Source: Fimbriimonadaceae bacterium (lineage in GTDB: Bacteria; Armatimonadota; Fimbriimonadia; Fimbriimonadales; Fimbriimonadaceae). From it: a stretch of 64,000 bases of DNA. The stretch covers positions 1 to 64,000 of the forward strand of contig JAMLGR010000001.1 in assembly GCA_023957775.1 (NCBI GenBank), in the 5' to 3' direction. The position numbers were made by a program, and so were the translations under genes. Positions 1-64,000 of the stretch are shown here, in pieces (positions within the stretch are counted from its first letter, which is position 1; each line of letters opens with the position of its first letter). The notes under the pieces are model-generated. The model ran no database searches and was not told the DNA's origin. It saw nothing but the letters and a program-made list of their open reading frames with translations.

Positions 1-711
1 GATGTTGTGAGCGAACTCGTGGATCAGGATGCACTCCTTCTCGTAGGGGTCGCCAACCAGACCCAGCAGGTTCTCCTCGGCGACGGAGCAGTAGGGGTCG
101 GTCTCGCTCCCTCCCAAGCCCCGGGCCCGAGCGTCCCAGAAGTCCTTGCTCGAAAGAGCCTCGAAGCCGCGCATCTTTTCCTTGCCCAGCCACGCGAACT
201 CGGGAAGGTCCGTCGTAAACTCGTCGTGCGCCATCACGCACATGCGCGCGCCGCTCTTGATCATTGCCTCGCGAACGTCGGGGCGGTTCGCGAGCATCAA
301 GTCCACGAGATAGGCCGCCTCCTTGAGCGCGTAGGGATTGACCTTGGGGGAGGCGACGATTGGGAAACCGTGAGCGTGGACCACCCGCGTGTAGAAGGGG
401 GGAATGCCGTCATGGCCGTCAGGCTGGTAGCGGAAGCACTGGACCCGGACCTCGCTCGTGACGGTGGCCACCGTTTCGCCACCGCCGACGAGGGCAAAGC
501 GGTGCCCGACGGTGGTGTTGAGGATCGTCTGGCCGCCTGGCGGCACGTCGCCTCTCTGGACGCGCTCAGTCTCTGACTTCAGCCAGAAGACGGTCAGGGG
601 AACGTTGCCCGCGTTCTGGATCTGCAGACGCGCGCGAGGCGCGGCGGGTTGGGCCATCGTTGCGGCGGGCACCAGACAGACGACGAGAAGTAGGGCTCTG
701 ATGGTGGTCAT
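1..711 (-). CDS. Exported HExxH metallopeptidase-like protein (partial, 3' end off window)
   Basis: The gene runs off the left edge, so no stop codon is seen. From ATG at 711 it gives 237 residues: a Sec signal peptide (about residues 1-21, ending near ATMAQ), a central region I do not recognise, and HEFAH at 231-235, right at the edge. HExxH is the zinc-binding signature of metallopeptidases; the third zinc ligand would lie outside the window. A G-rich stretch precedes the ATG as a possible ribosome site. It is read as an exported zinc-dependent hydrolase of unknown substrate. The plus-strand frame across the same DNA has no signal peptide or motif and is treated as a shadow. Confidence 0.7.
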   Translation of the reverse strand, partial: MTTIRALLLVVCLVPAATMAQPAAPRARLQIQNAGNVPLTVFWLKSETERVQRGDVPPGGQTILNTTVGHRFALVGGGETVATVTSEVRVQCFRYQPDGHDGIPPFYTRVVHAHGFPIVASPKVNPYALKEAAYLVDLMLANRPDVREAMIKSGARMCVMAHDEFTTDLPEFAWLGKEKMRGFEALSSKDFWDARARGLGGSETDPYCSVAEENLLGLVGDPYEKECILIHEFAHNI

Positions 712-776
712 GGGTTCCCCCGCGTGGGCTCTTGCTTGCAGTATAGGCCTGCGAGGGCGGCAGGTACCCTGAAGCG

Positions 777-923
777 GTGAAGCGCCCAACGAAATCCGAG
801 ATCAAATCCGCCATCGCAAAGCTCAACGCGAAGGAAGCCTTCTCCACGGGCGCCGTCGAGTCCAAGAAAGCGCCCTTCGCCGCCTCCAGGAACACGGAGC
901 GAAAGACCAAGAACGGCTACTAA
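777..923 (+). CDS. Small basic 48-residue protein, paralogue A
   Basis: GTG-started reading frame of 48 residues beginning VKRPTKSEIKSAIAKL and rich in Lys and Arg. It is a clear paralogue of the 48-residue frame at 6572-6718: same length, same GTG AAG CGC CC start, same VKRPxKxxIKxAxxKL head. A TACCCT hexamer lies 6 nt before the GTG, a leaderless arrangement also seen at the paralogue. The shared length, head and promoter layout make chance unlikely. No transmembrane segment or signal is visible. The function is unknown; a nucleic-acid-binding role would be a guess from charge only. It sits just upstream of an ECF sigma-factor gene. Confidence 0.6.
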   Translation: MKRPTKSEIKSAIAKLNAKEAFSTGAVESKKAPFAASRNTERKTKNGY

Positions 924-958
924 CCCCCAAGGACGAAGGACCAAGAACCAAACCCGCC

Positions 959-1486
959 GTGGCAGACATCGAACGCCTCATCATCACGCATCGCGACGCC
1001 ATCTACCGGCAGATGCTTCGCGTGTGCGGCAACCACGACGACGCCGAGGACGCGCTGGCCACGGCGATCCTCTCGGCCCTCAAGGCGTCCGAGCAGCTCC
1101 GCGATCCTTCGAGCTTCCAGGGTTGGCTTGCCATGATCGGCCGACGTGCCTGCGCGCGGCTGAAGGGCCGTATGAAGGAGTCGAAGTTCGCCTCGCTGGA
1201 GGCCTTGCAAGCCCTGGGCTTCGAGGCGTCGAATGGGGCGCCGGGCCCGGACGAGGCGGGCGAACTCGCCGAGCTCCAGAATTGCGTCAGGGAAGCGATC
1301 GCCGGCGTTCCGGAGCTGTACCGGGAGGTCTATGTGCGCCGCGAGATCCTCGGCGAGCCCGCGGCGGAAGTGGCGGCGTCGATGGACCTCAGCGTGCCCG
1401 CGCTCAAGTCGAGGCTCCACCGCGCCAGGCAGATGGTCCGAGCCGCGCTTGACGACGGGCTCGGATGTCCGGAAGCCTCCGTGTGA
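959..1486 (+). CDS. ECF-type RNA polymerase sigma factor
   Basis: Protein of 175 residues with GTG start, the usual length of an extracytoplasmic-function sigma factor. The first half (about 5-75) matches sigma region 2, with an acidic helix NHDDAEDAL and the FQGWLAMIGRRACARLK segment that contacts the -10 element. The second half (about 120-165) is region 4, with a helix-turn-helix LGEPAAEVAASMDLSVPALKSRLHRAR. It would direct RNA polymerase to a small regulon. No anti-sigma gene lies beside it: the next gene is a convergent RND pump gene ending 11 nt away, so its control cannot be read from context. The target promoters are unknown. Confidence 0.85.
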   Translation: MADIERLIITHRDAIYRQMLRVCGNHDDAEDALATAILSALKASEQLRDPSSFQGWLAMIGRRACARLKGRMKESKFASLEALQALGFEASNGAPGPDEAGELAELQNCVREAIAGVPELYREVYVRREILGEPAAEVAASMDLSVPALKSRLHRARQMVRAALDDGLGCPEASV

Positions 1487-1496
1487 GGCCGTCGGC

Positions 1497-4702
<3,206 letters not shown>

Positions 4703-4706
<4 letters not shown>

Positions 4707-6175
4707 GGTTGGCCAGCCGCGACCTTGTCGCCGTCGGCAACGTCGGAGATGGGAGCGAGCACGATGCGATCGCCCTTTCCGAGGCCTGAAAGCACCTCCA
4801 CTTGACCGCCGAAAGCCTCTCCGAGGGTGACGATCCTCAGCCGCGCGATGCCCTGATCGTTGACCGCATAGACGTAGTGCAGACCCTCCCGTTCCCAGGT
4901 CGCGCTTGTCGGAATCAGCATCCGCGGCACGGTCCCGGACCGGATGCGGGCGCGCCCGAACATTCCCGACTTCACGCCGGAGCTGGCTTCCAGCACGAAC
5001 TTTACGATGAAGCTGTGCGACACCGCGTCGCCCTGGGGGACGATTTCGACGACGCGACCTTGGAGAATCTTGCCCGGCAGCGCATCAAGTTCGATCGGCG
5101 ACGTGTCTCCCATCCGGACCGTGGCGATCAGGGACTCGGGGACCACCGCCTCGAGGCGGTAGGTACCTCCTTCGATTGCCAACAGGGGCACGCCCGGACT
5201 GGCCATCGCTCCGGGATCGACCATGCGCTGGACGATGCGGCCATCGAAGGGCGCAACGACCTTCGTGTAGGAGAGCCCCACCGTCGCCGAACGAAGCGCC
5301 GCGTCGGCCTGCCTCACCTGGGCGTGCGTGACGTCGACCGTCTTTCGACTCACGTCGACCTGAAGGGCCGACGCTTTGGCCTGGGCAAGTGCGGATCGCG
5401 ATTGCTCGAGGCCGGCTCGGGCTTGGCTGACGGCCTCCTCGGCGGCGCGGATTTCTTGGGAGCGGGAACCTTCCTTGGCGATCGACTCGCTTTGGAGCGC
5501 CGCGTCGTACTGGCCCTTGGCCAGCTCGTATCGATTTCGCGCGACGTCCAAGTCGCGCCGCGCGATCGCCCCGACGTTGACGAGCTGGGTGGCTCGATCG
5601 AGTTCGATCTTCGCGAGTTTGAGATTGGACTCGGCCTGCACGACGGCGATGTGCGTCTGGGCCACCTCCTGGGTCCTGGGGCCTGCGACGGCCAGGTCGC
5701 GGCGGGCCTCCGCCGCGGCAAGTTGGGCTTGGGCTTGGCGAACGCCGGATTCCGCTTGGGCGATGCGGGCTTGGCTCGTCCGCTCTTCCATCGTCGCGCT
5801 GGTCTTGGCGCTGTCGACGGCGACCACGGAAGCCTGGTAGTTGGCGCCGGCCAGGTTGACGGCGGCTTGGAGTTCGCGCGAGTCGATCCCGACCAGTAGT
5901 TGGCCCCGTTTGACGTTGTCCCCCTCGCGTCCGACCACCTTCTCGACCCTGCCCATCACTTTCGAGGCGAGCGTGGTTTCGAACTGCGCTCGGACGGTTC
6001 CGGTGACGAGGGTGCCCTCGGCCGCTTCCGACTGGCCCACCGTGAGTATCTGGGCGTCCACCGTCCGCGCCGCCTCCTGCGGCTTGGAAGGGGTCTCCTT
6101 AGGTCCGCATCCAGCGATCAGGCCGGCACCCGCCGCGGCGAAGATGGCGATTCCTGTCCATTGAAGCTTCTTCAT
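4703..6175 (-). CDS. RND efflux periplasmic adaptor (membrane fusion lipoprotein)
   Basis: From ATG at 6175 the protein has 490 residues. This start is preferred because it gives a lipoprotein signal (LIAGC, Cys at 23) and has GGAGG about 12 nt upstream; the open frame continues upstream without such features. After the lipid anchor come the first biotinyl-lipoyl half, a long Ala/Gln/Arg-rich coiled-coil hairpin (about 110-290), the second lipoyl half ([18 protein letters not shown]) and beta-barrel domains. It bridges the permease encoded downstream to an outer-membrane channel. The hairpin is longer than in minimal adaptors of this family. First gene of a two-gene operon. Confidence 0.9.
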
Positions 6176-6295
6176 CACAAAGCACGATCCTCCGTACAAC
6201 CCAAGAGAGGCGGCTGCGCGGCGAGAGGATTCGGGGTCGGCGGTATGAATCCTCGCCCTCGGCAAAGGGCTCTTTCGGTTCGGAGGATCACACCC

Positions 6296-6538
6296 ATGAA
6301 GCAAGCCGTTCACACCGACGCATTTCCCCATTCAAAGCCGGCGGACCGCCGCCTCGACCGCCAGACGCACCTGGTTGCCGGGCTGATGTTGGGAGCCGCC
6401 TTTCTGCTGGCCGGATGGGTGGACCCCCGATGGATCTATCTGGCCCTGCTGCCAACTTTCGGGCTCCTGCTCGACGCCTTGACGGGCGTTTGTCCCATGA
6501 CCCTGCTGTTGAAGCGGATGCCTTGGAACGCCAAGTAG
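6296..6538 (+). CDS. Small membrane protein, DUF2892/YgaP transmembrane-like
   Basis: Protein of 80 residues with a soluble N-terminus (about 1-28) and two membrane helices separated by a short DPRW turn, then the TGVCPMTLLLKR segment. The helix pair followed by TG-x-CP is the hallmark of the DUF2892 family, found alone or fused to rhodanese domains, often with sulfur or metal handling. GGAGG precedes ATG at good spacing, fixing this start. It is divergent from the RND operon. The exact role is unknown; the conserved Cys suggests, but does not prove, a thiol function. Confidence 0.75.
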   Translation: MKQAVHTDAFPHSKPADRRLDRQTHLVAGLMLGAAFLLAGWVDPRWIYLALLPTFGLLLDALTGVCPMTLLLKRMPWNAK

Positions 6539-6571
6539 TCGAGAGGCTGTGGGAATGGAGTACGCTGGGCC

Positions 6572-6718
6572 GTGAAGCGCCCTTCGAAGAAAGACATCAA
6601 GGCTGCCGTCGACAAGCTGAAGGAAAACCCCTCCGGCCCCTCCGGCACCCCGGAGACCAAGGTGGGCAAGCTCCCTTCGAAGAAGTCGAGCCAGCGCATT
6701 CGCAAACAAGGAGTGTAG
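6572..6718 (+). CDS. Small basic 48-residue protein, paralogue B
   Basis: GTG-started frame of 48 residues, head VKRPSKKDIKAAVDKL, a paralogue of the frame at 777-923 with identical length and start codons. The C-terminal half is Ser/Lys/Arg-rich and diverged. TACGCT lies 5 nt upstream of GTG, again a leaderless layout. It lies 5 nt before a 43-residue Lys-rich frame, so the two may be co-expressed. No known domain was recognised. The repeated occurrence of the same short gene with the same promoter geometry argues that it is real. Confidence 0.6.
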   Translation: MKRPSKKDIKAAVDKLKENPSGPSGTPETKVGKLPSKKSSQRIRKQGV

Positions 6719-6723
6719 ACGCC

Positions 6724-6855
6724 ATGGGTGACCGCAAGCCAAAGAAGAACTCGTCCGGGAACAGCGACGCGCACAAGGCGAAGCAGGACAAGAACGCGGC
6801 GAACCGGCCGGCGGTCGCGCCTCGAGCCGACGAGAAGCCCAAGAAGAAGAAGTAG
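6724..6855 (+). CDS. Lysine-rich 43-residue protein
   Basis: ATG-started frame of 43 residues, MGDRKPKKNSSGNSD..., ending in KPKKKK. About a quarter of its residues are Lys; it has no hydrophobic core and is probably disordered. It starts 5 nt after the stop of the 48-residue basic protein; AAGGAGTG overlaps that stop region and can serve as ribosome site. The stop lies 8 nt before the PLP-enzyme gene, so the three form a tight row. Function unknown; a nucleic-acid- or polyphosphate-binding peptide is possible from charge alone. Confidence 0.5.
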   Translation: MGDRKPKKNSSGNSDAHKAKQDKNAANRPAVAPRADEKPKKKK

Positions 6856-6863
6856 GCAGGAGC

Positions 6864-8105
6864 ATGGACCCCTTCGATCCGGTGGAGTCGTTCGCGAACC
6901 TTCGCCACGAGTTCGGCGAGCACGGCGGGGTGAACATGTCCGTGGAGGCCAGTACGACCTTCACGGTGATCGAGCCTTCCACCATGCCGGAGATCTTTCA
7001 GGGCCGACTTGGCCCGGAAGCAGGCGGTTGCTACCTATACGGACGCCACTTCAACCCGACGGTCTACGTGCTCGGCCGTCAGATCGGAGCCCTCGAGGGA
7101 GCGGAGACCGGCTACTGCGCCGCGAGCGGCCTCGCGGCGATCTCTTCGGCGATCATGCAGGTGTGCGATTCGGGCGACCACGTCGTTTCGGGACGCACGG
7201 TGTACGGCGGCACCTTCGCGCTGCTTAGCGAGTTCCTGCCGCAGAAGACCGGGGTGCAAACGACCTTTGTGGACCTGTCGGACCTCGAGGAGGTCGAGCA
7301 GGCGTTCGTCGCCCGCACGAAAGTGCTCTTCTGCGAGACGATCTCCAACCCCACCCTGCGGGTCGCCGACCTCCCCGCGCTGGCTGAAATCGCACACCGG
7401 CACGGGGCGATGCTGGTCGTCGACAACACCTTCGCTCCGTTGATCGTTTCGCCGATTCTCCACGGCGCGGATGTGGTCGTGCACAGCGTGACGAAGTTCA
7501 TGAACGGCGCGAGCGACCATATCGCCGGCGCCATCTGTGGCAAGACGGAGTTCGTGATGCAGCTCATGGACCTGCACACGGGGGCGTTGATGCTGCTGGG
7601 TCCGACGATGGATCCGCAGGTGGCATTCGAGATCAGCCTGCGCTTGCCCCACCTCGGGCTGCGGATGGTCGAACACAGCCGTCGCGCCCTCGCCTTTGCC
7701 GAGCGTCTGCACGCCTTGGGCCTTCCGGTCAACTACCCTGGGCTGCCTTCCCACATCGACCACGCGTTGATGCGGCGGATGGCCAACGCCGAATTCGGGT
7801 ACGGCGGCATCCTGACGCTGGATCTGGGGACTCGCGAGAAGGCCTTCGAGTTCATGCGCCTTCTCCAGAACGTGCACCGGTTCGGATTGATGGCGGTGAG
7901 TCTGGGATTCAGCGAGACCCTGATGTCCTGTTCCGCGGCCTCCACGAGCAGCGAGATGCCGGACGAGGAGCTGGAGCGCGCCGGCGTCAAACCCGGCCTG
8001 GTCCGGCTTTCCATCGGCTACACGGGGTCATTGGAGCAGCGCTGGTCGCAGTTGCACTGCGCCCTGCAGACCCTGGGTCTGGTGGGTAGCCGGCGCCTCG
8101 ACTGA
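6864..8105 (+). CDS. Cys/Met metabolism PLP-dependent enzyme (gamma-lyase/gamma-synthase type)
   Basis: Protein of 413 residues, the normal length for the cystathionine gamma-synthase / methionine gamma-lyase fold. Seen: YxRxxNPTV-type substrate segment (YGRHFNPTVYVLGRQIGALEG), the helix that caps the PLP phosphate (AASGLAAISSAI), VVDNTFAP with the Asp that binds the pyridine nitrogen, and HSVTKFMNG with the Schiff-base Lys near residue 211. AGGAG precedes the ATG. The enzyme acts in the cytoplasm on sulfur amino acids or their O-acyl-homoserine precursors. Synthase, lyase and O-acetylhomoserine sulfhydrylase cannot be separated by eye; the N-terminus (FEGEHGGVN-like) looks lyase-like. Confidence 0.88.
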   Translation: MDPFDPVESFANLRHEFGEHGGVNMSVEASTTFTVIEPSTMPEIFQGRLGPEAGGCYLYGRHFNPTVYVLGRQIGALEGAETGYCAASGLAAISSAIMQVCDSGDHVVSGRTVYGGTFALLSEFLPQKTGVQTTFVDLSDLEEVEQAFVARTKVLFCETISNPTLRVADLPALAEIAHRHGAMLVVDNTFAPLIVSPILHGADVVVHSVTKFMNGASDHIAGAICGKTEFVMQLMDLHTGALMLLGPTMDPQVAFEISLRLPHLGLRMVEHSRRALAFAERLHALGLPVNYPGLPSHIDHALMRRMANAEFGYGGILTLDLGTREKAFEFMRLLQNVHRFGLMAVSLGFSETLMSCSAASTSSEMPDEELERAGVKPGLVRLSIGYTGSLEQRWSQLHCALQTLGLVGSRRLD

Positions 8106-8121
8106 ATCCCGCGCATACTGG

Positions 8122-8148
8122 ACAGCCTCCTGCCCCCGGAGGTTGTTT
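8122..8148 (+). terminator. Possible intrinsic terminator after PLP-enzyme gene
   Basis: A hairpin with arms ACAGCCTCC and GGAGGTTGT (nine pairs with one G-U) and a 7-nt C-rich loop begins 17 nt past the stop, followed by only a short T stretch (TTGTTT). A plausible but weak terminator. Confidence 0.4.
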
Positions 8149-8206
8149 CACGCTAAGGACGCAAAGGGGCTTTGGCCTGGAGTAACTGCAGGTTCAAGCT
8201 GGGGGC

Positions 8207-8232
8207 AACGCCCGTCGAGCGGACGTGGCACC
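8207..8232 (-). repeat. Degenerate copy of the REP-like palindrome
   Basis: Read on the minus strand this is GGTGCCACGTCCG, loop, CGGGCGTT: the dispersed REP-like element with two mismatches in the arms. It lies just after the diguanylate cyclase gene stop. Confidence 0.5.
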
Positions 8233-8257
8233 GTTCTTGTGTGAGCGGTCTGGCACC

Positions 8258-9139
8258 CTACGCGGAGGGTGTTGCCCGCGAAGGGGAGGAGGTGCGGATC
8301 GCGGCGTACGGCTTGTGGCGGTACATCGCCCGGTCGGCGTCTGCCAGGAGCGAGTCCAGGCTTGCGCCCGGTCGCCACTGGGCGACGCCGAAGGTGAAGC
8401 CCGTACCGGGAACGCCCGCCTCGAGAAACCTCGTCCGAGACTCGTTGAGGAGCTTCGCAGCGTTCTCGGGCGTACAGCCGGGAAGCAGGGCCACGAACTC
8501 GTCGCCGCCCGTCCGCGCAACCCATCCATGCCGCCGGAGCCCGTGTCCCAGGGTGCGGGCGAGCAGTTTGAGCACCAGGTCGCCGTAGGCGTGCCCGTAC
8601 GTGTCGTTCAACTCCTTGAAGCGGTCGCAATCGATCATGGCGAGGGTGAGGGGACCTTGGGCGTCCTTCGCGGTCTCCGCCCGCTGGATCGCCTTGTCGG
8701 CGAGACGTTGCAGGGCGTTCCTGTTCGGCAGGCCGGTCAGGGCGTCTTGGCACGCAAGGGTCTGGTAGTTGGCGAGCCCGGACTCCAGGCGTTCCATCAG
8801 GCGCAGAATCAGGCCCAGCAGACACGCGTGCAGCGCCAAGGAGGCGAGCGAGTTCACCTGGCCCTTGTGGAGGTACCACTCGATGGTCGTGAGGATCAGG
8901 GCGGCCGCGAACACGACTCCCACGCTCCACCGGAGTCCCGCGCCGCGTGCGGCGACGCAGATGGGGAAGACGTAACCCAAGCGGAACGCGGTCGGGAAGC
9001 CGAAGAGGGCATCGAGCGCCAACACGGCGAGAAGGGCGGCGACGGAGTCGGCCTGCGCGCGCACGACGGGGGACGCCAAGTAGCTGTCCGCCGTCGCGCG
9101 CACCGTGCGCACGACTCGATTCCGACCCGAAGGTGTCAC
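8258..9139 (-). CDS. Membrane-bound diguanylate cyclase (GGDEF)
   Basis: Protein of 293 residues, GTG start. About residues 30-125 form four or five membrane helices; then follows a GGDEF domain (about 130-285) with DALTGLPNRNAL at its start and the intact catalytic signature RTGGDEF near 213. It makes cyclic di-GMP from two GTP. The RxxD inhibitory site expected five residues before GGDEF is absent, so product inhibition through that site is not expected. No phosphodiesterase or PilZ gene is nearby. The membrane part resembles generic sensor regions without a named domain, so the signal is unknown. Confidence 0.88.
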   Translation of the reverse strand: MTPSGRNRVVRTVRATADSYLASPVVRAQADSVAALLAVLALDALFGFPTAFRLGYVFPICVAARGAGLRWSVGVVFAAALILTTIEWYLHKGQVNSLASLALHACLLGLILRLMERLESGLANYQTLACQDALTGLPNRNALQRLADKAIQRAETAKDAQGPLTLAMIDCDRFKELNDTYGHAYGDLVLKLLARTLGHGLRRHGWVARTGGDEFVALLPGCTPENAAKLLNESRTRFLEAGVPGTGFTFGVAQWRPGASLDSLLADADRAMYRHKPYAAIRTSSPSRATPSA

Positions 9140-9200
9140 AGCCTACTTATCGGCAAACCTCATAAACAACTTGAGGTTCTTGCCCGGGCGTGGCGGAAAT

Positions 9201-9560
9201 CTACCCTCGGCTGCGCACGATCTCGACCCCCGCGACTTCCGCGATGATCGGGGCCGGCGGCAGCCGCTTCGCCAGGCGCATGCGGACCTCGACGATGGCT
9301 TCGAACGTCTCGAAGAGCGTGTCGCACAGACCCGCCGCGAGGCGCTCCAGGGTGCGGTAGCGGTGTTCCTGCGCGTGCCCGACGAGTGCCTCGGCGACCG
9401 CGGCGTAGTCCACAGTGTCCTCGACGCGGTCGGTCTGCGTCGCCTTCTCGCGCACGTCGATCTCCAAATCGACGGCGTAGCGGTGTCCGATCGCCTGTTC
9501 GGCTTCGGGGACTCCATGGTGCGCGTAGAACTCCAGACCTTCGACGAAGAGTGTGATCAC
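9201..9560 (-). CDS. folB: Dihydroneopterin aldolase
   Basis: Protein of 119 residues, standard for FolB. Seen: the EGLEFYAHHGVPEAEQ start with the conserved YAHHGV, the VDYAAVAEAL segment, ERLAAGLCDTLF with the substrate-binding Glu, and the VRMRLAKRLPPAP segment near the end. It cleaves dihydroneopterin to 6-hydroxymethyl-dihydropterin and glycolaldehyde in folate synthesis. The start is GTG; TAGACT lies 6 nt upstream, so the transcript is probably leaderless. No other folate gene lies beside it. It is divergent from nusA. Confidence 0.9.
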   Translation of the reverse strand: MITLFVEGLEFYAHHGVPEAEQAIGHRYAVDLEIDVREKATQTDRVEDTVDYAAVAEALVGHAQEHRYRTLERLAAGLCDTLFETFEAIVEVRMRLAKRLPPAPIIAEVAGVEIVRSRG

Positions 9561-9666
9561 AACGCGAGTCTACTTGGAAGACGCGTCGTCTGGCGTGTCG
9601 CGGGAGGGTCCTTTCGGCCTGTGCCCTTCGCCCCCGTCTCGATGCGCCCGGAGGGGGGTGCTGTGC

Positions 9667-9672
9667 TATACT
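9667..9672 (+). promoter_or_regulatory. Putative -10 element of the nusA operon
   Basis: TATACT, preceded by TGTGC, 84 nt before nusA and about 26 nt before the leader hairpin. No convincing -35 is seen 17 nt upstream, so it may be an extended -10 or activator-dependent promoter. Confidence 0.5.
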
Positions 9673-9698
9673 CTGCCCAATAACTGAGCTAAGCCGAG

Positions 9699-9724
9699 AA
9701 GGCGGCCACGGTGCCGCCTTTTTT
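9699..9724 (+). terminator. Intrinsic terminator in the nusA leader (likely attenuator)
   Basis: Perfect 8-bp stem AAGGCGGC / GCCGCCTT with a 6-nt loop, followed directly by six T. It lies between divergent folB and nusA, so it cannot end folB; it sits only about 20 nt after the expected transcript start of nusA. A terminator there would stop most nusA transcripts, as in an attenuator. NusA itself stimulates hairpin-dependent termination, so autoregulation is a natural inference. Confidence 0.75.
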
Positions 9725-9750
9725 GTTAGCTCTTCACAAGGTTTTTCGAA

Positions 9751-10902
9751 ATGGACATCCTGCAGCAGCTCAATCAAATCGCGACCGAGCGCGATATCTC
9801 GCTCGAAGAACTCCTTGCAGAGATTGAAGAGGCGCTGGCCGCCGCCTACAAGAAATTCGTTGGTGCGACGGGCGATGTCACCGTGCACATCGATCCCGAG
9901 AAGGGATGGACCGCGCTGCTGGACAAAGAGGTGGTCGGCATCGTCACCGAGCCCTCTTTCCAGATGACGATCGACGAGGCGCGCAAGCGCAAGCCGGACG
10001 CCGAGGTGGGCGATTTCATCCAGACCCAGGTGGACCCGAACCGGTTCGGCCGGATCGCGGCCCAGACGTTCAAGCAGGTGCTGAGCCAGAAGCTGCGCGA
10101 AGCCGAGACGCGGCAGATCCACGAGGTCTTCAACGAGAAGATGGGCGAGGTCGTTTCCGGCGTCGTCAGCAGGCGCGAGGCTCAGAGCGTCTTCATCCAG
10201 GTAAACCGCGTGGAGACCGAGTTGCCGCGCCGCGAACAGGTTCCCACGGAGCCGTACAGGCCCAACGATCGCTTGCGCGTGTACGTGCTGCGAGTGGACG
10301 ACTCGATGCGGCGCCTCCGCGTTTTGGTGAGCCGGACGCACCCCAATTTGCTTCGCAAGCTGTTCGAGCTTGAGATTCCGGAGATCGCCCAGGGCATCGT
10401 GGTGATCAACTCGGTGGCGCGCGAACCGGGCCAGCGTTCGAAAGTAGCGGTCACTTCGACCGATGAACGTGTGGACGCGGTCGGGGCGTGCGTCGGGCCG
10501 CGAGGCTCGCGCGTGCAGGCGATCGTGGACGAGTTGTACGACGAGAAGATCGACATCGTGCCGTACAGCGAGGATCCGACGACCTACATCACCAACGCGC
10601 TGAGTCCGGCGAAGGTCAACGCGATCCGCCTGAACGAGGAGCAGCGAAGCGCCTATGTGGTCGTTCCAGACAACCAGCTTTCCCTCGCCATCGGCAAGGG
10701 CGGCCAGAACGTTCGGCTTGCCGCCCGTTTGACGGACTGGAAGATCGACATCCGGAGCGAGACGCAGGCGGCCGCCGAGACGAAGGCAGCCGTCGAAACC
10801 GAAACCACGCCCGAGGCCCAGGCGGTGCCGGAGGCTTCGGAGAGCGAGGCGCCCGCCGAGGCGTCCACGCCGCCAAACCCGGAGGAAGCGCCTTCGTCTT
10901 GA
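9751..10902 (+). CDS. nusA: Transcription termination/antitermination factor NusA
   Basis: Protein of 383 residues including a short Ala/Glu/Thr-rich tail (about 340-383). Domains in order: N-terminal RNA-polymerase-binding domain (1-130), S1 domain (about 135-200), KH1 and KH2 (about 205-340) with VGACVGPRGSRVQAI and the second GxxG in AIGKGGQNVRLAARL. It lacks the acidic repeats of the E. coli protein, as in many phyla. It binds nascent RNA and polymerase, promoting pausing, termination or antitermination. AAGG precedes ATG after the leader terminator. No rimP gene lies upstream, unlike the common rimP-nusA order. The TGA stop overlaps the TTG start of ylxR. Confidence 0.95.
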   Translation: MDILQQLNQIATERDISLEELLAEIEEALAAAYKKFVGATGDVTVHIDPEKGWTALLDKEVVGIVTEPSFQMTIDEARKRKPDAEVGDFIQTQVDPNRFGRIAAQTFKQVLSQKLREAETRQIHEVFNEKMGEVVSGVVSRREAQSVFIQVNRVETELPRREQVPTEPYRPNDRLRVYVLRVDDSMRRLRVLVSRTHPNLLRKLFELEIPEIAQGIVVINSVAREPGQRSKVAVTSTDERVDAVGACVGPRGSRVQAIVDELYDEKIDIVPYSEDPTTYITNALSPAKVNAIRLNEEQRSAYVVVPDNQLSLAIGKGGQNVRLAARLTDWKIDIRSETQAAAETKAAVETETTPEAQAVPEASESEAPAEASTPPNPEEAPSS

Positions 10903-11159
10903 CGCACGTTCCGCATCGCACATGCGTCGCTTGCCGGTGCAAGGCGCCTCAGGCGACGTTGCTGCGCGTGGTGCGGACCGAGAGGGGAGTCGATGTCGAC
11001 GGCCCTGGCTTGCACGGGCGGTCGGCCTACGTGTGCAGGAGCGAATCCTGCGTGGAAGCGGGAACGACCCGCGGGCGCCTGGCGCGGGCGCTGAAACTAC
11101 CCGCGGGAGCGGTTCCCGAGGCGGACATTCGAGAAAAGCTAATATGCAAACTGAGGTAA
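10899..11159 (+). CDS. ylxR: YlxR family RNA-binding protein (DUF448)
   Basis: Protein of 86 residues from TTG at 10899, overlapping the nusA stop (TTGA). Seen: RTCVACRCKAPQATLLRVV near the start, the family signature, and GRSAYVCRSESC further on, which carries two of the conserved Cys. YlxR is a small basic RNA-binding protein always found between nusA and infB. The TTG start is chosen because it restores the 4-nt coupling with nusA and puts the signature at the usual distance; an ATG 24 nt further would cut into it. Confidence 0.85.
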   Translation: MTHVPHRTCVACRCKAPQATLLRVVRTERGVDVDGPGLHGRSAYVCRSESCVEAGTTRGRLARALKLPAGAVPEADIREKLICKLR

Positions 11160-13090
11160 AGAAAGAAGCTATGACGGTGACCATCGCAGAACTGGCCACA
11201 GAATTCGGGTTGAAGCCGGGCCAGATCTACGGCGCGTTGCACGATCTGGGGCTCGAGCACGATGCGCAGGGCTTCGAGACCGACGAGGAGAGCCTCGAGC
11301 TGATCCGCGAGTCGTTGGCCGAGATGCCCAAGGACGCCCCGCTCGTCCTGCAACCGAACGTCACCCCGCGCGACATCGCCGCCGCCCTGGACCTCGCTCA
11401 GCCGGAAGTTCAGAAGACCCTCATGATGAAGATGAAGGTCATGGCCACTCTCACGACGGTGCTGAAGGCCGACGTCGCCGAGAAGTTCGTCCAATCCTTC
11501 GGCCACACCATCCGATGGGCCGATGCAGCCAAGCCGAAATCGGCGCCTGCGCAACAAAAAACGCGGCGGAGCACCAAAGGTGCCCAGCCGCGCCCGCCTG
11601 TTGTCACCATTATGGGCCATGTCGACCACGGCAAGACGTCGTTGCTCGACTTCATTCGGAAGGCGAACGTGGTTTCGAGAGAGCACGGCGGCATCACGCA
11701 GCACATCGGCGCGTACCAGGTGCAGCTTCCGGAAGGGAAGATCACCTTCTTGGATACGCCGGGCCACGCCGCGTTCACCGCGATGCGCGCCCGAGGCGCG
11801 CAGGTGACCGATATCGCGATCCTCGTGGTGGCTGCCGACGACGGCATCATGCCGCAAACCAAGGAGGCCATCAGCCACATCCTGAACGCCGAGGTCCCGA
11901 TGATCGTGGCGGTCAACAAGATCGATCGCCCCGACGCGAATCCCGACCGGGTGATCCAACAGCTTCCCGAACACGAGGTGATTCCCGAGGTGTTCGGCGG
12001 CCAGACCATTGTCTGCCCGGTCTCCGCCATCACCGGCGAAGGCGTTCCGCACCTCTTGGAGATGGTGTTGCTCCAAGCCGAGGTCCTCGGCCTGCAAGCA
12101 GACCCCAAGGGGCCCCTTGAAGGGGTCGTGATCGAGGCGAAGCTCGAGAAGGGCCGCGGCCCGGTGGCCACGCTTCTCATTCAAGAGGGAACGCTCAAGG
12201 TGGGCGACACTCTTGTCGTGGGGAGCACCTGGGGCCGTATCAAGGCGATGCACGACTACACGGGCGAGCGGATCGAAGAGGCGGGTCCCTCGACCCCGGT
12301 CGAGGTGCTAGGGCTCAACGAGACGCCCCTGGCCGGCGACACCATCGAGCGCGAGTCCGACGAGCGCGAGGCTCGAGAACGGGCGGAGGGAAGGGCCGAG
12401 GCCGATCGCGTGAGCAACTTGGCGACGCCCGAACGCAAGATCACGCTGCGCGACCTCCGGTCCCAGATGGACTCCGGCGAACTCCGCGAGCTGCTGCTCG
12501 TGGTCAAGGCGGACGTTTCGGGTTCCGTCGAGGCGGTGCGCGGCATGCTTGAGAAGATCAGCAACGCCGAGGTGGAGACCCGCATCATCCACTCGGGCGT
12601 CGGATCGATTACCGAGGGCGACGTGCTCCTCGCGGGCGCCGCGGGCGCGATCTGCGTCGGTTTCAACGTGAAGCCCGAACCGGGCGCGAAGAAGGAAGCC
12701 GAGAAGCAGAAGGTCGAGATTCGAACGTACACGATCATCTACGAGCTGATCGAAGACATCGAGGCCGCCGTGAAGGGCATGCTCGAACCCAAGTTCGAGG
12801 AGCAGTACCTCGGCAAAGCTGAGATTCGCGTTCGCTTCAAGCTGACCAAGAAGGGGATCGTTGCGGGCTCCCACGTCACCGACGGAAAGGTCACCCGCAA
12901 CTGCAAAGTGCGCGTGCGCCGTGGCGAGGAGCTGGTGTACGAGGGCAAGCTCTCGACCCTGAAGCACCTCAAGGACGATGTGCGCGAGGTTACCGAGGGT
13001 TTCGATTGCGGTCTGACCTTCGACAACTGGGAAGCGTTCCAGGAAGGCGACGTCGTCGAAGCGTTCGAGATGATCCAGGTCAACGCCTGA
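11144..13090 (+). CDS. infB: Translation initiation factor IF-2
   Basis: Protein of 648 residues from ATG at 11144, or 639 from ATG at 11171; the second matches the usual IF-2N start (MTVTIAELA) and lies just after the ylxR stop, the first overlaps ylxR by 16 nt, and neither has a strong ribosome site. Two IF-2N-like segments lead to the G domain at about 157: GHVDHGKTSL, DTPGHAAF, NKIDRP. EF-Tu-like domains II, the IF2-specific domain and C-terminal beta-barrel follow. It brings fMet-tRNA to the 30S subunit. The linker before the G domain is short compared with the E. coli protein (890 residues). Third gene of the operon. Confidence 0.95.
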   Translation: MQTEVKKEAMTVTIAELATEFGLKPGQIYGALHDLGLEHDAQGFETDEESLELIRESLAEMPKDAPLVLQPNVTPRDIAAALDLAQPEVQKTLMMKMKVMATLTTVLKADVAEKFVQSFGHTIRWADAAKPKSAPAQQKTRRSTKGAQPRPPVVTIMGHVDHGKTSLLDFIRKANVVSREHGGITQHIGAYQVQLPEGKITFLDTPGHAAFTAMRARGAQVTDIAILVVAADDGIMPQTKEAISHILNAEVPMIVAVNKIDRPDANPDRVIQQLPEHEVIPEVFGGQTIVCPVSAITGEGVPHLLEMVLLQAEVLGLQADPKGPLEGVVIEAKLEKGRGPVATLLIQEGTLKVGDTLVVGSTWGRIKAMHDYTGERIEEAGPSTPVEVLGLNETPLAGDTIERESDEREARERAEGRAEADRVSNLATPERKITLRDLRSQMDSGELRELLLVVKADVSGSVEAVRGMLEKISNAEVETRIIHSGVGSITEGDVLLAGAAGAICVGFNVKPEPGAKKEAEKQKVEIRTYTIIYELIEDIEAAVKGMLEPKFEEQYLGKAEIRVRFKLTKKGIVAGSHVTDGKVTRNCKVRVRRGEELVYEGKLSTLKHLKDDVREVTEGFDCGLTFDNWEAFQEGDVVEAFEMIQVNA

Positions 13091-13116
13091 TCCTCGGGCA
13101 CTGGGCTCAAAACAGG

Positions 13117-13144
13117 AAAGGCAGGGACCGAAGTCCCCGCCTTT
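13117..13144. terminator. Bidirectional intrinsic terminator after infB
   Basis: Hairpin AAAGGC-GGGA / TCCC-GCCTTT with a single mismatched pair. It ends infB on the plus strand (short T run) and lies at the stop of the converging small gene on the minus strand, where a later TTTT run helps. Confidence 0.65.
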
Positions 13145-13355
13145 AGAGAGCTCGACGCTGAGTCGACGCGGCTATATCCGGCTCTGCAAGATGATATTGA
13201 TGATTGCTACGAGAGATGCAGAACCCCGCCAGTTTTCTCAACGCCTTTTCCGAAATGGCATCCAACGCTTGAGGGCTTGTGAGACACAAACTCAAAAGCG
13301 AGAAGGCTTCCTCTTCGGTGAGCTCAAGCCCGTCGGGATGATTCCCTGCGGTCAT
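13143..13355 (-). CDS. Small hypothetical protein, 70 residues
   Basis: ATG-started frame with a perfect AGGAGGT ribosome site 6 nt upstream, which argues strongly that it is translated. The sequence is helical: LTEEEAFSLLSLCLTSPQALDAISEKALRKLAGFC at about 12-46, then a polar tail. No known domain is recognised. The stop codon abuts the terminator shared with infB. A TAAAAT hexamer lies upstream as a possible -10. Function unknown. Confidence 0.6.
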   Translation of the reverse strand: MTAGNHPDGLELTEEEAFSLLSLCLTSPQALDAISEKALRKLAGFCISRSNHQYHLAEPDIAASTQRRAL

Positions 13356-13651
13356 GTGCCACCTCCTGTGGAAACGTCCACTATTTTAGACGAGATTTGG
13401 CGGGATTTGTTGCAAAGGATTCGACAACCCGGCAATCTTGATCCCTCGTAGCCGCGCCCAGGTCCCCCGCGTCGACGCGGATGGAGCGCCAACGCGTCGA
13501 TGGGATCCATACGTGGCTCTGCATTTGTACCGGGATTTGGGTCGCGCAAGCTTCTTTTGCTTGTTCCTCACCTACACTGATGGCGTGTCGCTGGGACGCA
13601 ACGCTGCGTTGGCCCGATTGTTGATTGTGGTCAAAAGAAAGAGGAGTCTTC

Positions 13652-14272
13652 ATGTTTCGCAAATCTCTGACCCTGGTGGGATCTTTGGTGTTGGTGGGAG
13701 CCGCAAACGCTCAGAGCGCGGCTTCGCACTTCGACTCGAACTTGGAGGGCTGGCACGGCGACACTTGAAACCTGGGCTACTCCTGGCAGTCTGCCGGGGG
13801 AAATCCTGATGGTTGGATGCGTTGGCAGGAGCCGTGCGGCAGCACCTATGTAGTGGCTCCGAGCGCCTTCTTGGGTGATTGGAGCAGCTTGATCGGGGCG
13901 GGGACGTACAGTTACGACTTCCGCATGATCGAAGTGCCGACCGACGGAAGTCCGCTGCCGTTCGAGGTGCGGGTGTCAGGGCCAGGGGGCTCGCTTCTTT
14001 GGACCGCCCCTCAATCGGGACAGCCTACGGATTGGATCCACCACTCGATCCAAATCGACGAGGCTTCTTGGACCGTCACTTCGGGCTCGTTCGCCGCGAC
14101 CTTGGCCGACGTCTCGGAAGTTCGCATGCGGGTCCGCTTGTTCGATAACACGACCCCCGGCATCAAGATCGGATTCGACAACGTGGTCCTTACTCCGGTG
14201 CCGGAGCCCACAACCCTGATCGCGCTTGGGATCGGTGGATTGGCCCTGATGCGGCGAAAGCGAGCCGGGTAG
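13652..14272 (+). pseudogene. PEP-CTERM protein gene interrupted by a premature TGA
   Basis: Reading from ATG at 13652 (GAGGAG ribosome site) gives a signal peptide, then TGA at codon 39 (13766-13768) within GWHGDT*NLGYSW, then an open frame to 14272. The remainder is a beta-rich domain ending in a PEP-CTERM sorting tail: VPEPTTLI, a hydrophobic helix, then RRKR. The context (Trp-rich, no redox motif) suggests TGG changed to TGA. If intact it would be a 206-residue surface or matrix protein processed by an exosortase. Read-through or a sequencing error are alternatives. The region 13356-13651 before it holds no other gene I can support. Confidence 0.7.
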
Positions 14273-14323
14273 GTTTGGGGCGTTCCGGGGAGGTCGGGGT
14301 CCGTCCCCCGGTATAATCCAGCG

Positions 14324-15364
14324 ATGCCCAAGGGCGAGTATCTCCAGTACGGCGGACAGGCCATCATCGAAGGGGTCATGATGCGTTCGCCGCGGTACTT
14401 CGCCGTGGCCGTGCGGGCTCCCAACCAGCAGATCGTCCTGCAGGCAGAGCCTCTTGCGAAGACTTGGATCGGCCGGCAGAAGTGGCTTAAACTCCCCTTC
14501 CTGAGGGGAACCCTCGCGCTGCTCGACGCCATGGCCCTCGGAATCCGTGCGATGCACTTCGCCTCGCACATCCAGATGGACGATCGCTACCAGCCCCAGA
14601 CTCCTTCTGGAGAGGGCTCCGACGAGAAGCCGGAGGCGGTGCCGGGCGAGGTCGTTTCCGGAGGCGGAGAGAACGACTCCATCAAGAAGATCGCGGTGGG
14701 CGGCGCGATGGTCATGGGGCTGGTCGTCGGCCTGTTCCTGTTCGTTTTCTTGCCCAACCTGATCGGCCAGGGTTTGCTGCAGCGCTTCTTCGGCATCGAC
14801 GACTCGACGATCGTGAACTTCGTGAGCAATCTGGTGAAGGTCGTGATCTTCATCGGCTACATCTGGCTGGTGAGTCGGATGCCCGAAATCAAACGCGTCT
14901 TCATGTTCCACGGCGCCGAGCACAAGGCGATCAACACGCTGGAGGCGGACGAGGAGCTGACCCTGGAGAACTGCAAACGGCAGACACGGCTTCACCCGAG
15001 GTGCGGGACGAGTTTCGCGATCATCGTGTTGCTGGTGGGCATCCTCATCTTCACGTTCGTGCCGAGGTACCCGGTGCCGGAGTGGAAGCACCTGCTGTTC
15101 CTCAATACCCTCCTCCGGTTCGGGATCGAGCTGCTGATCTTGCCGTTCATCGCGGGAATCAGCTACGAAATGCTCCGGTTCGCGGGGAAGTTCCGCAACA
15201 GCAACTTCGTGATGGCGCTCTTCAAGCCGGGTCTGTGGACGCAGTACATCACCACGGTCGAACCGGACGAGGATCAGATCGAGGTGGCGCTGGTGGCGCT
15301 GAAGGCGTGCATCGACGCCGAGCAGGGACATACCGAAGCCGCTCCGGTTCCCGCCACGGTTTGA
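14324..15364 (+). CDS. yqhQ: DUF1385 family membrane protein, YqhQ-like
   Basis: Protein of 346 residues. Seen: YGGQAIIEGVMMRSPRYFAVAVR at the start, a family signature, LPFLRGTLALLDAMALG, about four membrane helices, the FHGAEHKAINTLE motif and NCKRQTRLHPRCGTSF with conserved Cys and His, then two more helices. YqhQ-like proteins are integral membrane proteins of unsettled function; the conserved His/Cys/Glu set suggests metal binding (inference). TATAAT ends 6 nt before ATG, a textbook leaderless layout in this window. Confidence 0.85.
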   Translation: MPKGEYLQYGGQAIIEGVMMRSPRYFAVAVRAPNQQIVLQAEPLAKTWIGRQKWLKLPFLRGTLALLDAMALGIRAMHFASHIQMDDRYQPQTPSGEGSDEKPEAVPGEVVSGGGENDSIKKIAVGGAMVMGLVVGLFLFVFLPNLIGQGLLQRFFGIDDSTIVNFVSNLVKVVIFIGYIWLVSRMPEIKRVFMFHGAEHKAINTLEADEELTLENCKRQTRLHPRCGTSFAIIVLLVGILIFTFVPRYPVPEWKHLLFLNTLLRFGIELLILPFIAGISYEMLRFAGKFRNSNFVMALFKPGLWTQYITTVEPDEDQIEVALVALKACIDAEQGHTEAAPVPATV

Positions 15365-15392
15365 TCCGGGAGGAAAAGGGGGAAGGTCCCAG

Positions 15393-15457
15393 GGTGCCAC
15401 GCCCGCTTGACGGGCGTGTCGAGACTCCCAGGGTGCCACGCCCGCTTGACGGGCGTG
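15393..15457 (+). repeat. Two direct copies of the REP-like palindrome
   Basis: Copies at 15393-15418 and 15432-15457, each GGTGCCACGCCCG, loop CTTGA, CGGGCGTG. The arms CACGCCCG/CGGGCGTG are perfectly complementary. They lie after yqhQ and before the converging membrane-protein gene, so they could fold in either transcript. Confidence 0.85.
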
Positions 15458-15490
15458 CGATCTGTCGCCCCTCACGGAGGGCGAGAGCAG

Positions 15491-15805
15491 CTAGTTCAGC
15501 ACGAAGTGTCCGACGCTGAACCAGACCACCCACAGTGCGACGTAGGCTCCCGAGGCCCACAGACAGGAGCGGCGCACGAATTCGCGATTGGTCTTGGCGT
15601 ACCACACGAGCACGCCCCAGGCCCCGAACAGGGTCGCCGATTTCACCAGCACGAAGGCCCACTCATCCCTGAGCAGGAAGTAGCGCATGATCGGGTTGAG
15701 CTCGACCATCATGCCGTTCACGTGCAGCCAAAGGGTGGTGAACAGATCCAGGAATCCAATGGCCAGCAACAGTGCCAAGCTCCGCGTGGGCATGAGGGCT
15801 TTCAT
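15491..15805 (-). CDS. Small membrane protein, DUF5658-like, copy 1
   Basis: Protein of 104 residues with three membrane helices; motif FLDLFTTLWLHVNGMMVELNP at about 18-38, where the D...E-NP pattern is shared with the protein at 36264-36566. It matches my memory of small DUF5658-type membrane proteins; function unknown. It overlaps the end of the PBP4-type peptidase frame by 143 nt in a different frame. A one-base shift in that upstream gene would place its stop at an ATGA junction with this start, so the long overlap may reflect an indel. Confidence 0.65.
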   Translation of the reverse strand: MKALMPTRSLALLLAIGFLDLFTTLWLHVNGMMVELNPIMRYFLLRDEWAFVLVKSATLFGAWGVLVWYAKTNREFVRRSCLWASGAYVALWVVWFSVGHFVLN

Positions 15806-17078
15806 ACGTTCTTCTCAAGGCAAACGGCGTGCCGTCCAGGAATTCCTTTTGCAATTCGGTTACGAAAGTGTCCTGGATTCCCCGTGCTTCCGCCGAACTG
15901 CAAAGGAAGTGGTTGAAAACCAGTGACACGACCAGCGTCCGTCCCTTGCCGTCCTCGACGTAACCCGAGAGGGCGCTTGCCAGATGCAGGGTCCCGGTCT
16001 TGCCGCGGAATCCCGTCCCTTTCAAGCGACCCGACAACGTTCCTACGCTCGAGGAAGCGAGGGAGCTCTCCCAACTCTTATTCCAGGACTGTTTTGCCGC
16101 CCAAACCAGCACCCTTGCGAGTCCGCGGGAAGCGACCATGTTGTGGCGGCTGAGCCCGCTGCCGTCTTGAGGCACCCAGTCGCCCTTGGTCACGCCCACC
16201 GTGCCCTCCAGGAAGGCGCCAAGCCGCTTGGTCGCCACGCCGTAGGGCGCGTCCCCAAGTGGACCCTCCTTGCCGGCCGCGGCGAGAAGGAGCATCTCCG
16301 CCAAGTTGTTGTCGCTCTTCGTCAGGCACTCGTGGGCGATCTCCGCCAGAGGCGGGCTTTCGATGACGAAATCGGGTTCGCGCGCGGGCACGTCGCCGCC
16401 GACGGCGTAGAGCCCTCCGAGCGCGGCCACCGCCGCCCGGTCGGGAGCGGGCAGGGCGAGAGTGTCGAGCCGGGTGCGCGCCTTCGGCAGGCCCCCGTAG
16501 AGGAGGGCGACGCGTTGGGACGGGTCGTACCGGACGGAGGGCTTGCCCTCCTCCGTGACGCGCACGGTCCGCGTGCCATAACTTTCGGGGAGGAAGAAGG
16601 CCTTCCCATCTTCCGCCCAGATCTCGAAGGAGCCCCGATCCACGGTCAATCCGGAAACGGGAGCCGCGTACTTGTTGGGCAGATCGTCCCACTCCCACGC
16701 CGGGCCGATCTGGGCGCGAAACGGTTGGTGGACGTAGACCGCCGTGTCCTTTCCGATGCCGAGCTTTGCCCCCGCCGCCTTGAGTTGGGCGTACGTGAGC
16801 AACGGATCGCCCTCGGCTTGCACGCGAACGCCCTCGCGTACCTTCCAGAATCGGGTTTGGAAACGGTGCTCCGGGCCCAGCTTCGCAAAGGCGAAGGCGA
16901 CCGAGGCGAGCTTCTCGTTGCTGGCCGGCATCATGCGGATTCCGGGGTTTCGCTCGTACAAGGTCTCGCCGCCGAGGGTGCAAACGGTGGCGGAAACCCA
17001 GGCGCCTTGGAGCTTGGAGTCGTCGAGGATCGCATCGAGGCGCGAGACGCAGGCAAAGGCGAGAAGGCAGGAGATCAC
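15663..17078 (-). CDS. dacB: D-alanyl-D-alanine carboxypeptidase/endopeptidase, PBP4 type (S13)
   Basis: Protein of 471 residues, GTG start. A short hydrophobic N-terminus is followed by MMPASNEKLASVAFA: SNEK is the SxxK site with the nucleophilic Ser near 53. SDNNLAEMLL is the SxN motif and KTGTL the KTG motif, so the catalytic set is complete. It trims peptidoglycan cross-links in the periplasm. The last ~47 residues lie out of frame over the next gene and look unlike the family; the true C-terminus probably lies near TFVTELQKEFL. No ribosome site stands out, so the exact start is uncertain. Confidence 0.85.
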   Translation of the reverse strand: MISCLLAFACVSRLDAILDDSKLQGAWVSATVCTLGGETLYERNPGIRMMPASNEKLASVAFAFAKLGPEHRFQTRFWKVREGVRVQAEGDPLLTYAQLKAAGAKLGIGKDTAVYVHQPFRAQIGPAWEWDDLPNKYAAPVSGLTVDRGSFEIWAEDGKAFFLPESYGTRTVRVTEEGKPSVRYDPSQRVALLYGGLPKARTRLDTLALPAPDRAAVAALGGLYAVGGDVPAREPDFVIESPPLAEIAHECLTKSDNNLAEMLLLAAAGKEGPLGDAPYGVATKRLGAFLEGTVGVTKGDWVPQDGSGLSRHNMVASRGLARVLVWAAKQSWNKSWESSLASSSVGTLSGRLKGTGFRGKTGTLHLASALSGYVEDGKGRTLVVSLVFNHFLCSSAEARGIQDTFVTELQKEFLDGTPFALRRTYESPHAHAELGTVAGHWIPGSVHHPLAARERHDGRAQPDHALLPAQG

Positions 17079-17137
17079 GGAACCCGCTTTCGTGAAAGGA
17101 GCTCCCCAATCCTGCCGGAAAGGCGTCGAACGTCGTC

Positions 17138-18136
17138 TCAGCGCTCTTCGTCGAAGATCGGTTCCTCGACGTGTTCGAAGCGTTGGGCTTCAATGTCGTC
17201 CGCCATGTGCGACGCAAAGGTCTTGAGCAGCGGTTCCGGTTCGACCGCCGCGGCGGCGCGCAGGGCGCTCACGACCCTCTCCCGTTCGCCGGGGTGCCAC
17301 TCGACGACATGGAACAACCCGTGCATCGCGCTGCGCCGCCCGTACTTGCTCTTGGCGCGAAGGCAATCCAGCAAGGCGAATTCGCCCTCCTCGTCGGGAA
17401 GGTGTCCGCCCAACACGACCCCCGCCTTGTAGATCGTGCGCGCGTAGTCGTCCTGCGAGGACCACAGAAGCTCCTTCATCGCCGCCACGGCCTCGTTCTC
17501 TTGGGTCGGATTCGTGCAGAAGCTGGGGAGATCTTCAAAAAGGTCCAGAACGCACCACTGCGCCGATCTCCGGTGGGGATGGCGGGTGTCCTTGAGGACC
17601 TCGATCAGGGCCGGCGTGAACACGTTGAGGCTGGCGTGTTTTTCGATCTCCGTACGGGCTTCGTTGGCCACGTCTCGATCGGGACAGTAGAGGAGTTTCA
17701 CCAGATCGACGGGACCGAGATCTCGGATATGGCCGCCAAAACGCCCCTCGAGGCCGAGGGTTTTGCTGATCGCGAACTGGCGCTCGAACAGAGGGGCCGC
17801 GGTCGTTTCGAGGTTGGCCAGCATCTCCTCCATGGTCTCGCCCCGCGCCTCGTGCCAAAGGACATCGCACCTCCCGAAAATCCCATGAGGCGTCCGCGCC
17901 ACGGTCACGGGGAACGTCTCGCCATAGGCGCTCCAAGTGGCCCGCTCCTTCCAATCTCCGGCCAGCACGTGAAACCCGTGGCTTACCGGATGGGGCGGCC
18001 AGTGAAAGGGAATGCGGTGGTCGGGCTTGAGCGGTGGCGCGCCCGGCTCGAGGCCCTCGGCCGCCGCGTCGATGAACGCGCGCAGCTCTTGGAGGACCTC
18101 TTCGGCGGTCGGTGCGTTGTCACTCGTGGTCGGCAT
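17138..18136 (-). CDS. Hypothetical protein with helical-repeat character
   Basis: Protein of 332 residues, cytoplasmic, no signal or membrane segment. The middle and C-terminal part (about 150-310) is made of helices with HEAT-like spacing (LVKLLYCPDRDVANEARTEIEKH, LIEVLKDTRHPHRRSAQWCVLDLFEDL, LLDCLRAKSKYGRRSAMHGLFHVVEW). The N-terminal part has a Trp/His-rich stretch of unknown fold. GAGG lies close to the ATG. It starts 18 nt after the stop of the large zinc protease, so the two may be one transcript. I do not recognise a function; a protein-interaction scaffold is possible. Confidence 0.7.
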   Translation of the reverse strand: MPTTSDNAPTAEEVLQELRAFIDAAAEGLEPGAPPLKPDHRIPFHWPPHPVSHGFHVLAGDWKERATWSAYGETFPVTVARTPHGIFGRCDVLWHEARGETMEEMLANLETTAAPLFERQFAISKTLGLEGRFGGHIRDLGPVDLVKLLYCPDRDVANEARTEIEKHASLNVFTPALIEVLKDTRHPHRRSAQWCVLDLFEDLPSFCTNPTQENEAVAAMKELLWSSQDDYARTIYKAGVVLGGHLPDEEGEFALLDCLRAKSKYGRRSAMHGLFHVVEWHPGERERVVSALRAAAAVEPEPLLKTFASHMADDIEAQRFEHVEEPIFDEER

Positions 18137-18153
18137 GCGTCCTCACCCCGTCC

Positions 18154-20907
18154 TCAACGACCCACCGCGTAGTGGCGCTCGAGGAACCGATCCACGGTCT
18201 CTTTGCAGTCCTTGAGGTGGAGGCGCGTCATCGAGTCGAGTTTCGCGCCGGCGGCCAGTTGCTGGCCGAATCGGACCGAGAGGCGGCGCAGGGCGTCGGA
18301 TGCCAAGAGCCGCATGTCCTCGTTGATCGCACCGGTGCCAGCCGAAGATTGGAGGATCAGCGCGTTGAGGGCGAACCGCTGCAGGTCTCTCCGGGTCGCA
18401 GGCACGTTCTGGTTCTTACCGATTTCGCCGAAAGCGGCCGCGAGCATCGTACCGACGTGCTCCTCCAGCGTGTAGGCGCCGGGTTTGTCGCCCCATTTCA
18501 CCTGGTTCTCGGTGATGCGGTCGATCGTGTCGGCGCTCATCGCCCCCGCGTAGAGCATCATCTGCTGCCTTCCGATCAGTTGCCGAAGCGGGGCGATCCA
18601 GTCTTGCGACTCCTCAAGGTTGTTGTCGATGGCGAGGTTGTTCCGGACGGAATCCGGGAGAGCGAAGGCGTCCGCATGAAGGCACTCCCGGGCAAGGAGG
18701 CGGGTCGCCTGCCGCTGGAGCGCCGGGGAGACCGGCGCGAGCGTCCCTTGGCCTGAGCGGAAGGAGCGATTCGCTACGATGCCGCCGATGAACCGCGAGG
18801 CGTAGCGGCCCTCGCGAAACGTCGCGACGATCGACTGCAGGATCATGTTCGTCCGGCGCGCGTAGCTCTCGTCCGCGAGGGGCAGCTTGTCGATCGCGTA
18901 TCGGCGAATCCGATGCGCCGCCTCGATCTGCCTTTCCGAGTAGTTGAGGGGGTCCGCGGCGTTGTCGAACCGGACGACGTAGGGGTTCCACGAGTCGGCG
19001 TTCTCGTCCGTCATGAAACCGAGGCCCGGCTGCGTGCTCTGCGAGGCGATGCGCTCGAGCCCGTACCGTTCGCCTTCCGGAGAGTAGGCCTTCACGTCTC
19101 CGTACCCGTACTCGATCGCCCACTCGTCGTACTTTCCGATCGTGGGGGAGAAGAAGTTGCCCTGTCCCTTCAGCACGGCCATCACGTTCACCGGAACGTA
19201 GTCCATGACGCTCGCGGAAACCCCTTCCCGATTCGTCAGATCGTCGTTGGCGAGTTGTCCGGTGGAGAGTCCCGTCGAGCCTTCGAAGTTGTGGCGCAGC
19301 CCCAGGCAGTGGCCCATCTCGTGGCTCACCACGTCGCGGATGAACTCCTTGGAGTACTCCTCTTTCGAGATCGCCACCCCGGGCAAGGGAAGGAGGGCGT
19401 TCCAAGCGAAGCTCGCGGAGTCGCGGAGCCCCGGCGCGAAGCTGCACTCGAGCCGCTTCCAGCCCATCTGCCCGAGCTTCTGTCGCGCTTCGGCGCGCAT
19501 CTGATCCTGCTCGTCCGTCCAGAGGAACGCGTCGGCCGGTTCGCGCCGCTTCGGGTCGCGCACCAGCACCGCGTTGGCCCTCGTGATCGCGGTCGAGGCC
19601 GGGACGGCGAGCCGTTGGTGCTCCTGTTGGGAAAACTGAAGCATGTTGGCGTCGAAGGTGATGCTGGCGTTGAGGATTTCGCCGGTGAACGGGTCGGTCC
19701 GCACCAGCGAGACCGCATATCCCGCGTCCGGGCTCATCGTCCATCGGAACACGTTGTAGCGGCCGTCTGCGTGGTCCCAGTCGGGATCGTCGGGGGCGTC
19801 CTGGACCACGATGGCGTTGCGGTAGCCGAGTTTCTCGAACGCCTTGTTCCACCTCAAAATCCCGTCCTTGCAGGCGTCCCGATATTGCTCGGGCACCGAG
19901 GGATCGATCGTCCAGACGATCGGTTTGACGGGCTCGCTCATCGCCGCGTCCGGGTCCTTCTTCTTCAGGTTGAAGCGCATGATGTAGCGCTGGGTCCGAT
20001 CGATGGCAAGAAACCGGTCGACCGAATAGAAGTCCTCGGTGAAGTACCCCACGCGGGGATCGGCGAGGCGGGGCATGTAGTCGCTCGTTTCGCGGTACCA
20101 GAGGTTGTAGCTGACACTGATCGGAATGCTCCGGCTGTCCGCGAGCTGGTCGGTCCCGGACAGGCCGAGGAGGGCGAGCAGGGGATTCCGCTCGGCGCCC
20201 CTCGGAGAGACGAAGTGGAGGTTCATCCGCACCACGGAGTTCTTGTCGAAGCTCTTGACGGAGGCGGGCTCGCACTTCTCCCGGTCGAGCACGTATTGCC
20301 CGCCGACCCCCATGTTCACCAGGTCGTTCAGTCGGAACACGTCGCCATAGAAGAGTTGGGTGACGTTGGCCAGCACGAGCTTTTTGGCGGGATGCTGCTG
20401 TTCGATACGGAAACCCGCGAGGATCGCCTCGGGAAAACTCCTGGACGAGGCCAGGCCCAGCGGGTCTTCGGCGGACCATCGGTAGGCGAGGTTCGGGCGG
20501 ACGAGCCAGATCTGGTCGTCGTGCTTTTCGAATCGGAAAGTGTCGATGGCGGTATCGCCGATCGGATCTCCGGCCTGGGTGCCGTTTGCGCTCGATCCCG
20601 TTCCGAAGGCGGCCTGGATCAGGAAGAGCTTGCCGAGCTGCTCCTCGGGCAGTTCGATCAGGAGCTCCCGTTTCCGGAGATAAAAGGTGAACGCACCTTC
20701 GATCTTTTGCAGGTCCTTGACGGCCTTCTCGTACTCTTCGCCCTTCTTGTCGGCGGCCTTCTGCTCGTCGGTTTTCTCGGGTTCCGCCTGCTTTTGTTCG
20801 GTCTTCTGCCCGGTCTTCGGGGGATCCGCCTTCTTTTGGGCGGGAGCGAGGGTGGGCAACGCGAACGCGGCGAGCGTCGCCAGGGCGATCAGTTCGGTCT
20901 TGGACAT
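18154..20907 (-). CDS. Large exported zinc-dependent metalloprotease (DUF4953/DUF5117 type)
   Basis: Protein of 917 residues with a signal peptide (about 1-23) and a Lys/Glu/Gln-rich linker, then the DUF5117-type region and the peptidase part. The extended zinc motif HEMGHCLGLRHNF lies near residue 528 (HExxHxxGxxH), with SVMDYVP as Met-turn about 45 residues later: a metzincin pattern. The family is common in Bacteroidota and Armatimonadota-like genomes as secreted or periplasmic proteases. AAGGAA precedes the ATG. Substrate unknown; protein turnover outside the cytoplasm is inferred. Length and motif order match the family. Confidence 0.88.
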   Translation of the reverse strand: MSKTELIALATLAAFALPTLAPAQKKADPPKTGQKTEQKQAEPEKTDEQKAADKKGEEYEKAVKDLQKIEGAFTFYLRKRELLIELPEEQLGKLFLIQAAFGTGSSANGTQAGDPIGDTAIDTFRFEKHDDQIWLVRPNLAYRWSAEDPLGLASSRSFPEAILAGFRIEQQHPAKKLVLANVTQLFYGDVFRLNDLVNMGVGGQYVLDREKCEPASVKSFDKNSVVRMNLHFVSPRGAERNPLLALLGLSGTDQLADSRSIPISVSYNLWYRETSDYMPRLADPRVGYFTEDFYSVDRFLAIDRTQRYIMRFNLKKKDPDAAMSEPVKPIVWTIDPSVPEQYRDACKDGILRWNKAFEKLGYRNAIVVQDAPDDPDWDHADGRYNVFRWTMSPDAGYAVSLVRTDPFTGEILNASITFDANMLQFSQQEHQRLAVPASTAITRANAVLVRDPKRREPADAFLWTDEQDQMRAEARQKLGQMGWKRLECSFAPGLRDSASFAWNALLPLPGVAISKEEYSKEFIRDVVSHEMGHCLGLRHNFEGSTGLSTGQLANDDLTNREGVSASVMDYVPVNVMAVLKGQGNFFSPTIGKYDEWAIEYGYGDVKAYSPEGERYGLERIASQSTQPGLGFMTDENADSWNPYVVRFDNAADPLNYSERQIEAAHRIRRYAIDKLPLADESYARRTNMILQSIVATFREGRYASRFIGGIVANRSFRSGQGTLAPVSPALQRQATRLLARECLHADAFALPDSVRNNLAIDNNLEESQDWIAPLRQLIGRQQMMLYAGAMSADTIDRITENQVKWGDKPGAYTLEEHVGTMLAAAFGEIGKNQNVPATRRDLQRFALNALILQSSAGTGAINEDMRLLASDALRRLSVRFGQQLAAGAKLDSMTRLHLKDCKETVDRFLERHYAVGR

Positions 20908-21030
20908 GGGTGAGATTCCTTACGCTGGGAGAGGCCGTTGGGTTCTCCTAAGATTGGCAGATTCTGCGTCGAACGGGAGGAGATTTCGACCCAACGAAGG
21001 AACTCCCTGCGTCCCGTCGAAGCTCAGCGC

Positions 21031-22476
21031 ATGGCGCAGATCGGCGAATCGCCGCACCTTCAGCGGCAGATCGGTTTTTGGAGTGCCGTTGCGGTGGTCG
21101 TCGGCAGCACGATCGGCTCGGGGATCTTCGGATCGCCCGCCGGCATCGCCGAAAAGATGCCGGGGCCGCTGCCGATGCTTTCGGTTTGGGTGGTCGGCGG
21201 CCTGTTCGCGCTGTGCGGAGCGTTGACGCTCGCCGAGGTGGGGGGCGCGTTTCCCTACGCGGGCGGCCTGTACGTGTTTTTGAGGGAGGCCTACGGTCGG
21301 CCGATGGGGTTCCTGTTCGGCTGGGCGCAGCTGCTTTTGATCCGGCCGGCGGCGCTGGGGGCCGTGGCGGTGATCTTCGGCGAGTACGCGTTGAGGCTGG
21401 GGGGTCTCGATCCCGACTCGGCGGAGTTCGCGCGGTACGCGACGTACGCGGCGATCGGCGCGCTGGTCGTGGTGGCGTTCGCGAACGTGCGGGGCGTGCG
21501 GTGGGGAACCGGGATCCAGAACGTCACGACGATCCTCAAAACGGGTGGATTGATGGCGCTGGTGGTCCTGGCGTTCGCGCGCGGGCTACCGGGCAACACG
21601 GCCCACTTCACGCCGGCGGTGCCGGCGGGCAGCTTCTCGTTCGCACCGTTCGGGTTGGCGCTGGTGTCGGTGCTGTGGGCGTTCGACGGCTGGTCGGACT
21701 CGACGTACGTGTCCGGCGAGATTGCGGATCCACGGCGCAACGTGCCGCGCTCGATCTTCTTGGGCACGGCGATCATCATCGCCGTGTACCTGCTGGCGAA
21801 CCTCGCGTATTTGTCGGTGCTTTCGGTGGGCGAGATCGCCGCGAGCAAGCAGGTGGCCGCCGACGTGATGCAGGGGCTCGTGGGACCTGCGGGCCTGGCG
21901 TTCATCGTGGCGACGGTGATGCTCTCGACGTTCGGCACGCTCAACGGCTCGATGCTCACCGCGCCTCGCATCTTCTACGCGATGGCCGAGGACAAGCTGT
22001 TCTTCCCGGCTGTCGCGCGGGTGCACCCGAGGTACCACACGCCGTACGTGTCGGTGGTGCTGACCGCGGCCATCGGCATCGTGTTCGTGTCGATCGGCTC
22101 GTTCGCGCAGCTCGCGGACGCGTTCGTGACGGCGATGGTGCCGTTTTACGCGCTGGCGGTGGGCAGCGTGTTCGTGTTCCGCGCGCGGGCGAAGCGCGGG
22201 GCCGCGACGCCGCCTGGCGAACTGCCGCCCACGGCCGCGGAGAGCGGGGAAGAGGCCGCGGTGCCCGACCACCCGCACTACGACCCGCCCGTGCGCACCC
22301 CCCTTTACCCCTTTGTGCCCGCCCTGTTCATCCTCTCGACGCTCATGCTGCTGGCGAACGCCGTGATGGACGGAGCCTCCCGCTGGCCGACCTTGGGGAC
22401 GTTCGCCGCGATCCTTGTGGGTCTGCCCGTGTACTGGGCGACTGCGGGGAGGAAGGGAGGCATCTCCCATGGATGA
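21031..22476 (+). CDS. Amino acid permease, APC superfamily
   Basis: From ATG at 21031 the protein has 481 residues and about 12 membrane helices. TM1 carries VVVGSTIGSGIFGSPAGIAE, the substrate-binding GSGIF bend of the APC fold; TM6 has VLWAFDGWSDSTYVSGEIADP. A charged linker of about 45 residues interrupts the last helices (HPHYDPP). The frame is open further upstream to TTG at 20938, but homology begins only after 21031. It carries amino acids across the inner membrane; the exact substrate is not readable. The stop overlaps the next gene's start (ATGGATGA). Confidence 0.88.
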   Translation: MAQIGESPHLQRQIGFWSAVAVVVGSTIGSGIFGSPAGIAEKMPGPLPMLSVWVVGGLFALCGALTLAEVGGAFPYAGGLYVFLREAYGRPMGFLFGWAQLLLIRPAALGAVAVIFGEYALRLGGLDPDSAEFARYATYAAIGALVVVAFANVRGVRWGTGIQNVTTILKTGGLMALVVLAFARGLPGNTAHFTPAVPAGSFSFAPFGLALVSVLWAFDGWSDSTYVSGEIADPRRNVPRSIFLGTAIIIAVYLLANLAYLSVLSVGEIAASKQVAADVMQGLVGPAGLAFIVATVMLSTFGTLNGSMLTAPRIFYAMAEDKLFFPAVARVHPRYHTPYVSVVLTAAIGIVFVSIGSFAQLADAFVTAMVPFYALAVGSVFVFRARAKRGAATPPGELPPTAAESGEEAAVPDHPHYDPPVRTPLYPFVPALFILSTLMLLANAVMDGASRWPTLGTFAAILVGLPVYWATAGRKGGISHG

Positions 22477-22873
22477 CGCGATCGAGGTTCTCAGCCGCTT
22501 CTTCGAGGCCGTCAACCGCAACGACCTCGCCTCGGTCGCGGCGTGCTTCGATCCGGAGATTGTGCGGATCGAGCCCCAGCGACACGCCACGGCCGGGACC
22601 TACCGAGGCATCGAGAGCGTGGTCGCGCATCTGCAGCAGGGACGGGGAACGTGGGCGGAGGGAAGCTGCGACCCCGAGGGCTTTTTTGCCAGCGGGGAGC
22701 GGGTGGTCGTGTACCTCCACGCCCGGGTTCGCCTCAAGGACTCGGACGAGTGGATCGATGGCAGGTTCGCCGACGGCTTTGTCGTACGCGATGGCAAGAT
22801 CGTGGAGTATCACACCTTCTGGGAGCGCTCCACGGCTCTCGATTGGGCGGGGATCGACGAGGTCACCACTTGA
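22469..22873 (+). CDS. SnoaL/NTF2-like protein
   Basis: Protein of 134 residues from ATG at 22469, with GGAGG 8 nt upstream. The pattern AIEVLSRFFEAVNRNDLASVAACFDPEIV, then TYRGIESVVAHLQQG and the strand GFVVRDGKIVEYHTFWER is that of the SnoaL-like cone fold. Such proteins act as isomerases, hydrolases or binding proteins; the family does not give the reaction. It overlaps the permease stop by 8 nt and is probably co-translated with it. The 3' end overlaps the converging gene by 11 nt. Confidence 0.8.
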   Translation: MDDAIEVLSRFFEAVNRNDLASVAACFDPEIVRIEPQRHATAGTYRGIESVVAHLQQGRGTWAEGSCDPEGFFASGERVVVYLHARVRLKDSDEWIDGRFADGFVVRDGKIVEYHTFWERSTALDWAGIDEVTT

Positions 22874-23537
22874 ACTGGGCGGCCTCGTCGAACGTGTAGG
22901 CCCGGGCGTGACCGTCCGCAAAGGCGATGTTGGCGACGGTCTTGTCCCCAGATGGGTGGCGCGGGACGAGCCATTCCCGGCCCCCGGAGGCATCGGGCAG
23001 AGCGGCGTTGGCTTCGAAGATGAGCACGTGTTCCTCCGGGTCCTTGAGGGTCTCTGCGTTCGCGCCCGCCATGGAGCGGTCCATCGCGTAGGACCAGGGG
23101 GAGGTGGCGAGGGGGCAGTGGAACAAAGCTTCGTTCCCGGCGTAGGGCGGGAGTTCCCGGTACCAGGTCGCGGCGAGAGAGAAGCGCCCGTCGTGGTCGC
23201 CGGCGTACATGACCATGCTCATGGCTATTTGTTTGATGTTGGAAAGGCACTCGGTTCGACTGTCGCGATGGTCGCGCGCATAGATCGGATTCATGACGAG
23301 CACGAGGAATCCAAACAGCACCCCCGCAACAGAAATCAGGCAACCTTGTCGAAGCCGGTCTTCCCTCGGCCCGGCCGGAATCCCCAGCAAGGCCGTGGCC
23401 ACTGCGCCGATCACGGATGGGGTGCCAAGCAACAAGTCGCCTGCGAAGAACCCGATGGTCGCTAGGCAGAACAGCACAATCGACAGCAGAATCAGCAGTA
23501 CGTGCTCAAGGGGACCCCTGCGGCGATTGGAAGCCAT
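22863..23537 (-). CDS. Membrane protein with pseudopilin-like (H-X9-DG) C-terminal region
   Basis: Protein of 224 residues: two or three membrane helices (about 12-90), then a soluble domain with CLSNIKQIAMSMVMYAGDHDG and FADGHARAYTF. These two segments are typical of DUF1559 and other pseudopilin-like proteins of planctomycete and armatimonad genomes, but the N-terminal prepilin cleavage site is missing; multiple helices replace it. TACAAT lies 6 nt before ATG (leaderless layout). The role is unknown; membrane-anchored sensor or secretion accessory are possible. Confidence 0.7.
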   Translation of the reverse strand: MASNRRRGPLEHVLLILLSIVLFCLATIGFFAGDLLLGTPSVIGAVATALLGIPAGPREDRLRQGCLISVAGVLFGFLVLVMNPIYARDHRDSRTECLSNIKQIAMSMVMYAGDHDGRFSLAATWYRELPPYAGNEALFHCPLATSPWSYAMDRSMAGANAETLKDPEEHVLIFEANAALPDASGGREWLVPRHPSGDKTVANIAFADGHARAYTFDEAAQFKW

Positions 23538-23593
23538 GCAACTATTGTACGGTTGAATCTCGCCTCAGCATCGGGGGCTGGGCCCGGTAAACG

Positions 23594-26197
23594 TTACACC
23601 TTGGCGGGTTCGGATTCGAAGGTGAACGCCCCGTCCCGATAGTCCACGTGGACCGTCTGCCCATCCTCGACCTCACCGCGCAGGATGCGCTGGGCCAGGG
23701 GGTTCATCACGAACGTCTGGATCGCGCGCTTGAGCGGTCTGGCCCCGTACACGGGGTCGTAACCGGCGGTCGCAATCTGGGTCGCGGCCTCCTCGGAGAG
23801 GTCCAGCGTGATGCGCCGCTCCGCGAGGCGCTGGGCAAGGTGTCCAAGCTGGATCTTCACGATCTCGCGAATCTGCGCCACGCCGAGCGGGCGGAACACG
23901 ATGATGTCGTCGATCCGGTTGATGAACTCGGGCCGGAAGAACGCCCGGACCTCCTCCAAGACCCTCGACTTCGTCGTCTCGAAGTCCGCGTCCGTGGAGA
24001 TGGGGTCGCCGTAGAGGTGGGATCCGAGGTTGCTCGTGAGGATCACCACCGCGTTTCGGAAGTCCACGGTCCGCCCGTGGCCGTCGGTCAGACGGCCGTC
24101 GTCGAGCATCTGCAACAAGACGTTGAACACCTCGGGGTGCGCCTTCTCGACCTCGTCGAGCAAGACCACGCTGTAGGGGCGTCGACGCACGGCTTCGGTG
24201 AGTTGGCCGCCCTCTTCGTAGCCGACATAGCCGGGGGGCGCCCCGATGAGCCGCGCCACGGAGTGCTTCTCGCCGTACTCGCTCATGTCGATGCGCACCA
24301 TCGCCCGTTCGTCGTCGAACAGGAACTCGGCGAGGGCCTTGGCGGTCTCGGTCTTCCCGACTCCGGTGGGCCCCAGGAACAGGAACGAGCCGATGGGACG
24401 GTGCGGATCGGCCAGACCGCTGCGCGAACGCCTCACGGCGTCCGAGAGGATCTGGAGCGCGTCGTCTTGGCCGACGACGCGACGCTTGAGGTGCTCCTCC
24501 ATCGAAAGCAACTTCTGCATTTCGCCCTGGAGCATCTTGCTGACCGGCACGCCGGTCCACTTGCTCACGACTTCGGCGATGTCTTCGGCGTCGACCTCTT
24601 CCTTGAGCATCTTGCCGCCCTGCTGGATCTGCTCGAGTTCGGCGGTGTCCTCTTCAAGCTGCTTCTGAAGCGTGGGAATCCGTCCGTGCTGGATCTCCGC
24701 GGCGGTGGCCCAGTCGGCCTCCCGCTCGGCTTGCTGGAGCTCCGTCCGCAGCGTCTCAAGCTGCTCCTTGAGGGCTCGCACGGACTCGATCTTCTCCTTC
24801 TCGCGCTCCCAAACACCCCTCAGGCCTGACGCCTGCTCGGAAAGCTCTGCCAGCTTCCGCTCGGTGGACTCGAGGCGCTCCTTGCTCGCCTTGTCGTCCT
24901 CCTTCTTGAGCGCCTCCCGGTCGATTTCAAGCTGGGTGATCTGGCGCTCGATCTCGTCGATCTCGACCGGCACGCTGTCGATCTCGATCTTCATCTTCGA
25001 GGCGGCCTCGTCCATCAGGTCGATGGCCTTGTCCGGCAGGAAGCGATCGGTGATGTACCGGTTGCTGAGCGTCGCCGCCGCGACGAGCGCGGAGTCGGTG
25101 ATGCGCACGCCGTGGTGGATCTCGTACCGCTCCTTCAGACCGCGCAGGATCGAAATCGTCTCCTCGACGCTGGGCTCGCCCACGTAGACGGTCTGGAACC
25201 GGCGCTCGAGCGCCTTGTCCTTCTCGACGTACTGGCGATACTCGTTCAGCGTCGTCGCGCCCACGCAGCGGAGCTCGCCGCGCGCGAGCATCGGCTTGAG
25301 CATGTTCGCCGCGTCCATCGACCCTTCTGCCTTCCCGGCGCCGACCAGCGTGTGGAGCTCGTCGATGAACAGGATGATGCGGCCGTCCGAGCGCTTGATC
25401 TCGTCCAAGAGCGCCTTGAGGCGATCTTCGAACTCGCCGCGGTACTTCGCCCCTGCGATCATGGCGCCCAGGTCGAGCGAAACGACCGACTTGTCGCGCA
25501 GCCCCTCGGGCACGTCGCCGCTGACGACGCGCTGGGCGAGGCCCTCCACCACGGCCGTCTTGCCGACGCCGGGTTCGCCGATCAGCACGGGATTGTTCTT
25601 CGTGCGGCGGCTGAGGACCTGGATCACGCGGCGGATCTCCTCGTCGCGGCCGATCACGGGGTCCAGCTTGCCGCTGCGCGCCCGCGCCGTGAGGTCGATC
25701 CCGTACTTCTCGAGCGCCTGGTAGCGCTCCTCGGCGTTGGCGTCCGTGACGCCCCGACCGCCGCGCAACGCGTCGATCGCCGTCTCCAGATCCTTCTTGT
25801 TGATGCCGGACGAACGCAGGATCTTGCCCGTGGCGCCCGGCTCTTCGACCAGCGCGACGAGGAGATGCTCGGTGGAGACGTACTCGTCGTGCATCGCGTC
25901 CGCGAGCGCGAACGCGTCGTTGAAAACCTTCTGCATGCGCCCGGTGATCGCGCTCCCGTAAGAAGAGGCTCCTTGCACCGTGGGCGCACGCTCCAGCTCC
26001 CCTTCGATCTGGGCCCGAATGGACGTGGGGTCCGCATCGAGCTTCTCGAGCAATGGTCGCGTGACGCCCCCGTCCTGGTCGAGGAGAGCGGCCGCGATGT
26101 GCTCGACATCGACGTTGGCGTGCTGATGCGTGGTCGCTATCTCCTGTGCGGACTGGAAGGCTTCTTGGGCTTTGAGGGTGAGTTTGTCGAATCGCAT
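23594..26197 (-). CDS. clpB: ATP-dependent disaggregase ClpB
   Basis: Protein of 867 residues, full length. Order: N-domain (1-145), first AAA+ with GEPGVGKT near 205 and [13 protein letters not shown], the ClpB-specific coiled-coil middle domain (about 400-525), second AAA+ with [14 protein letters not shown] near 605, and the C-terminal D2 small domain. With DnaK it rescues aggregated proteins. The tyrosine of the pore loop is present ([11 protein letters not shown]). TACACT ends 7 nt before ATG, so the mRNA is probably leaderless, unusual for a heat-shock gene. No CIRCE element is seen. Confidence 0.96.
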
Positions 26198-26204
26198 GGA
26201 CTTG

Positions 26205-26234
26205 AGTGTAAGATTATCAAGTGAATTGCTTACA
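26205..26234 (-). promoter_or_regulatory. clpB -10 element overlapping an inverted repeat
   Basis: TACACT (26205-26210, minus strand) lies 7 nt before the clpB ATG. TGTAAG and CTTACA (26207-26212 and 26229-26234) form a 6-bp inverted repeat with 16-nt spacing that overlaps the hexamer. It may be a repressor site; the short arms make this weak. No sigma-32-type promoter is visible. Confidence 0.35.
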
Positions 26235-26311
26235 TCTTATATAACGCTGGGGCGCGGGTGGGGGTTCCAAAGGCCCTGGGGCCCGATTCCAGTGTATCGC
26301 ACCCGCCGCCC

Positions 26312-27613
26312 TTACTTTCCAAGGCAGAAGTCGGCGAAGAGGCGATCGACGAGGTCCGCATCGGCCGTCTCGCCGGTGATGGCGCCCAAGGCGCTCGACG
26401 CTTGCTGGAGGCCGACGCTGGCGAGGTCGGTCGGTCGGTCGGCACGGAGGACGTCCGTGGCGAGGTTCACCCCTTCGAGCGCTTGCGCGAGGCTCGCGGC
26501 GTGCCGGGCGTTGACCGCGGGCGCGTCGGGCGAGAGTTCCAGATCCGCGGCGAGGGTGGCGATCAGGTCCGACAGGCCCGCGCCGGTCGTCGCCGAAACG
26601 GGCCTGCCGAAGCCCGCGTTCGGCGCCAGGTCGCACTTGTTGGCAAGCACGAGGCACGGTCGATCGAGGGCGGCGTGTTGGCGGGCATCTTCTTCGGTCC
26701 AGCCGAGCGAGGCGTCGGCGACGTACCACACGCGGTCGGCGGCGGCGGCGGCGTTCCGCGCCCGTTCCACGCCGAGGGCCTCTACCGGGTCATCGGTTTC
26801 GCGCAGACCGGCGGTGTCGGTCAGGACGCAGGGGATGCCGCCGAGGTCGGCGCGCTCCTCCAAGAAGTCGCGGGTGGTGCCCGGCACGTCGGTCACGATG
26901 GCCCGGTCGGTGCCCAAGAGGGCGTTGAGCAGGGATGATTTGCCCGCATTCGGACGGCCGACGATCGCGACCCTCAGCCCGTGTCGGAGGATCCTCCCGG
27001 TTTCGGCGGTCGCCGCAAGCTCCTCGACGTTGCGCGCGACCTGCGCGAGCGCCGCGAGGGCCTCGGGCTTGTCCAGCTCCCCGACCTCGTCGCTGAAGTC
27101 GACGCTCGCTTCGATCGAGGCCTGGACCCCGAGAACGCGCTCGCGGATCGCGCGGACCCGGTTCCGCAGCGCCCCTTCTCGATGGAGGCGGGCGAGCCGC
27201 AACTGGGACTGTGTTTCCGCCTCGATCGTGTCCCGTACGCCTTCGGCTTGCGAAAGGTCGATGCGGCCGTTCAAGAACGCGCGCTGCGTGAACTCGCCGG
27301 GCTCGGCGCGGCGCGCGCCCGCAGCCAGGCACGCCTGACAGAGCGCGAGCACCGATGCCGGCGAGCCGTGGATGGAGAACTCGACCGTCTGCTCCCCGGT
27401 GTAGGAGCGACCCTCTTCGAACGGAAGGGCAAACCCCTCGTCGCCGTGCGCGAACGTCCCGAAGTGGGCTGCTCGCGGGGTCGGCGATTCGGGCCAGGGT
27501 CCGAAGACGGTTTGGGCGATGTGCCACGCATCGGGGCCCGAGACGCGCACGATCGCCACGGCCGCGTTGGCAAGGCCGGTGATGGGCGCGACGATCGTGT
27601 CGAAGTGGGACAT
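26312..27613 (-). CDS. mnmE: tRNA uridine-5-carboxymethylaminomethyl modification GTPase MnmE
   Basis: Protein of 433 residues from ATG at 27613 (MSHFDTIVAPITGLANAAVAIVRVSG, the conserved N-terminus that fixes the start although the frame is open far upstream). The N-terminal folate-binding domain is followed by helices and an inserted G domain at about 215: GRPNAGKSSLLN, DTAGLRETDD, NKCD. The protein ends FCLGK, matching the C-terminal Cys-x-Gly-Lys motif. With MnmG it modifies wobble uridine 34 of several tRNAs. No mnmG is in the window. The ribosome site is weak. Confidence 0.94.
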   Translation of the reverse strand: MSHFDTIVAPITGLANAAVAIVRVSGPDAWHIAQTVFGPWPESPTPRAAHFGTFAHGDEGFALPFEEGRSYTGEQTVEFSIHGSPASVLALCQACLAAGARRAEPGEFTQRAFLNGRIDLSQAEGVRDTIEAETQSQLRLARLHREGALRNRVRAIRERVLGVQASIEASVDFSDEVGELDKPEALAALAQVARNVEELAATAETGRILRHGLRVAIVGRPNAGKSSLLNALLGTDRAIVTDVPGTTRDFLEERADLGGIPCVLTDTAGLRETDDPVEALGVERARNAAAAADRVWYVADASLGWTEEDARQHAALDRPCLVLANKCDLAPNAGFGRPVSATTGAGLSDLIATLAADLELSPDAPAVNARHAASLAQALEGVNLATDVLRADRPTDLASVGLQQASSALGAITGETADADLVDRLFADFCLGK

Positions 27614-27682
27614 CCGCAGTGGCAGATTGACAGATTTCCCGACGCCGAAGGAATCCGGCGCGCAACGGCGAAGCAACTCCTC

Positions 27683-28936
27683 GTGACGCAGCCCCGCCGA
27701 TCGACGCTGTGGTACGCCGGCTTGTCTGCGTACTGGTTCGCCACAAGCTACAAGTGGTTCATCCTGCTCCTCGCGGTGTTGCCCGGACAGGTGAACGCCA
27801 TCGTTCCGGGGGGAGAGAAGAACACGGCCTGGGGGATGGTGTTCATGATCGGAGCGGTCTGGGCCGTGGTGGGGCCGTCGGTGTTCGGGTACCTGAGCGA
27901 TCGCTTCACCTCGCAAGGGGGAAGGCGGCGTCCGTTCATCGCGATCGGAGCCGCGGCGACCGTGGTTTCGCTGGCCATTCTCGCGGGCGCCAACCAGCTC
28001 TGGATGCTCGTTGTGGGCTATCTGTTGCTGCAGGTTTCCGACGACGTGGGCACCGGACCGTACAGCGCCCTCATTCCCGATGTGGTCGCCGAGACCGACC
28101 GCGGGAAAGCCAGCGGGTGGATGGGGCTGATGCAGCTCGTCGGCCACTTCTGCTCGGCGGTCGTCGGCGCGTTGCTCGGCAGCGTCGTGCTGATCTACGT
28201 GGGGATCGCGGTGGTCAACGTCCTGTGCGCCCTTTGGGTTCTGGCGCTGCTGCGGGGGGTCGATGTGGCCTCGGAAAGGCCCGCGGAAACACCCGCTTCG
28301 TTCAAAGAGTTTCTGGTGGGCTGGAAGGCCCCGTGGGCGAGTCGCGACTTCCGCTGGGTCTGGTTCACCCGATTCCTCAACGCCCTGGGCTTCTACATGG
28401 TGCAGCCCTACTTGCGCAACTACCTCGAGGACGTGGTCAAGGAGTTTCGCATCTTCGGCATTGCGGTGGGTGACGGTCAAACCGCGACCCTCGTGATCGG
28501 CCTCACGATCTCCGTCTTCGGCGCGGTGGGAGCGGGGTGGGCCGCTAAGGCGTCGGACCGCATCGGGCGCAAGCGGGTGATCTACTCGGGTGGGACCCTG
28601 ATGGCGGCGGTGCTGGTCCCGATCGCCTTCATTCCCAACTACACCGTGATCTGGTGCCTGGCGCTGGGCTTCGGTTTTGGCTACGGCGCCTTCCTCTCGG
28701 CGGACTGGGCGTTGGTCAGCGACGTCCTGCCGGACAAGGAAGCGTCGGGTAAGGACATGGGGGTGTGGCAGTCGAGCATCTCCTCCGTCCAGATCTTTGC
28801 GGGCGGATTCGGGCGTGTGATCGACTGGGGCAACCGCCTGCAGTTCGGGCTGGGGTACTCGATGACGCTCGTCGGTGCGGCCGTGGTGTTCTTCATCGGG
28901 ACCGTTCTGGTGCGGCAAGTCAAAGGCTCCACGTAG
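27683..28936 (+). CDS. Major facilitator superfamily transporter
   Basis: From GTG at 27683 the protein has 417 residues and about 12 membrane helices. The loop after TM2 reads GYLSDRFTSQGGRRRPFI, the MFS A-motif variant seen in sugar and drug carriers; a related AAKASDRIGRKRVI loop opens the second half. A cytoplasmic loop of about 35 residues separates the halves. The frame continues upstream over mnmE, but that part is antisense to mnmE and is excluded. Substrate unknown. Divergent from mnmE; the start is chosen from the helix onset and no clear ribosome site is seen. Confidence 0.82.
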   Translation: MTQPRRSTLWYAGLSAYWFATSYKWFILLLAVLPGQVNAIVPGGEKNTAWGMVFMIGAVWAVVGPSVFGYLSDRFTSQGGRRRPFIAIGAAATVVSLAILAGANQLWMLVVGYLLLQVSDDVGTGPYSALIPDVVAETDRGKASGWMGLMQLVGHFCSAVVGALLGSVVLIYVGIAVVNVLCALWVLALLRGVDVASERPAETPASFKEFLVGWKAPWASRDFRWVWFTRFLNALGFYMVQPYLRNYLEDVVKEFRIFGIAVGDGQTATLVIGLTISVFGAVGAGWAAKASDRIGRKRVIYSGGTLMAAVLVPIAFIPNYTVIWCLALGFGFGYGAFLSADWALVSDVLPDKEASGKDMGVWQSSISSVQIFAGGFGRVIDWGNRLQFGLGYSMTLVGAAVVFFIGTVLVRQVKGST

Positions 28937-28992
28937 GGCAAATCGGTTGAACGGTTGGCCTCCTCTGCGACACCCATGGGCGAGGTGCTCTC

Positions 28993-29964
28993 ATGAAGTT
29001 GTTCGCCCTGGTCGGTCTCAGCCTCGCCGTGATCGGATGTCGGTCGTCCGCTCCGCCCGCTCCAGAAGTGGCCCAAACCGGGTCTGGAACCAAGGTGGAG
29101 GGGTTGCGCTTGGCCGGCTCCTTCAGCTCGGGAGGGCTCACCGTGATTCCGATCCTGGAGGACGCCCAAAAGGGAGGTGGCGAGGAGGTCACGACCTTGG
29201 CCGAGGCCCAGAAGATGGGCACGGTGGAGATTCGGGAGCTTCCAACGAGCCAGGTCAACTCCCTGCTCGTGATCAATCACGGAGACAAGCCGCTGCTTCT
29301 TCTCGCAGGCGACTTGTTGCTGGGCGGCAAGCAGGACCGGATCGTTGCCAAAGACACGCTGGTGCCGCCGGGCAAGGCCATGCAGGTCGAAGCGTTCTGC
29401 GTCGAGCACGGCCGCTGGACGGAGGGGAGGACGAAGTTCGAGTACAGCGGTTCGGTCGTTCCCCAGTCCGTCAAGAGCGCGGCGGCCCGCGAGAGCCAGG
29501 AAGAGGTGTGGTCGAAGGTGGCGGAGTATCGGGCCAATGCCGCCCCGATGGCGAGCATGCCCTCGGGAACGACCGTGAACGGTGCGGTCTCGGCTCCCGA
29601 GGTACGCAAGCAGGTGGACGACGCCCTTGCGGCGCTCCGGCAGGATCTCGCGAGTTTCCCGGATGCCGTGGGCTTTGTCGTCGCCCGCGGGGGGCGCGTG
29701 GTGGCGGTCGAGCTCTTTGGAAGCCCGGCGCTCTTCAAACAGGCCCAGGATGCCGTGTTGAGGGGGTATCTCGCGGACTCCGTGGTCGGCGGTGCGCCGG
29801 CTGCACCCGTCGATGGGGACTTCGTCGAAGCAGGCCTGAAGCGCGCGCTGGACGCCCGCAAGGGCGTTCGCGTCGACGGGATGGCCGTGACCCAGGTCGA
29901 GGGCGGCCCGGAGAACGCGAAACTGCCGCTTCACGGCACCTACGGGTTCGATCCGGGGAATTAG
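28993..29964 (+). CDS. Lipoprotein with ARPP-1 (DUF6569) domain
   Basis: Protein of 323 residues with a lipobox ending at Cys16 (AVIGC). The body matches the ARPP-1 pattern: GGLTVIPILED near the start, TLAEAQKMGTVEIRELPTSQVNSLLVINHGDKPLLLLAGDLLLGGKQDRIVAKDTLVPPGK and CVEHGRWTE. The domain is known from predicted phosphatase- or rhodanese-linked proteins; no biochemical role is established. Periplasmic side of a membrane is inferred from the lipobox. It is followed 28 nt later by transaldolase. GAGG lies before ATG. Confidence 0.8.
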   Translation: MKLFALVGLSLAVIGCRSSAPPAPEVAQTGSGTKVEGLRLAGSFSSGGLTVIPILEDAQKGGGEEVTTLAEAQKMGTVEIRELPTSQVNSLLVINHGDKPLLLLAGDLLLGGKQDRIVAKDTLVPPGKAMQVEAFCVEHGRWTEGRTKFEYSGSVVPQSVKSAAARESQEEVWSKVAEYRANAAPMASMPSGTTVNGAVSAPEVRKQVDDALAALRQDLASFPDAVGFVVARGGRVVAVELFGSPALFKQAQDAVLRGYLADSVVGGAPAAPVDGDFVEAGLKRALDARKGVRVDGMAVTQVEGGPENAKLPLHGTYGFDPGN

Positions 29965-29992
29965 TCCGTCGGCGACCATGTAGACTCTCCGC

Positions 29993-30649
29993 ATGAAGCT
30001 ATTCGTGGACACCGGAGACGTCGAGGAGGTCCGCCAGGCGGCCGAGTGGGGCATTCTGGACGGCGTCACGACGAACCCGACGCTGATCGCCAAATCGGGC
30101 AAGGGATTTCGCGAGACCGTGCTGAAGATCTGCGAACTCGTGCCGGGGGGTGCGATCAGCGCCGAGGTTGTGGCGACCGATTACGACGCGATGCTCAAGG
30201 AGGCCCTCGAGATTTCGAGTTGGCATCCGCAGATCGTGGTCAAGGTGCCGATGATCGAGCCGGGCGTCCGCCTGGTCCGCACGCTCTCCGAAAAGGGCAT
30301 CCGCACCAACGTGACGCTGGTGTTCTCCGTTCCGCAGGCGATGATGGCCGCGAAGGCCGGGGCGACCTTCATCAGCAACTTTGTCGGCCGGGTCGACGAC
30401 ATTTCGGGGGACGGGATGGACGCGGTGGCGGACACCGTGGCGATGGTGGCGACCTACGGTTTCGAGTCGGAGGTGTTGGTCGCCTCGGTGCGCCACCCGG
30501 CGCACGTGGTGGAGGCGCTCCAGGCGGGCGCCCACATCAGCACGATGCCGTTCAAGGTCATGAAGATGCTGTTCAAGCACCCGTTGACCGACATCGGGCT
30601 CAAGCGGTTTCTCGACGATTGGAACGAAGCGGGCCTCACCATTCTTTGA
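29993..30649 (+). CDS. tal: Transaldolase (small TalC-type)
   Basis: Protein of 218 residues, the length of the small single-domain transaldolase/FSA family. Seen: FVDTGDVEEV (active-site Asp), GVTTNPTLI, IVVKVPM with the Schiff-base Lys, and TNVTLVFS. Two positions separate transaldolase from fructose-6-phosphate aldolase: here Glu in SAEVVA and Phe in ISNFVGR, both transaldolase-type, where the aldolase has Gln and Tyr. It interconverts sedoheptulose-7-P and glyceraldehyde-3-P with erythrose-4-P and fructose-6-P. TAGACT lies 6 nt before ATG (leaderless). Confidence 0.92.
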   Translation: MKLFVDTGDVEEVRQAAEWGILDGVTTNPTLIAKSGKGFRETVLKICELVPGGAISAEVVATDYDAMLKEALEISSWHPQIVVKVPMIEPGVRLVRTLSEKGIRTNVTLVFSVPQAMMAAKAGATFISNFVGRVDDISGDGMDAVADTVAMVATYGFESEVLVASVRHPAHVVEALQAGAHISTMPFKVMKMLFKHPLTDIGLKRFLDDWNEAGLTIL

Positions 30650-30741
30650 CGGTTTGAACGTATCAGGCAATTTTGCGAGGTATCGGGTGCAAGCGACTCG
30701 TGTACCCTATAGGGAGTCAGTTTCAATTTGGTGGAGAGTAT

Positions 30742-31383
30742 ATGAAAGGTCTATTGGTTTCGTTGGTCGTGGCGTCGTTCGCCGGCGCGCATGCTTACTC
30801 GCTGTTTGACTTCGAATCCGAAGCGGCGACGTCGGACATCGGCTCGGGGAGCCCCGGAGCGTTGACGTCGGTGACGATGACGGACAACGGCCTCACGCTC
30901 GAGCTTTATCGCGAAGGCGGAGCCACGTTCGACATCTGGGATGCGACATCCACCGAAGGCTTCTTCCCGCTCACGTGGGAGACGCGGGTCCTCGATCCGT
31001 TCGCCAACCTCACCACGGACGATTGGTTTATCGGCAACTTCTCCTCGGCGGTCAAGCAGGTCGAGGTGGAGATGACGGACTTCGGCAGCGACGAGGACGA
31101 ACTTGTGATGGAGGTCTACAGCGGCCTCGATGCCACGGGAACCTTGATCGCGACCAAGACGCTCAGTTGGGGCGGTAACTCAAGTCCGAGCTACATGGCC
31201 CTCGGATGGTCGAGCGTTTTCGAGTCCGGTGCCGCTCGCTCGATCCGCTTCCGCGGCGGTGTGCCTGACTTCCCGAACAGCATGTACTACGACAACATCG
31301 CCGCAACCCCCGTGCCGGAGCCCGCTTCCTTTGCCGCGCTCCTGCTGGGTGGGGCCGCGCTCCTGCGCCGGCGAAACCGCTAA
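30742..31383 (+). CDS. PEP-CTERM sorting domain protein
   Basis: Protein of 213 residues with signal peptide (1-18), a beta-rich adhesin-like body (Asp/Gly/Ser-rich, few Cys) and a PEP-CTERM tail: VPEPASFAALLLGGAALL then RRRNR. Such proteins are exported and cleaved by an exosortase for attachment or release at the cell surface. GGAGA precedes ATG. Body function unknown. One of four PEP-CTERM genes in the window; no exosortase gene is present here. A strong terminator follows. Confidence 0.85.
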   Translation: MKGLLVSLVVASFAGAHAYSLFDFESEAATSDIGSGSPGALTSVTMTDNGLTLELYREGGATFDIWDATSTEGFFPLTWETRVLDPFANLTTDDWFIGNFSSAVKQVEVEMTDFGSDEDELVMEVYSGLDATGTLIATKTLSWGGNSSPSYMALGWSSVFESGAARSIRFRGGVPDFPNSMYYDNIAATPVPEPASFAALLLGGAALLRRRNR

Positions 31384-31407
31384 CTCCTCCTCGCTCGCGG
31401 GAAAGGG

Positions 31408-31435
31408 AAGGGCCGCTCCTATCGGAGCGGCCCTT
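31408..31435 (+). terminator. Strong hairpin terminator after PEP-CTERM gene
   Basis: Perfect 12-bp stem AAGGGCCGCTCC / GGAGCGGCCCTT with loop TATC, 25 nt past the stop, followed by CTTGCTTTG, a weak T tract. Confidence 0.7.
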
Positions 31436-31516
31436 CTTGCTTTGCGCTTGGGCGCTTCGGCCCGAATCGGATACCATGTCCCAGAGGCGGCTCCCAATGC
31501 GCCCCGAGGTTGAACC

Positions 31517-32242
31517 GTGCTGTTGCTCCTAACCCTTGCGACCCTGCAGCCGTCCGAAACGGCCGAGGAGATCTTGGCTTCGATGAGCGCGGCCTACCGA
31601 TCCTGCGAAACGTACGCCGACACCGGGGTGGTCTCTTCGGTCTTCGAAGCCGGCGACGAGACGGGCGAACCCTCCGTTCGGACGATCCGCACCCTTTTCG
31701 TGCGGCCGGACCACATCCGTTTCGAATGCCACGAGAAGAATGCCGCGACCAAGGCGGAGGAGTATTTCGTCGTTTGGAGGGGTGCCACGAAGTCTCACAC
31801 GTGGTGGTCGACGATCGCCAACGGCACGCACCACGACACGCCTTTGGAGGCGTTGGGAGAGGCCTCGGCCCTCTCGGGCGGGGCTTCCGACCTGGTGTAC
31901 GCCCTGCTCTCGCCGCCCGTCGATGGGAAAGGCTGGTCGGTCGCCCAGTTGGCGTCCTTGAAGAAGGCGGGCACCGAGCAGGTTACGGGTGCACTGTGCG
32001 ATGTCTTGGTGGGGAAGGGCTTTGAGGACTCGGCCGTCACCGTGTGGATCGACCGGGACTCGCACGCGATCCGGCGGTTTAGGGAAGCGGTCGTCGTGCC
32101 AGGCGGCACCACGGTGGACACCGTCACCCTGGTGCCGGTGTTCGGCGCACCGGTCACCCCGGAGGAGGCCTGGTTCAAACCCCCCATCGTGCGGGATCCG
32201 CCGCCGGTCGGCGGCGATACCGGAGGCGGTGGGGCGCGATGA
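31517..32242 (+). CDS. Exported LolA/DUF2092-like protein
   Basis: Protein of 241 residues, GTG start with GAGG upstream. Short signal peptide (about 1-13, LLLLTLATLQ), then AEEILASMSAAYRSCETYADTG and a run of beta strands (IRTLFVRPDHIRFECHEK...YFVVWRG...) like the lipoprotein-carrier fold of LolA and DUF2092. The C-terminus is Pro/Gly-rich. It could bind lipid or hydrophobic ligands in the periplasm; this is inferred from fold resemblance only. It overlaps the next gene by 4 nt (ATGA), so it acts with a thioredoxin-like protein in one operon. Confidence 0.6.
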   Translation: MLLLLTLATLQPSETAEEILASMSAAYRSCETYADTGVVSSVFEAGDETGEPSVRTIRTLFVRPDHIRFECHEKNAATKAEEYFVVWRGATKSHTWWSTIANGTHHDTPLEALGEASALSGGASDLVYALLSPPVDGKGWSVAQLASLKKAGTEQVTGALCDVLVGKGFEDSAVTVWIDRDSHAIRRFREAVVVPGGTTVDTVTLVPVFGAPVTPEEAWFKPPIVRDPPPVGGDTGGGGAR

Positions 32243-33036
32243 TCCTCTTGGCCGCCCTCGCTTTGGCGGCGCCCCTCCAGTGGGCCGCCGACCTTCCGAC
32301 GGCGCTTCGGACCGCCGGCGGCGGCCGCGTCGTGCTGGCGTTCTTGTGGAAGCAGGATTGCCCGTGGTGCGACAAACTCGAGAAGGAGACCTTTCCCTCC
32401 AAGGAGTTTCAAGACCTCGGCAATTCGCTGGTTCCGGTGAGACTCCAGGGCGACGGATCCGAAGCTGGGGAGTCGGCGAGGCTGGGTGTTCGCGGATTCC
32501 CGACGCTCCTGTTCCTGTCGAGCAAGGGTCGCGTCGTCGGACGCATCCAAGGGTTTGTGTCGGCCGATGCCATCCAGTTCGAGGCCTCGGAGGCCGCAAG
32601 ACGGGCGTGCAACCTCGACGTGGTTCCCCGCTCGCGACAGGCATTTGCCGATCGGGTCGCCATCGCGGCCGCGCAGCGGAACGAGGCGGACGTTGAGACG
32701 TGGCTGGGGCGCCTGGGCGCGGGGAGCGATCCAGAGTCCGCCGCCGCCCACCTCGCTGCGGGGATTTACTTCGAGGAGGAGATGCGGCTCACGGACGCGC
32801 GTTCGCACTTTGAGAAGGCGGTGCTTTCGACGGATGCGCGGGTGCGGGCCCAAGCGCTTTTCGGCCTCGCTCGGACCTACCTTTCGACCGATGGGTTCGC
32901 GGACGCTGCGCGCAACCTGGAGGCGGCCCTGGCGGGAGAGCACCTGTTCCACAGCCAGCGGGAGTTGGCGGCGAACCTCCTGAAGTTTGCTCGTCAGAAG
33001 GGTGGAGGGGCTGAACCCTCGATGGTCCGCCGATGA
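32239..33036 (+). CDS. Exported thioredoxin-like protein with TPR-type C-terminus (CPWC)
   Basis: Protein of 265 residues. A hydrophobic N-terminus is followed by AFLWKQDCPWCDKLEKETF: CPWC at 41-44 is the redox motif, and GVRGFPTLLFLSSKGRVVG holds the cis-Pro. The second half has TPR-like helices (AAAHLAAGIYFEEEMRLTDARSHFEKAV, FGLARTYLSTDGFADAARNLEAAL). It likely reduces or folds exported proteins. It is a paralogue, in layout, of the UGA-containing gene at 56996-57814, and shows that the usual residue at that UGA position is Cys. It is coupled by ATGA to the LolA-like gene. Confidence 0.82.
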   Translation: MILLAALALAAPLQWAADLPTALRTAGGGRVVLAFLWKQDCPWCDKLEKETFPSKEFQDLGNSLVPVRLQGDGSEAGESARLGVRGFPTLLFLSSKGRVVGRIQGFVSADAIQFEASEAARRACNLDVVPRSRQAFADRVAIAAAQRNEADVETWLGRLGAGSDPESAAAHLAAGIYFEEEMRLTDARSHFEKAVLSTDARVRAQALFGLARTYLSTDGFADAARNLEAALAGEHLFHSQRELAANLLKFARQKGGGAEPSMVRR

Positions 33037-33040
33037 GTCG

Positions 33041-33066
33041 GGTGCCACGCCCGCCTGACGGGCGTG
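33041..33066 (+). repeat. REP-like palindrome copy (loop CCTGA)
   Basis: GGTGCCACGCCCG, loop CCTGA, CGGGCGTG, five nt after the thioredoxin-like gene stop and before the converging RDD gene. Same arms as the other copies. Confidence 0.85.
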
Positions 33067-33100
33067 CCGCTCGTGAAGAAGCCGGGTCTCGTTTGCCGCG

Positions 33101-33655
33101 CTAGTTGCGGTCCCCGGTGTGAAGCTCCTCCTCGAGGCCCTTCACGGGACACGGCGGAATCGGAGTGCGGCGAGGCGCGACGAGGACCAGCGTGTCGCTC
33201 AAGACATCGTGGATCGCTTGGCGGTACGTGCTGAGCCAGATCGCGAGCACGTTCATGCTCGCAAGACCGTAGGCGGCGAACAAAAGGGTGCTGCTCACGA
33301 AATCGAGGTTCCGGAAGTGCGCCACGAGCCCGAGCTCCGCGGCGGTGGCGTACCCCATCGGCGCGCACCACTTGAGGAAGTTTCGCCTCAGCGCGCGTGA
33401 GAAACGGACGCGACCGCCGTCGTCGTCGGTCACCCGGATCCTGGCGAGCCACTTGCCGGGAGTCGAACCGTACCGGAACTCGAAAACGGCCATCAACGCG
33501 GGGATGGCCGTCAACGCGAAGACCACCACGCCGATGAGAGCCAGAGGTTCCCGAGACCCGATCCCGGCGCGAAGCAGCCCGAAAACGCAACTGGCGGCGA
33601 GGATCGCATCCACGATCGACGCCACGATTCGTCTGAGGAGACTTGCCAAAGGCAT
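33101..33655 (-). CDS. RDD family membrane protein
   Basis: From ATG at 33655 the protein has 184 residues; AGGTG lies 5 nt before this ATG, whereas the GTG five codons earlier has no ribosome site. Seen: LRRIVASIVDAILA (RDD helix one), FEFRYGSTPGKWLARIRVTDDDG with the family's GSTPGKWL motif, and several membrane helices. RDD proteins are small integral membrane proteins, some acting in ion or quorum-signal transport; function here is unknown. It is divergent from the decayed yggS remnant. Confidence 0.82.
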   Translation of the reverse strand: MPLASLLRRIVASIVDAILAASCVFGLLRAGIGSREPLALIGVVVFALTAIPALMAVFEFRYGSTPGKWLARIRVTDDDGGRVRFSRALRRNFLKWCAPMGYATAAELGLVAHFRNLDFVSSTLLFAAYGLASMNVLAIWLSTYRQAIHDVLSDTLVLVAPRRTPIPPCPVKGLEEELHTGDRN

Positions 33656-33736
33656 GGGCTCACCTGCCACTTGTGGGAGGTTTGATTCACTTCCATCCTA
33701 CGCCATATCGGGGTCCGAGACGCAAATTTGCTTGAC

Positions 33737-33980
33737 GAATCGAAATCTTTGCTCCTAAACTGGGAGCACGTTCGTCTTCAAGGACTGATGACCGTCGGTC
33801 CAGCAGGGCTGGAGCCGGGGCAGATGGGCTTCGTTTGCGCATGATGCGCAATGGGAGGCGCCTCTGGATCCGGGAGGGTGTCTGAGTATGGGGATGAGCG
33901 GCGACTTCGAAGTGGCGATCCAGGAAGGGTCCACCCACGTTCGGATCGGCACCGCCCTTTTGGGGCCACGGGAAAATTAG
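33737..33980 (+). pseudogene. yggS: Decayed C-terminal remnant of yggS/ylmE (PLP homeostasis protein)
   Basis: Three frames together rebuild the last third of a YggS protein: [20 protein letters not shown] in one frame up to about 33827, [10 protein letters not shown] in a second, then [20 protein letters not shown] and [12 protein letters not shown] to TAG at 33978-33980 in a third. GLMT and SMGMSxDFExAIxxGxTHVRIG are YggS hallmarks. The PLP-lysine domain is missing and at least two frameshifts interrupt the rest. It stands directly before sepF, the usual ylmE-sepF order. A TTGACG/TAAACT pair inside it could still start sepF transcription. Confidence 0.65.
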
Positions 33981-33996
33981 ACCGTTTGGAGGACTC

Positions 33997-34410
33997 ATGG
34001 AAGAGCTGGAACTCCAGGAAAAGCCTGGGATATTTACGAAACTCGCCGCCGTGTTCACGCGTGGCGACCACGACGAGATCGAGGACGAGGAACCGTCCGA
34101 AAGCAACGCCCGCACCTACCAGTTGCGCACGGCCTACCGGTACCACGTGACGGTCCGCAGACAAGTCGCCTCGTTCGACGATGCGATGGCCGCCGCCCAG
34201 GGCTTGAAGCGGGGAGAGCAGCAGATTCTCAATCTCTCGGCCACCGAGCCCACGATGCGGCAGAAGATCGTGGACTTCATGTGCGGCGTCAACTTCGCTC
34301 AGGAAGGCACGTGGGAGGAGATCGGGGACCACATCTACCTCATCGTTCCCGCCAGCGTGTACGTGGAGGCGGCCCCGCCGACGCCTCGCTCGTCCTCGCT
34401 CCACAACTAG
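33997..34410 (+). CDS. sepF: Cell division protein SepF-like
   Basis: Protein of 137 residues: a short N-terminal amphipathic stretch (GIFTKLAAVFTRG, about 10-23) that could bind membrane, an acidic linker, and a SepF/DUF552 core from about 50 (FDDAMAAAQGLKRGEQQILNLSATEPTMRQKIVDFMCGVNFAQEG..IGDHIYLIVPASVYVE). SepF polymerises, tethers FtsZ to the membrane and aids septation. GGAGG precedes ATG. The remnant of yggS immediately before it supports the identity by synteny. A terminator follows. Confidence 0.82.
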   Translation: MEELELQEKPGIFTKLAAVFTRGDHDEIEDEEPSESNARTYQLRTAYRYHVTVRRQVASFDDAMAAAQGLKRGEQQILNLSATEPTMRQKIVDFMCGVNFAQEGTWEEIGDHIYLIVPASVYVEAAPPTPRSSSLHN

Positions 34411-34440
34411 TCGATTTCGGTCCCCATGGATCGAAGCCTC

Positions 34441-34467
34441 AGCCCCGGCCGATCCCCGGGGCTTTTT
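34441..34467 (+). terminator. Intrinsic terminator after sepF
   Basis: 8-bp stem AGCCCCGG / CCGGGGCT, 7-nt loop, then TTTTT: a classic intrinsic terminator 30 nt past sepF and just before the acyl-CoA dehydrogenase promoter. Confidence 0.88.
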
Positions 34468-34510
34468 GGTGTCTCCCCGAACCCCTGCCGATCTCGGTAG
34501 AATCCCGGCA

Positions 34511-35626
34511 ATGGTTCTTTCCTTCAACGACGAAGAGAAACGGTTTTTTGAGACGGTCGAGCGGTTCGTCGCCGACGAAGTCCTCCCCAACACGCGTGAG
34601 TGGGAGAAATCCACCTTCCCGGACGATATCTGGAAGCGCACGGCGGAGCTGGGCATCACCAGTTGCCTGTTGCCGAAAGCCTACGGCGGGCGGGGCTACT
34701 CGTGCGGCACGTACGTGGAGATGTGCCGGATGATCGCCCAAGGCGATCCGGCGCTCAGCATGAACGTCGCGGCGATCAACGCCCTGTGCGCGGCGCACTT
34801 CGAGCACTTTGCCAACGATGAGCAGCGCGAGCGTTACCTCCCAGGCGTTCTGAGCGGGGAGATCCCGTTGGCGTGGGGGCTGACCGAGCCCGACGCGGGC
34901 AGCGACGCGCGCCGGGTGAAGACCTTCGCGACACCGATCGAGGGGCGGCCGGGCTACTTCCACCTCAACGGCGAGAAGATGTTCATCACCAACGGCGGGT
35001 TCGCGAAGCTCTTCATCATCATCGCGCGGGTGAGCGACACCGAGCTGAGCGCGTTCCTCATGGAGAAGGACCAGCCGGGTTTCGAGGATCTCGGCCGCAT
35101 CCCGACGATCGGGGTGAGCGCCTCGTACACGTTGCGGTTCAAGATGAACGACGCGGTCGGCTGGCATACGCCGGGCTCATTCGAGCAGGTGATCGGGCTT
35201 CTCTATCGGGGTCGCGTGGGCATTGGCGCGATGGCTCTTGGCATCGCGGAGAAGGCGCTCGAGGAGGGCATCTCCTACAGCAAGACGCGCGAGCAGTTCA
35301 ACCGACCCCTTGCCGCGATGCAGAGCGTGCAGAACATGATCGCCGAGAGCGCCATGAAGGTCGAGGCAGCCCGACTCCTGGTGCACAAAGCCGCATGGAT
35401 GTACGACCAGGGGCTCCCGATTGTGAAGGAAGCCTCCTACGCCAAGCTGTTCGCCTCCGAAGCGGCGCGGGACACGACCAACGCCATGCTCCAGGTCCAC
35501 GGTGGCCGAGGCATGATGCAGGAGTATCTGATCGAGAAGCTCTGGCGCGACGCCAAGCTCACCGAGATCGGCGAAGGAGCGAGCGAGATCCAGAAGCTCG
35601 TAATCGCCAAGTCTCTCTTGAAGTAG
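34511..35626 (+). CDS. Acyl-CoA dehydrogenase
   Basis: Protein of 371 residues from ATG at 34511. Alpha-helical N-domain (1-115), beta domain with LAWGLTEPDAGSDARRVKT and GEKMFITNGG (FAD and substrate contacts), and C-terminal helices with GRVGIGAMALGIAEKAL, REQFNRPLAAMQSVQNMIA and VHGGRGMMQEYLIEKLWRDAKL. It oxidises acyl-CoA thioesters to enoyl-CoA, passing electrons to ETF. Chain length or branched-chain preference cannot be read. TAGAAT lies 7 nt before ATG (leaderless). No beta-oxidation partner adjoins it. The stop is 19 nt before upp. Confidence 0.92.
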   Translation: MVLSFNDEEKRFFETVERFVADEVLPNTREWEKSTFPDDIWKRTAELGITSCLLPKAYGGRGYSCGTYVEMCRMIAQGDPALSMNVAAINALCAAHFEHFANDEQRERYLPGVLSGEIPLAWGLTEPDAGSDARRVKTFATPIEGRPGYFHLNGEKMFITNGGFAKLFIIIARVSDTELSAFLMEKDQPGFEDLGRIPTIGVSASYTLRFKMNDAVGWHTPGSFEQVIGLLYRGRVGIGAMALGIAEKALEEGISYSKTREQFNRPLAAMQSVQNMIAESAMKVEAARLLVHKAAWMYDQGLPIVKEASYAKLFASEAARDTTNAMLQVHGGRGMMQEYLIEKLWRDAKLTEIGEGASEIQKLVIAKSLLK

Positions 35627-35645
35627 CAGGGGCTATCATTCAGCC

Positions 35646-36267
35646 ATGCCTCTGCACGTGCTCGACCACCCCTTGGCCGGCCACCTGTTGGCGGGTCTGC
35701 GGGACGTGGCCACGCCGCCCGACCGCTTCCGCCAACTGTCCAAACGCCTGACCACATTGCTGGCCTTGGAGGCGACCCGAACTCTGGCGACGGCGGAGAG
35801 GGTGGTGGAAACCCCTCTTGAGCCCGTTTCGCAGCGGGTTCTAAGCCAGGGGCTCGCTGTCGTTCCGGTCCTGCGGGCCGGGCTTGGAATGTTAGAGCCC
35901 ATCGTGGAGCTGTTTCCCGACGTTTCGATCGGCTACATCGGCCTCGAGCGCCACGAGGACACCGCGATCGCGCACAGCTACTACTGCAAGCTCCCGGACT
36001 TCCAGAGCCGGTTCGTGCTTTGCGTGGATCCGATGCTGGCAACCGGCGGCTCCGCGGCCCAGGCCCTTTCTCTGATGAAGGCGCACGGCGCGCAGCAGCT
36101 CGCGATGGTGTGCGTGGTCGCCGCGCCGGAGGGGGTCGCCCGGCTTGAGGCGGCCCACCCGGAGGTTGCGATCTACACGGGCGGGGTTGGACCATGGGCT
36201 CAACGATCGGAAGTACATCGTGCCCGGGCTTGGCGACTACGGCGACCGCCTGTACGGAACGCTGTGA
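35646..36267 (+). pseudogene. upp: Uracil phosphoribosyltransferase gene with single-base frameshift
   Basis: ATG at 35646, with TATCAT 6 nt upstream. To about codon 180 it is a normal UPRTase, including VPVLRAGLGM and the PRPP loop CVDPMLATGGSA. In IYTGGV the frame breaks: an extra G at 36189-36190 (GTTGGACC for GTTGACC) moves translation into the next gene. In the shifted frame the missing end is perfect: [20 protein letters not shown], then YGTL and TGA at 36265-36267. The enzyme salvages uracil to UMP; the last 25 residues bind uracil. A sequencing error or a recent mutation are both possible. Confidence 0.85.
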
Positions 36268-36566
36268 ACGGGCGCGTCCATTTGTCCACGACCTGTCTGC
36301 TCGTGTTGGGCGCCGTCGACCTGGTGTCGTCGCTCATGTGGATGAATCTTGGCCACCAGGAGGGCAATCCGTTCTTCCGGGCGCTGGCCCGACACGGCTC
36401 GATGGCGTTCGCCCTCGGCAAATTGGCGCTGCTGCTCGGACCCGTGCTGCTGCTCGAGTACGCGAGGCGGTCGCATCCGAAGTCCGCCGAGCAAGGCACG
36501 TGGATCGCGTTTGTCGCCTACCTGCTTCTCTACGCGTTGCACGTGCGGCGGCTGGTTCTGGGCTGA
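36264..36566 (+). CDS. Small membrane protein, DUF5658-like, copy 2
   Basis: Protein of 100 residues from GTG at 36264, overlapping the true upp stop (GTGA). Three membrane helices; [15 protein letters not shown]...EGNPFF and [20 protein letters not shown] parallel the protein at 15491-15805. Because of the upp frameshift it reads in frame with upp, but a genuine fusion is unlikely since the intact upp ending is present in the other frame. Function unknown. Confidence 0.7.
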
Positions 36567-36594
36567 TGCCCCGTAGTGGGGATCGTGCACAGGA

Positions 36595-36620
36595 GGTGCC
36601 ACGCCCGCTCGACGGGCGTG
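36595..36620 (+). repeat. REP-like palindrome copy (loop CTCGA)
   Basis: GGTGCCACGCCCG, loop CTCGA, CGGGCGTG, between two converging genes. Confidence 0.85.
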
Positions 36621-36635
36621 CTTGGGCGGCAAAGG

Positions 36636-37193
36636 TCAGGACACCTTGGGGATGAAGCACCCGACGGCCTCGGTGCGTTTCACCTTGACGGCCTTGCCAG
36701 CAAGCGCGGCGTCGATCGCGTCGCGAAGGTCGTGGGTGCGCGGGTCGCGCAGCACGCCGAGGTCGGCCCAACGGTCGTCGATGCGGCCCCGGTAGAGCTC
36801 CGGGCCCTTCCGATCGAGGACGAACGCCTCGGGGGTCTTGGTCGCTCCGAGCTCCTTGACGAACTGGTGGCGCGGATCGAGGAGGACGGGGCACTTGAAG
36901 CCGAACTCCTTCGCATGGGCCTTGGCCCGCGAAGAAGAGAGGTCGGGATCGACGTGCACGAGATAGAACTGGACGCCCTTGGGATCGTACGCTGCGACGA
37001 GGCGGTTGATCTCCGGGGCGTAGGCGTTGCTGATCGGGCAATCGACCGTCACGAAGATCACCGCGGAGAGCGTGTGCCCCTTGGGCGGAACGGTCATCGT
37101 GTGGGACTTGCCCTCGACATCGCGAAGGACGATCTCTTGGTCCGCGAACGAACCTGATGCGAACAGGGCGAGGACGGCGAGGGTGAAGCTCAT
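36636..37193 (-). CDS. Exported redoxin-domain protein (single-Cys TVDCPISN type)
   Basis: From ATG at 37193 the protein has 185 residues; the frame is open further upstream but the signal peptide (MSFTLAVLALFASGSFA) begins here. A thioredoxin-fold body shows FVTVDCPISNAYAPEINRL with one Cys where peroxiredoxins have the peroxidatic Cys, then YLVHVDPDLSSSRAKAHAKEF and TPEAFVLDRKG, matching the AhpC/redoxin group common in planctomycete-like genomes. It is probably a periplasmic thiol-disulfide protein. No partner Cys is close. Confidence 0.8.
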   Translation of the reverse strand: MSFTLAVLALFASGSFADQEIVLRDVEGKSHTMTVPPKGHTLSAVIFVTVDCPISNAYAPEINRLVAAYDPKGVQFYLVHVDPDLSSSRAKAHAKEFGFKCPVLLDPRHQFVKELGATKTPEAFVLDRKGPELYRGRIDDRWADLGVLRDPRTHDLRDAIDAALAGKAVKVKRTEAVGCFIPKVS

Positions 37194-37349
37194 GAATCTG
37201 GGGCTCCCGTTCCGCAACGTCGCAGGTCGCACGTTTGCAACCCGCCGATGCTCCGGCGCGTGATTTCCTACGAAGACGATGGAAATTAGGTTTCGACCGG
37301 GGGCCGTTCGCGCTGGGCGCGGCGGCTTTGGTTTTGAGGCTCCTTCGCG

Positions 37350-37949
37350 ATGTTGACGCTCTACATCGTCACCGCGATCGTGGGCGGCGCGATGGTTCTC
37401 GTGAGCGCGCTCATGGGCGGCCACGACGCGGACACCGACCACGACTTTACGCACGACGCCGACGTGCACGTCGAAGTGGATTCCGACACGGATTCGGACG
37501 CCGGCGCCGATCACGGGGGGGACCATGCCGGGCCCTGGCTGCCGTTCTTCAGCCTTCGGTTCTGGACTTATCTGCTGGCGGCCTTTGGGCTGACGGGGGT
37601 CTTGCTCACGTGGCTGACGGATACGCCGCAGCCGACGGTCCTCACCTGGTCCATCGCCATGGGCCTGGTCGTCGGTCTGGCCGTCTCGTACCTGATGCTG
37701 GTGTTGAAGCGGATCGGCGTCGACAGCTCGATCTCGTCGAGCGACATGCTCGGGATCGAGGCGCGCGTGACGGTGCCGATCCGGGGCGCTTTGATGGGCC
37801 GCGTGCGGTGCAACGTGAAGGGCGAGGCGCTGGACGTGTTCGCCACGTCCGACGAGGACCGGGTTTTCGAAGAAGGCCAATCCGTGGTCATTGTGGAAAT
37901 GGTCGGCGACAAGGCGCGGGTGGTCTCGCGCGAGGACGTGTTTGGTTAA
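37350..37949 (+). CDS. NfeD-like membrane protein
   Basis: Protein of 199 residues: TM helix 1 (1-22), an Asp/His-rich periplasmic loop (HDADTDHDFTHDADVHVEVD, about 24-43, possible metal binding), two or three helices (about 65-120) and a C-terminal OB-fold (about 130-195: MLGIEARVTVPIRGALMGRVRCNV...). This is the NfeD-1b/YuaF pattern, found with flotillins. It starts the three-gene flotillin row. GAGG precedes ATG. It probably helps organise membrane domains. Confidence 0.8.
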   Translation: MLTLYIVTAIVGGAMVLVSALMGGHDADTDHDFTHDADVHVEVDSDTDSDAGADHGGDHAGPWLPFFSLRFWTYLLAAFGLTGVLLTWLTDTPQPTVLTWSIAMGLVVGLAVSYLMLVLKRIGVDSSISSSDMLGIEARVTVPIRGALMGRVRCNVKGEALDVFATSDEDRVFEEGQSVVIVEMVGDKARVVSREDVFG

Positions 37950-37953
37950 TTCT

Positions 37954-39273
37954 ATGGCAACGATTCAACTTTCGCAGGAAGTGACGACGGGGCTGATGAT
38001 CGGGGGCGGCGCCGCCCTCGTCATTCTCATCGGCCTGGCATGGATCAAGAGCTTTCTCCACATCTGTCCTCCCAACGAGGTGCTGATCTTCTCGGGGCGT
38101 CGGCGCAAGATGGCGGACGGCTCCCAGCGCGGATTCCGACCGATCTTTGGGGGAAGGGGGTGGCGGATGCCGATCGTCGAGAAGGTCGACCGCATGAGCC
38201 TGAGCATCATGGAGGTCCCCATCCAGACGCGGAACGCCTACTCGAAGGGCGGCATCCCGTTGGCGATGGACGCCATCGCCAACGTGAAGATCTCGAGCGA
38301 CCCGCAGGTGGTCGGCAACGCGATCGAGCGCTTTCTCGGGCGGGACCCGGCGGAGATTCGGAGAGTGGCGAAGGAGACCCTGGAGGGCCACCTGCGGGGC
38401 GTGCTCGCGCGGCTCACCCCCGAAGAGGTGAACGAGGATCGGCTCAAATTCGCCGACGAGCTTCTGCGCGAGTCGGAGCTTGATCTCAACAAGCTGGGCA
38501 TCCATCTCGACACGCTGAAGATCCAGCACGTGTCGGACGAGGTGCACTATCTCGACTCTATCGGCAGGGAAGCGATCGCCAACGTCGTGATGGAGGCGGA
38601 GATCGCCGAGAGCGACATGAAACGCCAGGCCGAGCTTGCCGAGGCCGAGAACGACGGCCGCGCCAGGGTCATCGAGGCCAACGTGCAGGCGCAGGTGCTG
38701 CAGATGCGCAACGAGTTGCGGCGGATTCAAGCCGAGCTGGAGTCCGAAGTCCGTTCCGAGGAGGAGCGCACGCTGGCTGCGGCCCGCGAGGCGCGGGCCA
38801 AGGCGGAGCAGGAGTTGCAGCAGGTGCGCGCCGAGGTCGAGGGGGTCCGGCTCCACACCGACCAGGTGTTGCCCGCCGAAGCGCAACTGGTCGCCCAGGA
38901 GTATCGGGCCAAGGGCGACGCGGCGATCCTCCGCGAGCGCGGCATCGCCGTGGGGCAGGCGCTCGAGGAGATGAACTCGGCGTGGCTCGAGGCGGGCGAC
39001 CAAGCGCTGGCCATCTACTTGATCGAAGAGATCGAGAAGATCCTCGGCAAGGCCGCCAAGGGCGTCGCCAAGATCAAGATCGACAACCTCGACATGATCG
39101 ACAGCGGGGACGGCAAGGTGCTGTCCAACTACCTCAGCGTCTATCCCGAGATGCTGGGCTCGGTGCTCGACGCCGTCACGCGGACGACCGGACTCGACAT
39201 TCGCAAAGCGATTTCGCAGACGGAAGGAGAGGCAGACAGCCTCTTGGCCCAAGAGGAAGGGGGCAAGCAGTGA
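37954..39273 (+). CDS. Flotillin-like SPFH protein 1
   Basis: Protein of 439 residues from ATG at 37954, 4 nt after the NfeD stop. One membrane helix (about 12-33), then an SPFH domain starting HICPPNEVLIFSGRRRKM and a long Ala/Glu-rich coiled coil (about 210-340). It lacks a signal peptide. Flotillins scaffold ordered membrane patches. It shares motif order with the next gene (CPPNEVLIFSG, AYSKGGIPL, AIERFLG, LTPEEVNED, LDSIGR) and is its paralogue. Stop overlaps the next GTG (GTGA). Confidence 0.9.
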   Translation: MATIQLSQEVTTGLMIGGGAALVILIGLAWIKSFLHICPPNEVLIFSGRRRKMADGSQRGFRPIFGGRGWRMPIVEKVDRMSLSIMEVPIQTRNAYSKGGIPLAMDAIANVKISSDPQVVGNAIERFLGRDPAEIRRVAKETLEGHLRGVLARLTPEEVNEDRLKFADELLRESELDLNKLGIHLDTLKIQHVSDEVHYLDSIGREAIANVVMEAEIAESDMKRQAELAEAENDGRARVIEANVQAQVLQMRNELRRIQAELESEVRSEEERTLAAAREARAKAEQELQQVRAEVEGVRLHTDQVLPAEAQLVAQEYRAKGDAAILRERGIAVGQALEEMNSAWLEAGDQALAIYLIEEIEKILGKAAKGVAKIKIDNLDMIDSGDGKVLSNYLSVYPEMLGSVLDAVTRTTGLDIRKAISQTEGEADSLLAQEEGGKQ

Positions 39274-40679
39274 TTCCCGTAATCATCCTGACGGTATTGG
39301 CGTTTTTCGGAGTGCTCGGTCTCCTAAGCCTTCGGCGGCTGTTCTACATCTGCGCTCCCAACGAGGTGCTGATCTTTTCCGGCTCCACCCGCAGATTGCG
39401 GGGCGAGAACCGACGGTACGGCTACGTGATCGTCAAGGGAGGTTCGCGCTTCCGGGTTCCGATGCTCGAGCGCGTGGACAAGATGGACCTGACCAACATG
39501 GTGATCGACGTGGGCGCCACGAACGCTTACTCCAAGGGCGGCATTCCGCTCACGGTGCAGGGCGTGGCGAACGTCAAGATCGCGGGCAACGAACCCGTGC
39601 TGAACAACGCGATCGAGCGGTTCCTGGGCAAGAGTCGCGAGGAGATCATGCGGATCGCGAAGGCGACGCTCGAGGGCAGCCTGCGCGGCGTGCTGGCGTC
39701 CCTCACGCCCGAGGAGGTGAACGAGGACAAGCTGAAGTTCGCCGAGCGCCTCGTGCACGAGGTAGAGCAGGACATGACGGCTCTCGGACTCGTTGTCGAC
39801 ACCTTGAAGATCCAGAACGTCCACGACGAGGTGAAGTACCTCGATTCGATCGGGCGCAAGAAGAGCGCGGAGATCCTGAGCACGGCCCGGATGGCGGAGG
39901 CGAAGGCGAAGGCCGACTCGATGGTGCGCGCCGCGGAGAACCTTCAGCGGGAGACCAAGGCTCAGATCGACGCCCAGACGTCGATCGCCAAAGCCGACGC
40001 GCAGCGGCGGCTGACCGACGCCCAGACCCGGCGTGCGGCCCTGGTGGCCGAGGAGCTAGCGACCGTCGCCGCGCAGGTGGCCCAGTCCAAGGCGGAAGTC
40101 GGCGTGCAGAAGGCGCGCGTCGAGCAGGTGCGGAAGATGCTCGAAGCCGACGTCGTTCAGCCCGCCAAGGCCTCGTCCGAGGCGGCGGAGGCCCAGGCCA
40201 AAGGCAAGACCGTGCAGATCGTCGAGGACGGCCGCGCCCGGGCCGAGGCGCTGAGACGGCTGGCCGAGAGCTACCGCAAGGCGGGCAAGGGCGGCCGCGA
40301 CGTGCTGCTGCTCCAGAAGCTCGACAGCATCATCGAGGCGATCACCGACACGATCGCCGAGACGCGGATCGACAAGGTCACGATGATCGGTTCGGGAACG
40401 CCGGGGCTGGGCGACGGTGGCGGTTCGTTGCCGGTCAAGGCGTTCAGCACGCTCGAGCAGTTCCGCCGGCTGACCGGGGTGGACCTGGTGGAGAAGCTTA
40501 GGGACGCCGACTTCGGAAAGAAGCGGGAGGCGGAGGTCGAGGCCAAGGCGCCCGTGGTCGTCCCGGAGCCGTTGGAAGGACCCCAACCGGAGCCCCCGGC
40601 CCCAACGCCCCAACCGATGCCGAAGCGGACGCCCCCCAAGAAGTGGGACATTGCTCCTCCCCCAAAGCTGGACGGCTAG
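39270..40679 (+). CDS. Flotillin-like SPFH protein 2
   Basis: Protein of 469 residues from GTG at 39270, overlapping the previous stop by 4 nt. An N-terminal helix, SPFH domain with CAPNEVLIFSGSTRRL, coiled coil, and a Pro/Glu-rich tail (about 430-469) absent from protein 1. The two paralogues share the SPFH core and coiled coil and may form mixed oligomers. Tight coupling with NfeD and protein 1 supports one assembly. Function in lipid-domain organisation is inferred from family. Confidence 0.9.
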   Translation: MIPVIILTVLAFFGVLGLLSLRRLFYICAPNEVLIFSGSTRRLRGENRRYGYVIVKGGSRFRVPMLERVDKMDLTNMVIDVGATNAYSKGGIPLTVQGVANVKIAGNEPVLNNAIERFLGKSREEIMRIAKATLEGSLRGVLASLTPEEVNEDKLKFAERLVHEVEQDMTALGLVVDTLKIQNVHDEVKYLDSIGRKKSAEILSTARMAEAKAKADSMVRAAENLQRETKAQIDAQTSIAKADAQRRLTDAQTRRAALVAEELATVAAQVAQSKAEVGVQKARVEQVRKMLEADVVQPAKASSEAAEAQAKGKTVQIVEDGRARAEALRRLAESYRKAGKGGRDVLLLQKLDSIIEAITDTIAETRIDKVTMIGSGTPGLGDGGGSLPVKAFSTLEQFRRLTGVDLVEKLRDADFGKKREAEVEAKAPVVVPEPLEGPQPEPPAPTPQPMPKRTPPKKWDIAPPPKLDG

Positions 40680-40728
40680 CCCAAACCACAAACCACCAAC
40701 CACAAACCAGCTGGGCGGAGCCCAAAGG

Positions 40729-40734
40729 TAGACT
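40729..40734 (+). promoter_or_regulatory. Putative -10 element for pdhA
   Basis: TAGACT preceded by GG, about 42 nt before the pdhA start, the same hexamer type used by leaderless genes here but with a short leader. No -35 is convincing. Confidence 0.4.
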
Positions 40735-40775
40735 AGACGCGTTGGCCGCGAGCTTCAACGGCGCAGCCGCCCAAC

Positions 40776-41822
40776 GTGTCGTCTGACAATCGAGGAATAA
40801 GCGCTGTGCCCAAACCTGCCCAAACCCCTGCCCAATTCACTCCCTCGCAGCTCGAGGACTTCTACCGCGAGATGGTGTTCTTGCGGCACTTCGAGGAGAA
40901 GTGCAACTTCGCGTACCGCCAAGGCAAAGCCGGCGGCTACCTCCACGTGTACATCGGGATGGAGCCGCTTGTCGTGGGCTGGCTCAACGTGATCAAGAAG
41001 GGCTACGACTACGTGATCACGGCGTACCGCGACCACGGCCACGCGCTCGTGCTGGGCTCGGACCCCGTCGCCGTGATGGCCGAGATCATGGGTCGCAGCG
41101 GCGGATTGAGCCGGGGCAAGGGCGGCTCGATGCACCTTTACGACATCGGGCGGAACTTCTACGGAGGCTGGGGGATCGTCGGAGGCCACACGGCCCTGGG
41201 CGGAGGGTTGGCCTTCGCTGCGAAGTACCGCGGGGAGGACCGGGTGACCTTGTGCTACCTCGGTGACGGCGCCGCGAACGCCGGCGTGTTCTACGAGACG
41301 CTCAACATGTGCGGATTGTGGGACCTGCCGATCATCTTCATCATCGAGAACAACGAGTTCGCGATGGGAACGCGCCTCGAGTACCACGCGGCCGATCCCG
41401 AGTTGCACAAGCGCGGGTATCCGTTCGGCATCAAGCACGAGCGGGTGGACGGGATGGACCTTCTCCAGACGTTGTCCGATGCCGAGCGGATCGTGGATTG
41501 GGTCCGGAAAGAGCAGAAACCGTATCTCGTCGAGGTGATGACGTACCGTTTTGCGGGCCACGGGGCGGCGGACAACGACCAGAGCCTTTACCGCACGGCG
41601 AAAGAGGTCGATCAAGCCAAGAAGCGAGACCCGATCCACCTGTTCGAAGAGTATCTCGTGAAGAACAAAGTGGCCACGAAAGAGAAGCTCGAGGCCATCG
41701 ACGCCGAACTGGAGGAGCGCGTCGAGCAGATTTACGAAGAGGCCGACGCCTCGCCGATGCCGGAGGCGGGCGAAGTGTACGAGCACGTATACACGGACAT
41801 GACCCCGGAGGAGGGGCACTAA
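40776..41822 (+). CDS. pdhA: 2-oxoacid (pyruvate) dehydrogenase E1 component, alpha subunit
   Basis: Protein of 348 residues from GTG at 40776 (or 338 from GTG at 40806, the conserved part starting soon after). Seen: AYRDHGHALVLG, GGSMHLYDIGRNFYGGWGIVGG, and the TPP-binding GDGAANAGVFYETLNMCGLW ... ENNEFAMGT. With the beta subunit it decarboxylates pyruvate (or another 2-oxoacid) using TPP and acylates E2. E2 and E3 genes are not in the window, so pyruvate versus branched-chain substrate is not settled; alpha length and motifs fit PdhA or AcoA. The TAA overlaps the next ATG by one base. Confidence 0.9.
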   Translation: MSSDNRGISAVPKPAQTPAQFTPSQLEDFYREMVFLRHFEEKCNFAYRQGKAGGYLHVYIGMEPLVVGWLNVIKKGYDYVITAYRDHGHALVLGSDPVAVMAEIMGRSGGLSRGKGGSMHLYDIGRNFYGGWGIVGGHTALGGGLAFAAKYRGEDRVTLCYLGDGAANAGVFYETLNMCGLWDLPIIFIIENNEFAMGTRLEYHAADPELHKRGYPFGIKHERVDGMDLLQTLSDAERIVDWVRKEQKPYLVEVMTYRFAGHGAADNDQSLYRTAKEVDQAKKRDPIHLFEEYLVKNKVATKEKLEAIDAELEERVEQIYEEADASPMPEAGEVYEHVYTDMTPEEGH

Positions 41823-42802
41823 TGGCAACCGAGACGATGACCTACCGCGATGCGGTGCGCCAAGCCCTGATCGAGGAGTTGGACCGCGACGACAACGTGT
41901 TCGTGATTGGTGAAGATATCGGTCGGTACCAGGGCACCTTCCGCGTCACCCAAGGGCTGTTTGAGAAGTACGGGGGGCGGCGGATCGTGGACACGCCCAT
42001 CACGGAGCCCGGAATCGTCGGGATGGCGACGGGAGCCGCGATGACGGGCTTGCGCCCGGTGGTCGAGATGATGACGATGTCGTTCTCGATCCTCGCGCTC
42101 GACCAGATGATCAACCACGCCGCGAAGATCCACTACATGACGGCAGGGCAGGCCAAGGTGCCCTTGGTGATGCGCGGCCCAGGCGGGGCGGCGAACCAGC
42201 TCTCCGCGCAGCACAGCCACTCGCTGGAGGGGTGGTACGCGCACGTGCCGGGGCTCAAGGTCGTCGCGCCCGCGACGCCCGGGTGTGCCAAGGGCATGTT
42301 GAAGTCCGCGATCCGGGACGACAACCCGGTCGTGTTCACCGAGAATCCCGGCCTTTACGCACTCAAAGGGGAAGTCTCCACCGATCCTGAATCGTTGGTG
42401 CCCTTCGGAAAGGCGCGGATCGCGAAAGGGGGGAAGGACCTCACGCTCGTGGCGTACAGCCGGATGGTGCACGTGTGCCTGAAGGCCGCGGAGATGCTGG
42501 AGAAGGACGGGCTGGACGTCGAAGTGGTCGACGTGCGATCGTTGCTTCCGTTGGACGCGGAGACGATCTACGCATCGGTGGCGAAGACGCACCGCTGTGT
42601 GGTCGTGTACGAGGATTGGAAGAGCGGGGGATTCGGCGCGGAGATCGCCGCGCGCATCGCGCAGGACTGCTTCGACGACCTCGACGCGCCTGTGCGGAGG
42701 GTCGGCGGCCTGAACGTTCCCATGCCGTACACGCGCCCGTTGGAGTTGCTGTGCATCCCCAACGAGGACGACGTGGTGGCCGAAGTCCGGCGTCTCGGCT
42801 AA
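41822..42802 (+). CDS. pdhB: 2-oxoacid (pyruvate) dehydrogenase E1 component, beta subunit
   Basis: Protein of 326 residues, TAATG-coupled to pdhA. Seen: MTYRDAVRQALIEELDRDDNVFVIGEDIGRYQGTF with the Glu that activates TPP, DTPITEPGIVGMATGAAMTG, HSLEGWYAHVPGLKVV and a C-terminal transketolase domain (VEVVDVRSLLPLD). It forms the alpha2beta2 E1 tetramer. Typical length. The downstream gene is unrelated, so the operon ends here; a heptamer repeat follows. Confidence 0.93.
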   Translation: MATETMTYRDAVRQALIEELDRDDNVFVIGEDIGRYQGTFRVTQGLFEKYGGRRIVDTPITEPGIVGMATGAAMTGLRPVVEMMTMSFSILALDQMINHAAKIHYMTAGQAKVPLVMRGPGGAANQLSAQHSHSLEGWYAHVPGLKVVAPATPGCAKGMLKSAIRDDNPVVFTENPGLYALKGEVSTDPESLVPFGKARIAKGGKDLTLVAYSRMVHVCLKAAEMLEKDGLDVEVVDVRSLLPLDAETIYASVAKTHRCVVVYEDWKSGGFGAEIAARIAQDCFDDLDAPVRRVGGLNVPMPYTRPLELLCIPNEDDVVAEVRRLG

Positions 42803-42810
42803 CACCACCC

Positions 42811-42860
42811 GATTCCGGTTCCCGATTCCCGACTCCCGGTTCCCGACTCCCGATTCCCGT
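42811..42860 (+). repeat. Heptamer tandem array (GATTCCC family), 7 units
   Basis: GATTCC, GGTTCCC, GATTCCC, GACTCCC, GGTTCCC, GACTCCC, GATTCCC in a row between pdhB and the metallopeptidase gene. Heptamers follow the rule G-N-Y-TCCC. Confidence 0.85.
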
Positions 42861-42882
42861 CCGGAGGATAGACTCTCGTCCA

Positions 42883-43752
42883 ATGGACGACGGGAGTTTG
42901 TGGGCGGCGGTCGGTCGGATGTACGACCGCGACGAGGTGGTGGCCGCCCACGAGCTTGCCGAGTCTCTTGGAACGGGCGAGTTCGGCGTCCACTTGGGTT
43001 TCTACCGCTCGATCGAGGCGGAGGCCGCCACTCGGCGCGAGAGCCGGGTCGTGCGTCTTGCCGAGTGGCTTGAATTCGAATACCTGCCTCACGAGGTGCG
43101 CAATTTCAAGGCGCTCGCCGAGGCGACGCTGGCCACGTGTGATCTCGTTGCGGAGCGTCTGGGTTGGACCCACGGAGCGGCGACGAGGATCGCGGTGCTC
43201 GCCGACGAGGCTGACGCCCCTTGGGCCACCAACCCGCACGGCTACCACAGCCCGCGCACGGATTACGACAAGATCTGCCTTCCCGCGTATCTGCAGGACG
43301 ACCTGGGGGAGTTCCGACAGGCCATCGCGCACGAGTACGCGCACGTGGTCACGCACCACTTGACCGAGGGACGGGCACCGCGTTGGCTTTCGGAGGCGGT
43401 GTCCGTCCTGGCGGAACGGAACTTCGACGCGCGGGCGCTCAAGGCGCTCGCGGCGGGGAAGTGGCGTTCTCCGGGACCCTTGGAGGCGGCGTTCGCGGGG
43501 GACGAGGAGGGCGAGAACCCGGAGTGGGACGTGTGGCTCGCCTACCAGCAATCGGGTTGGATCGGGAGGTTTCTCGTGTCGATGGGGGACGAGCGGCGCC
43601 TGGGAGATCTGCTGCGCGCCCATGTGGGAGGCTCGACCTGGGGCCGCGTGCTGGCGCTGCTTCAGGGTCGAAGTCCCACCGACCGGGCCCTGCGCCAGAC
43701 GTACGGGCTCACCGTTGCGGATTTGTTCGAACAGGCCCGCGCCAATCTCTAG
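42883..43752 (+). CDS. HExxH metallopeptidase-like protein (gluzincin type)
   Basis: Protein of 289 residues without signal peptide. At about 148-152 it has HEYAHVVTHH, an HExxH zinc site, followed about 20 residues later by WLSEAVSVLAERN, whose Glu would be the third ligand (HExxH-n-E, gluzincin or peptidase-MA-like). The N-terminal half is helical (VVRLAEWLEFEYLPHEVRNFKALAEATLATC). TAGACT lies 8 nt before ATG. Substrate unknown; cytoplasmic. Confidence 0.75.
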   Translation: MDDGSLWAAVGRMYDRDEVVAAHELAESLGTGEFGVHLGFYRSIEAEAATRRESRVVRLAEWLEFEYLPHEVRNFKALAEATLATCDLVAERLGWTHGAATRIAVLADEADAPWATNPHGYHSPRTDYDKICLPAYLQDDLGEFRQAIAHEYAHVVTHHLTEGRAPRWLSEAVSVLAERNFDARALKALAAGKWRSPGPLEAAFAGDEEGENPEWDVWLAYQQSGWIGRFLVSMGDERRLGDLLRAHVGGSTWGRVLALLQGRSPTDRALRQTYGLTVADLFEQARANL

Positions 43753-43789
43753 CCGATCCCGCCCAACGGTTGCGGAAAGCCATCTGATG

Positions 43790-44024
43790 CCGTCGGGTGC
43801 CCTCGGGTGCCCTCGGGTGCCACGCCCGCTTGACGGGCGTGAGAAGCATGCCCGCCAGGCTCACCAGGTGCCCTCGGGTGCCACGCCCGCTTGTCGGGCG
43901 TGAGGGGCATGCCCACCAGGCTCACCAGGTGCCCTCGGGTGCCACGCCCGCTTGTCGGGCGTGAGGGGCATGCCCACCAGGCTCACCAGGTGCCCTCAGG
44001 TGCCACGCCCGCTTGTCGGGCGTG
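43790..44024 (+). repeat. Four-copy tandem array of the REP-like palindrome (61-bp period)
   Basis: REP-like copies start at 43816, 43877, 43938 and 43999, exactly 61 bp apart. Each repeat carries the palindrome plus a conserved stretch with GCATGCCC, CACCAGGCTCACCAGGTG and CCCTC. The first copy has loop CTTGA, the other three CTTGT. This fills most of the 381-nt gap between the metallopeptidase and DinB-like genes; no gene is seen in it. Confidence 0.9.
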
Positions 44025-44132
44025 CGTTCGGCTTCGGATCCTGAGTCTCAGAAAGCAAATGCAACGGCTTGGAACCCGGGAGTTGTCACTGCGTGCGCTC
44101 CACCCAAGGCCCCTGTGGATCTACAATCAGGC

Positions 44133-44609
44133 ATGCGCTTTCAAGATCAGGCGGTCCGCATGACCCAGCGCGCGCTCGACGACATCTGCCGCGCGGCGCG
44201 GGCGGTGCCGGAAGACAAGCGGGAGTGGGTGCCGATGGGAGCGGCGAGGAGCGTGCTCGACCAGATGCAAGAGATCGCCGCGGCCGCGCCATGGTTCCTT
44301 CCCATCTTGCGAGAGCGCAAGATGCCCGTGTTCGACGCGCACGCCAAACGGGAGGCGGTACGGCTGAGGCAGACGCACGCGACGGTGGAGGACTGCATCC
44401 TGGCCGCCCAGTCGCACACGGCCCTGCTGTGCGGCGTGATCGAGTCGATGGAGGACGAGCACCTTGAAGAGGAGATCGAGCTTCCGTTCGGCGGCGGCAT
44501 GAAGCTGTCCCTTGCGGACGTGTGCATGCTCCACCACAACAACATGCAGTACCACCTCGGGCAGATCAACCAGATCCAGTTGATGCTGGGAGACCGGGAG
44601 ATGCATTAG
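44133..44609 (+). CDS. DinB-like four-helix protein
   Basis: From ATG at 44133 the protein has 158 residues. Helical throughout, with LDQMQEIAAAAPWFLPILRER, VEDCILAAQSHTALLCGVIESM and HHNNMQYHLGQINQIQLML near the end. His-rich ends with this helix pattern fit the DinB/DfsB superfamily (metal-binding thiol-dependent enzymes). TACAAT lies 5 nt before ATG, so it is probably leaderless. Actual reaction unknown. Confidence 0.72.
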   Translation: MRFQDQAVRMTQRALDDICRAARAVPEDKREWVPMGAARSVLDQMQEIAAAAPWFLPILRERKMPVFDAHAKREAVRLRQTHATVEDCILAAQSHTALLCGVIESMEDEHLEEEIELPFGGGMKLSLADVCMLHHNNMQYHLGQINQIQLMLGDREMH

Positions 44610-44612
44610 GGG

Positions 44613-44650
44613 GGGACGGGAATCGGGAATCGGGAATCGGGAGTGGGGAC
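44613..44650 (-). repeat. Short heptamer array, reverse orientation
   Basis: GGGAATC three times and GGGAGTG: complement of the GATTCCC family, after the DinB-like stop. Confidence 0.75.
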
Positions 44651-44786
44651 GGGGGTTGTCTGCGCGGCGGGTGACGTACAATGGGGTGGAACCGGTCTTT
44701 TGCTGGATACCGATCCGGCGAGGCGGGGGGAAGCCGGCGACGGAAGGGCCCGCTGCTGAGGCGGGCGCTTCGAGGAGGAGACAGTG

Positions 44787-45197
44787 ATGCGTATCGGAAT
44801 CCTCGCGCTGATCGCCGCGGTCGGCGCGTTTGCCCCCTTGGGTTCGCTCGACCAGACGGCGGGTCTGCCCGGCCTGACGTCCAAGGATGCGTTCCCGAAG
44901 GGCTGCGTCAGTTGCCACGTGGTGGTCGAAGGTCAGGACCACCGCCTCAGCGCGCTGTTGGCGAAGGTGAAGGGCCATCCCAAGCTGAAAGCGGGTGTGG
45001 CCGTCCCCACGGAGTGCGCCAAGTGCCACCGCGCGGAATCCCCGCTGGGCGAAATCGGCTCGTTGCTGCACCGGGCCCACTACGCAAGGCTCGAGGAGAG
45101 CGAGTTCGTCAAGAAGTTCCAGGGCGCGTGCCTGAACTGCCACACGCTCGACTCGAAGACGGGAAAGATGGGCCTCAAGACCGGCCCGCTGCAGTAG
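44787..45197 (+). CDS. Triheme c-type cytochrome-like protein
   Basis: Protein of 136 residues from ATG at 44787 (a GTG lies just before it) with GGAGGAG upstream. Signal peptide about 1-22, then three heme c sites: CVSCH at 40, CAKCH at 77 and CLNCH at 115, and several further His that could be distal ligands. Exported small multiheme electron carrier; class III-like spacing is not exact. Cytochrome maturation genes are not here. It lies upstream of the rRNA unit but has no link to it. Redox partner unknown. Confidence 0.85.
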   Translation: MRIGILALIAAVGAFAPLGSLDQTAGLPGLTSKDAFPKGCVSCHVVVEGQDHRLSALLAKVKGHPKLKAGVAVPTECAKCHRAESPLGEIGSLLHRAHYARLEESEFVKKFQGACLNCHTLDSKTGKMGLKTGPLQ

Positions 45198-45268
45198 AGC
45201 GGCGCCGGAGGGGGAGGACGTGGTGCGTTGGGGTTGCGGGCCCGCCGCGAAATTTTCTCTCCGGCCCC

Positions 45269-45297
45269 TTGACTTGCCCCTCCCGGTCTGGTATCAT
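45269..45297 (+). promoter_or_regulatory. Promoter of the 23S-5S rRNA unit
   Basis: TTGACT, a 17-nt spacer, TATCAT: the best sigma-70-type promoter in the window, with an A/T-rich stretch (AAATTTTC) upstream as a possible UP element. It lies about 120 nt before 23S, so 23S-5S is transcribed without 16S. Confidence 0.85.
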
Positions 45298-45354
45298 CTC
45301 CTCTTGCCGCAGGTTGGTTTCGCAAGAAGCCGAACGACGGCCCGCGCACGAGCA

Positions 45355-45391
45355 CTTTGACAGCCGCATATTGGTTTAGTGGATTCAAGCA
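45355..45391 (+). other. 5' arm of the 23S rRNA processing stem
   Basis: CTTTGACAGCC...GGTTTAGTGG...TTCAAGCA pairs with the 3' arm at 48393-48430 over most of its length. Long stems flanking rRNA are RNase III substrates; this one brackets 23S alone. Confidence 0.7.
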
Positions 45392-45416
45392 TCGAGCATC
45401 GAATCGAAAGCTGCTT

Positions 45417-48371
<2,955 letters not shown>

Positions 48372-48392
48372 GCTCTTACGATTCAAGCTTGG

Positions 48393-48430
48393 TGCTTGAA
48401 CCCCACTAAACCAGCATGTGGCTGCCAAAG
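48393..48430 (+). other. 3' arm of the 23S rRNA processing stem
   Basis: TGCTTGAA..CCACTAAACC..CAT.GGCTG.CAAAG complements 45355-45391 with a few bulges, closing 23S in a separate precursor stem. Confidence 0.7.
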
Positions 48431-48469
48431 CGCTTGGCGTCGCGGCGACAATCAGGCGAATAGGTTTCT

Positions 48470-48589
48470 ATTCGGGTGACCATGGCGAGAGGGTCACACC
48501 CGTTCCCATCCCGAACACGGCAGTTAAGCCTCTCAGCGGCGGATGTACTTGGCCCGCAAGGGCCCGGGAGATAGGCACGTTGCCCGAGT
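48470..48589 (+). rRNA. rrf: 5S ribosomal RNA
   Basis: About 120 nt with the conserved CCCATCCCGAACACGG-type loop and the closing helix TTCGGGTGA / TTGCCCGAG. It lies about 100 nt after 23S. Confidence 0.92.
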
Positions 48590-48599
48590 AGATGATTTC

Positions 48600-48624
48600 A
48601 AAGAGCCCCCTCGAGGGGCTCTTT
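48600..48624 (+). terminator. Intrinsic terminator after 5S rRNA
   Basis: 10-bp stem AAAGAGCCCC / GGGGCTCTTT with loop CTCGA, then a T-rich tail. Ends the rRNA transcript. Confidence 0.88.
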
Positions 48625-48642
48625 CCATTTGCAAGCCTCCCC

Positions 48643-48671
48643 GACTCCCGATTCCCGACTCCCGACTCCCG
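48643..48671 (+). repeat. Short heptamer array after the rRNA terminator
   Basis: GACTCCC, GATTCCC, GACTCCC, GACTCCC; same family as at 42811 and 57850. Confidence 0.8.
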
Positions 48672-48708
48672 TTCTGGAAAAACCCCGTATTGTTGCTGGC
48701 CCCTCCGT

Positions 48709-48738
48709 TTGGCGAGAATACGTATTCTGGGTTACAAT
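48709..48738 (+). promoter_or_regulatory. Promoter of PEP-CTERM gene with a palindrome in the spacer
   Basis: TTGGCG (48709-48714), 18-nt spacer, TACAAT (48733-48738). The spacer begins with AGAATACGTATTCT (48715-48728), a perfect 14-bp palindrome directly after the -35. A dimeric regulator could bind there. Confidence 0.55.
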
Positions 48739-48790
48739 GGACCCAGAGGGCGAGGCGCCGGTACGTCGCGCGTCGCAAAGGAGAGTGGAC

Positions 48791-49489
48791 ATGAATCTGC
48801 GAACGATGCTCGTGCTCTCGGTGGTTGCCGCTTCAGGCGCCGTTCATGCCGAGTTTCATCTGGCTGGAGACTTCAACGGGTGGGATCCAAACGGTCCGCT
48901 CCTCAATGAGACCGGAAGCGGGACCGGGATCTTCACCGCAGACTTGAGCGGGCTCGGCGACACGGTGCGGCACGAGTTCAAAGTCACCGACGGGACCTGG
49001 AACGTCTCCTGGCCCGGCAGCGGAAACAGCTGGTTCTACTCGACGAGCGGCGGGGAGATTACGATCACCTACGACACCAACGTCTACGGAGACGGCTGGA
49101 GCGGGGACGGTGGCCGGATCGGCCTCAGCAACAACGTCTCCGCCTGGACGGCGGTCGGCGATTGGCAAGGCTGGGACAATGCGAACGCCGCCACGGCGAT
49201 GGCGGACATGGGCGGTGGGATCTACAAGTTCACCGCTACGGGACTGAGCGCCGGCAGCCACTTCTACAAAGCCGTCAACACCGGCACGTGGGACGCGATC
49301 GGGGCCGACTACCGCAGCATCAATGCGGACAACCTCGAGTTCTTCACAGACGCCGCGAACCCCAATGTGGAGCTGTTCGTGAACGTCCAGGATGGGACCA
49401 TTCGCGCGAATCCGGTTCCCGAGCCGGCGTCGATGGTGGCCCTCGCTCTGGGTGCCGGCGCCCTTCTCGCAAGGCGCCGACGAGCCTAA
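48791..49489 (+). CDS. PEP-CTERM protein with two starch-binding-like modules
   Basis: Protein of 232 residues, AAAGGAG ribosome site. Signal peptide 1-20, then EFHLAGDFNGWDPNGPLL and, near 130, AVGDWQGWDNANAATAMADMG: two repeats of the FNGW-type early-set/CBM fold also seen in SusE/F-like and glycogen-binding modules. The tail is VPEPASMVALALGAGALL then RRRRA, a PEP-CTERM sorting signal. It is likely a surface-exposed glucan-binding protein; binding is inferred from fold only. Confidence 0.85.
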   Translation: MNLRTMLVLSVVAASGAVHAEFHLAGDFNGWDPNGPLLNETGSGTGIFTADLSGLGDTVRHEFKVTDGTWNVSWPGSGNSWFYSTSGGEITITYDTNVYGDGWSGDGGRIGLSNNVSAWTAVGDWQGWDNANAATAMADMGGGIYKFTATGLSAGSHFYKAVNTGTWDAIGADYRSINADNLEFFTDAANPNVELFVNVQDGTIRANPVPEPASMVALALGAGALLARRRRA

Positions 49490-49574
49490 CAGGGCACCCT
49501 TGAGCCCGGGGTCTCGCTGCTGCTCGACCCCGGGCCAACGTCCGCGACCTCTTTCACGGTCGTGTTTCGACACC
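49490..49574 (+). repeat. 85-nt intergenic repeat, copy 1
   Basis: Starts CAGGGCACCCTT, continues GAGCCCGGGGTCTCGC, GCTCGAC, GCGACCT and ends near TCGACACC. It is the imperfect direct repeat of 50278-50362. It begins at the PEP-CTERM stop. The rest of the gap to 49757 holds no other feature. Confidence 0.6.
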
Positions 49575-49756
49575 CCGCTGGAGTCCGAGGGGGACAATTC
49601 CAACACACGGAGCCGCAAGCGATGAACCTGCCGCCCCTTCTTGGCTATGCGGAGGGGGGGCGAGACCGAGGGGTTCGTCCACCCTTAGGTGAAGGGGCTG
49701 ACCTCGGCGGACCATGCCTCTGCCCGGCGAGCGTCCCCTTGGGGTAGAACGTGGGT

Positions 49757-50239
49757 ATGCCTTTGCCAGTTGGAACCCGAGCCCCGTTGTTCACCCTCCG
49801 AAGCCTCCAGAACGGGGAGTTCAAGGACGTGTCGCTCGAGGACAACCTCGGACAGCGCAACACCGTGCTGCTGTTCTTCCCGGGCGCGTTCACCCCCCCG
49901 TGCACGGAGGAGATGTGCCTGGTGAACGACTGGCACCAGAAGGCCGCCGCGCTGGACGCCGTGGTCTGGGGCATCTCGTGCGACACCGCGTTTTCTCAGG
50001 CGGCGTGGGCCAAGCAGGAGAACATCTCGATTCCCCTGCTTGCGGACTACGCCAAAGAGGTGGCCACGCAGTACGACGTGCTGTTGCCAAGTCTGGCCGG
50101 CATGGGACCCTCCGCGGCTCGAGCGGCCTTCGTCGTCAATCGCCACGGGATCATCCGCTACGCCGAGCAGACCGAAACGCCCCTGACGATGCCGAACTTC
50201 GACGCCGTCAAAGCCGCCCTGGAGGGCGAGAGGGAGTAG
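49757..50239 (+). CDS. Peroxiredoxin (AhpC/TSA family)
   Basis: Protein of 160 residues from ATG at 49757; TAGAAC lies 6 nt upstream and makes this start preferred over GTG at 49751. PGAFTPPCTEEM holds the peroxidatic Cys near 48 in the TxxC context, with a second Cys five residues on (EEMC). LLADYAKEVATQYDVLL and AAFVVNRHGIIRY complete the fold. It reduces peroxides with thioredoxin-type donors. It is flanked by two 85-nt direct repeats. Confidence 0.9.
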   Translation: MPLPVGTRAPLFTLRSLQNGEFKDVSLEDNLGQRNTVLLFFPGAFTPPCTEEMCLVNDWHQKAAALDAVVWGISCDTAFSQAAWAKQENISIPLLADYAKEVATQYDVLLPSLAGMGPSAARAAFVVNRHGIIRYAEQTETPLTMPNFDAVKAALEGERE

Positions 50240-50277
50240 CCCCGCGCCCGCGGGTCTCAGTCTGGAGAGGGGGGTGC

Positions 50278-50362
50278 CAGGGAACCCTTGGAGCCCAGGG
50301 TCCCGCCGCAGCTCGACCTCGGACATTCGTTTGCGACCTATCGAGGTCGTTGATTCTGCACC
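50278..50362 (+). repeat. 85-nt intergenic repeat, copy 2
   Basis: CAGGGAACCCTTGGAGCCCA, GGGTCCCGC, GCTCGAC, GCGACCT and TTCTGCACC: same order as 49490-49574 with about 25 percent differences by eye. Lies between the peroxiredoxin stop and the converging PEP-CTERM gene. Confidence 0.6.
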
Positions 50363-50383
50363 CTGTGGGCACCGACCGAGGAT

Positions 50384-51058
50384 CTAGCGAGTCGGCTGCC
50401 TGAATCTGCGGCGCCTGGCGGTAGCCGCTAAGGCGAGGCAGGCAAGCGCCGTGGTGGCGGGTTCCGGAACCGGCGCGTGGACCCCCCGGATATCGTCCAG
50501 CCCAAATCCCTCGCCAGGCATCCCGGCAACCGTGCTCGTCGAGCGAAAGCGAACCGAGGTCGCCGACATTCCGCCGTCGAGGACGAAACCGGTGAATTCA
50601 GCCGCTCCTCCGGAGAGATCGTGGCTTCCAAGGAGCGTCGCGTCGTCGAAGACGTCGATGGTCGCCCCTTCGAGGGTCATCGCGTCCCAGGTGAGAAAGC
50701 TGAGCGCGGTGTGGCGCGTGAAAAACGTGAGGCGCACGTCGGTGCCCACACCTGCTTCGTGACCGTTTGTGAAGAGCGATGCGTGCTTGGTCCCGTTATT
50801 ATCGGTGTAGACAAGAGGCGGGACATCGATAAAGTTGCGGAACGTGTTGCCGTCGAGGCTCTCTTGAGAGAAGGCGCCCGCGGCGGACGCCACCGGACTC
50901 GACGTGAACGAGAGATCGGTCGCAAATCCGTCAAAAGTCTCGAAGTAAGAAGGGGGGCCGGCGGCCGCACCCCAAAGCGCGGGATGATCGTACCAAGTGA
51001 TGCCCGCGTGAGCGTGGGTTGCACACACGGCAATGGCCAAGAATAGGGTTCGCCTCAT
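50384..51058 (-). CDS. PEP-CTERM protein
   Basis: Protein of 224 residues with AGGAG before ATG. Signal peptide 1-18 (ending AHA), a beta-rich extracellular body (FETFDGFATDLSF, FLTWDAMTLEGATIDVFDDATLLG) and a C-terminal tail VPEPATTALACLALAATA followed by RRRR. The body pattern is that of exported proteins without catalytic motifs. Sorting by exosortase inferred from the tail. Confidence 0.85.
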   Translation of the reverse strand: MRRTLFLAIAVCATHAHAGITWYDHPALWGAAAGPPSYFETFDGFATDLSFTSSPVASAAGAFSQESLDGNTFRNFIDVPPLVYTDNNGTKHASLFTNGHEAGVGTDVRLTFFTRHTALSFLTWDAMTLEGATIDVFDDATLLGSHDLSGGAAEFTGFVLDGGMSATSVRFRSTSTVAGMPGEGFGLDDIRGVHAPVPEPATTALACLALAATARRRRFRQPTR

Positions 51059-51178
51059 GGTCTCCTCTCAGGGTGGCCCCAATGGAAAGACACCCGTCCT
51101 CCCATCATAACGCAGAACTGTTGCTAATGACACTCGCAATGTTGCCAGGCGACCCTTGTCGATGCGGGATAATGGGCC

Positions 51179-52162
51179 ATGAAGATCGGGATCTTTACCG
51201 CCCTCTTTGGGGACAAGTCGCTGACCGAAACACTCGATATCGTGCAGGCCGAAGGGATCGAGGCCGTCGAGTTCGGAGCCGGCGCCTATCCCGGGGCCGC
51301 CCACCTCGACGTCGAGAAGCTCCTCGAGAGTAAGTCCGCCCGCGAAAAACTCCTCGCCGAGGTGGCGAAGCGGGGGCTCTCGATCAGCGCGATCAGTTGC
51401 CATGGGAACCCCTTGCACCCCGACAATGCCGTGGCCGAGGAGCACCATCAAGCATTCAAGAACTCGGTAAAGCTCGCGCACCTCTTGGGAGTGGAGTGCG
51501 TCAACGGCTTCAGCGGCTGCCCGGGGGACGGCCCGAAGGCGAAGAACCCCAACTGGGTGACCTGTGCTTGGCCCGACGAGTTCCGAGACATTCTGGACTG
51601 GCAGTGGAAGAAGAAGGTGATCCCCTACTGGCGCGAGCAGGCGGCTTTCCTGAAGGAGCACAAGGTCAAGTTCTGCATCGAGATGCACCCGGGGTTCGTC
51701 TGCTACTCGAACGACACCCTGCTCAAACTGCGCAACGGCGTGGGGAAGAACGGCGATGCGATCGGCGCCAACTTCGACCCCTCGCACCTTTGGTGGCAAG
51801 GCATCGATCCCATCGCCGCCGTTCGGGAACTGGGTGCCGAAGGGGCCCTCTACCACGTCCACGCCAAGGACACGCGCATCGATCCCTACAACTCCGCGCG
51901 CAACGGAAACCTCGACACCAAGTCCTATGGGGACATCCTGAACCGGTCTTGGGTGTTCCGCAGCGTGGGCTACGGGCACACGCTGGGGTGGTGGAAGGAC
52001 TTCGTCTCGAACCTGCGCATGGCGGGCTACGACCACGTGCTCAGCATCGAGCACGAGGATGGGCTCATGTCCCCGATGGAAGGCCTCCGCAAAGCGGTCC
52101 AGGTGCTCAAGGCAAGCGTGATTTCCGAGCCCGCCGGACCCATGTTCTGGGCCGCCGACTGA
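51179..52162 (+). CDS. Sugar phosphate isomerase/epimerase (TIM barrel, AP-endonuclease-2 type)
   Basis: Protein of 327 residues. GIFTALFGDKSLTETLDIVQAEGIEAVEFG is the first barrel turn; CIEMHPGFVCYSN, GANFDPSHLWWQGIDP, YHVHAKDT and LSIEHEDG carry the Glu/His/Asp residues expected to bind a metal (Glu, Asp, His, Glu). This is the xylose-isomerase-like TIM-barrel family; substrate cannot be read. GATAAT ends 5 nt before ATG. REP copies follow it. Confidence 0.9.
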   Translation: MKIGIFTALFGDKSLTETLDIVQAEGIEAVEFGAGAYPGAAHLDVEKLLESKSAREKLLAEVAKRGLSISAISCHGNPLHPDNAVAEEHHQAFKNSVKLAHLLGVECVNGFSGCPGDGPKAKNPNWVTCAWPDEFRDILDWQWKKKVIPYWREQAAFLKEHKVKFCIEMHPGFVCYSNDTLLKLRNGVGKNGDAIGANFDPSHLWWQGIDPIAAVRELGAEGALYHVHAKDTRIDPYNSARNGNLDTKSYGDILNRSWVFRSVGYGHTLGWWKDFVSNLRMAGYDHVLSIEHEDGLMSPMEGLRKAVQVLKASVISEPAGPMFWAAD

Positions 52163-52190
52163 CCTCTGCCAAGGTTGCCGATCCTCGGCG

Positions 52191-52263
52191 GGTGCCACGC
52201 CCGCTCGACGAGCGTGAGTTCAAGGTCGGAGAGTCTCGGCACGCCCGCCAAGCGGGCGTGGCA
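52191..52263. repeat. REP-like palindrome pair, inverted
   Basis: One copy at 52191-52216 on the plus strand (one mismatch in the second arm: GAGCGTG) and one at 52240-52263 on the minus strand with loop CTTGG. Both sit between two converging genes. Confidence 0.75.
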
Positions 52264-52322
52264 TCGACGAGGACACGGAGGGGTTGTCCTACTCGGAGTC
52301 CGCGCACTCCCACAGACTAGCG

Positions 52323-53165
52323 CTAGCCGTTGTTGGAGGCGCCGGTGCCTGCGGCGGCCATGGCGCGGCGCGAAGCGACGTGCGCGGTGGGCCAGTCGGG
52401 CGCCGTACACACGACCGTGTAGGCATCGATCCGCTCCCACTCCAAGAGCTGGCACGCGGCGTCCGCCTCTTCGGAGCGGTTGAACTCGATCTTCGCCACC
52501 ACGGGGCTTTGAGGCACCCACGGCGCGATGCTCCCCGCCGAACGGACCGCATCCCCCGCCGCCGCTTCGATCCGGGGCCCCGTCTCGGAGGGGTGCAGCA
52601 AACGGCCCATGTAACGGCCGATGCCGTGTTTGGTCACCGCGGTCTTCAGCGCGGGCACCAACTCCTCGGCCTCGCGGCATCCGGCCTCGTCGCTGCTGAC
52701 CAGCACCAGCGGAACCTCGCAGACACCCGCCGTCGCCGCGCTCATGGCGATTTCGCCTGCGGGCATCCCGTTGATCCAGTACCGATGGACGTTTCCACTG
52801 ATCGTGTGCTCCATCACGCCCGCGGTCGTCCCCGCCATCGCGTGGTAGCCGACCAGCATCGCGCAGTCGAAACCCGCGTCGACCCCCTCCATCATCCCCA
52901 GAGCCCCGCTTCCGGAGCCCGAGAGCAGCTCGACGCCCGCTTCGAGATCGGAGACGAGGAGGTTCTTGCCGCCCCCGTGGCTGTCCTTCACCACGATTCG
53001 GGTTGCACCCGCGGCCCGCGCCCCTCGGATCGCGGCGTTCACGTCGTGGGTCATCATCCGGCGGGCGTGCGGCCAATCGTAGTGCTCGGAGCGGGGACCC
53101 CCCGTTTGACCCCAAGTGACCACCCCCGTGACTCCTTCGATGTCGGCGGAAATGTAGACCCTCAT
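52323..53165 (-). CDS. dppA: D-aminopeptidase, M55 family (DppA-like)
   Basis: Protein of 280 residues. It opens YISADIEGVTGVVTWGQ, the family signature with Asp8-type zinc ligand and Glu; VVKDSHGGGKNLL and GYHAMAGTTAGVMEHT carry further zinc ligands. M55 enzymes hydrolyse D-Ala-containing peptides, possibly for cell-wall recycling. TAGAAT ends 6 nt before ATG (leaderless). No dpp transporter genes lie here. Confidence 0.9.
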   Translation of the reverse strand: MRVYISADIEGVTGVVTWGQTGGPRSEHYDWPHARRMMTHDVNAAIRGARAAGATRIVVKDSHGGGKNLLVSDLEAGVELLSGSGSGALGMMEGVDAGFDCAMLVGYHAMAGTTAGVMEHTISGNVHRYWINGMPAGEIAMSAATAGVCEVPLVLVSSDEAGCREAEELVPALKTAVTKHGIGRYMGRLLHPSETGPRIEAAAGDAVRSAGSIAPWVPQSPVVAKIEFNRSEEADAACQLLEWERIDAYTVVCTAPDWPTAHVASRRAMAAAGTGASNNG

Positions 53166-53207
53166 GCGCCCATTCTACTGGTCCGGCCTGCCCGTGCGTG
53201 CCACGCG

Positions 53208-54764
53208 CTACGCGGCTCGTGGAAGGGGTTCGGGCTTTCGCAACGCCAAGATCGCCACGGAGGAGACGATCGACACGATCCCGATCAGGATGAACCCGCT
53301 GTTGAAGGCGATGGTGTGGGCCTGGACGGAGACGCTCCGATCGATCAGGGCAAAGGCTGCCTGGTGGGCGCCGGCGGGCGAATACCCGCGAGCCACGAGC
53401 GCTTGTGCTGCGCCCTCGATGCGCTGCTGGAGTGCGGGATTGCCCGCATAGAGATTGGAGAGCAGATCCACGCGCGCGTAGGCCGCCTGCCGCGTGATGA
53501 AGCTCCCAAGGGCCGCGATGCCGAACGTCCCTCCGATCTGTCGGCTCAGATTCAACATGGCGGCGCCTTGAGCGATCTCGGCCCCGCGGAGCGTCGCAAA
53601 CGCGGCGAGGTTGATCGGCACGAAGAGCATTCCCAGGCCGAAACCGCGCACGATAAGCGCCAGTTGGACGTCGCCGGAGCCCGCGTAGGCGGGGAGGGAA
53701 CCCAGGTCGAACATCGACGTGACGAACAGTCCCAATCCCAGCACGATGGAAAGGCGAGGGTCGAAACGGGGCCGGGGGCCGTTCAGCAAACGGCCCACCG
53801 TGATCGCGGCGATCCCCGTGGCAATCCCTCCGGGAAGCATCGAAAGCCCGGTCTCGGTTGGAGAGAGCCCCATGACCGACTGGGCGAACAACGGGAAGAT
53901 GAAAACCCCGCCGTAGAGACCGAATCCCAACACCACGAACAGCACGAGTGCCGCCGAGAGCTCCCGATTGCGCAGGACCCGCAGATTCACCACTGGCTGT
54001 TCGTTCCGCGGCGAGAGCTGCCACCACACGAAGATCGGAAGGGTGATGGAGGCGATGAGAAACGGCCACACGATGGCAGAACTTTCGAACCAGCCTTTGT
54101 CGTTGCCAGACTCCAGGGCGTACTGGAGGCAGCCCAGCCCGGACGTCAAGAGCAGGATGCCCGCGACGTCGAGCTTCTGGACCTTCATGTGGAAGGTCGA
54201 ATCTTCCAGGAAGGAGAAGACGAGGAAGAACGCCAAGAGGCCGATGGGCACGTTGATCAGGAAGTTCCAGTGCCAGGAGTAGTTGTCGGTGATCCACCCA
54301 CCCACCGTTGGGCCGAGGGTGGGCGCCACGATGATGCCCAGCACGTAGATGGACTGGACCAGGCCCTGCTGCTCGCGTGGGAAGATCTCGCGAATCGTCG
54401 CCTGCGCAGTGGAGAGCAGCGCGGCGCCCCCGGCGCCTTGGACAATCCGCCATCCCACGAGCGACACCAACGACGTGGAGGTGCCGCAGAAGAATGAAGC
54501 CCCCACGAAGAGGAGAATGGACGCGCCCAGGTAGCGTTTGCGGCCGAATCGGAATGAAAGCCACGCCGTGAGGGGCAACACCACCACGTTGCTGAGGATG
54601 TAGCCGGTCGCCACCCAGCCGATCTCCTCGGTCGTCGCACCGAGGTTTCCCGCCATTTGAGGCAGCGACACGTTGACGATCGTGGTGTCGAGCACCTCCA
54701 TGACCGCGGCGAGGATCAGCCCGACGAGGATGATCCACCGGTTGGGGTTCAGCGGCTCCTCCAT
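53208..54764 (-). CDS. DHA2-type multidrug MFS transporter (EmrB-like)
   Basis: From ATG at 54764 the protein has 518 residues (524 from TTG at 54782; the later start is favoured because MEEPLNPNRW leads straight into helix 1). Fourteen membrane helices; EVLDTTIVNVSLPQMAG is the DHA2 D1/C-like motif and SFRFGRKRY the A-motif. It lies 20 nt after the HlyD-type partner and last in the TetR operon. With that adaptor it would expel hydrophobic drugs across both membranes. No outer-membrane channel gene is present. Confidence 0.9.
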   Translation of the reverse strand: MEEPLNPNRWIILVGLILAAVMEVLDTTIVNVSLPQMAGNLGATTEEIGWVATGYILSNVVVLPLTAWLSFRFGRKRYLGASILLFVGASFFCGTSTSLVSLVGWRIVQGAGGAALLSTAQATIREIFPREQQGLVQSIYVLGIIVAPTLGPTVGGWITDNYSWHWNFLINVPIGLLAFFLVFSFLEDSTFHMKVQKLDVAGILLLTSGLGCLQYALESGNDKGWFESSAIVWPFLIASITLPIFVWWQLSPRNEQPVVNLRVLRNRELSAALVLFVVLGFGLYGGVFIFPLFAQSVMGLSPTETGLSMLPGGIATGIAAITVGRLLNGPRPRFDPRLSIVLGLGLFVTSMFDLGSLPAYAGSGDVQLALIVRGFGLGMLFVPINLAAFATLRGAEIAQGAAMLNLSRQIGGTFGIAALGSFITRQAAYARVDLLSNLYAGNPALQQRIEGAAQALVARGYSPAGAHQAAFALIDRSVSVQAHTIAFNSGFILIGIVSIVSSVAILALRKPEPLPRAA

Positions 54765-54784
54765 CGAGGGAATGGGACCCAACG

Positions 54785-56320
54785 CTATTTCACCGCCACG
54801 GTGACCAGAGCGGACATGCCCACCCGCAGCCCCTCCAGTTTCGAGTCGTCGGCGAACACGATCTTGACGGGAACTCGCTGCACGACCTTCACGAAGTTCC
54901 CGGTGGCATTGTCCGGAGGAAGAAGGGAGAACGTTGAACCGGTCGCCGCCGACGTGCTGTCGATGCGGCCCGCGATCGTTCGACCCGGGTAGGCGTCCAG
55001 TTCGATCTCCACGGGCTCGCCGCTCCGAATGTTGACCATCTGCGTCTCCTTGAAGTTGGCGACGATGTACAAGCCGCCAGCCGGCACGATCGACATCAAG
55101 GGTTGTCCGACGGCGACCAGATCGCCCACCGCCCCCAGTTTCTTGCTCACGCGTCCGGCGCGCGGCGCCACGATTCGGGCATGCGCAAGGTCGAGCTCGG
55201 CACTTTCCAGCGCCGCCCTCGCCTGATCGACCTTCGCCTGCGCTTGCTGCCAGGCGGCCTCCTTCTGCCCGACCATCAATTGCGCGCCGGCTGCCTGAGA
55301 CAGCTCGCCGGCCGCGCTCGTCCGCCGGCCCTTGGCCGCGGCAAGCTCGGCCTGGGCCCCCGTGGTCTTCTGCTTGGCAAGATCTGCCCGAGCTTTGGCT
55401 GAATCAAGATCGTGGCGGACGGTTCGCAGGTGGACTTGCGCTTGGTCGATGGCCGTCTGCGCAAGCTTCCGGGCGACGAGGGCGCTCTCCAATTCGGCCT
55501 GGCGCTGGTCGACCAGCGCCCGTGCCATGGCCAGTTGTTGCTGCGCGACCTGCAGACCCGCGGAGGCCTGCGCCTCCCGAGCAAGGCCTTGGTCGAGCTG
55601 CTCCCGACTCACGGCGCCCTGACTTTCAAGGAGTTTGAGGCGCGCCAGATCCCGCGCGGCGACCGTCGCTCCCGTTTGGGCCGCAGAGATCGATGCCTCT
55701 GCGGAGGCGACCGAGGTCTTGGCGGCCCGCAGTTGGGCCTGTGCGGCGGTCACCCCGGCATCGGTCCGCTCGAGGCTTTGGCGGGCGAGCGCGACCTGGG
55801 CCTTGGCGTCGTCCAGCAGGGAAGCGGCGCCCTGGGCGTCCGCCTGGGATCCCAACAGGGCGGCGGCGGCGGAGCCGATGCCGGCCTCGGCGGCCAACAC
55901 CCCGGCCTGGGCTTGGGCGCGGTCGCCGTCTGCGGAGAGCTTGCTGGCCTCGGCCATGGTCTTCGAGAAGTCGACGTCGACTCCTGCCGCCCGGGCATCG
56001 GCAATCGCGGCTTCGAGGTTTGCCCGCGCTGCGGAGACTTGCGCTCGGAGCTTGGAGTCGTCGAGTCGGGCGAGCAACTGCCCGGCATGGACCTCTTCGT
56101 TTTCGGAGACGAGAACTTCGGAAACGATTCCGGTCACCTGAGGCGCGATCTGGACGAGATCGGAGGCGACCTGCGCGTTGTCCGTAGATTCATGCCCATG
56201 GAGCCAGATCCACTGGCGTACGCCGTAGCCCAGCGCGATGACGACCGCCAGCGGGATCAGGATCTTGGCGACGGCGACGCCGCGCTTGCGTTTGGAGGGC
56301 GGGCTGGGGGATTCATCCAT
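54785..56320 (-). CDS. HlyD/EmrA-type membrane fusion protein
   Basis: From ATG at 56320 the protein has 511 residues. One membrane helix (about 18-38), then DNAQVASDLVQIAPQVTGIVSEVLVSENEEVHAGQLLARLD (first lipoyl half), a very long Ala/Gln-rich coiled coil (about 90-375), ARIVAPRAGRVSKKLGAVGDLV (second half) and the beta-barrel. The coiled coil is longer than in E. coli EmrA (390 residues in all) and shows internal near-repeats. Its start overlaps the TetR stop by 8 nt (ATGGATGA). Confidence 0.88.
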   Translation of the reverse strand: MDESPSPPSKRKRGVAVAKILIPLAVVIALGYGVRQWIWLHGHESTDNAQVASDLVQIAPQVTGIVSEVLVSENEEVHAGQLLARLDDSKLRAQVSAARANLEAAIADARAAGVDVDFSKTMAEASKLSADGDRAQAQAGVLAAEAGIGSAAAALLGSQADAQGAASLLDDAKAQVALARQSLERTDAGVTAAQAQLRAAKTSVASAEASISAAQTGATVAARDLARLKLLESQGAVSREQLDQGLAREAQASAGLQVAQQQLAMARALVDQRQAELESALVARKLAQTAIDQAQVHLRTVRHDLDSAKARADLAKQKTTGAQAELAAAKGRRTSAAGELSQAAGAQLMVGQKEAAWQQAQAKVDQARAALESAELDLAHARIVAPRAGRVSKKLGAVGDLVAVGQPLMSIVPAGGLYIVANFKETQMVNIRSGEPVEIELDAYPGRTIAGRIDSTSAATGSTFSLLPPDNATGNFVKVVQRVPVKIVFADDSKLEGLRVGMSALVTVAVK

Positions 56321-56966
56321 GATTGATCTCTTGCGGCTTCTGAAGGGCTTGGCGCAGGAGCGCGGAGACGCGGCGCGCATGGTCCTCGATCGTCTTGCGC
56401 GGGGGGACCTGTTCTGTTCGCACACGGTAGGGAAGCAGCGAGTTGGTGGCGACCACCAACGTCTCGCCCAGCCGGTCGGACGACTCGCCGGTCTGGCGCG
56501 CCTCCCCTTCCCGAGCAGCCTCGTCGATGAGCCGGGCGATCAATGCGGCTTCTTGGGCGTGGAACCGGTGGCGATGCTCGTCGAGCATGCCTCTCAGGCT
56601 CTCGAGGGCCTCGTCCAGACTCCTTCGGTGCTGGCGGAAGATCGCATCCCGCAACATCACCCGCTGCACGAGGAACTCCTCGAGTCGATCGAGCGCGCTG
56701 CCCGTCCCCTCGACCGTCTCGAGAAGGGAGATCAGCATCTCCTGGTGGATTCGGTGCAGCCACGCGAGTCCGATCTCCTCCTTGCTCTCGAAGTGAAGGT
56801 AGATCGTGCCCTTGCCGACGCCGGCTTTCTGGGCGATCTCCTCGACGGTCGTCTTCCGATAGCTGTAGTGCTCGAAGAGCTCGGCGGCGGCGTCGAGTAT
56901 CTCTTCCCGAACGGGATCGTGAGTCGCGTTCATGGTGACTGGTGACCAACAATCAAAGTCGGTCAC
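56313..56966 (-). CDS. TetR-family transcriptional repressor of the pump operon
   Basis: Protein of 217 residues from GTG at 56966 (206 from ATG at 56933, which matches the usual start, NATHDPVREEILDAAAELF). The helix-turn-helix (about 25-65) reads EEIAQKAGVGKGTIYLHFESKEEIGLAWL, typical of TetR. The C-terminal ligand domain is variable. TAGAGT lies 5 nt before GTG. An inverted repeat with 13-bp arms (56935-56973) covers this start and the -10 hexamer, strongly suggesting self-repression that drugs would relieve. Confidence 0.9.
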   Translation of the reverse strand: MTDFDCWSPVTMNATHDPVREEILDAAAELFEHYSYRKTTVEEIAQKAGVGKGTIYLHFESKEEIGLAWLHRIHQEMLISLLETVEGTGSALDRLEEFLVQRVMLRDAIFRQHRRSLDEALESLRGMLDEHRHRFHAQEAALIARLIDEAAREGEARQTGESSDRLGETLVVATNSLLPYRVRTEQVPPRKTIEDHARRVSALLRQALQKPQEINHG

Positions 56967-56973
56967 CAGTCAC
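56935..56973. promoter_or_regulatory. Perfect inverted repeat: TetR operator overlapping the promoter
   Basis: Arms GTGACTGGTGACC (56935-56947) and GGTCACCAGTCAC (56961-56973), perfect over 13 bp, with a 13-nt centre. It overlaps the TAGAGT -10 (56972-56977, minus strand) and the GTG start of the TetR gene. Position and length fit a dimer or tandem-dimer TetR site. Confidence 0.85.
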
Positions 56974-56995
56974 TCTACCTCATGGGGCGGAGGCT

Positions 56996-57814
56996 TTAGC
57001 CGCCCTTGAGGAGGTCCTGGGCCATTTGAACGTACTCCTTCGGCGCGCCTTCGAGGGCGACGAGTCGTTTGGCCACGGCCTTGGCCGAGGCCACGTCCCG
57101 ATTGCCCTGGTGGCACACCATGAGCGAGATGAGCGCGTAAGCGCGGTCGTTCGCGTTCAGCGACGCCGCATCCGCCTTCTTGAAGTAGCCGATGGCCTTG
57201 TCAAGGTCGCCGGACGTTTGGTAGTAGTCGCCGACGGCGTTGTACGCCGGCGCGAGCGCGGGGCCCTTGTAGTGGCCCTTCTCGGCCCGTGCCAGTTGGG
57301 CGAGGGCCTGGTCCGGCTTTTCGCGAGCCGCCGAAATGGCGACCATCTGCGCGTTGGCTTCCGGGTCGTTCGGGTTGGCCTTGAGCTTCGCAAGGACGCT
57401 TGGGAGCGACTTGTGGAGCTTCAGCGCCTTGGCCATCTCCTCTGAGAACCCTTCGGGGGGCATGTAGCCGCCGATCTTTCCGACGAGTTCCCCCTTGGCG
57501 TCGACGAACAGGATCGTGGGATAACCCTGGACGTGATACTGTTTGGCGAGGGCGACGCCCTCTTTTTCTGCGTTGACTTTGAGCGGCACCAACTGGGCCG
57601 CAAGCTTCTGGACTCGAGGATCGGGATAGGTGTCCTTCTCCAGTCGCTTGCACCAGCCTCACCAGTCGGTGTAGAAGTCGAGCATGATCATCTTGCCGGA
57701 CGCAGCCGCGCTCTTCTTCGCCGCATCCCAATCCTTCACCCATCCAATGGGCTGGGCTTGAGACAGGGCGGAGGCGAGAACCACCGTGCCGGCAAGGAGT
57801 AATCGAAGTTTCAT
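56996..57814 (-). CDS. Exported thioredoxin-like protein with in-frame UGA at the redox position (candidate selenoprotein)
   Basis: ATG at 57814 with AGGAGGT upstream. Read through one TGA, the frame is open for 272 residues. A signal peptide (1-20, ASALSQA) leads to DFYTDW, then TGA at codon 52 (57659-57661), then GWCKRLEKDTYPD: the pattern is U-G-W-C where CxxC is expected. The cis-Pro loop is at YHVQGYPTILFVDAKG, and TPR-like helices follow (about 135-260). The paralogue at 32239-33036 has CPWC at the same place. The TGA at this one position is the reason for a selenocysteine proposal; a TGC to TGA mutation or sequencing error is the alternative. No SelB or SelA gene is in the window. Confidence 0.7.
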
Positions 57815-57849
57815 TTCGAAGACCTCCTCTTCCTCTTTACTATATCTGG

Positions 57850-58040
57850 GGGACGGGAGTCGGGAGTCGGGAATCGGGAATCGGTGTCGGAGCGATTCCC
57901 GATTCCCGTCTCCCGGTTCCCGATTCCCGGTTCCCGATTCCCGGTTCCCGTCTCCCGTCTCCCGATTCCCGTCTCCCGTCTCCCGGTTCCCGTCTCCCGA
58001 TTCCCGGTTCCCGTCTCCCGGTTCCCGTCTCCCGATTCCC
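57850..58040. repeat. Large heptamer array upstream of secDF
   Basis: Four reverse units (GGGAGTC, GGGAGTC, GGGAATC, GGGAATC), a short break, then 21 uninterrupted plus-strand heptamers (57894-58040) drawn from GATTCCC, GGTTCCC and GTCTCCC. The array ends 8 nt before the secDF -10. It fills most of the 275-nt divergent gap. Confidence 0.92.
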
Positions 58041-58047
58041 GCTCCGG

Positions 58048-58053
58048 TATAAT
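58048..58053 (+). promoter_or_regulatory. -10 element of secDF
   Basis: TATAAT preceded by CCGG, 37 nt before the TTG start, directly after the heptamer array; the -35 region would lie inside the last heptamers. Confidence 0.65.
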
Positions 58054-58089
58054 GTCGCGGCGATCACCTCGCGTTGGAGACGTGCGAAC

Positions 58090-60654
58090 TTGCAGTCGAG
58101 AAGCTATTATTTCCTCCTTATCGTTTTGGGCCTGACCATCGTGTCGGCGCTGCTCTACCGGAGCACCAACTACCAGTACGGGCTCGATGTCCAAGGCGGC
58201 GTGCGGTTCACGTTCCGCATGGACCTGTCCAAGCTGACGCAGGACCAGAAGGGCCGGGTCGAGGAGATTCGTCGGAACCTGGTGCGCATCCTCACGAGCC
58301 GCGTCGCCAAGTCGATCGGCGTCGTGGAGGGGAACGTCCAAGCCAAGGGAACAGACCAGTTTGTGGTCGAGCTTCCCGGAACGACCGACATCGATGCGGC
58401 GCGCAAAACGCTCCAAACCAGCGCCAGCATCAAGTTCTACTGGGCGAAGAACGTCACCACGGAGCGGGCGGGATTCCGCCGCTACTCCGAGGACCAGCAG
58501 GTCACCGAAGACGGAAGCCCGGAGGTCAATTTCCGGCTCACGCGAGACGCAACCAAGGTCTTCAAACCGGGCGACCCCGAGTATGAGAAGATGATCGAGG
58601 GCTGGGAGCTGATCCTTCAAGGCGACGATCTCAAACGGGCGACGGGGCAGCAGAACGGCAACAAGTGGATTCCGCTAATGGAGTTCTCGAGCGAGGGCTC
58701 GAAGAAGATCGAGGCTTGGAGCCGCAAGGTCATGAACCAGGGCGAGAAGATCGCCGCGGTCATGGACGGCGTCGTCCTCAGCATCGCCCCCCTTCGCGAC
58801 GGCACGATTCTCACCACAAACGCCGTCATCGAAGGCGATTTCACGCCCGAATACGTCCGAACGCTGACCAATTTGTGGAACTCGGGCGCGCTTCCGGTCG
58901 ACCTTGAGGAGCTTTCCAGCCAGAAGGTGGACCCCACGATCGGCAAGCAGGCGCTCAACCAGATCCTCACGGCAGGCGTCGTCGCGTTCGCCTTCATCTC
59001 GCTGTTCCTGATCATCTACTACGTGTTCCCAGGCGTGGTGGCGCTCGTGGCGCTGCTGCTGTACATCCTCTTCACCTTGACGGTGCTCAAGATGCTCGGC
59101 GCCACCTTCTCGCTCGCCGCGATTGCGGGCGTCGTGCTCTCCGTGGGCATGGCCGTGGACGCCAATATCCTTGTGTTTGAACGGGTCAAGGAGGAGATCG
59201 GCGAAGGCCGGCCATTGACCTCCGCCATCGAACTCGGATTCCGGCGCGCCTTGCCGGCGATCGTGGACTCGAACGCGTGTACGATCCTCACCTCCTTGGT
59301 GCTTGCGCAGTTCGGAACGGGTCCGGTGAAGGGATTTGCCAGCACGCTGATCATCGGCGTCCTGATCTCGCTGTTCACCGCCGTGACGGTCACGCGATCG
59401 CTCCTCATGTTCCTCGTGGGAACGGGCATCGGCAAGGACAAGAAGTGGTACGGCTTGAACCGGGCCTGGTTTGGCGAAAAGCTCGAGAAGGGAGCCGACG
59501 CGAAGCCCCTGCAGATCGTCAACAACGCCAAGCGTTTCTTCATCATCTCGGCGTTGCCGATCGTCCCGGGCATCATCTTCATCGCCATGGGCGGGCTCAA
59601 GCCCAACGTCGAGTTCCAAGGCGGCTACGAGGCCGTTTACGCGCTGAAGGACAACTCGACCACATCGGCGAGCATTCAGAAGAACCTCGAAGAAAACGGC
59701 ATCAAAGGCGGTAATGTGAAGCTCGCCACGGCCGACAGCGGGCGCATTGCCTACGTCACCGTGCCTCCCATCAAGGAGTTTGAAAGCGGAGGCGGTCGCC
59801 AGTTCAAGGACCAGGCTGAGCGCGCGAAAGCCTTGCGGACCAAGGTCGCCCAGGCAGCAGGATTCACCGAAGCGGATACCCGCGAATTTACGGACATCGG
59901 ACCCGCCGTCCAGGCGGAGACGGTCACGAACGCCGTCAAAGGCGTGATCTACAGCACGATCTTGATCATCGTCTACCTGGGCTTCCGGTTCGGCCTGTCG
60001 CTCGGGCTCGGCTTCGTCGTGGGCTTGCGCTTCGGCGCCTCGGCGCTCGGCGCTTTGATTCACGACATCCTCGTGGTGGTGGGTTTGGCCGCCGTGGGTG
60101 GTTACTTCCTCGGCTGGGAGATCAGCGCCCTGTTCCTGACCGCGATGCTCACGATGATCGGCTTCTCCACGCACGACACGATCGTCATCTTCGACCGAAT
60201 CCGTGAGAATCTCAGGAAACCTAAGCGCGGCGAAGACTTCGAGAACCTTGTCAACCGCTCGATCACCCAGTCGTTCGCGCGGTCGATCAACACCTCGATG
60301 ACGGTCATCGTGTCGCTTGCGATCCTGATCTTTATCGGATCCGCGACGCCGGACCTGAAGCTGTTCAACGCGGCGATGCTCGTCGGCGTGATCTCGGGCA
60401 CCTACTCTTCGATCTACAACGCGGCCCCCATCCTCTACTTGTGGGACCGGGCGATCGGCCGGAAGAAGGGGGAGAAGCACACGCTGGTGCACCTGGCTTC
60501 GGAGGAGTTGGCTCGCGCGCGGGCAGCCGCGACGGCTGCGGCCGCCCATGGCGGAACCCCGGCCCAGGCGCCCGGAGACCCGTCGCAGTCCTACGGTTCG
60601 ATCAAGCGAAAGTCGGGCGTGGACAAGAAGGGAACCGTCGAGCTGGACGACTAG
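58090..60654 (+). CDS. secDF: Fused protein translocase subunit SecDF
   Basis: Protein of 854 residues, TTG start with GGAG about 12 nt upstream. SecD part (1-440): helix 1, YGLDVQGGVRFTFR, the P1-type periplasmic region, and helices with VGMAVDANILVFERVKEE (the D-x-N motif in TM4). SecF part (about 460-790): LKPNVEFQGGYEAVYAL, TDIGPAVQAETVTN and helices ending GFSTHDTIVIFDRIRE. A Lys/Ala-rich tail (790-854) is extra. It uses the proton gradient to finish export by SecYEG. Fused SecDF is known in several phyla. Confidence 0.95.
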   Translation: MQSRSYYFLLIVLGLTIVSALLYRSTNYQYGLDVQGGVRFTFRMDLSKLTQDQKGRVEEIRRNLVRILTSRVAKSIGVVEGNVQAKGTDQFVVELPGTTDIDAARKTLQTSASIKFYWAKNVTTERAGFRRYSEDQQVTEDGSPEVNFRLTRDATKVFKPGDPEYEKMIEGWELILQGDDLKRATGQQNGNKWIPLMEFSSEGSKKIEAWSRKVMNQGEKIAAVMDGVVLSIAPLRDGTILTTNAVIEGDFTPEYVRTLTNLWNSGALPVDLEELSSQKVDPTIGKQALNQILTAGVVAFAFISLFLIIYYVFPGVVALVALLLYILFTLTVLKMLGATFSLAAIAGVVLSVGMAVDANILVFERVKEEIGEGRPLTSAIELGFRRALPAIVDSNACTILTSLVLAQFGTGPVKGFASTLIIGVLISLFTAVTVTRSLLMFLVGTGIGKDKKWYGLNRAWFGEKLEKGADAKPLQIVNNAKRFFIISALPIVPGIIFIAMGGLKPNVEFQGGYEAVYALKDNSTTSASIQKNLEENGIKGGNVKLATADSGRIAYVTVPPIKEFESGGGRQFKDQAERAKALRTKVAQAAGFTEADTREFTDIGPAVQAETVTNAVKGVIYSTILIIVYLGFRFGLSLGLGFVVGLRFGASALGALIHDILVVVGLAAVGGYFLGWEISALFLTAMLTMIGFSTHDTIVIFDRIRENLRKPKRGEDFENLVNRSITQSFARSINTSMTVIVSLAILIFIGSATPDLKLFNAAMLVGVISGTYSSIYNAAPILYLWDRAIGRKKGEKHTLVHLASEELARARAAATAAAAHGGTPAQAPGDPSQSYGSIKRKSGVDKKGTVELDD

Positions 60655-61622
60655 AGGGCTTCCTCGAGGCCGAAGGCGCGCCGCACGGCAGGGCTCACGG
60701 AGGGTCGCACGCGCTTGGTGCCGCGCGTCCCGTAGCGCGTCGGTCGGCCAATCCCACCGAGGAATCGGTCCCACGTCAGCGCGAAGAGCGGACCCGCGTC
60801 GGGCTGGCCCCTCACAAAAGCGACCGCGGCGAGTTCGTTTGCAAGGAGGCGCGCGGGTGGCTCGGACGACTCGGTGAGCACCTTCGCCGCGTTCAGGTAA
60901 TCCAAGGGGGCGGCGAGCTTGTCCGCGGCGTAAAGCTCCAACACGCGCGCTCTGGCGGCCTGTGTGGAGCGCCCTTTGGCGAGCTTCGAGAGTTCGAGGC
61001 TCTCCGGCGTGGCCAGCGCCGTGATCTGCCAGGCATTGTCCGTCCGCTCCTTCAATCGTTCGAGAATGGCCGGCATCGAGGCCTCGACCGCCTCTGTGCT
61101 CTGCTTCTGAAGCACGTCGAGCGGTGGTTGCAGCGAGTCCAGACGCAGCGCGTCGGTCACGGAGGCCCTTGTCCCGGTGTCCACACGATTCATGGTCAAG
61201 GGGCCGCTGCCGGAGACGGCGAACTGGCTTCCAAAGCGCTGAGGTCGATTGATGTGCACGAGGAAACGATCTTCGGCCAGAGCGACCAGGCTGGTGGGCC
61301 TCCCCATGTGGAAGGCCATGAGGGCCAGTTCGCGGGCGACCTCGAAGTCGTCCGGCGACGTCCCGTGCTGGAAGAGCAACGCGGCGGAATCGAAATCCTC
61401 CGCCGTGGTCAGAGCATCGGACTCGATCAGTTCGGCGGCCCGCTTGCGACGTTCCGTATCCCGAGATTGGACGGCTAGCCGCTCCTCCACGGACATCGAG
61501 AGCCACTGCGTGCGGTCCGCCTGGTCTTCGGCTGCGAGGCGCTTCAACTCGTCCGAGCCCTGACACCAAACGTATCCGCCGACAAAAGCGACGGCAAGAA
61601 CCCACCAACCGCGCATAGGCAT
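60651..61622 (-). CDS. Hypothetical membrane-anchored protein with duplicated DUF6624-like units
   Basis: From ATG at 61622 the protein has 323 residues; TATCAT ends 6 nt upstream. A single N-terminal helix (4-20) anchors it. Two similar units follow: about 75-140 (DFDSAALLFQHG..DDFEVARELALMAF..DRFLVHINRPQRFGSQ) and about 230-305 (LNAAKVLTESSEP..ANELAAVAFVRG..DRFLGGIGRPTRYGTR). The QxYGTQ-like ends recall the DUF6624 family. Function unknown. Its TAG overlaps the secDF TAG (shared CTAG). Confidence 0.7.
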   Translation of the reverse strand: MPMRGWWVLAVAFVGGYVWCQGSDELKRLAAEDQADRTQWLSMSVEERLAVQSRDTERRKRAAELIESDALTTAEDFDSAALLFQHGTSPDDFEVARELALMAFHMGRPTSLVALAEDRFLVHINRPQRFGSQFAVSGSGPLTMNRVDTGTRASVTDALRLDSLQPPLDVLQKQSTEAVEASMPAILERLKERTDNAWQITALATPESLELSKLAKGRSTQAARARVLELYAADKLAAPLDYLNAAKVLTESSEPPARLLANELAAVAFVRGQPDAGPLFALTWDRFLGGIGRPTRYGTRGTKRVRPSVSPAVRRAFGLEEAL

Positions 61623-61665
61623 GCGTCCATGATACATCGGCCACCGGGCGTGCGCAGCGCGGTGG

Positions 61666-62532
61666 CTACCCTTCGAACAGCAGACGCGCTTCCGGGGAGC
61701 CAGGCTCCAAATGGGCTCGTTCGAACGCTTGCAGGGCCTGGTCGAGTTGTGAACGCATCGACCCGGGTTCGAGGGGCGCGCCGTCCACGCTCGCCACGCC
61801 ACCGAAGCGTCGCGACAGCTCATCGGCAAGGAGGAGCATCGCGTCGAGCGCCGCGGCGGGAGCGGGGTTCAGCGGGATCGAGAAACCCAGGGAGAGCGCA
61901 TGATGGCGAAGCGTGGGATTCCCGCTGGGAAAGTCCGGTTCGTCCTCGCATGCCGAAGCATAGAGGAGGGGCGCGTCCCAACCCGATACGAGCCAGGCGT
62001 AGCCGTCGGGAATGGGCTGAAGCCCGAGTTCGGCAAGGGCCTCGGCCAACTCCGCCTCCTCGGTGCCCGGGGCCGGAAACGCGACGGCGGCGGCCACCCC
62101 GATATCCAGGGTATCGCGGATCGTCTCGAGCGTTTCGCGCATGGCATCGATGTCGTCGGGGATGGGAAGGGGGATGGCTCGACGCTGCACCTGCTCCGCG
62201 AAGGTCTGGGCGACCGCCAAGAGGTGACGCGCGCTGGCGGCCCCGAGGGCGCCGTGGTGTTTCAGGAGATTCCACGTCAGGGCGAGCGAGTCGTAGGAGC
62301 CGGTGGGATCGCTCGCGACCAGGGGTCGCCAGCGCGCGTCCGCGGGGCCCATCACGAAGGTCTGGGGGTCACCCAGGGGGCCTTGCCACTTGGGGTCGAG
62401 CAGCGCTTTCGCCGCGGCGGACGGCAGGGAACGGGGACCGACGATCTCGACGACGTACTGCACCTTGTGCAAGGGTTCGGGTCCGTATTGGGTCGGCAAC
62501 GAAGGCTGGGGCAACCGATTCGAAGCGCTCAA
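61666..62532 (-). CDS. Protein of unknown function in the era operon (possible ZipA-C-like domain)
   Basis: Protein of 288 residues from TTG at 62532, which overlaps the era stop (TTGA). No signal or helix pairs are seen. The C-terminal part (about 200-275: LSLGFSIPLNPAPAAALDAMLLLADELSRRFGGVASVDGAPL) resembles in pattern the ZipA C-terminal fold that binds FtsZ; this is a weak visual similarity. The N-terminal part begins VQYVVEIVGPRSLPS. The coupling with era suggests a cell-division or ribosome link; function is not known. Confidence 0.6.
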   Translation of the reverse strand: MSASNRLPQPSLPTQYGPEPLHKVQYVVEIVGPRSLPSAAAKALLDPKWQGPLGDPQTFVMGPADARWRPLVASDPTGSYDSLALTWNLLKHHGALGAASARHLLAVAQTFAEQVQRRAIPLPIPDDIDAMRETLETIRDTLDIGVAAAVAFPAPGTEEAELAEALAELGLQPIPDGYAWLVSGWDAPLLYASACEDEPDFPSGNPTLRHHALSLGFSIPLNPAPAAALDAMLLLADELSRRFGGVASVDGAPLEPGSMRSQLDQALQAFERAHLEPGSPEARLLFEG

Positions 62533-63416
62533 TCCGTGTACTCCAGCTCTTGGAGCATGCGCGGATTCATGCGCCAGTCGGGACGCACCTTCACGTGCAG
62601 TTCCAGAAACACGTGGTGCCCGAGAAGCTCCTCGATCTCCTTTCTCGCCGCGGTGCCCACGGCCTTGATGAACTTCCCGCCTTGGCCGATGACGATCGCC
62701 TTTTGGCCTTCCTTCTCCACAATGATCGATGCGGAGATGCGGATGAGGCCGGATGGCTCTTCCTCCCAGGATTCGACCATGACCGCGGTGGAGTAGGGAA
62801 GCTCTTGCCGCGTCGCGAGCAGGATTTTTTCGCGCACGAGCTCTGCTGCCGTGAATCGTGCCGACTGGTCGGTGTACTCCTCGGAGGAGAAGCGGGGTTC
62901 GCCTTCCGGCATCCGCTCGACGATCATCTGCATGAGCCGGTCCACGTTGTGGCCGGACGTGGCGGTGGTGAACATCGAATCTTCCGTCCCGAGCAGCGCA
63001 TGGTACGCGTCGACGTGTCGCTGCACGTTTTCCGGCTTGAGACGGTCCATCTTGTTCAGGCACACCAAGACCGGCAACTGCGACGCCGCAATCCACTGGG
63101 CGATCTGGCGGTCGTTGTCTCCCGGCATGGTCGAGCCGTCCGCCACGAAAAGGACGAGATCGACGCCATCCAGCGCCCGGCGCGCCGCTTCCACCATGGC
63201 TCGCCCGAGCCGGTTGTTCGGCTCGTGGATGCCGGGCGTATCGATGAACACGACCTGATAGCCCTCGCCATCGGCGATGCCCAACACGCGCTTGCGCGTC
63301 GTTTGCGGCCGCTGGCTGACGATGGACACCTTCTGGCCGACGATGCGGTTCAAGAGCGTGCTCTTGCCCACATTGGGCCGACCGAGGAGTGCGACGTGGC
63401 CGTACCGGAACGCCAT
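62529..63416 (-). CDS. era: GTPase Era
   Basis: Protein of 295 residues, usual length. G domain: GRPNVGKSTLLN (G1, about 12-23), TTRKRVLGIADG, DTPGIHEPNNRLGRAMVEAA (G3), NKMD (G4). KH domain at the C-terminus with VIGQGGKFIKAVGTAARKEIEELLG. Era helps 16S rRNA maturation and 30S assembly and couples it to the cell cycle. It follows the right-edge gene by 3 nt and overlaps the gene downstream. Confidence 0.95.
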   Translation of the reverse strand: MAFRYGHVALLGRPNVGKSTLLNRIVGQKVSIVSQRPQTTRKRVLGIADGEGYQVVFIDTPGIHEPNNRLGRAMVEAARRALDGVDLVLFVADGSTMPGDNDRQIAQWIAASQLPVLVCLNKMDRLKPENVQRHVDAYHALLGTEDSMFTTATSGHNVDRLMQMIVERMPEGEPRFSSEEYTDQSARFTAAELVREKILLATRQELPYSTAVMVESWEEEPSGLIRISASIIVEKEGQKAIVIGQGGKFIKAVGTAARKEIEELLGHHVFLELHVKVRPDWRMNPRMLQELEYTD

Positions 63417-63419
63417 GGG

Positions 63420-64000
63420 CTACTCGCGCTTCCGGAACATCACGTGCACATCCAGGTCGGGGTCGGGCAAGGTCGCCGTGCCGTTGCCGTTCTCGGCCGG
63501 GGAGCGGTCGCTTCCGCCCCGTCGCCGCCGGCGACGGCGACGCCGGCCGGTCGTCGTCGTTTCCAACTCGGTCTCCGAATCCTCGACCACCACGGGGCGC
63601 AGGAGGAAGTCCTCGCTGATGTCCTCGTCCGATCCACCCTCCATGAATTCGCCCAGCTTCATGATCGGTACGTCGAAGCTGAACGAGTCGAAGCGCACGG
63701 TGTCGTCCGGCTTGGTCGGCAGCTCCTCCATCCGGAGCAGGTCGTCTGGGTTGGCGGCAAGAATCGCCTCCAGCTCGGACTTGACCCCGACGAGAAAAGC
63801 GTGGGTCGTTCCATCCACGGCGTTGAACCGGAGGCTCGTCGAGTCGGTCGCGATCCAATCCTTGTGCAGGAGGTCGTAAACCGACCATTTGTTAGGCAGC
63901 GCGATGGTGCGCGGACCGGTCCCGGTGCAGTGCACGGTCAGGAACGGCGGGCGGACGTGCACCACATCGTCCTGATAGTTCCACACGTGGACTCCGGCGA
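63420..64000 (-). CDS. Protein of unknown function upstream of era (partial, 5' end off window)
   Basis: The frame is open to the right edge, so the N-terminus is missing; a GTG at 63986 is not taken as start because the upstream codons read HV as part of the same domain. Seen: VHVWNYQDDVVHVRPPF, LPNKWSVYDLL and an acidic region (about 110-140). The C-terminal third has an Arg run of nine in a row (GRRRRRRRRRGG), then NGNGTATLPDP. The Arg tract suggests nucleic-acid binding. No known domain is recognised. First known gene of the era operon here. Confidence 0.6.
   Translation of the reverse strand, partial: AGVHVWNYQDDVVHVRPPFLTVHCTGTGPRTIALPNKWSVYDLLHKDWIATDSTSLRFNAVDGTTHAFLVGVKSELEAILAANPDDLLRMEELPTKPDDTVRFDSFSFDVPIMKLGEFMEGGSDEDISEDFLLRPVVVEDSETELETTTTGRRRRRRRRRGGSDRSPAENGNGTATLPDPDLDVHVMFRKRE

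Follow-up and report, generated by a model that had tools for sequence, protein, structure and literature searches.

A UGA codon at the catalytic position of a thioredoxin-like gene

The window, a stretch of DNA of 64,000 nucleotides, holds a reverse-strand gene for a putatively exported thioredoxin-like protein whose frame carries UGA where the first cysteine of a CxxC motif would be expected, raising the question of whether this codon is read as selenocysteine (Sec) or terminates translation. As the initial annotation had described, the 272-codon frame of this gene (the UGWC gene hereafter) is open except for a single internal stop, the TGA at codon 52 in the context DFYTDW-U-GWCKRLE, and closes with TAA, while a paralogue in the same window indeed has cysteine at the matching place (Table 1). 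Standard annotation would label such a gene truncated. It is neighboured by a downstream gene for a TetR-family regulator and by a divergent SecDF gene, neither of which points to its function. Between the SecDF gene and the UGWC gene, a tandem array with a 7-bp/21-bp unit (TTCCCGT) occupies positions 57893-58041, likely within the promoter region of the UGWC gene.

Table 1. Coordinates of the UGWC gene, its parts, its candidate SECIS hairpin and its paralogue in the window
Feature	Position	Strand	Remarks
UGWC gene: signal peptide, thioredoxin domain and TPR-like helical C-terminal domain	56996..57814	−	272 aa with U52
Likely signal peptide MKLRLLLAGTVVLASALSQAQ	57752..57814	−	Assigned by eye; N-terminus of the model is low-confidence
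TGA codon 52, putative Sec at the CxxC nucleophile position	57659..57661	−	Among 36 full-length homologues, TGA in 9 and TGC/TGT in 27
TGC codon 55, resolving Cys in UxxC	57650..57652	−	C55 invariant in the alignment
Candidate SECIS hairpin, 10-57 nt after UGA	57602..57649	−	MFE −13.7, z −1.40
SECIS lower stem AAGC/GCTT	57649-57646 with 57605-57602	−	
SECIS middle stem CTGGA/TCCAG	57643-57639 with 57612-57608	−	
SECIS upper pairs AGGA/TCCT	57636-57633 with 57620-57617	−	
Thioredoxin-like Cys paralogue (QDCPWC)	32239..33036	+	

Selenocysteine machinery and further UGA-containing genes

The main gap left by the initial annotation, the lack of Sec machinery in the window, is closed because all four components are encoded elsewhere in the same genome, a draft of 3.5 Mb in 27 contigs with 96.6% completeness. 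A tRNA-Sec was detected with 76.5 bits against a gathering score of 47 and was called SeC(tca) by ARAGORN, and SelB (365 bits), SelA (505 bits) and SelD (350 bits) each scored above their curated cut-offs. Across this genome and its relatives, SelA was present in 28 of 41 genomes, the same 28 in which a tRNA-Sec of at least 66 bits was found.

At least five further candidates accompany the UGWC gene in the source genome: SelD, which itself carries a TGA in the motif VDCAGUATK, and thioredoxin-fold genes with WUTYC, WUPSC, HWUGFC and HWUGPC. The first of these thioredoxin-fold genes (L137:1832-2161; G000 C1:119825-120145) carries TGA in frame at the CxxC position (DFYADWUTYCKKLD) of a domain located at the C-terminus of a longer exported protein, and the second (L138:1745-2140; G000 C23:6750-7136) is a lipoprotein-like thioredoxin gene with FSAEWUPSC, which apparently ends at a further TGA. 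HWUGFC and HWUGPC occur in AhpC-TSA family genes (L186, G000 C5:151693-152079, and L187, G000 C3:244707-245060, respectively). The UGWC gene thus belongs to a group of candidate selenoproteins that have a thioredoxin fold and UxxC.

Exchange of Sec and Cys codons among homologues

Searches of relatives, of 291 genomes of the phylum and of a contig database yielded 36 distinct full-length homologues. Codon 52 was TGA in nine and TGC or TGT in 27 of them, with nothing else observed, and none had another in-frame stop in the aligned frame, so that Cys/Sec exchange occurs exactly at this codon in a family free of other nonsense mutations. The initial annotation had named a genome devoid of selB and selC, or orthologues with Cys only and further nonsense mutations, as refuting its reading; on both counts the outcome was the opposite. 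Because nine of 36 homologues share the TGA and none has a stop elsewhere, its presence at codon 52 is more than chance. The exchange extends to a same-genus pair, with TGA in G048 and TGC in G049. In the best topology of the homologue tree six Sec/Cys changes are required, and three remain necessary when only well-supported branches are counted; support is weak for many inner branches of this tree. In other SelA-positive relatives, TGA likewise occupies this codon in thioredoxin-like genes that are shorter or more distantly related. SelA was present in all nine genomes with the TGA form versus 13 of the 21 searched genomes with the Cys form (p 0.035), an association that is only modest when taken alone.

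The contig-database matches were Cys-only; as the query had Cys at position 52 and could hardly find TGA forms, this result is not evidence against Sec. The plasmid search returned partial homologues only. Two homologues (L149 in G008 C53 and L110 in G013 C8) were each listed with one TGA, yet codon 52 is TGC in both, and the TGA of L149, at aligned position 135, is probably its normal stop.

These counts bear on whether the UGA is decoded as another residue such as tryptophan, through a changed code or leaky read-through. Read-through alone would likewise keep the frame open, but it would leave unexplained that TGA alternates at codon 52 with Cys codons only, and at a catalytic Cys site. Given also the tRNA-Sec with anticodon tca and the location of the remaining TGA sites found in the genome, likewise at UxxC or the SelD motif, we consider this reading scarcely tenable.

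A hairpin downstream of the UGA codon

The initial annotation had placed a CTGGA...TCCAG hairpin downstream of the UGA, and its position was borne out as the middle stem of a longer candidate structure (Table 1). When the 48 nucleotides following UGxxC were compared with synonymous shuffles, the nine Sec genes gave a mean energy of −18.1 and a mean z of −2.45, versus −8.8 and −0.02 for the 27 Cys genes; the difference in folding z has a p of about 1e-5, with related genes treated as independent. The hairpin is therefore a property found at the family level, while the UGWC gene taken alone (z −1.40, p 0.098) is not significant. In the structure shared by Sec genes, nucleotides 14-21 after UGA form a lower stem with nucleotides 49-56, above which come a 5-nt bulge and an upper stem that pairs nucleotides 27-31 with 44-48. 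Pairing of the lower stem was found in 66 of 72 cells in Sec genes, versus 140 of 216 in Cys genes and 10-36 of 72 when the register was slid, and the main stem of the UGWC gene lies 3 nt out of the register shared by the family. When stem arms were exchanged between Sec genes, pairing remained at 83-89%, compared with 92-97% for native arms, indicating that true covariation is weak. The structural case therefore rests on the contrast between Sec and Cys genes and on the synonymous shuffles.

The published bSECIS rule requires G among the first two nucleotides of the loop, and the initial annotation had doubted the hairpin on this ground. The doubt was justified to the extent that no structure of the UGWC gene within 5 kcal of the minimum obeys the rule. 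By contrast, the rule itself fails to separate the two gene classes, being satisfied by four of nine Sec genes (the UGWC gene and four other Sec genes miss it) and nine of 27 Cys genes, whereas hairpin stability does separate them. Since a subset of selenoprotein genes fails the bSECIS model (PMC13188914), the loop rule is not a defining feature. We tentatively suggest, as a possibility that we would not yet favour, that thioredoxin-TPR selenoproteins of Armatimonadota might use a distinct SECIS class matched to the SelB of the phylum. Such a SECIS would have an extended basal stem pairing nucleotides 14-21 with 49-56 after UGA, a bulge of 5 nt on its 5' side and an upper stem whose loop can start with a nucleotide other than G; together with the four other TGA thioredoxin-fold genes of the genome, it would point to an extracytoplasmic redox system that depends on selenium.

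The family data also address a sequencing or assembly error converting TGC into TGA, which a draft genome of 27 contigs and the single base separating the two codons would allow. Because eight other genomes share the same TGA, each in its own assembly, such an error is very unlikely, the more so as TGA genes of the family have the downstream hairpin and Cys genes do not; we give it almost no weight.

Selection downstream of the UGA codon

A further alternative is that the TGA is a nonsense mutation, the gene being a pseudogene or coding for a short peptide that ends at a genuine stop. Past the TGA, the Sec-Sec pair G183/G179 has a dN/dS of 0.083, a value to be read with caution as synonymous sites are near-saturated (dS 1.8), and the UGWC gene and its homologue in G032 have protein identities of 49% upstream and 52% downstream of the TGA. 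Both comparisons argue that the downstream part, as judged from codon and protein alignments, is translated and under purifying selection. Synonymous codon changes in G183/G179 were fewer in the first 20 codons after the TGA (2 of 17) than later (81 of 160; p 0.0017), while the Sec/Cys pair G048/G049 had no dip in synonymous change after the TGA (pS 0.67 versus 0.73).

The standard code reads TGA as a stop, and the initial annotation thought two other genes of the window disrupted; a scan of the window for split frames gave mostly apparent shadow frames, which speak neither for nor against such disruption. Against a nonsense mutation stand the TGA at the same codon in eight other genomes with the frame after it intact, the purifying selection that persists beyond the TGA in G183/G179 and the Sec machinery of the genome, and we regard it as highly improbable.

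A model for Sec incorporation and its implications

Combined, the Sec machinery, codon conservation, Cys/Sec exchange, family RNA structure above synonymous expectation and purifying selection past the TGA support the proposal of the initial annotation that UGA replaces the first Cys of CxxC, and the UGWC gene almost certainly encodes an exported thioredoxin-fold selenoprotein with Sec at UGA 52. For Sec insertion, export, redox direction and partner binding we infer the following scheme. SelA, SelD and tRNA-Sec would make Sec-tRNA, which SelB would deliver to UGA 52, guided by the hairpin in the 48 nt after UGxxC, allowing the ribosome to read through the codon and finish a protein of 272 residues. 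Once exported, this protein would use Sec52 as nucleophile and Cys55 as resolving residue in its U-G-W-C redox centre, while the TPR-like tail probably binds a partner or substrate.

No paper on selenocysteine in Armatimonadota was found in the open-access literature, most subscription papers lying outside the search, and the phylum is not mentioned in two selenoprotein reviews (PMC13188914, PMC9312934). The UGWC gene adds a clear selenoprotein family to this phylum, in which Sec/Cys swaps within one homologous family stand out, as does the off-rule SECIS. The nine Sec and 27 Cys versions, including G048/G049, form a natural set in which to study the advantage of selenium over sulphur and the gain or loss of a SECIS. 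As SECIS finders rely on a model from which the SECIS of this family frequently deviates, they may overlook similar genes.

Comparison with known systems

The UGWC protein matched Thioredoxin_2 (PF13098) with 64.3 bits against a cut-off of 27, as well as Thioredoxin_7 and, weakly, TPR. In its structural model (mean pLDDT 94.3), residue 52 lies just before a helix (53-62) and P99 before a strand (100-104), followed by a C-terminal run of helices; invariant alignment columns include W25, F47, Y48, C52 (Cys or Sec), C55 and P99. The Pfam score, the U/CxxC at the helix start and the conserved proline before the next strand are those of a thioredoxin-fold UxxC protein of PF13098. Foldseek linked the thioredoxin domain to DsbD-gamma and, at a lower level, the two-domain layout to YbbN, and the model is that of a DsbD-gamma-like thioredoxin domain with a TPR-like tail.

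DsbD-gamma (PDB 2fwg, 1uc7) is the best match in both fold and sequence, with 37-38% identity and a TM of 0.74 by target length (2fwg). It has CxxC, however, and the UGWC protein lacks the other DsbD domains and has the added TPR-like tail, its score against full-length DsbD (NCBIfam) being 76.8 bits, below the cut-off of 330. YbbN/CnoX (PDB 3qou) likewise combines a thioredoxin domain with a TPR-like helical domain on its C-terminal side, although global superposition was poor (rmsd 22 over 270 columns). YbbN is cytoplasmic and is not known to have CxxC, unlike the UGWC protein with its likely signal peptide and UxxC. The C-terminal thioredoxin-like part of the selenoprotein TsoB (NF045694) matches the UGWC protein (E 3.4e-18), but at 65 bits against a cut-off of 805, and the rhodanese/DsbD fusion is absent from the latter. 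Finally, a thiol:disulfide interchange selenoprotein with PF13098 and UxxC has already been listed (PMC13188914, PMC9312934). Compared by listed domain and motif alone, it shares with the UGWC protein the same Pfam domain, the same motif and Sec at the nucleophile position, the UGWC protein having one thioredoxin domain and a TPR-like C-terminus. As UxxC selenoproteins of PF13098 are thus known, the UGWC gene adds a further case of this type.
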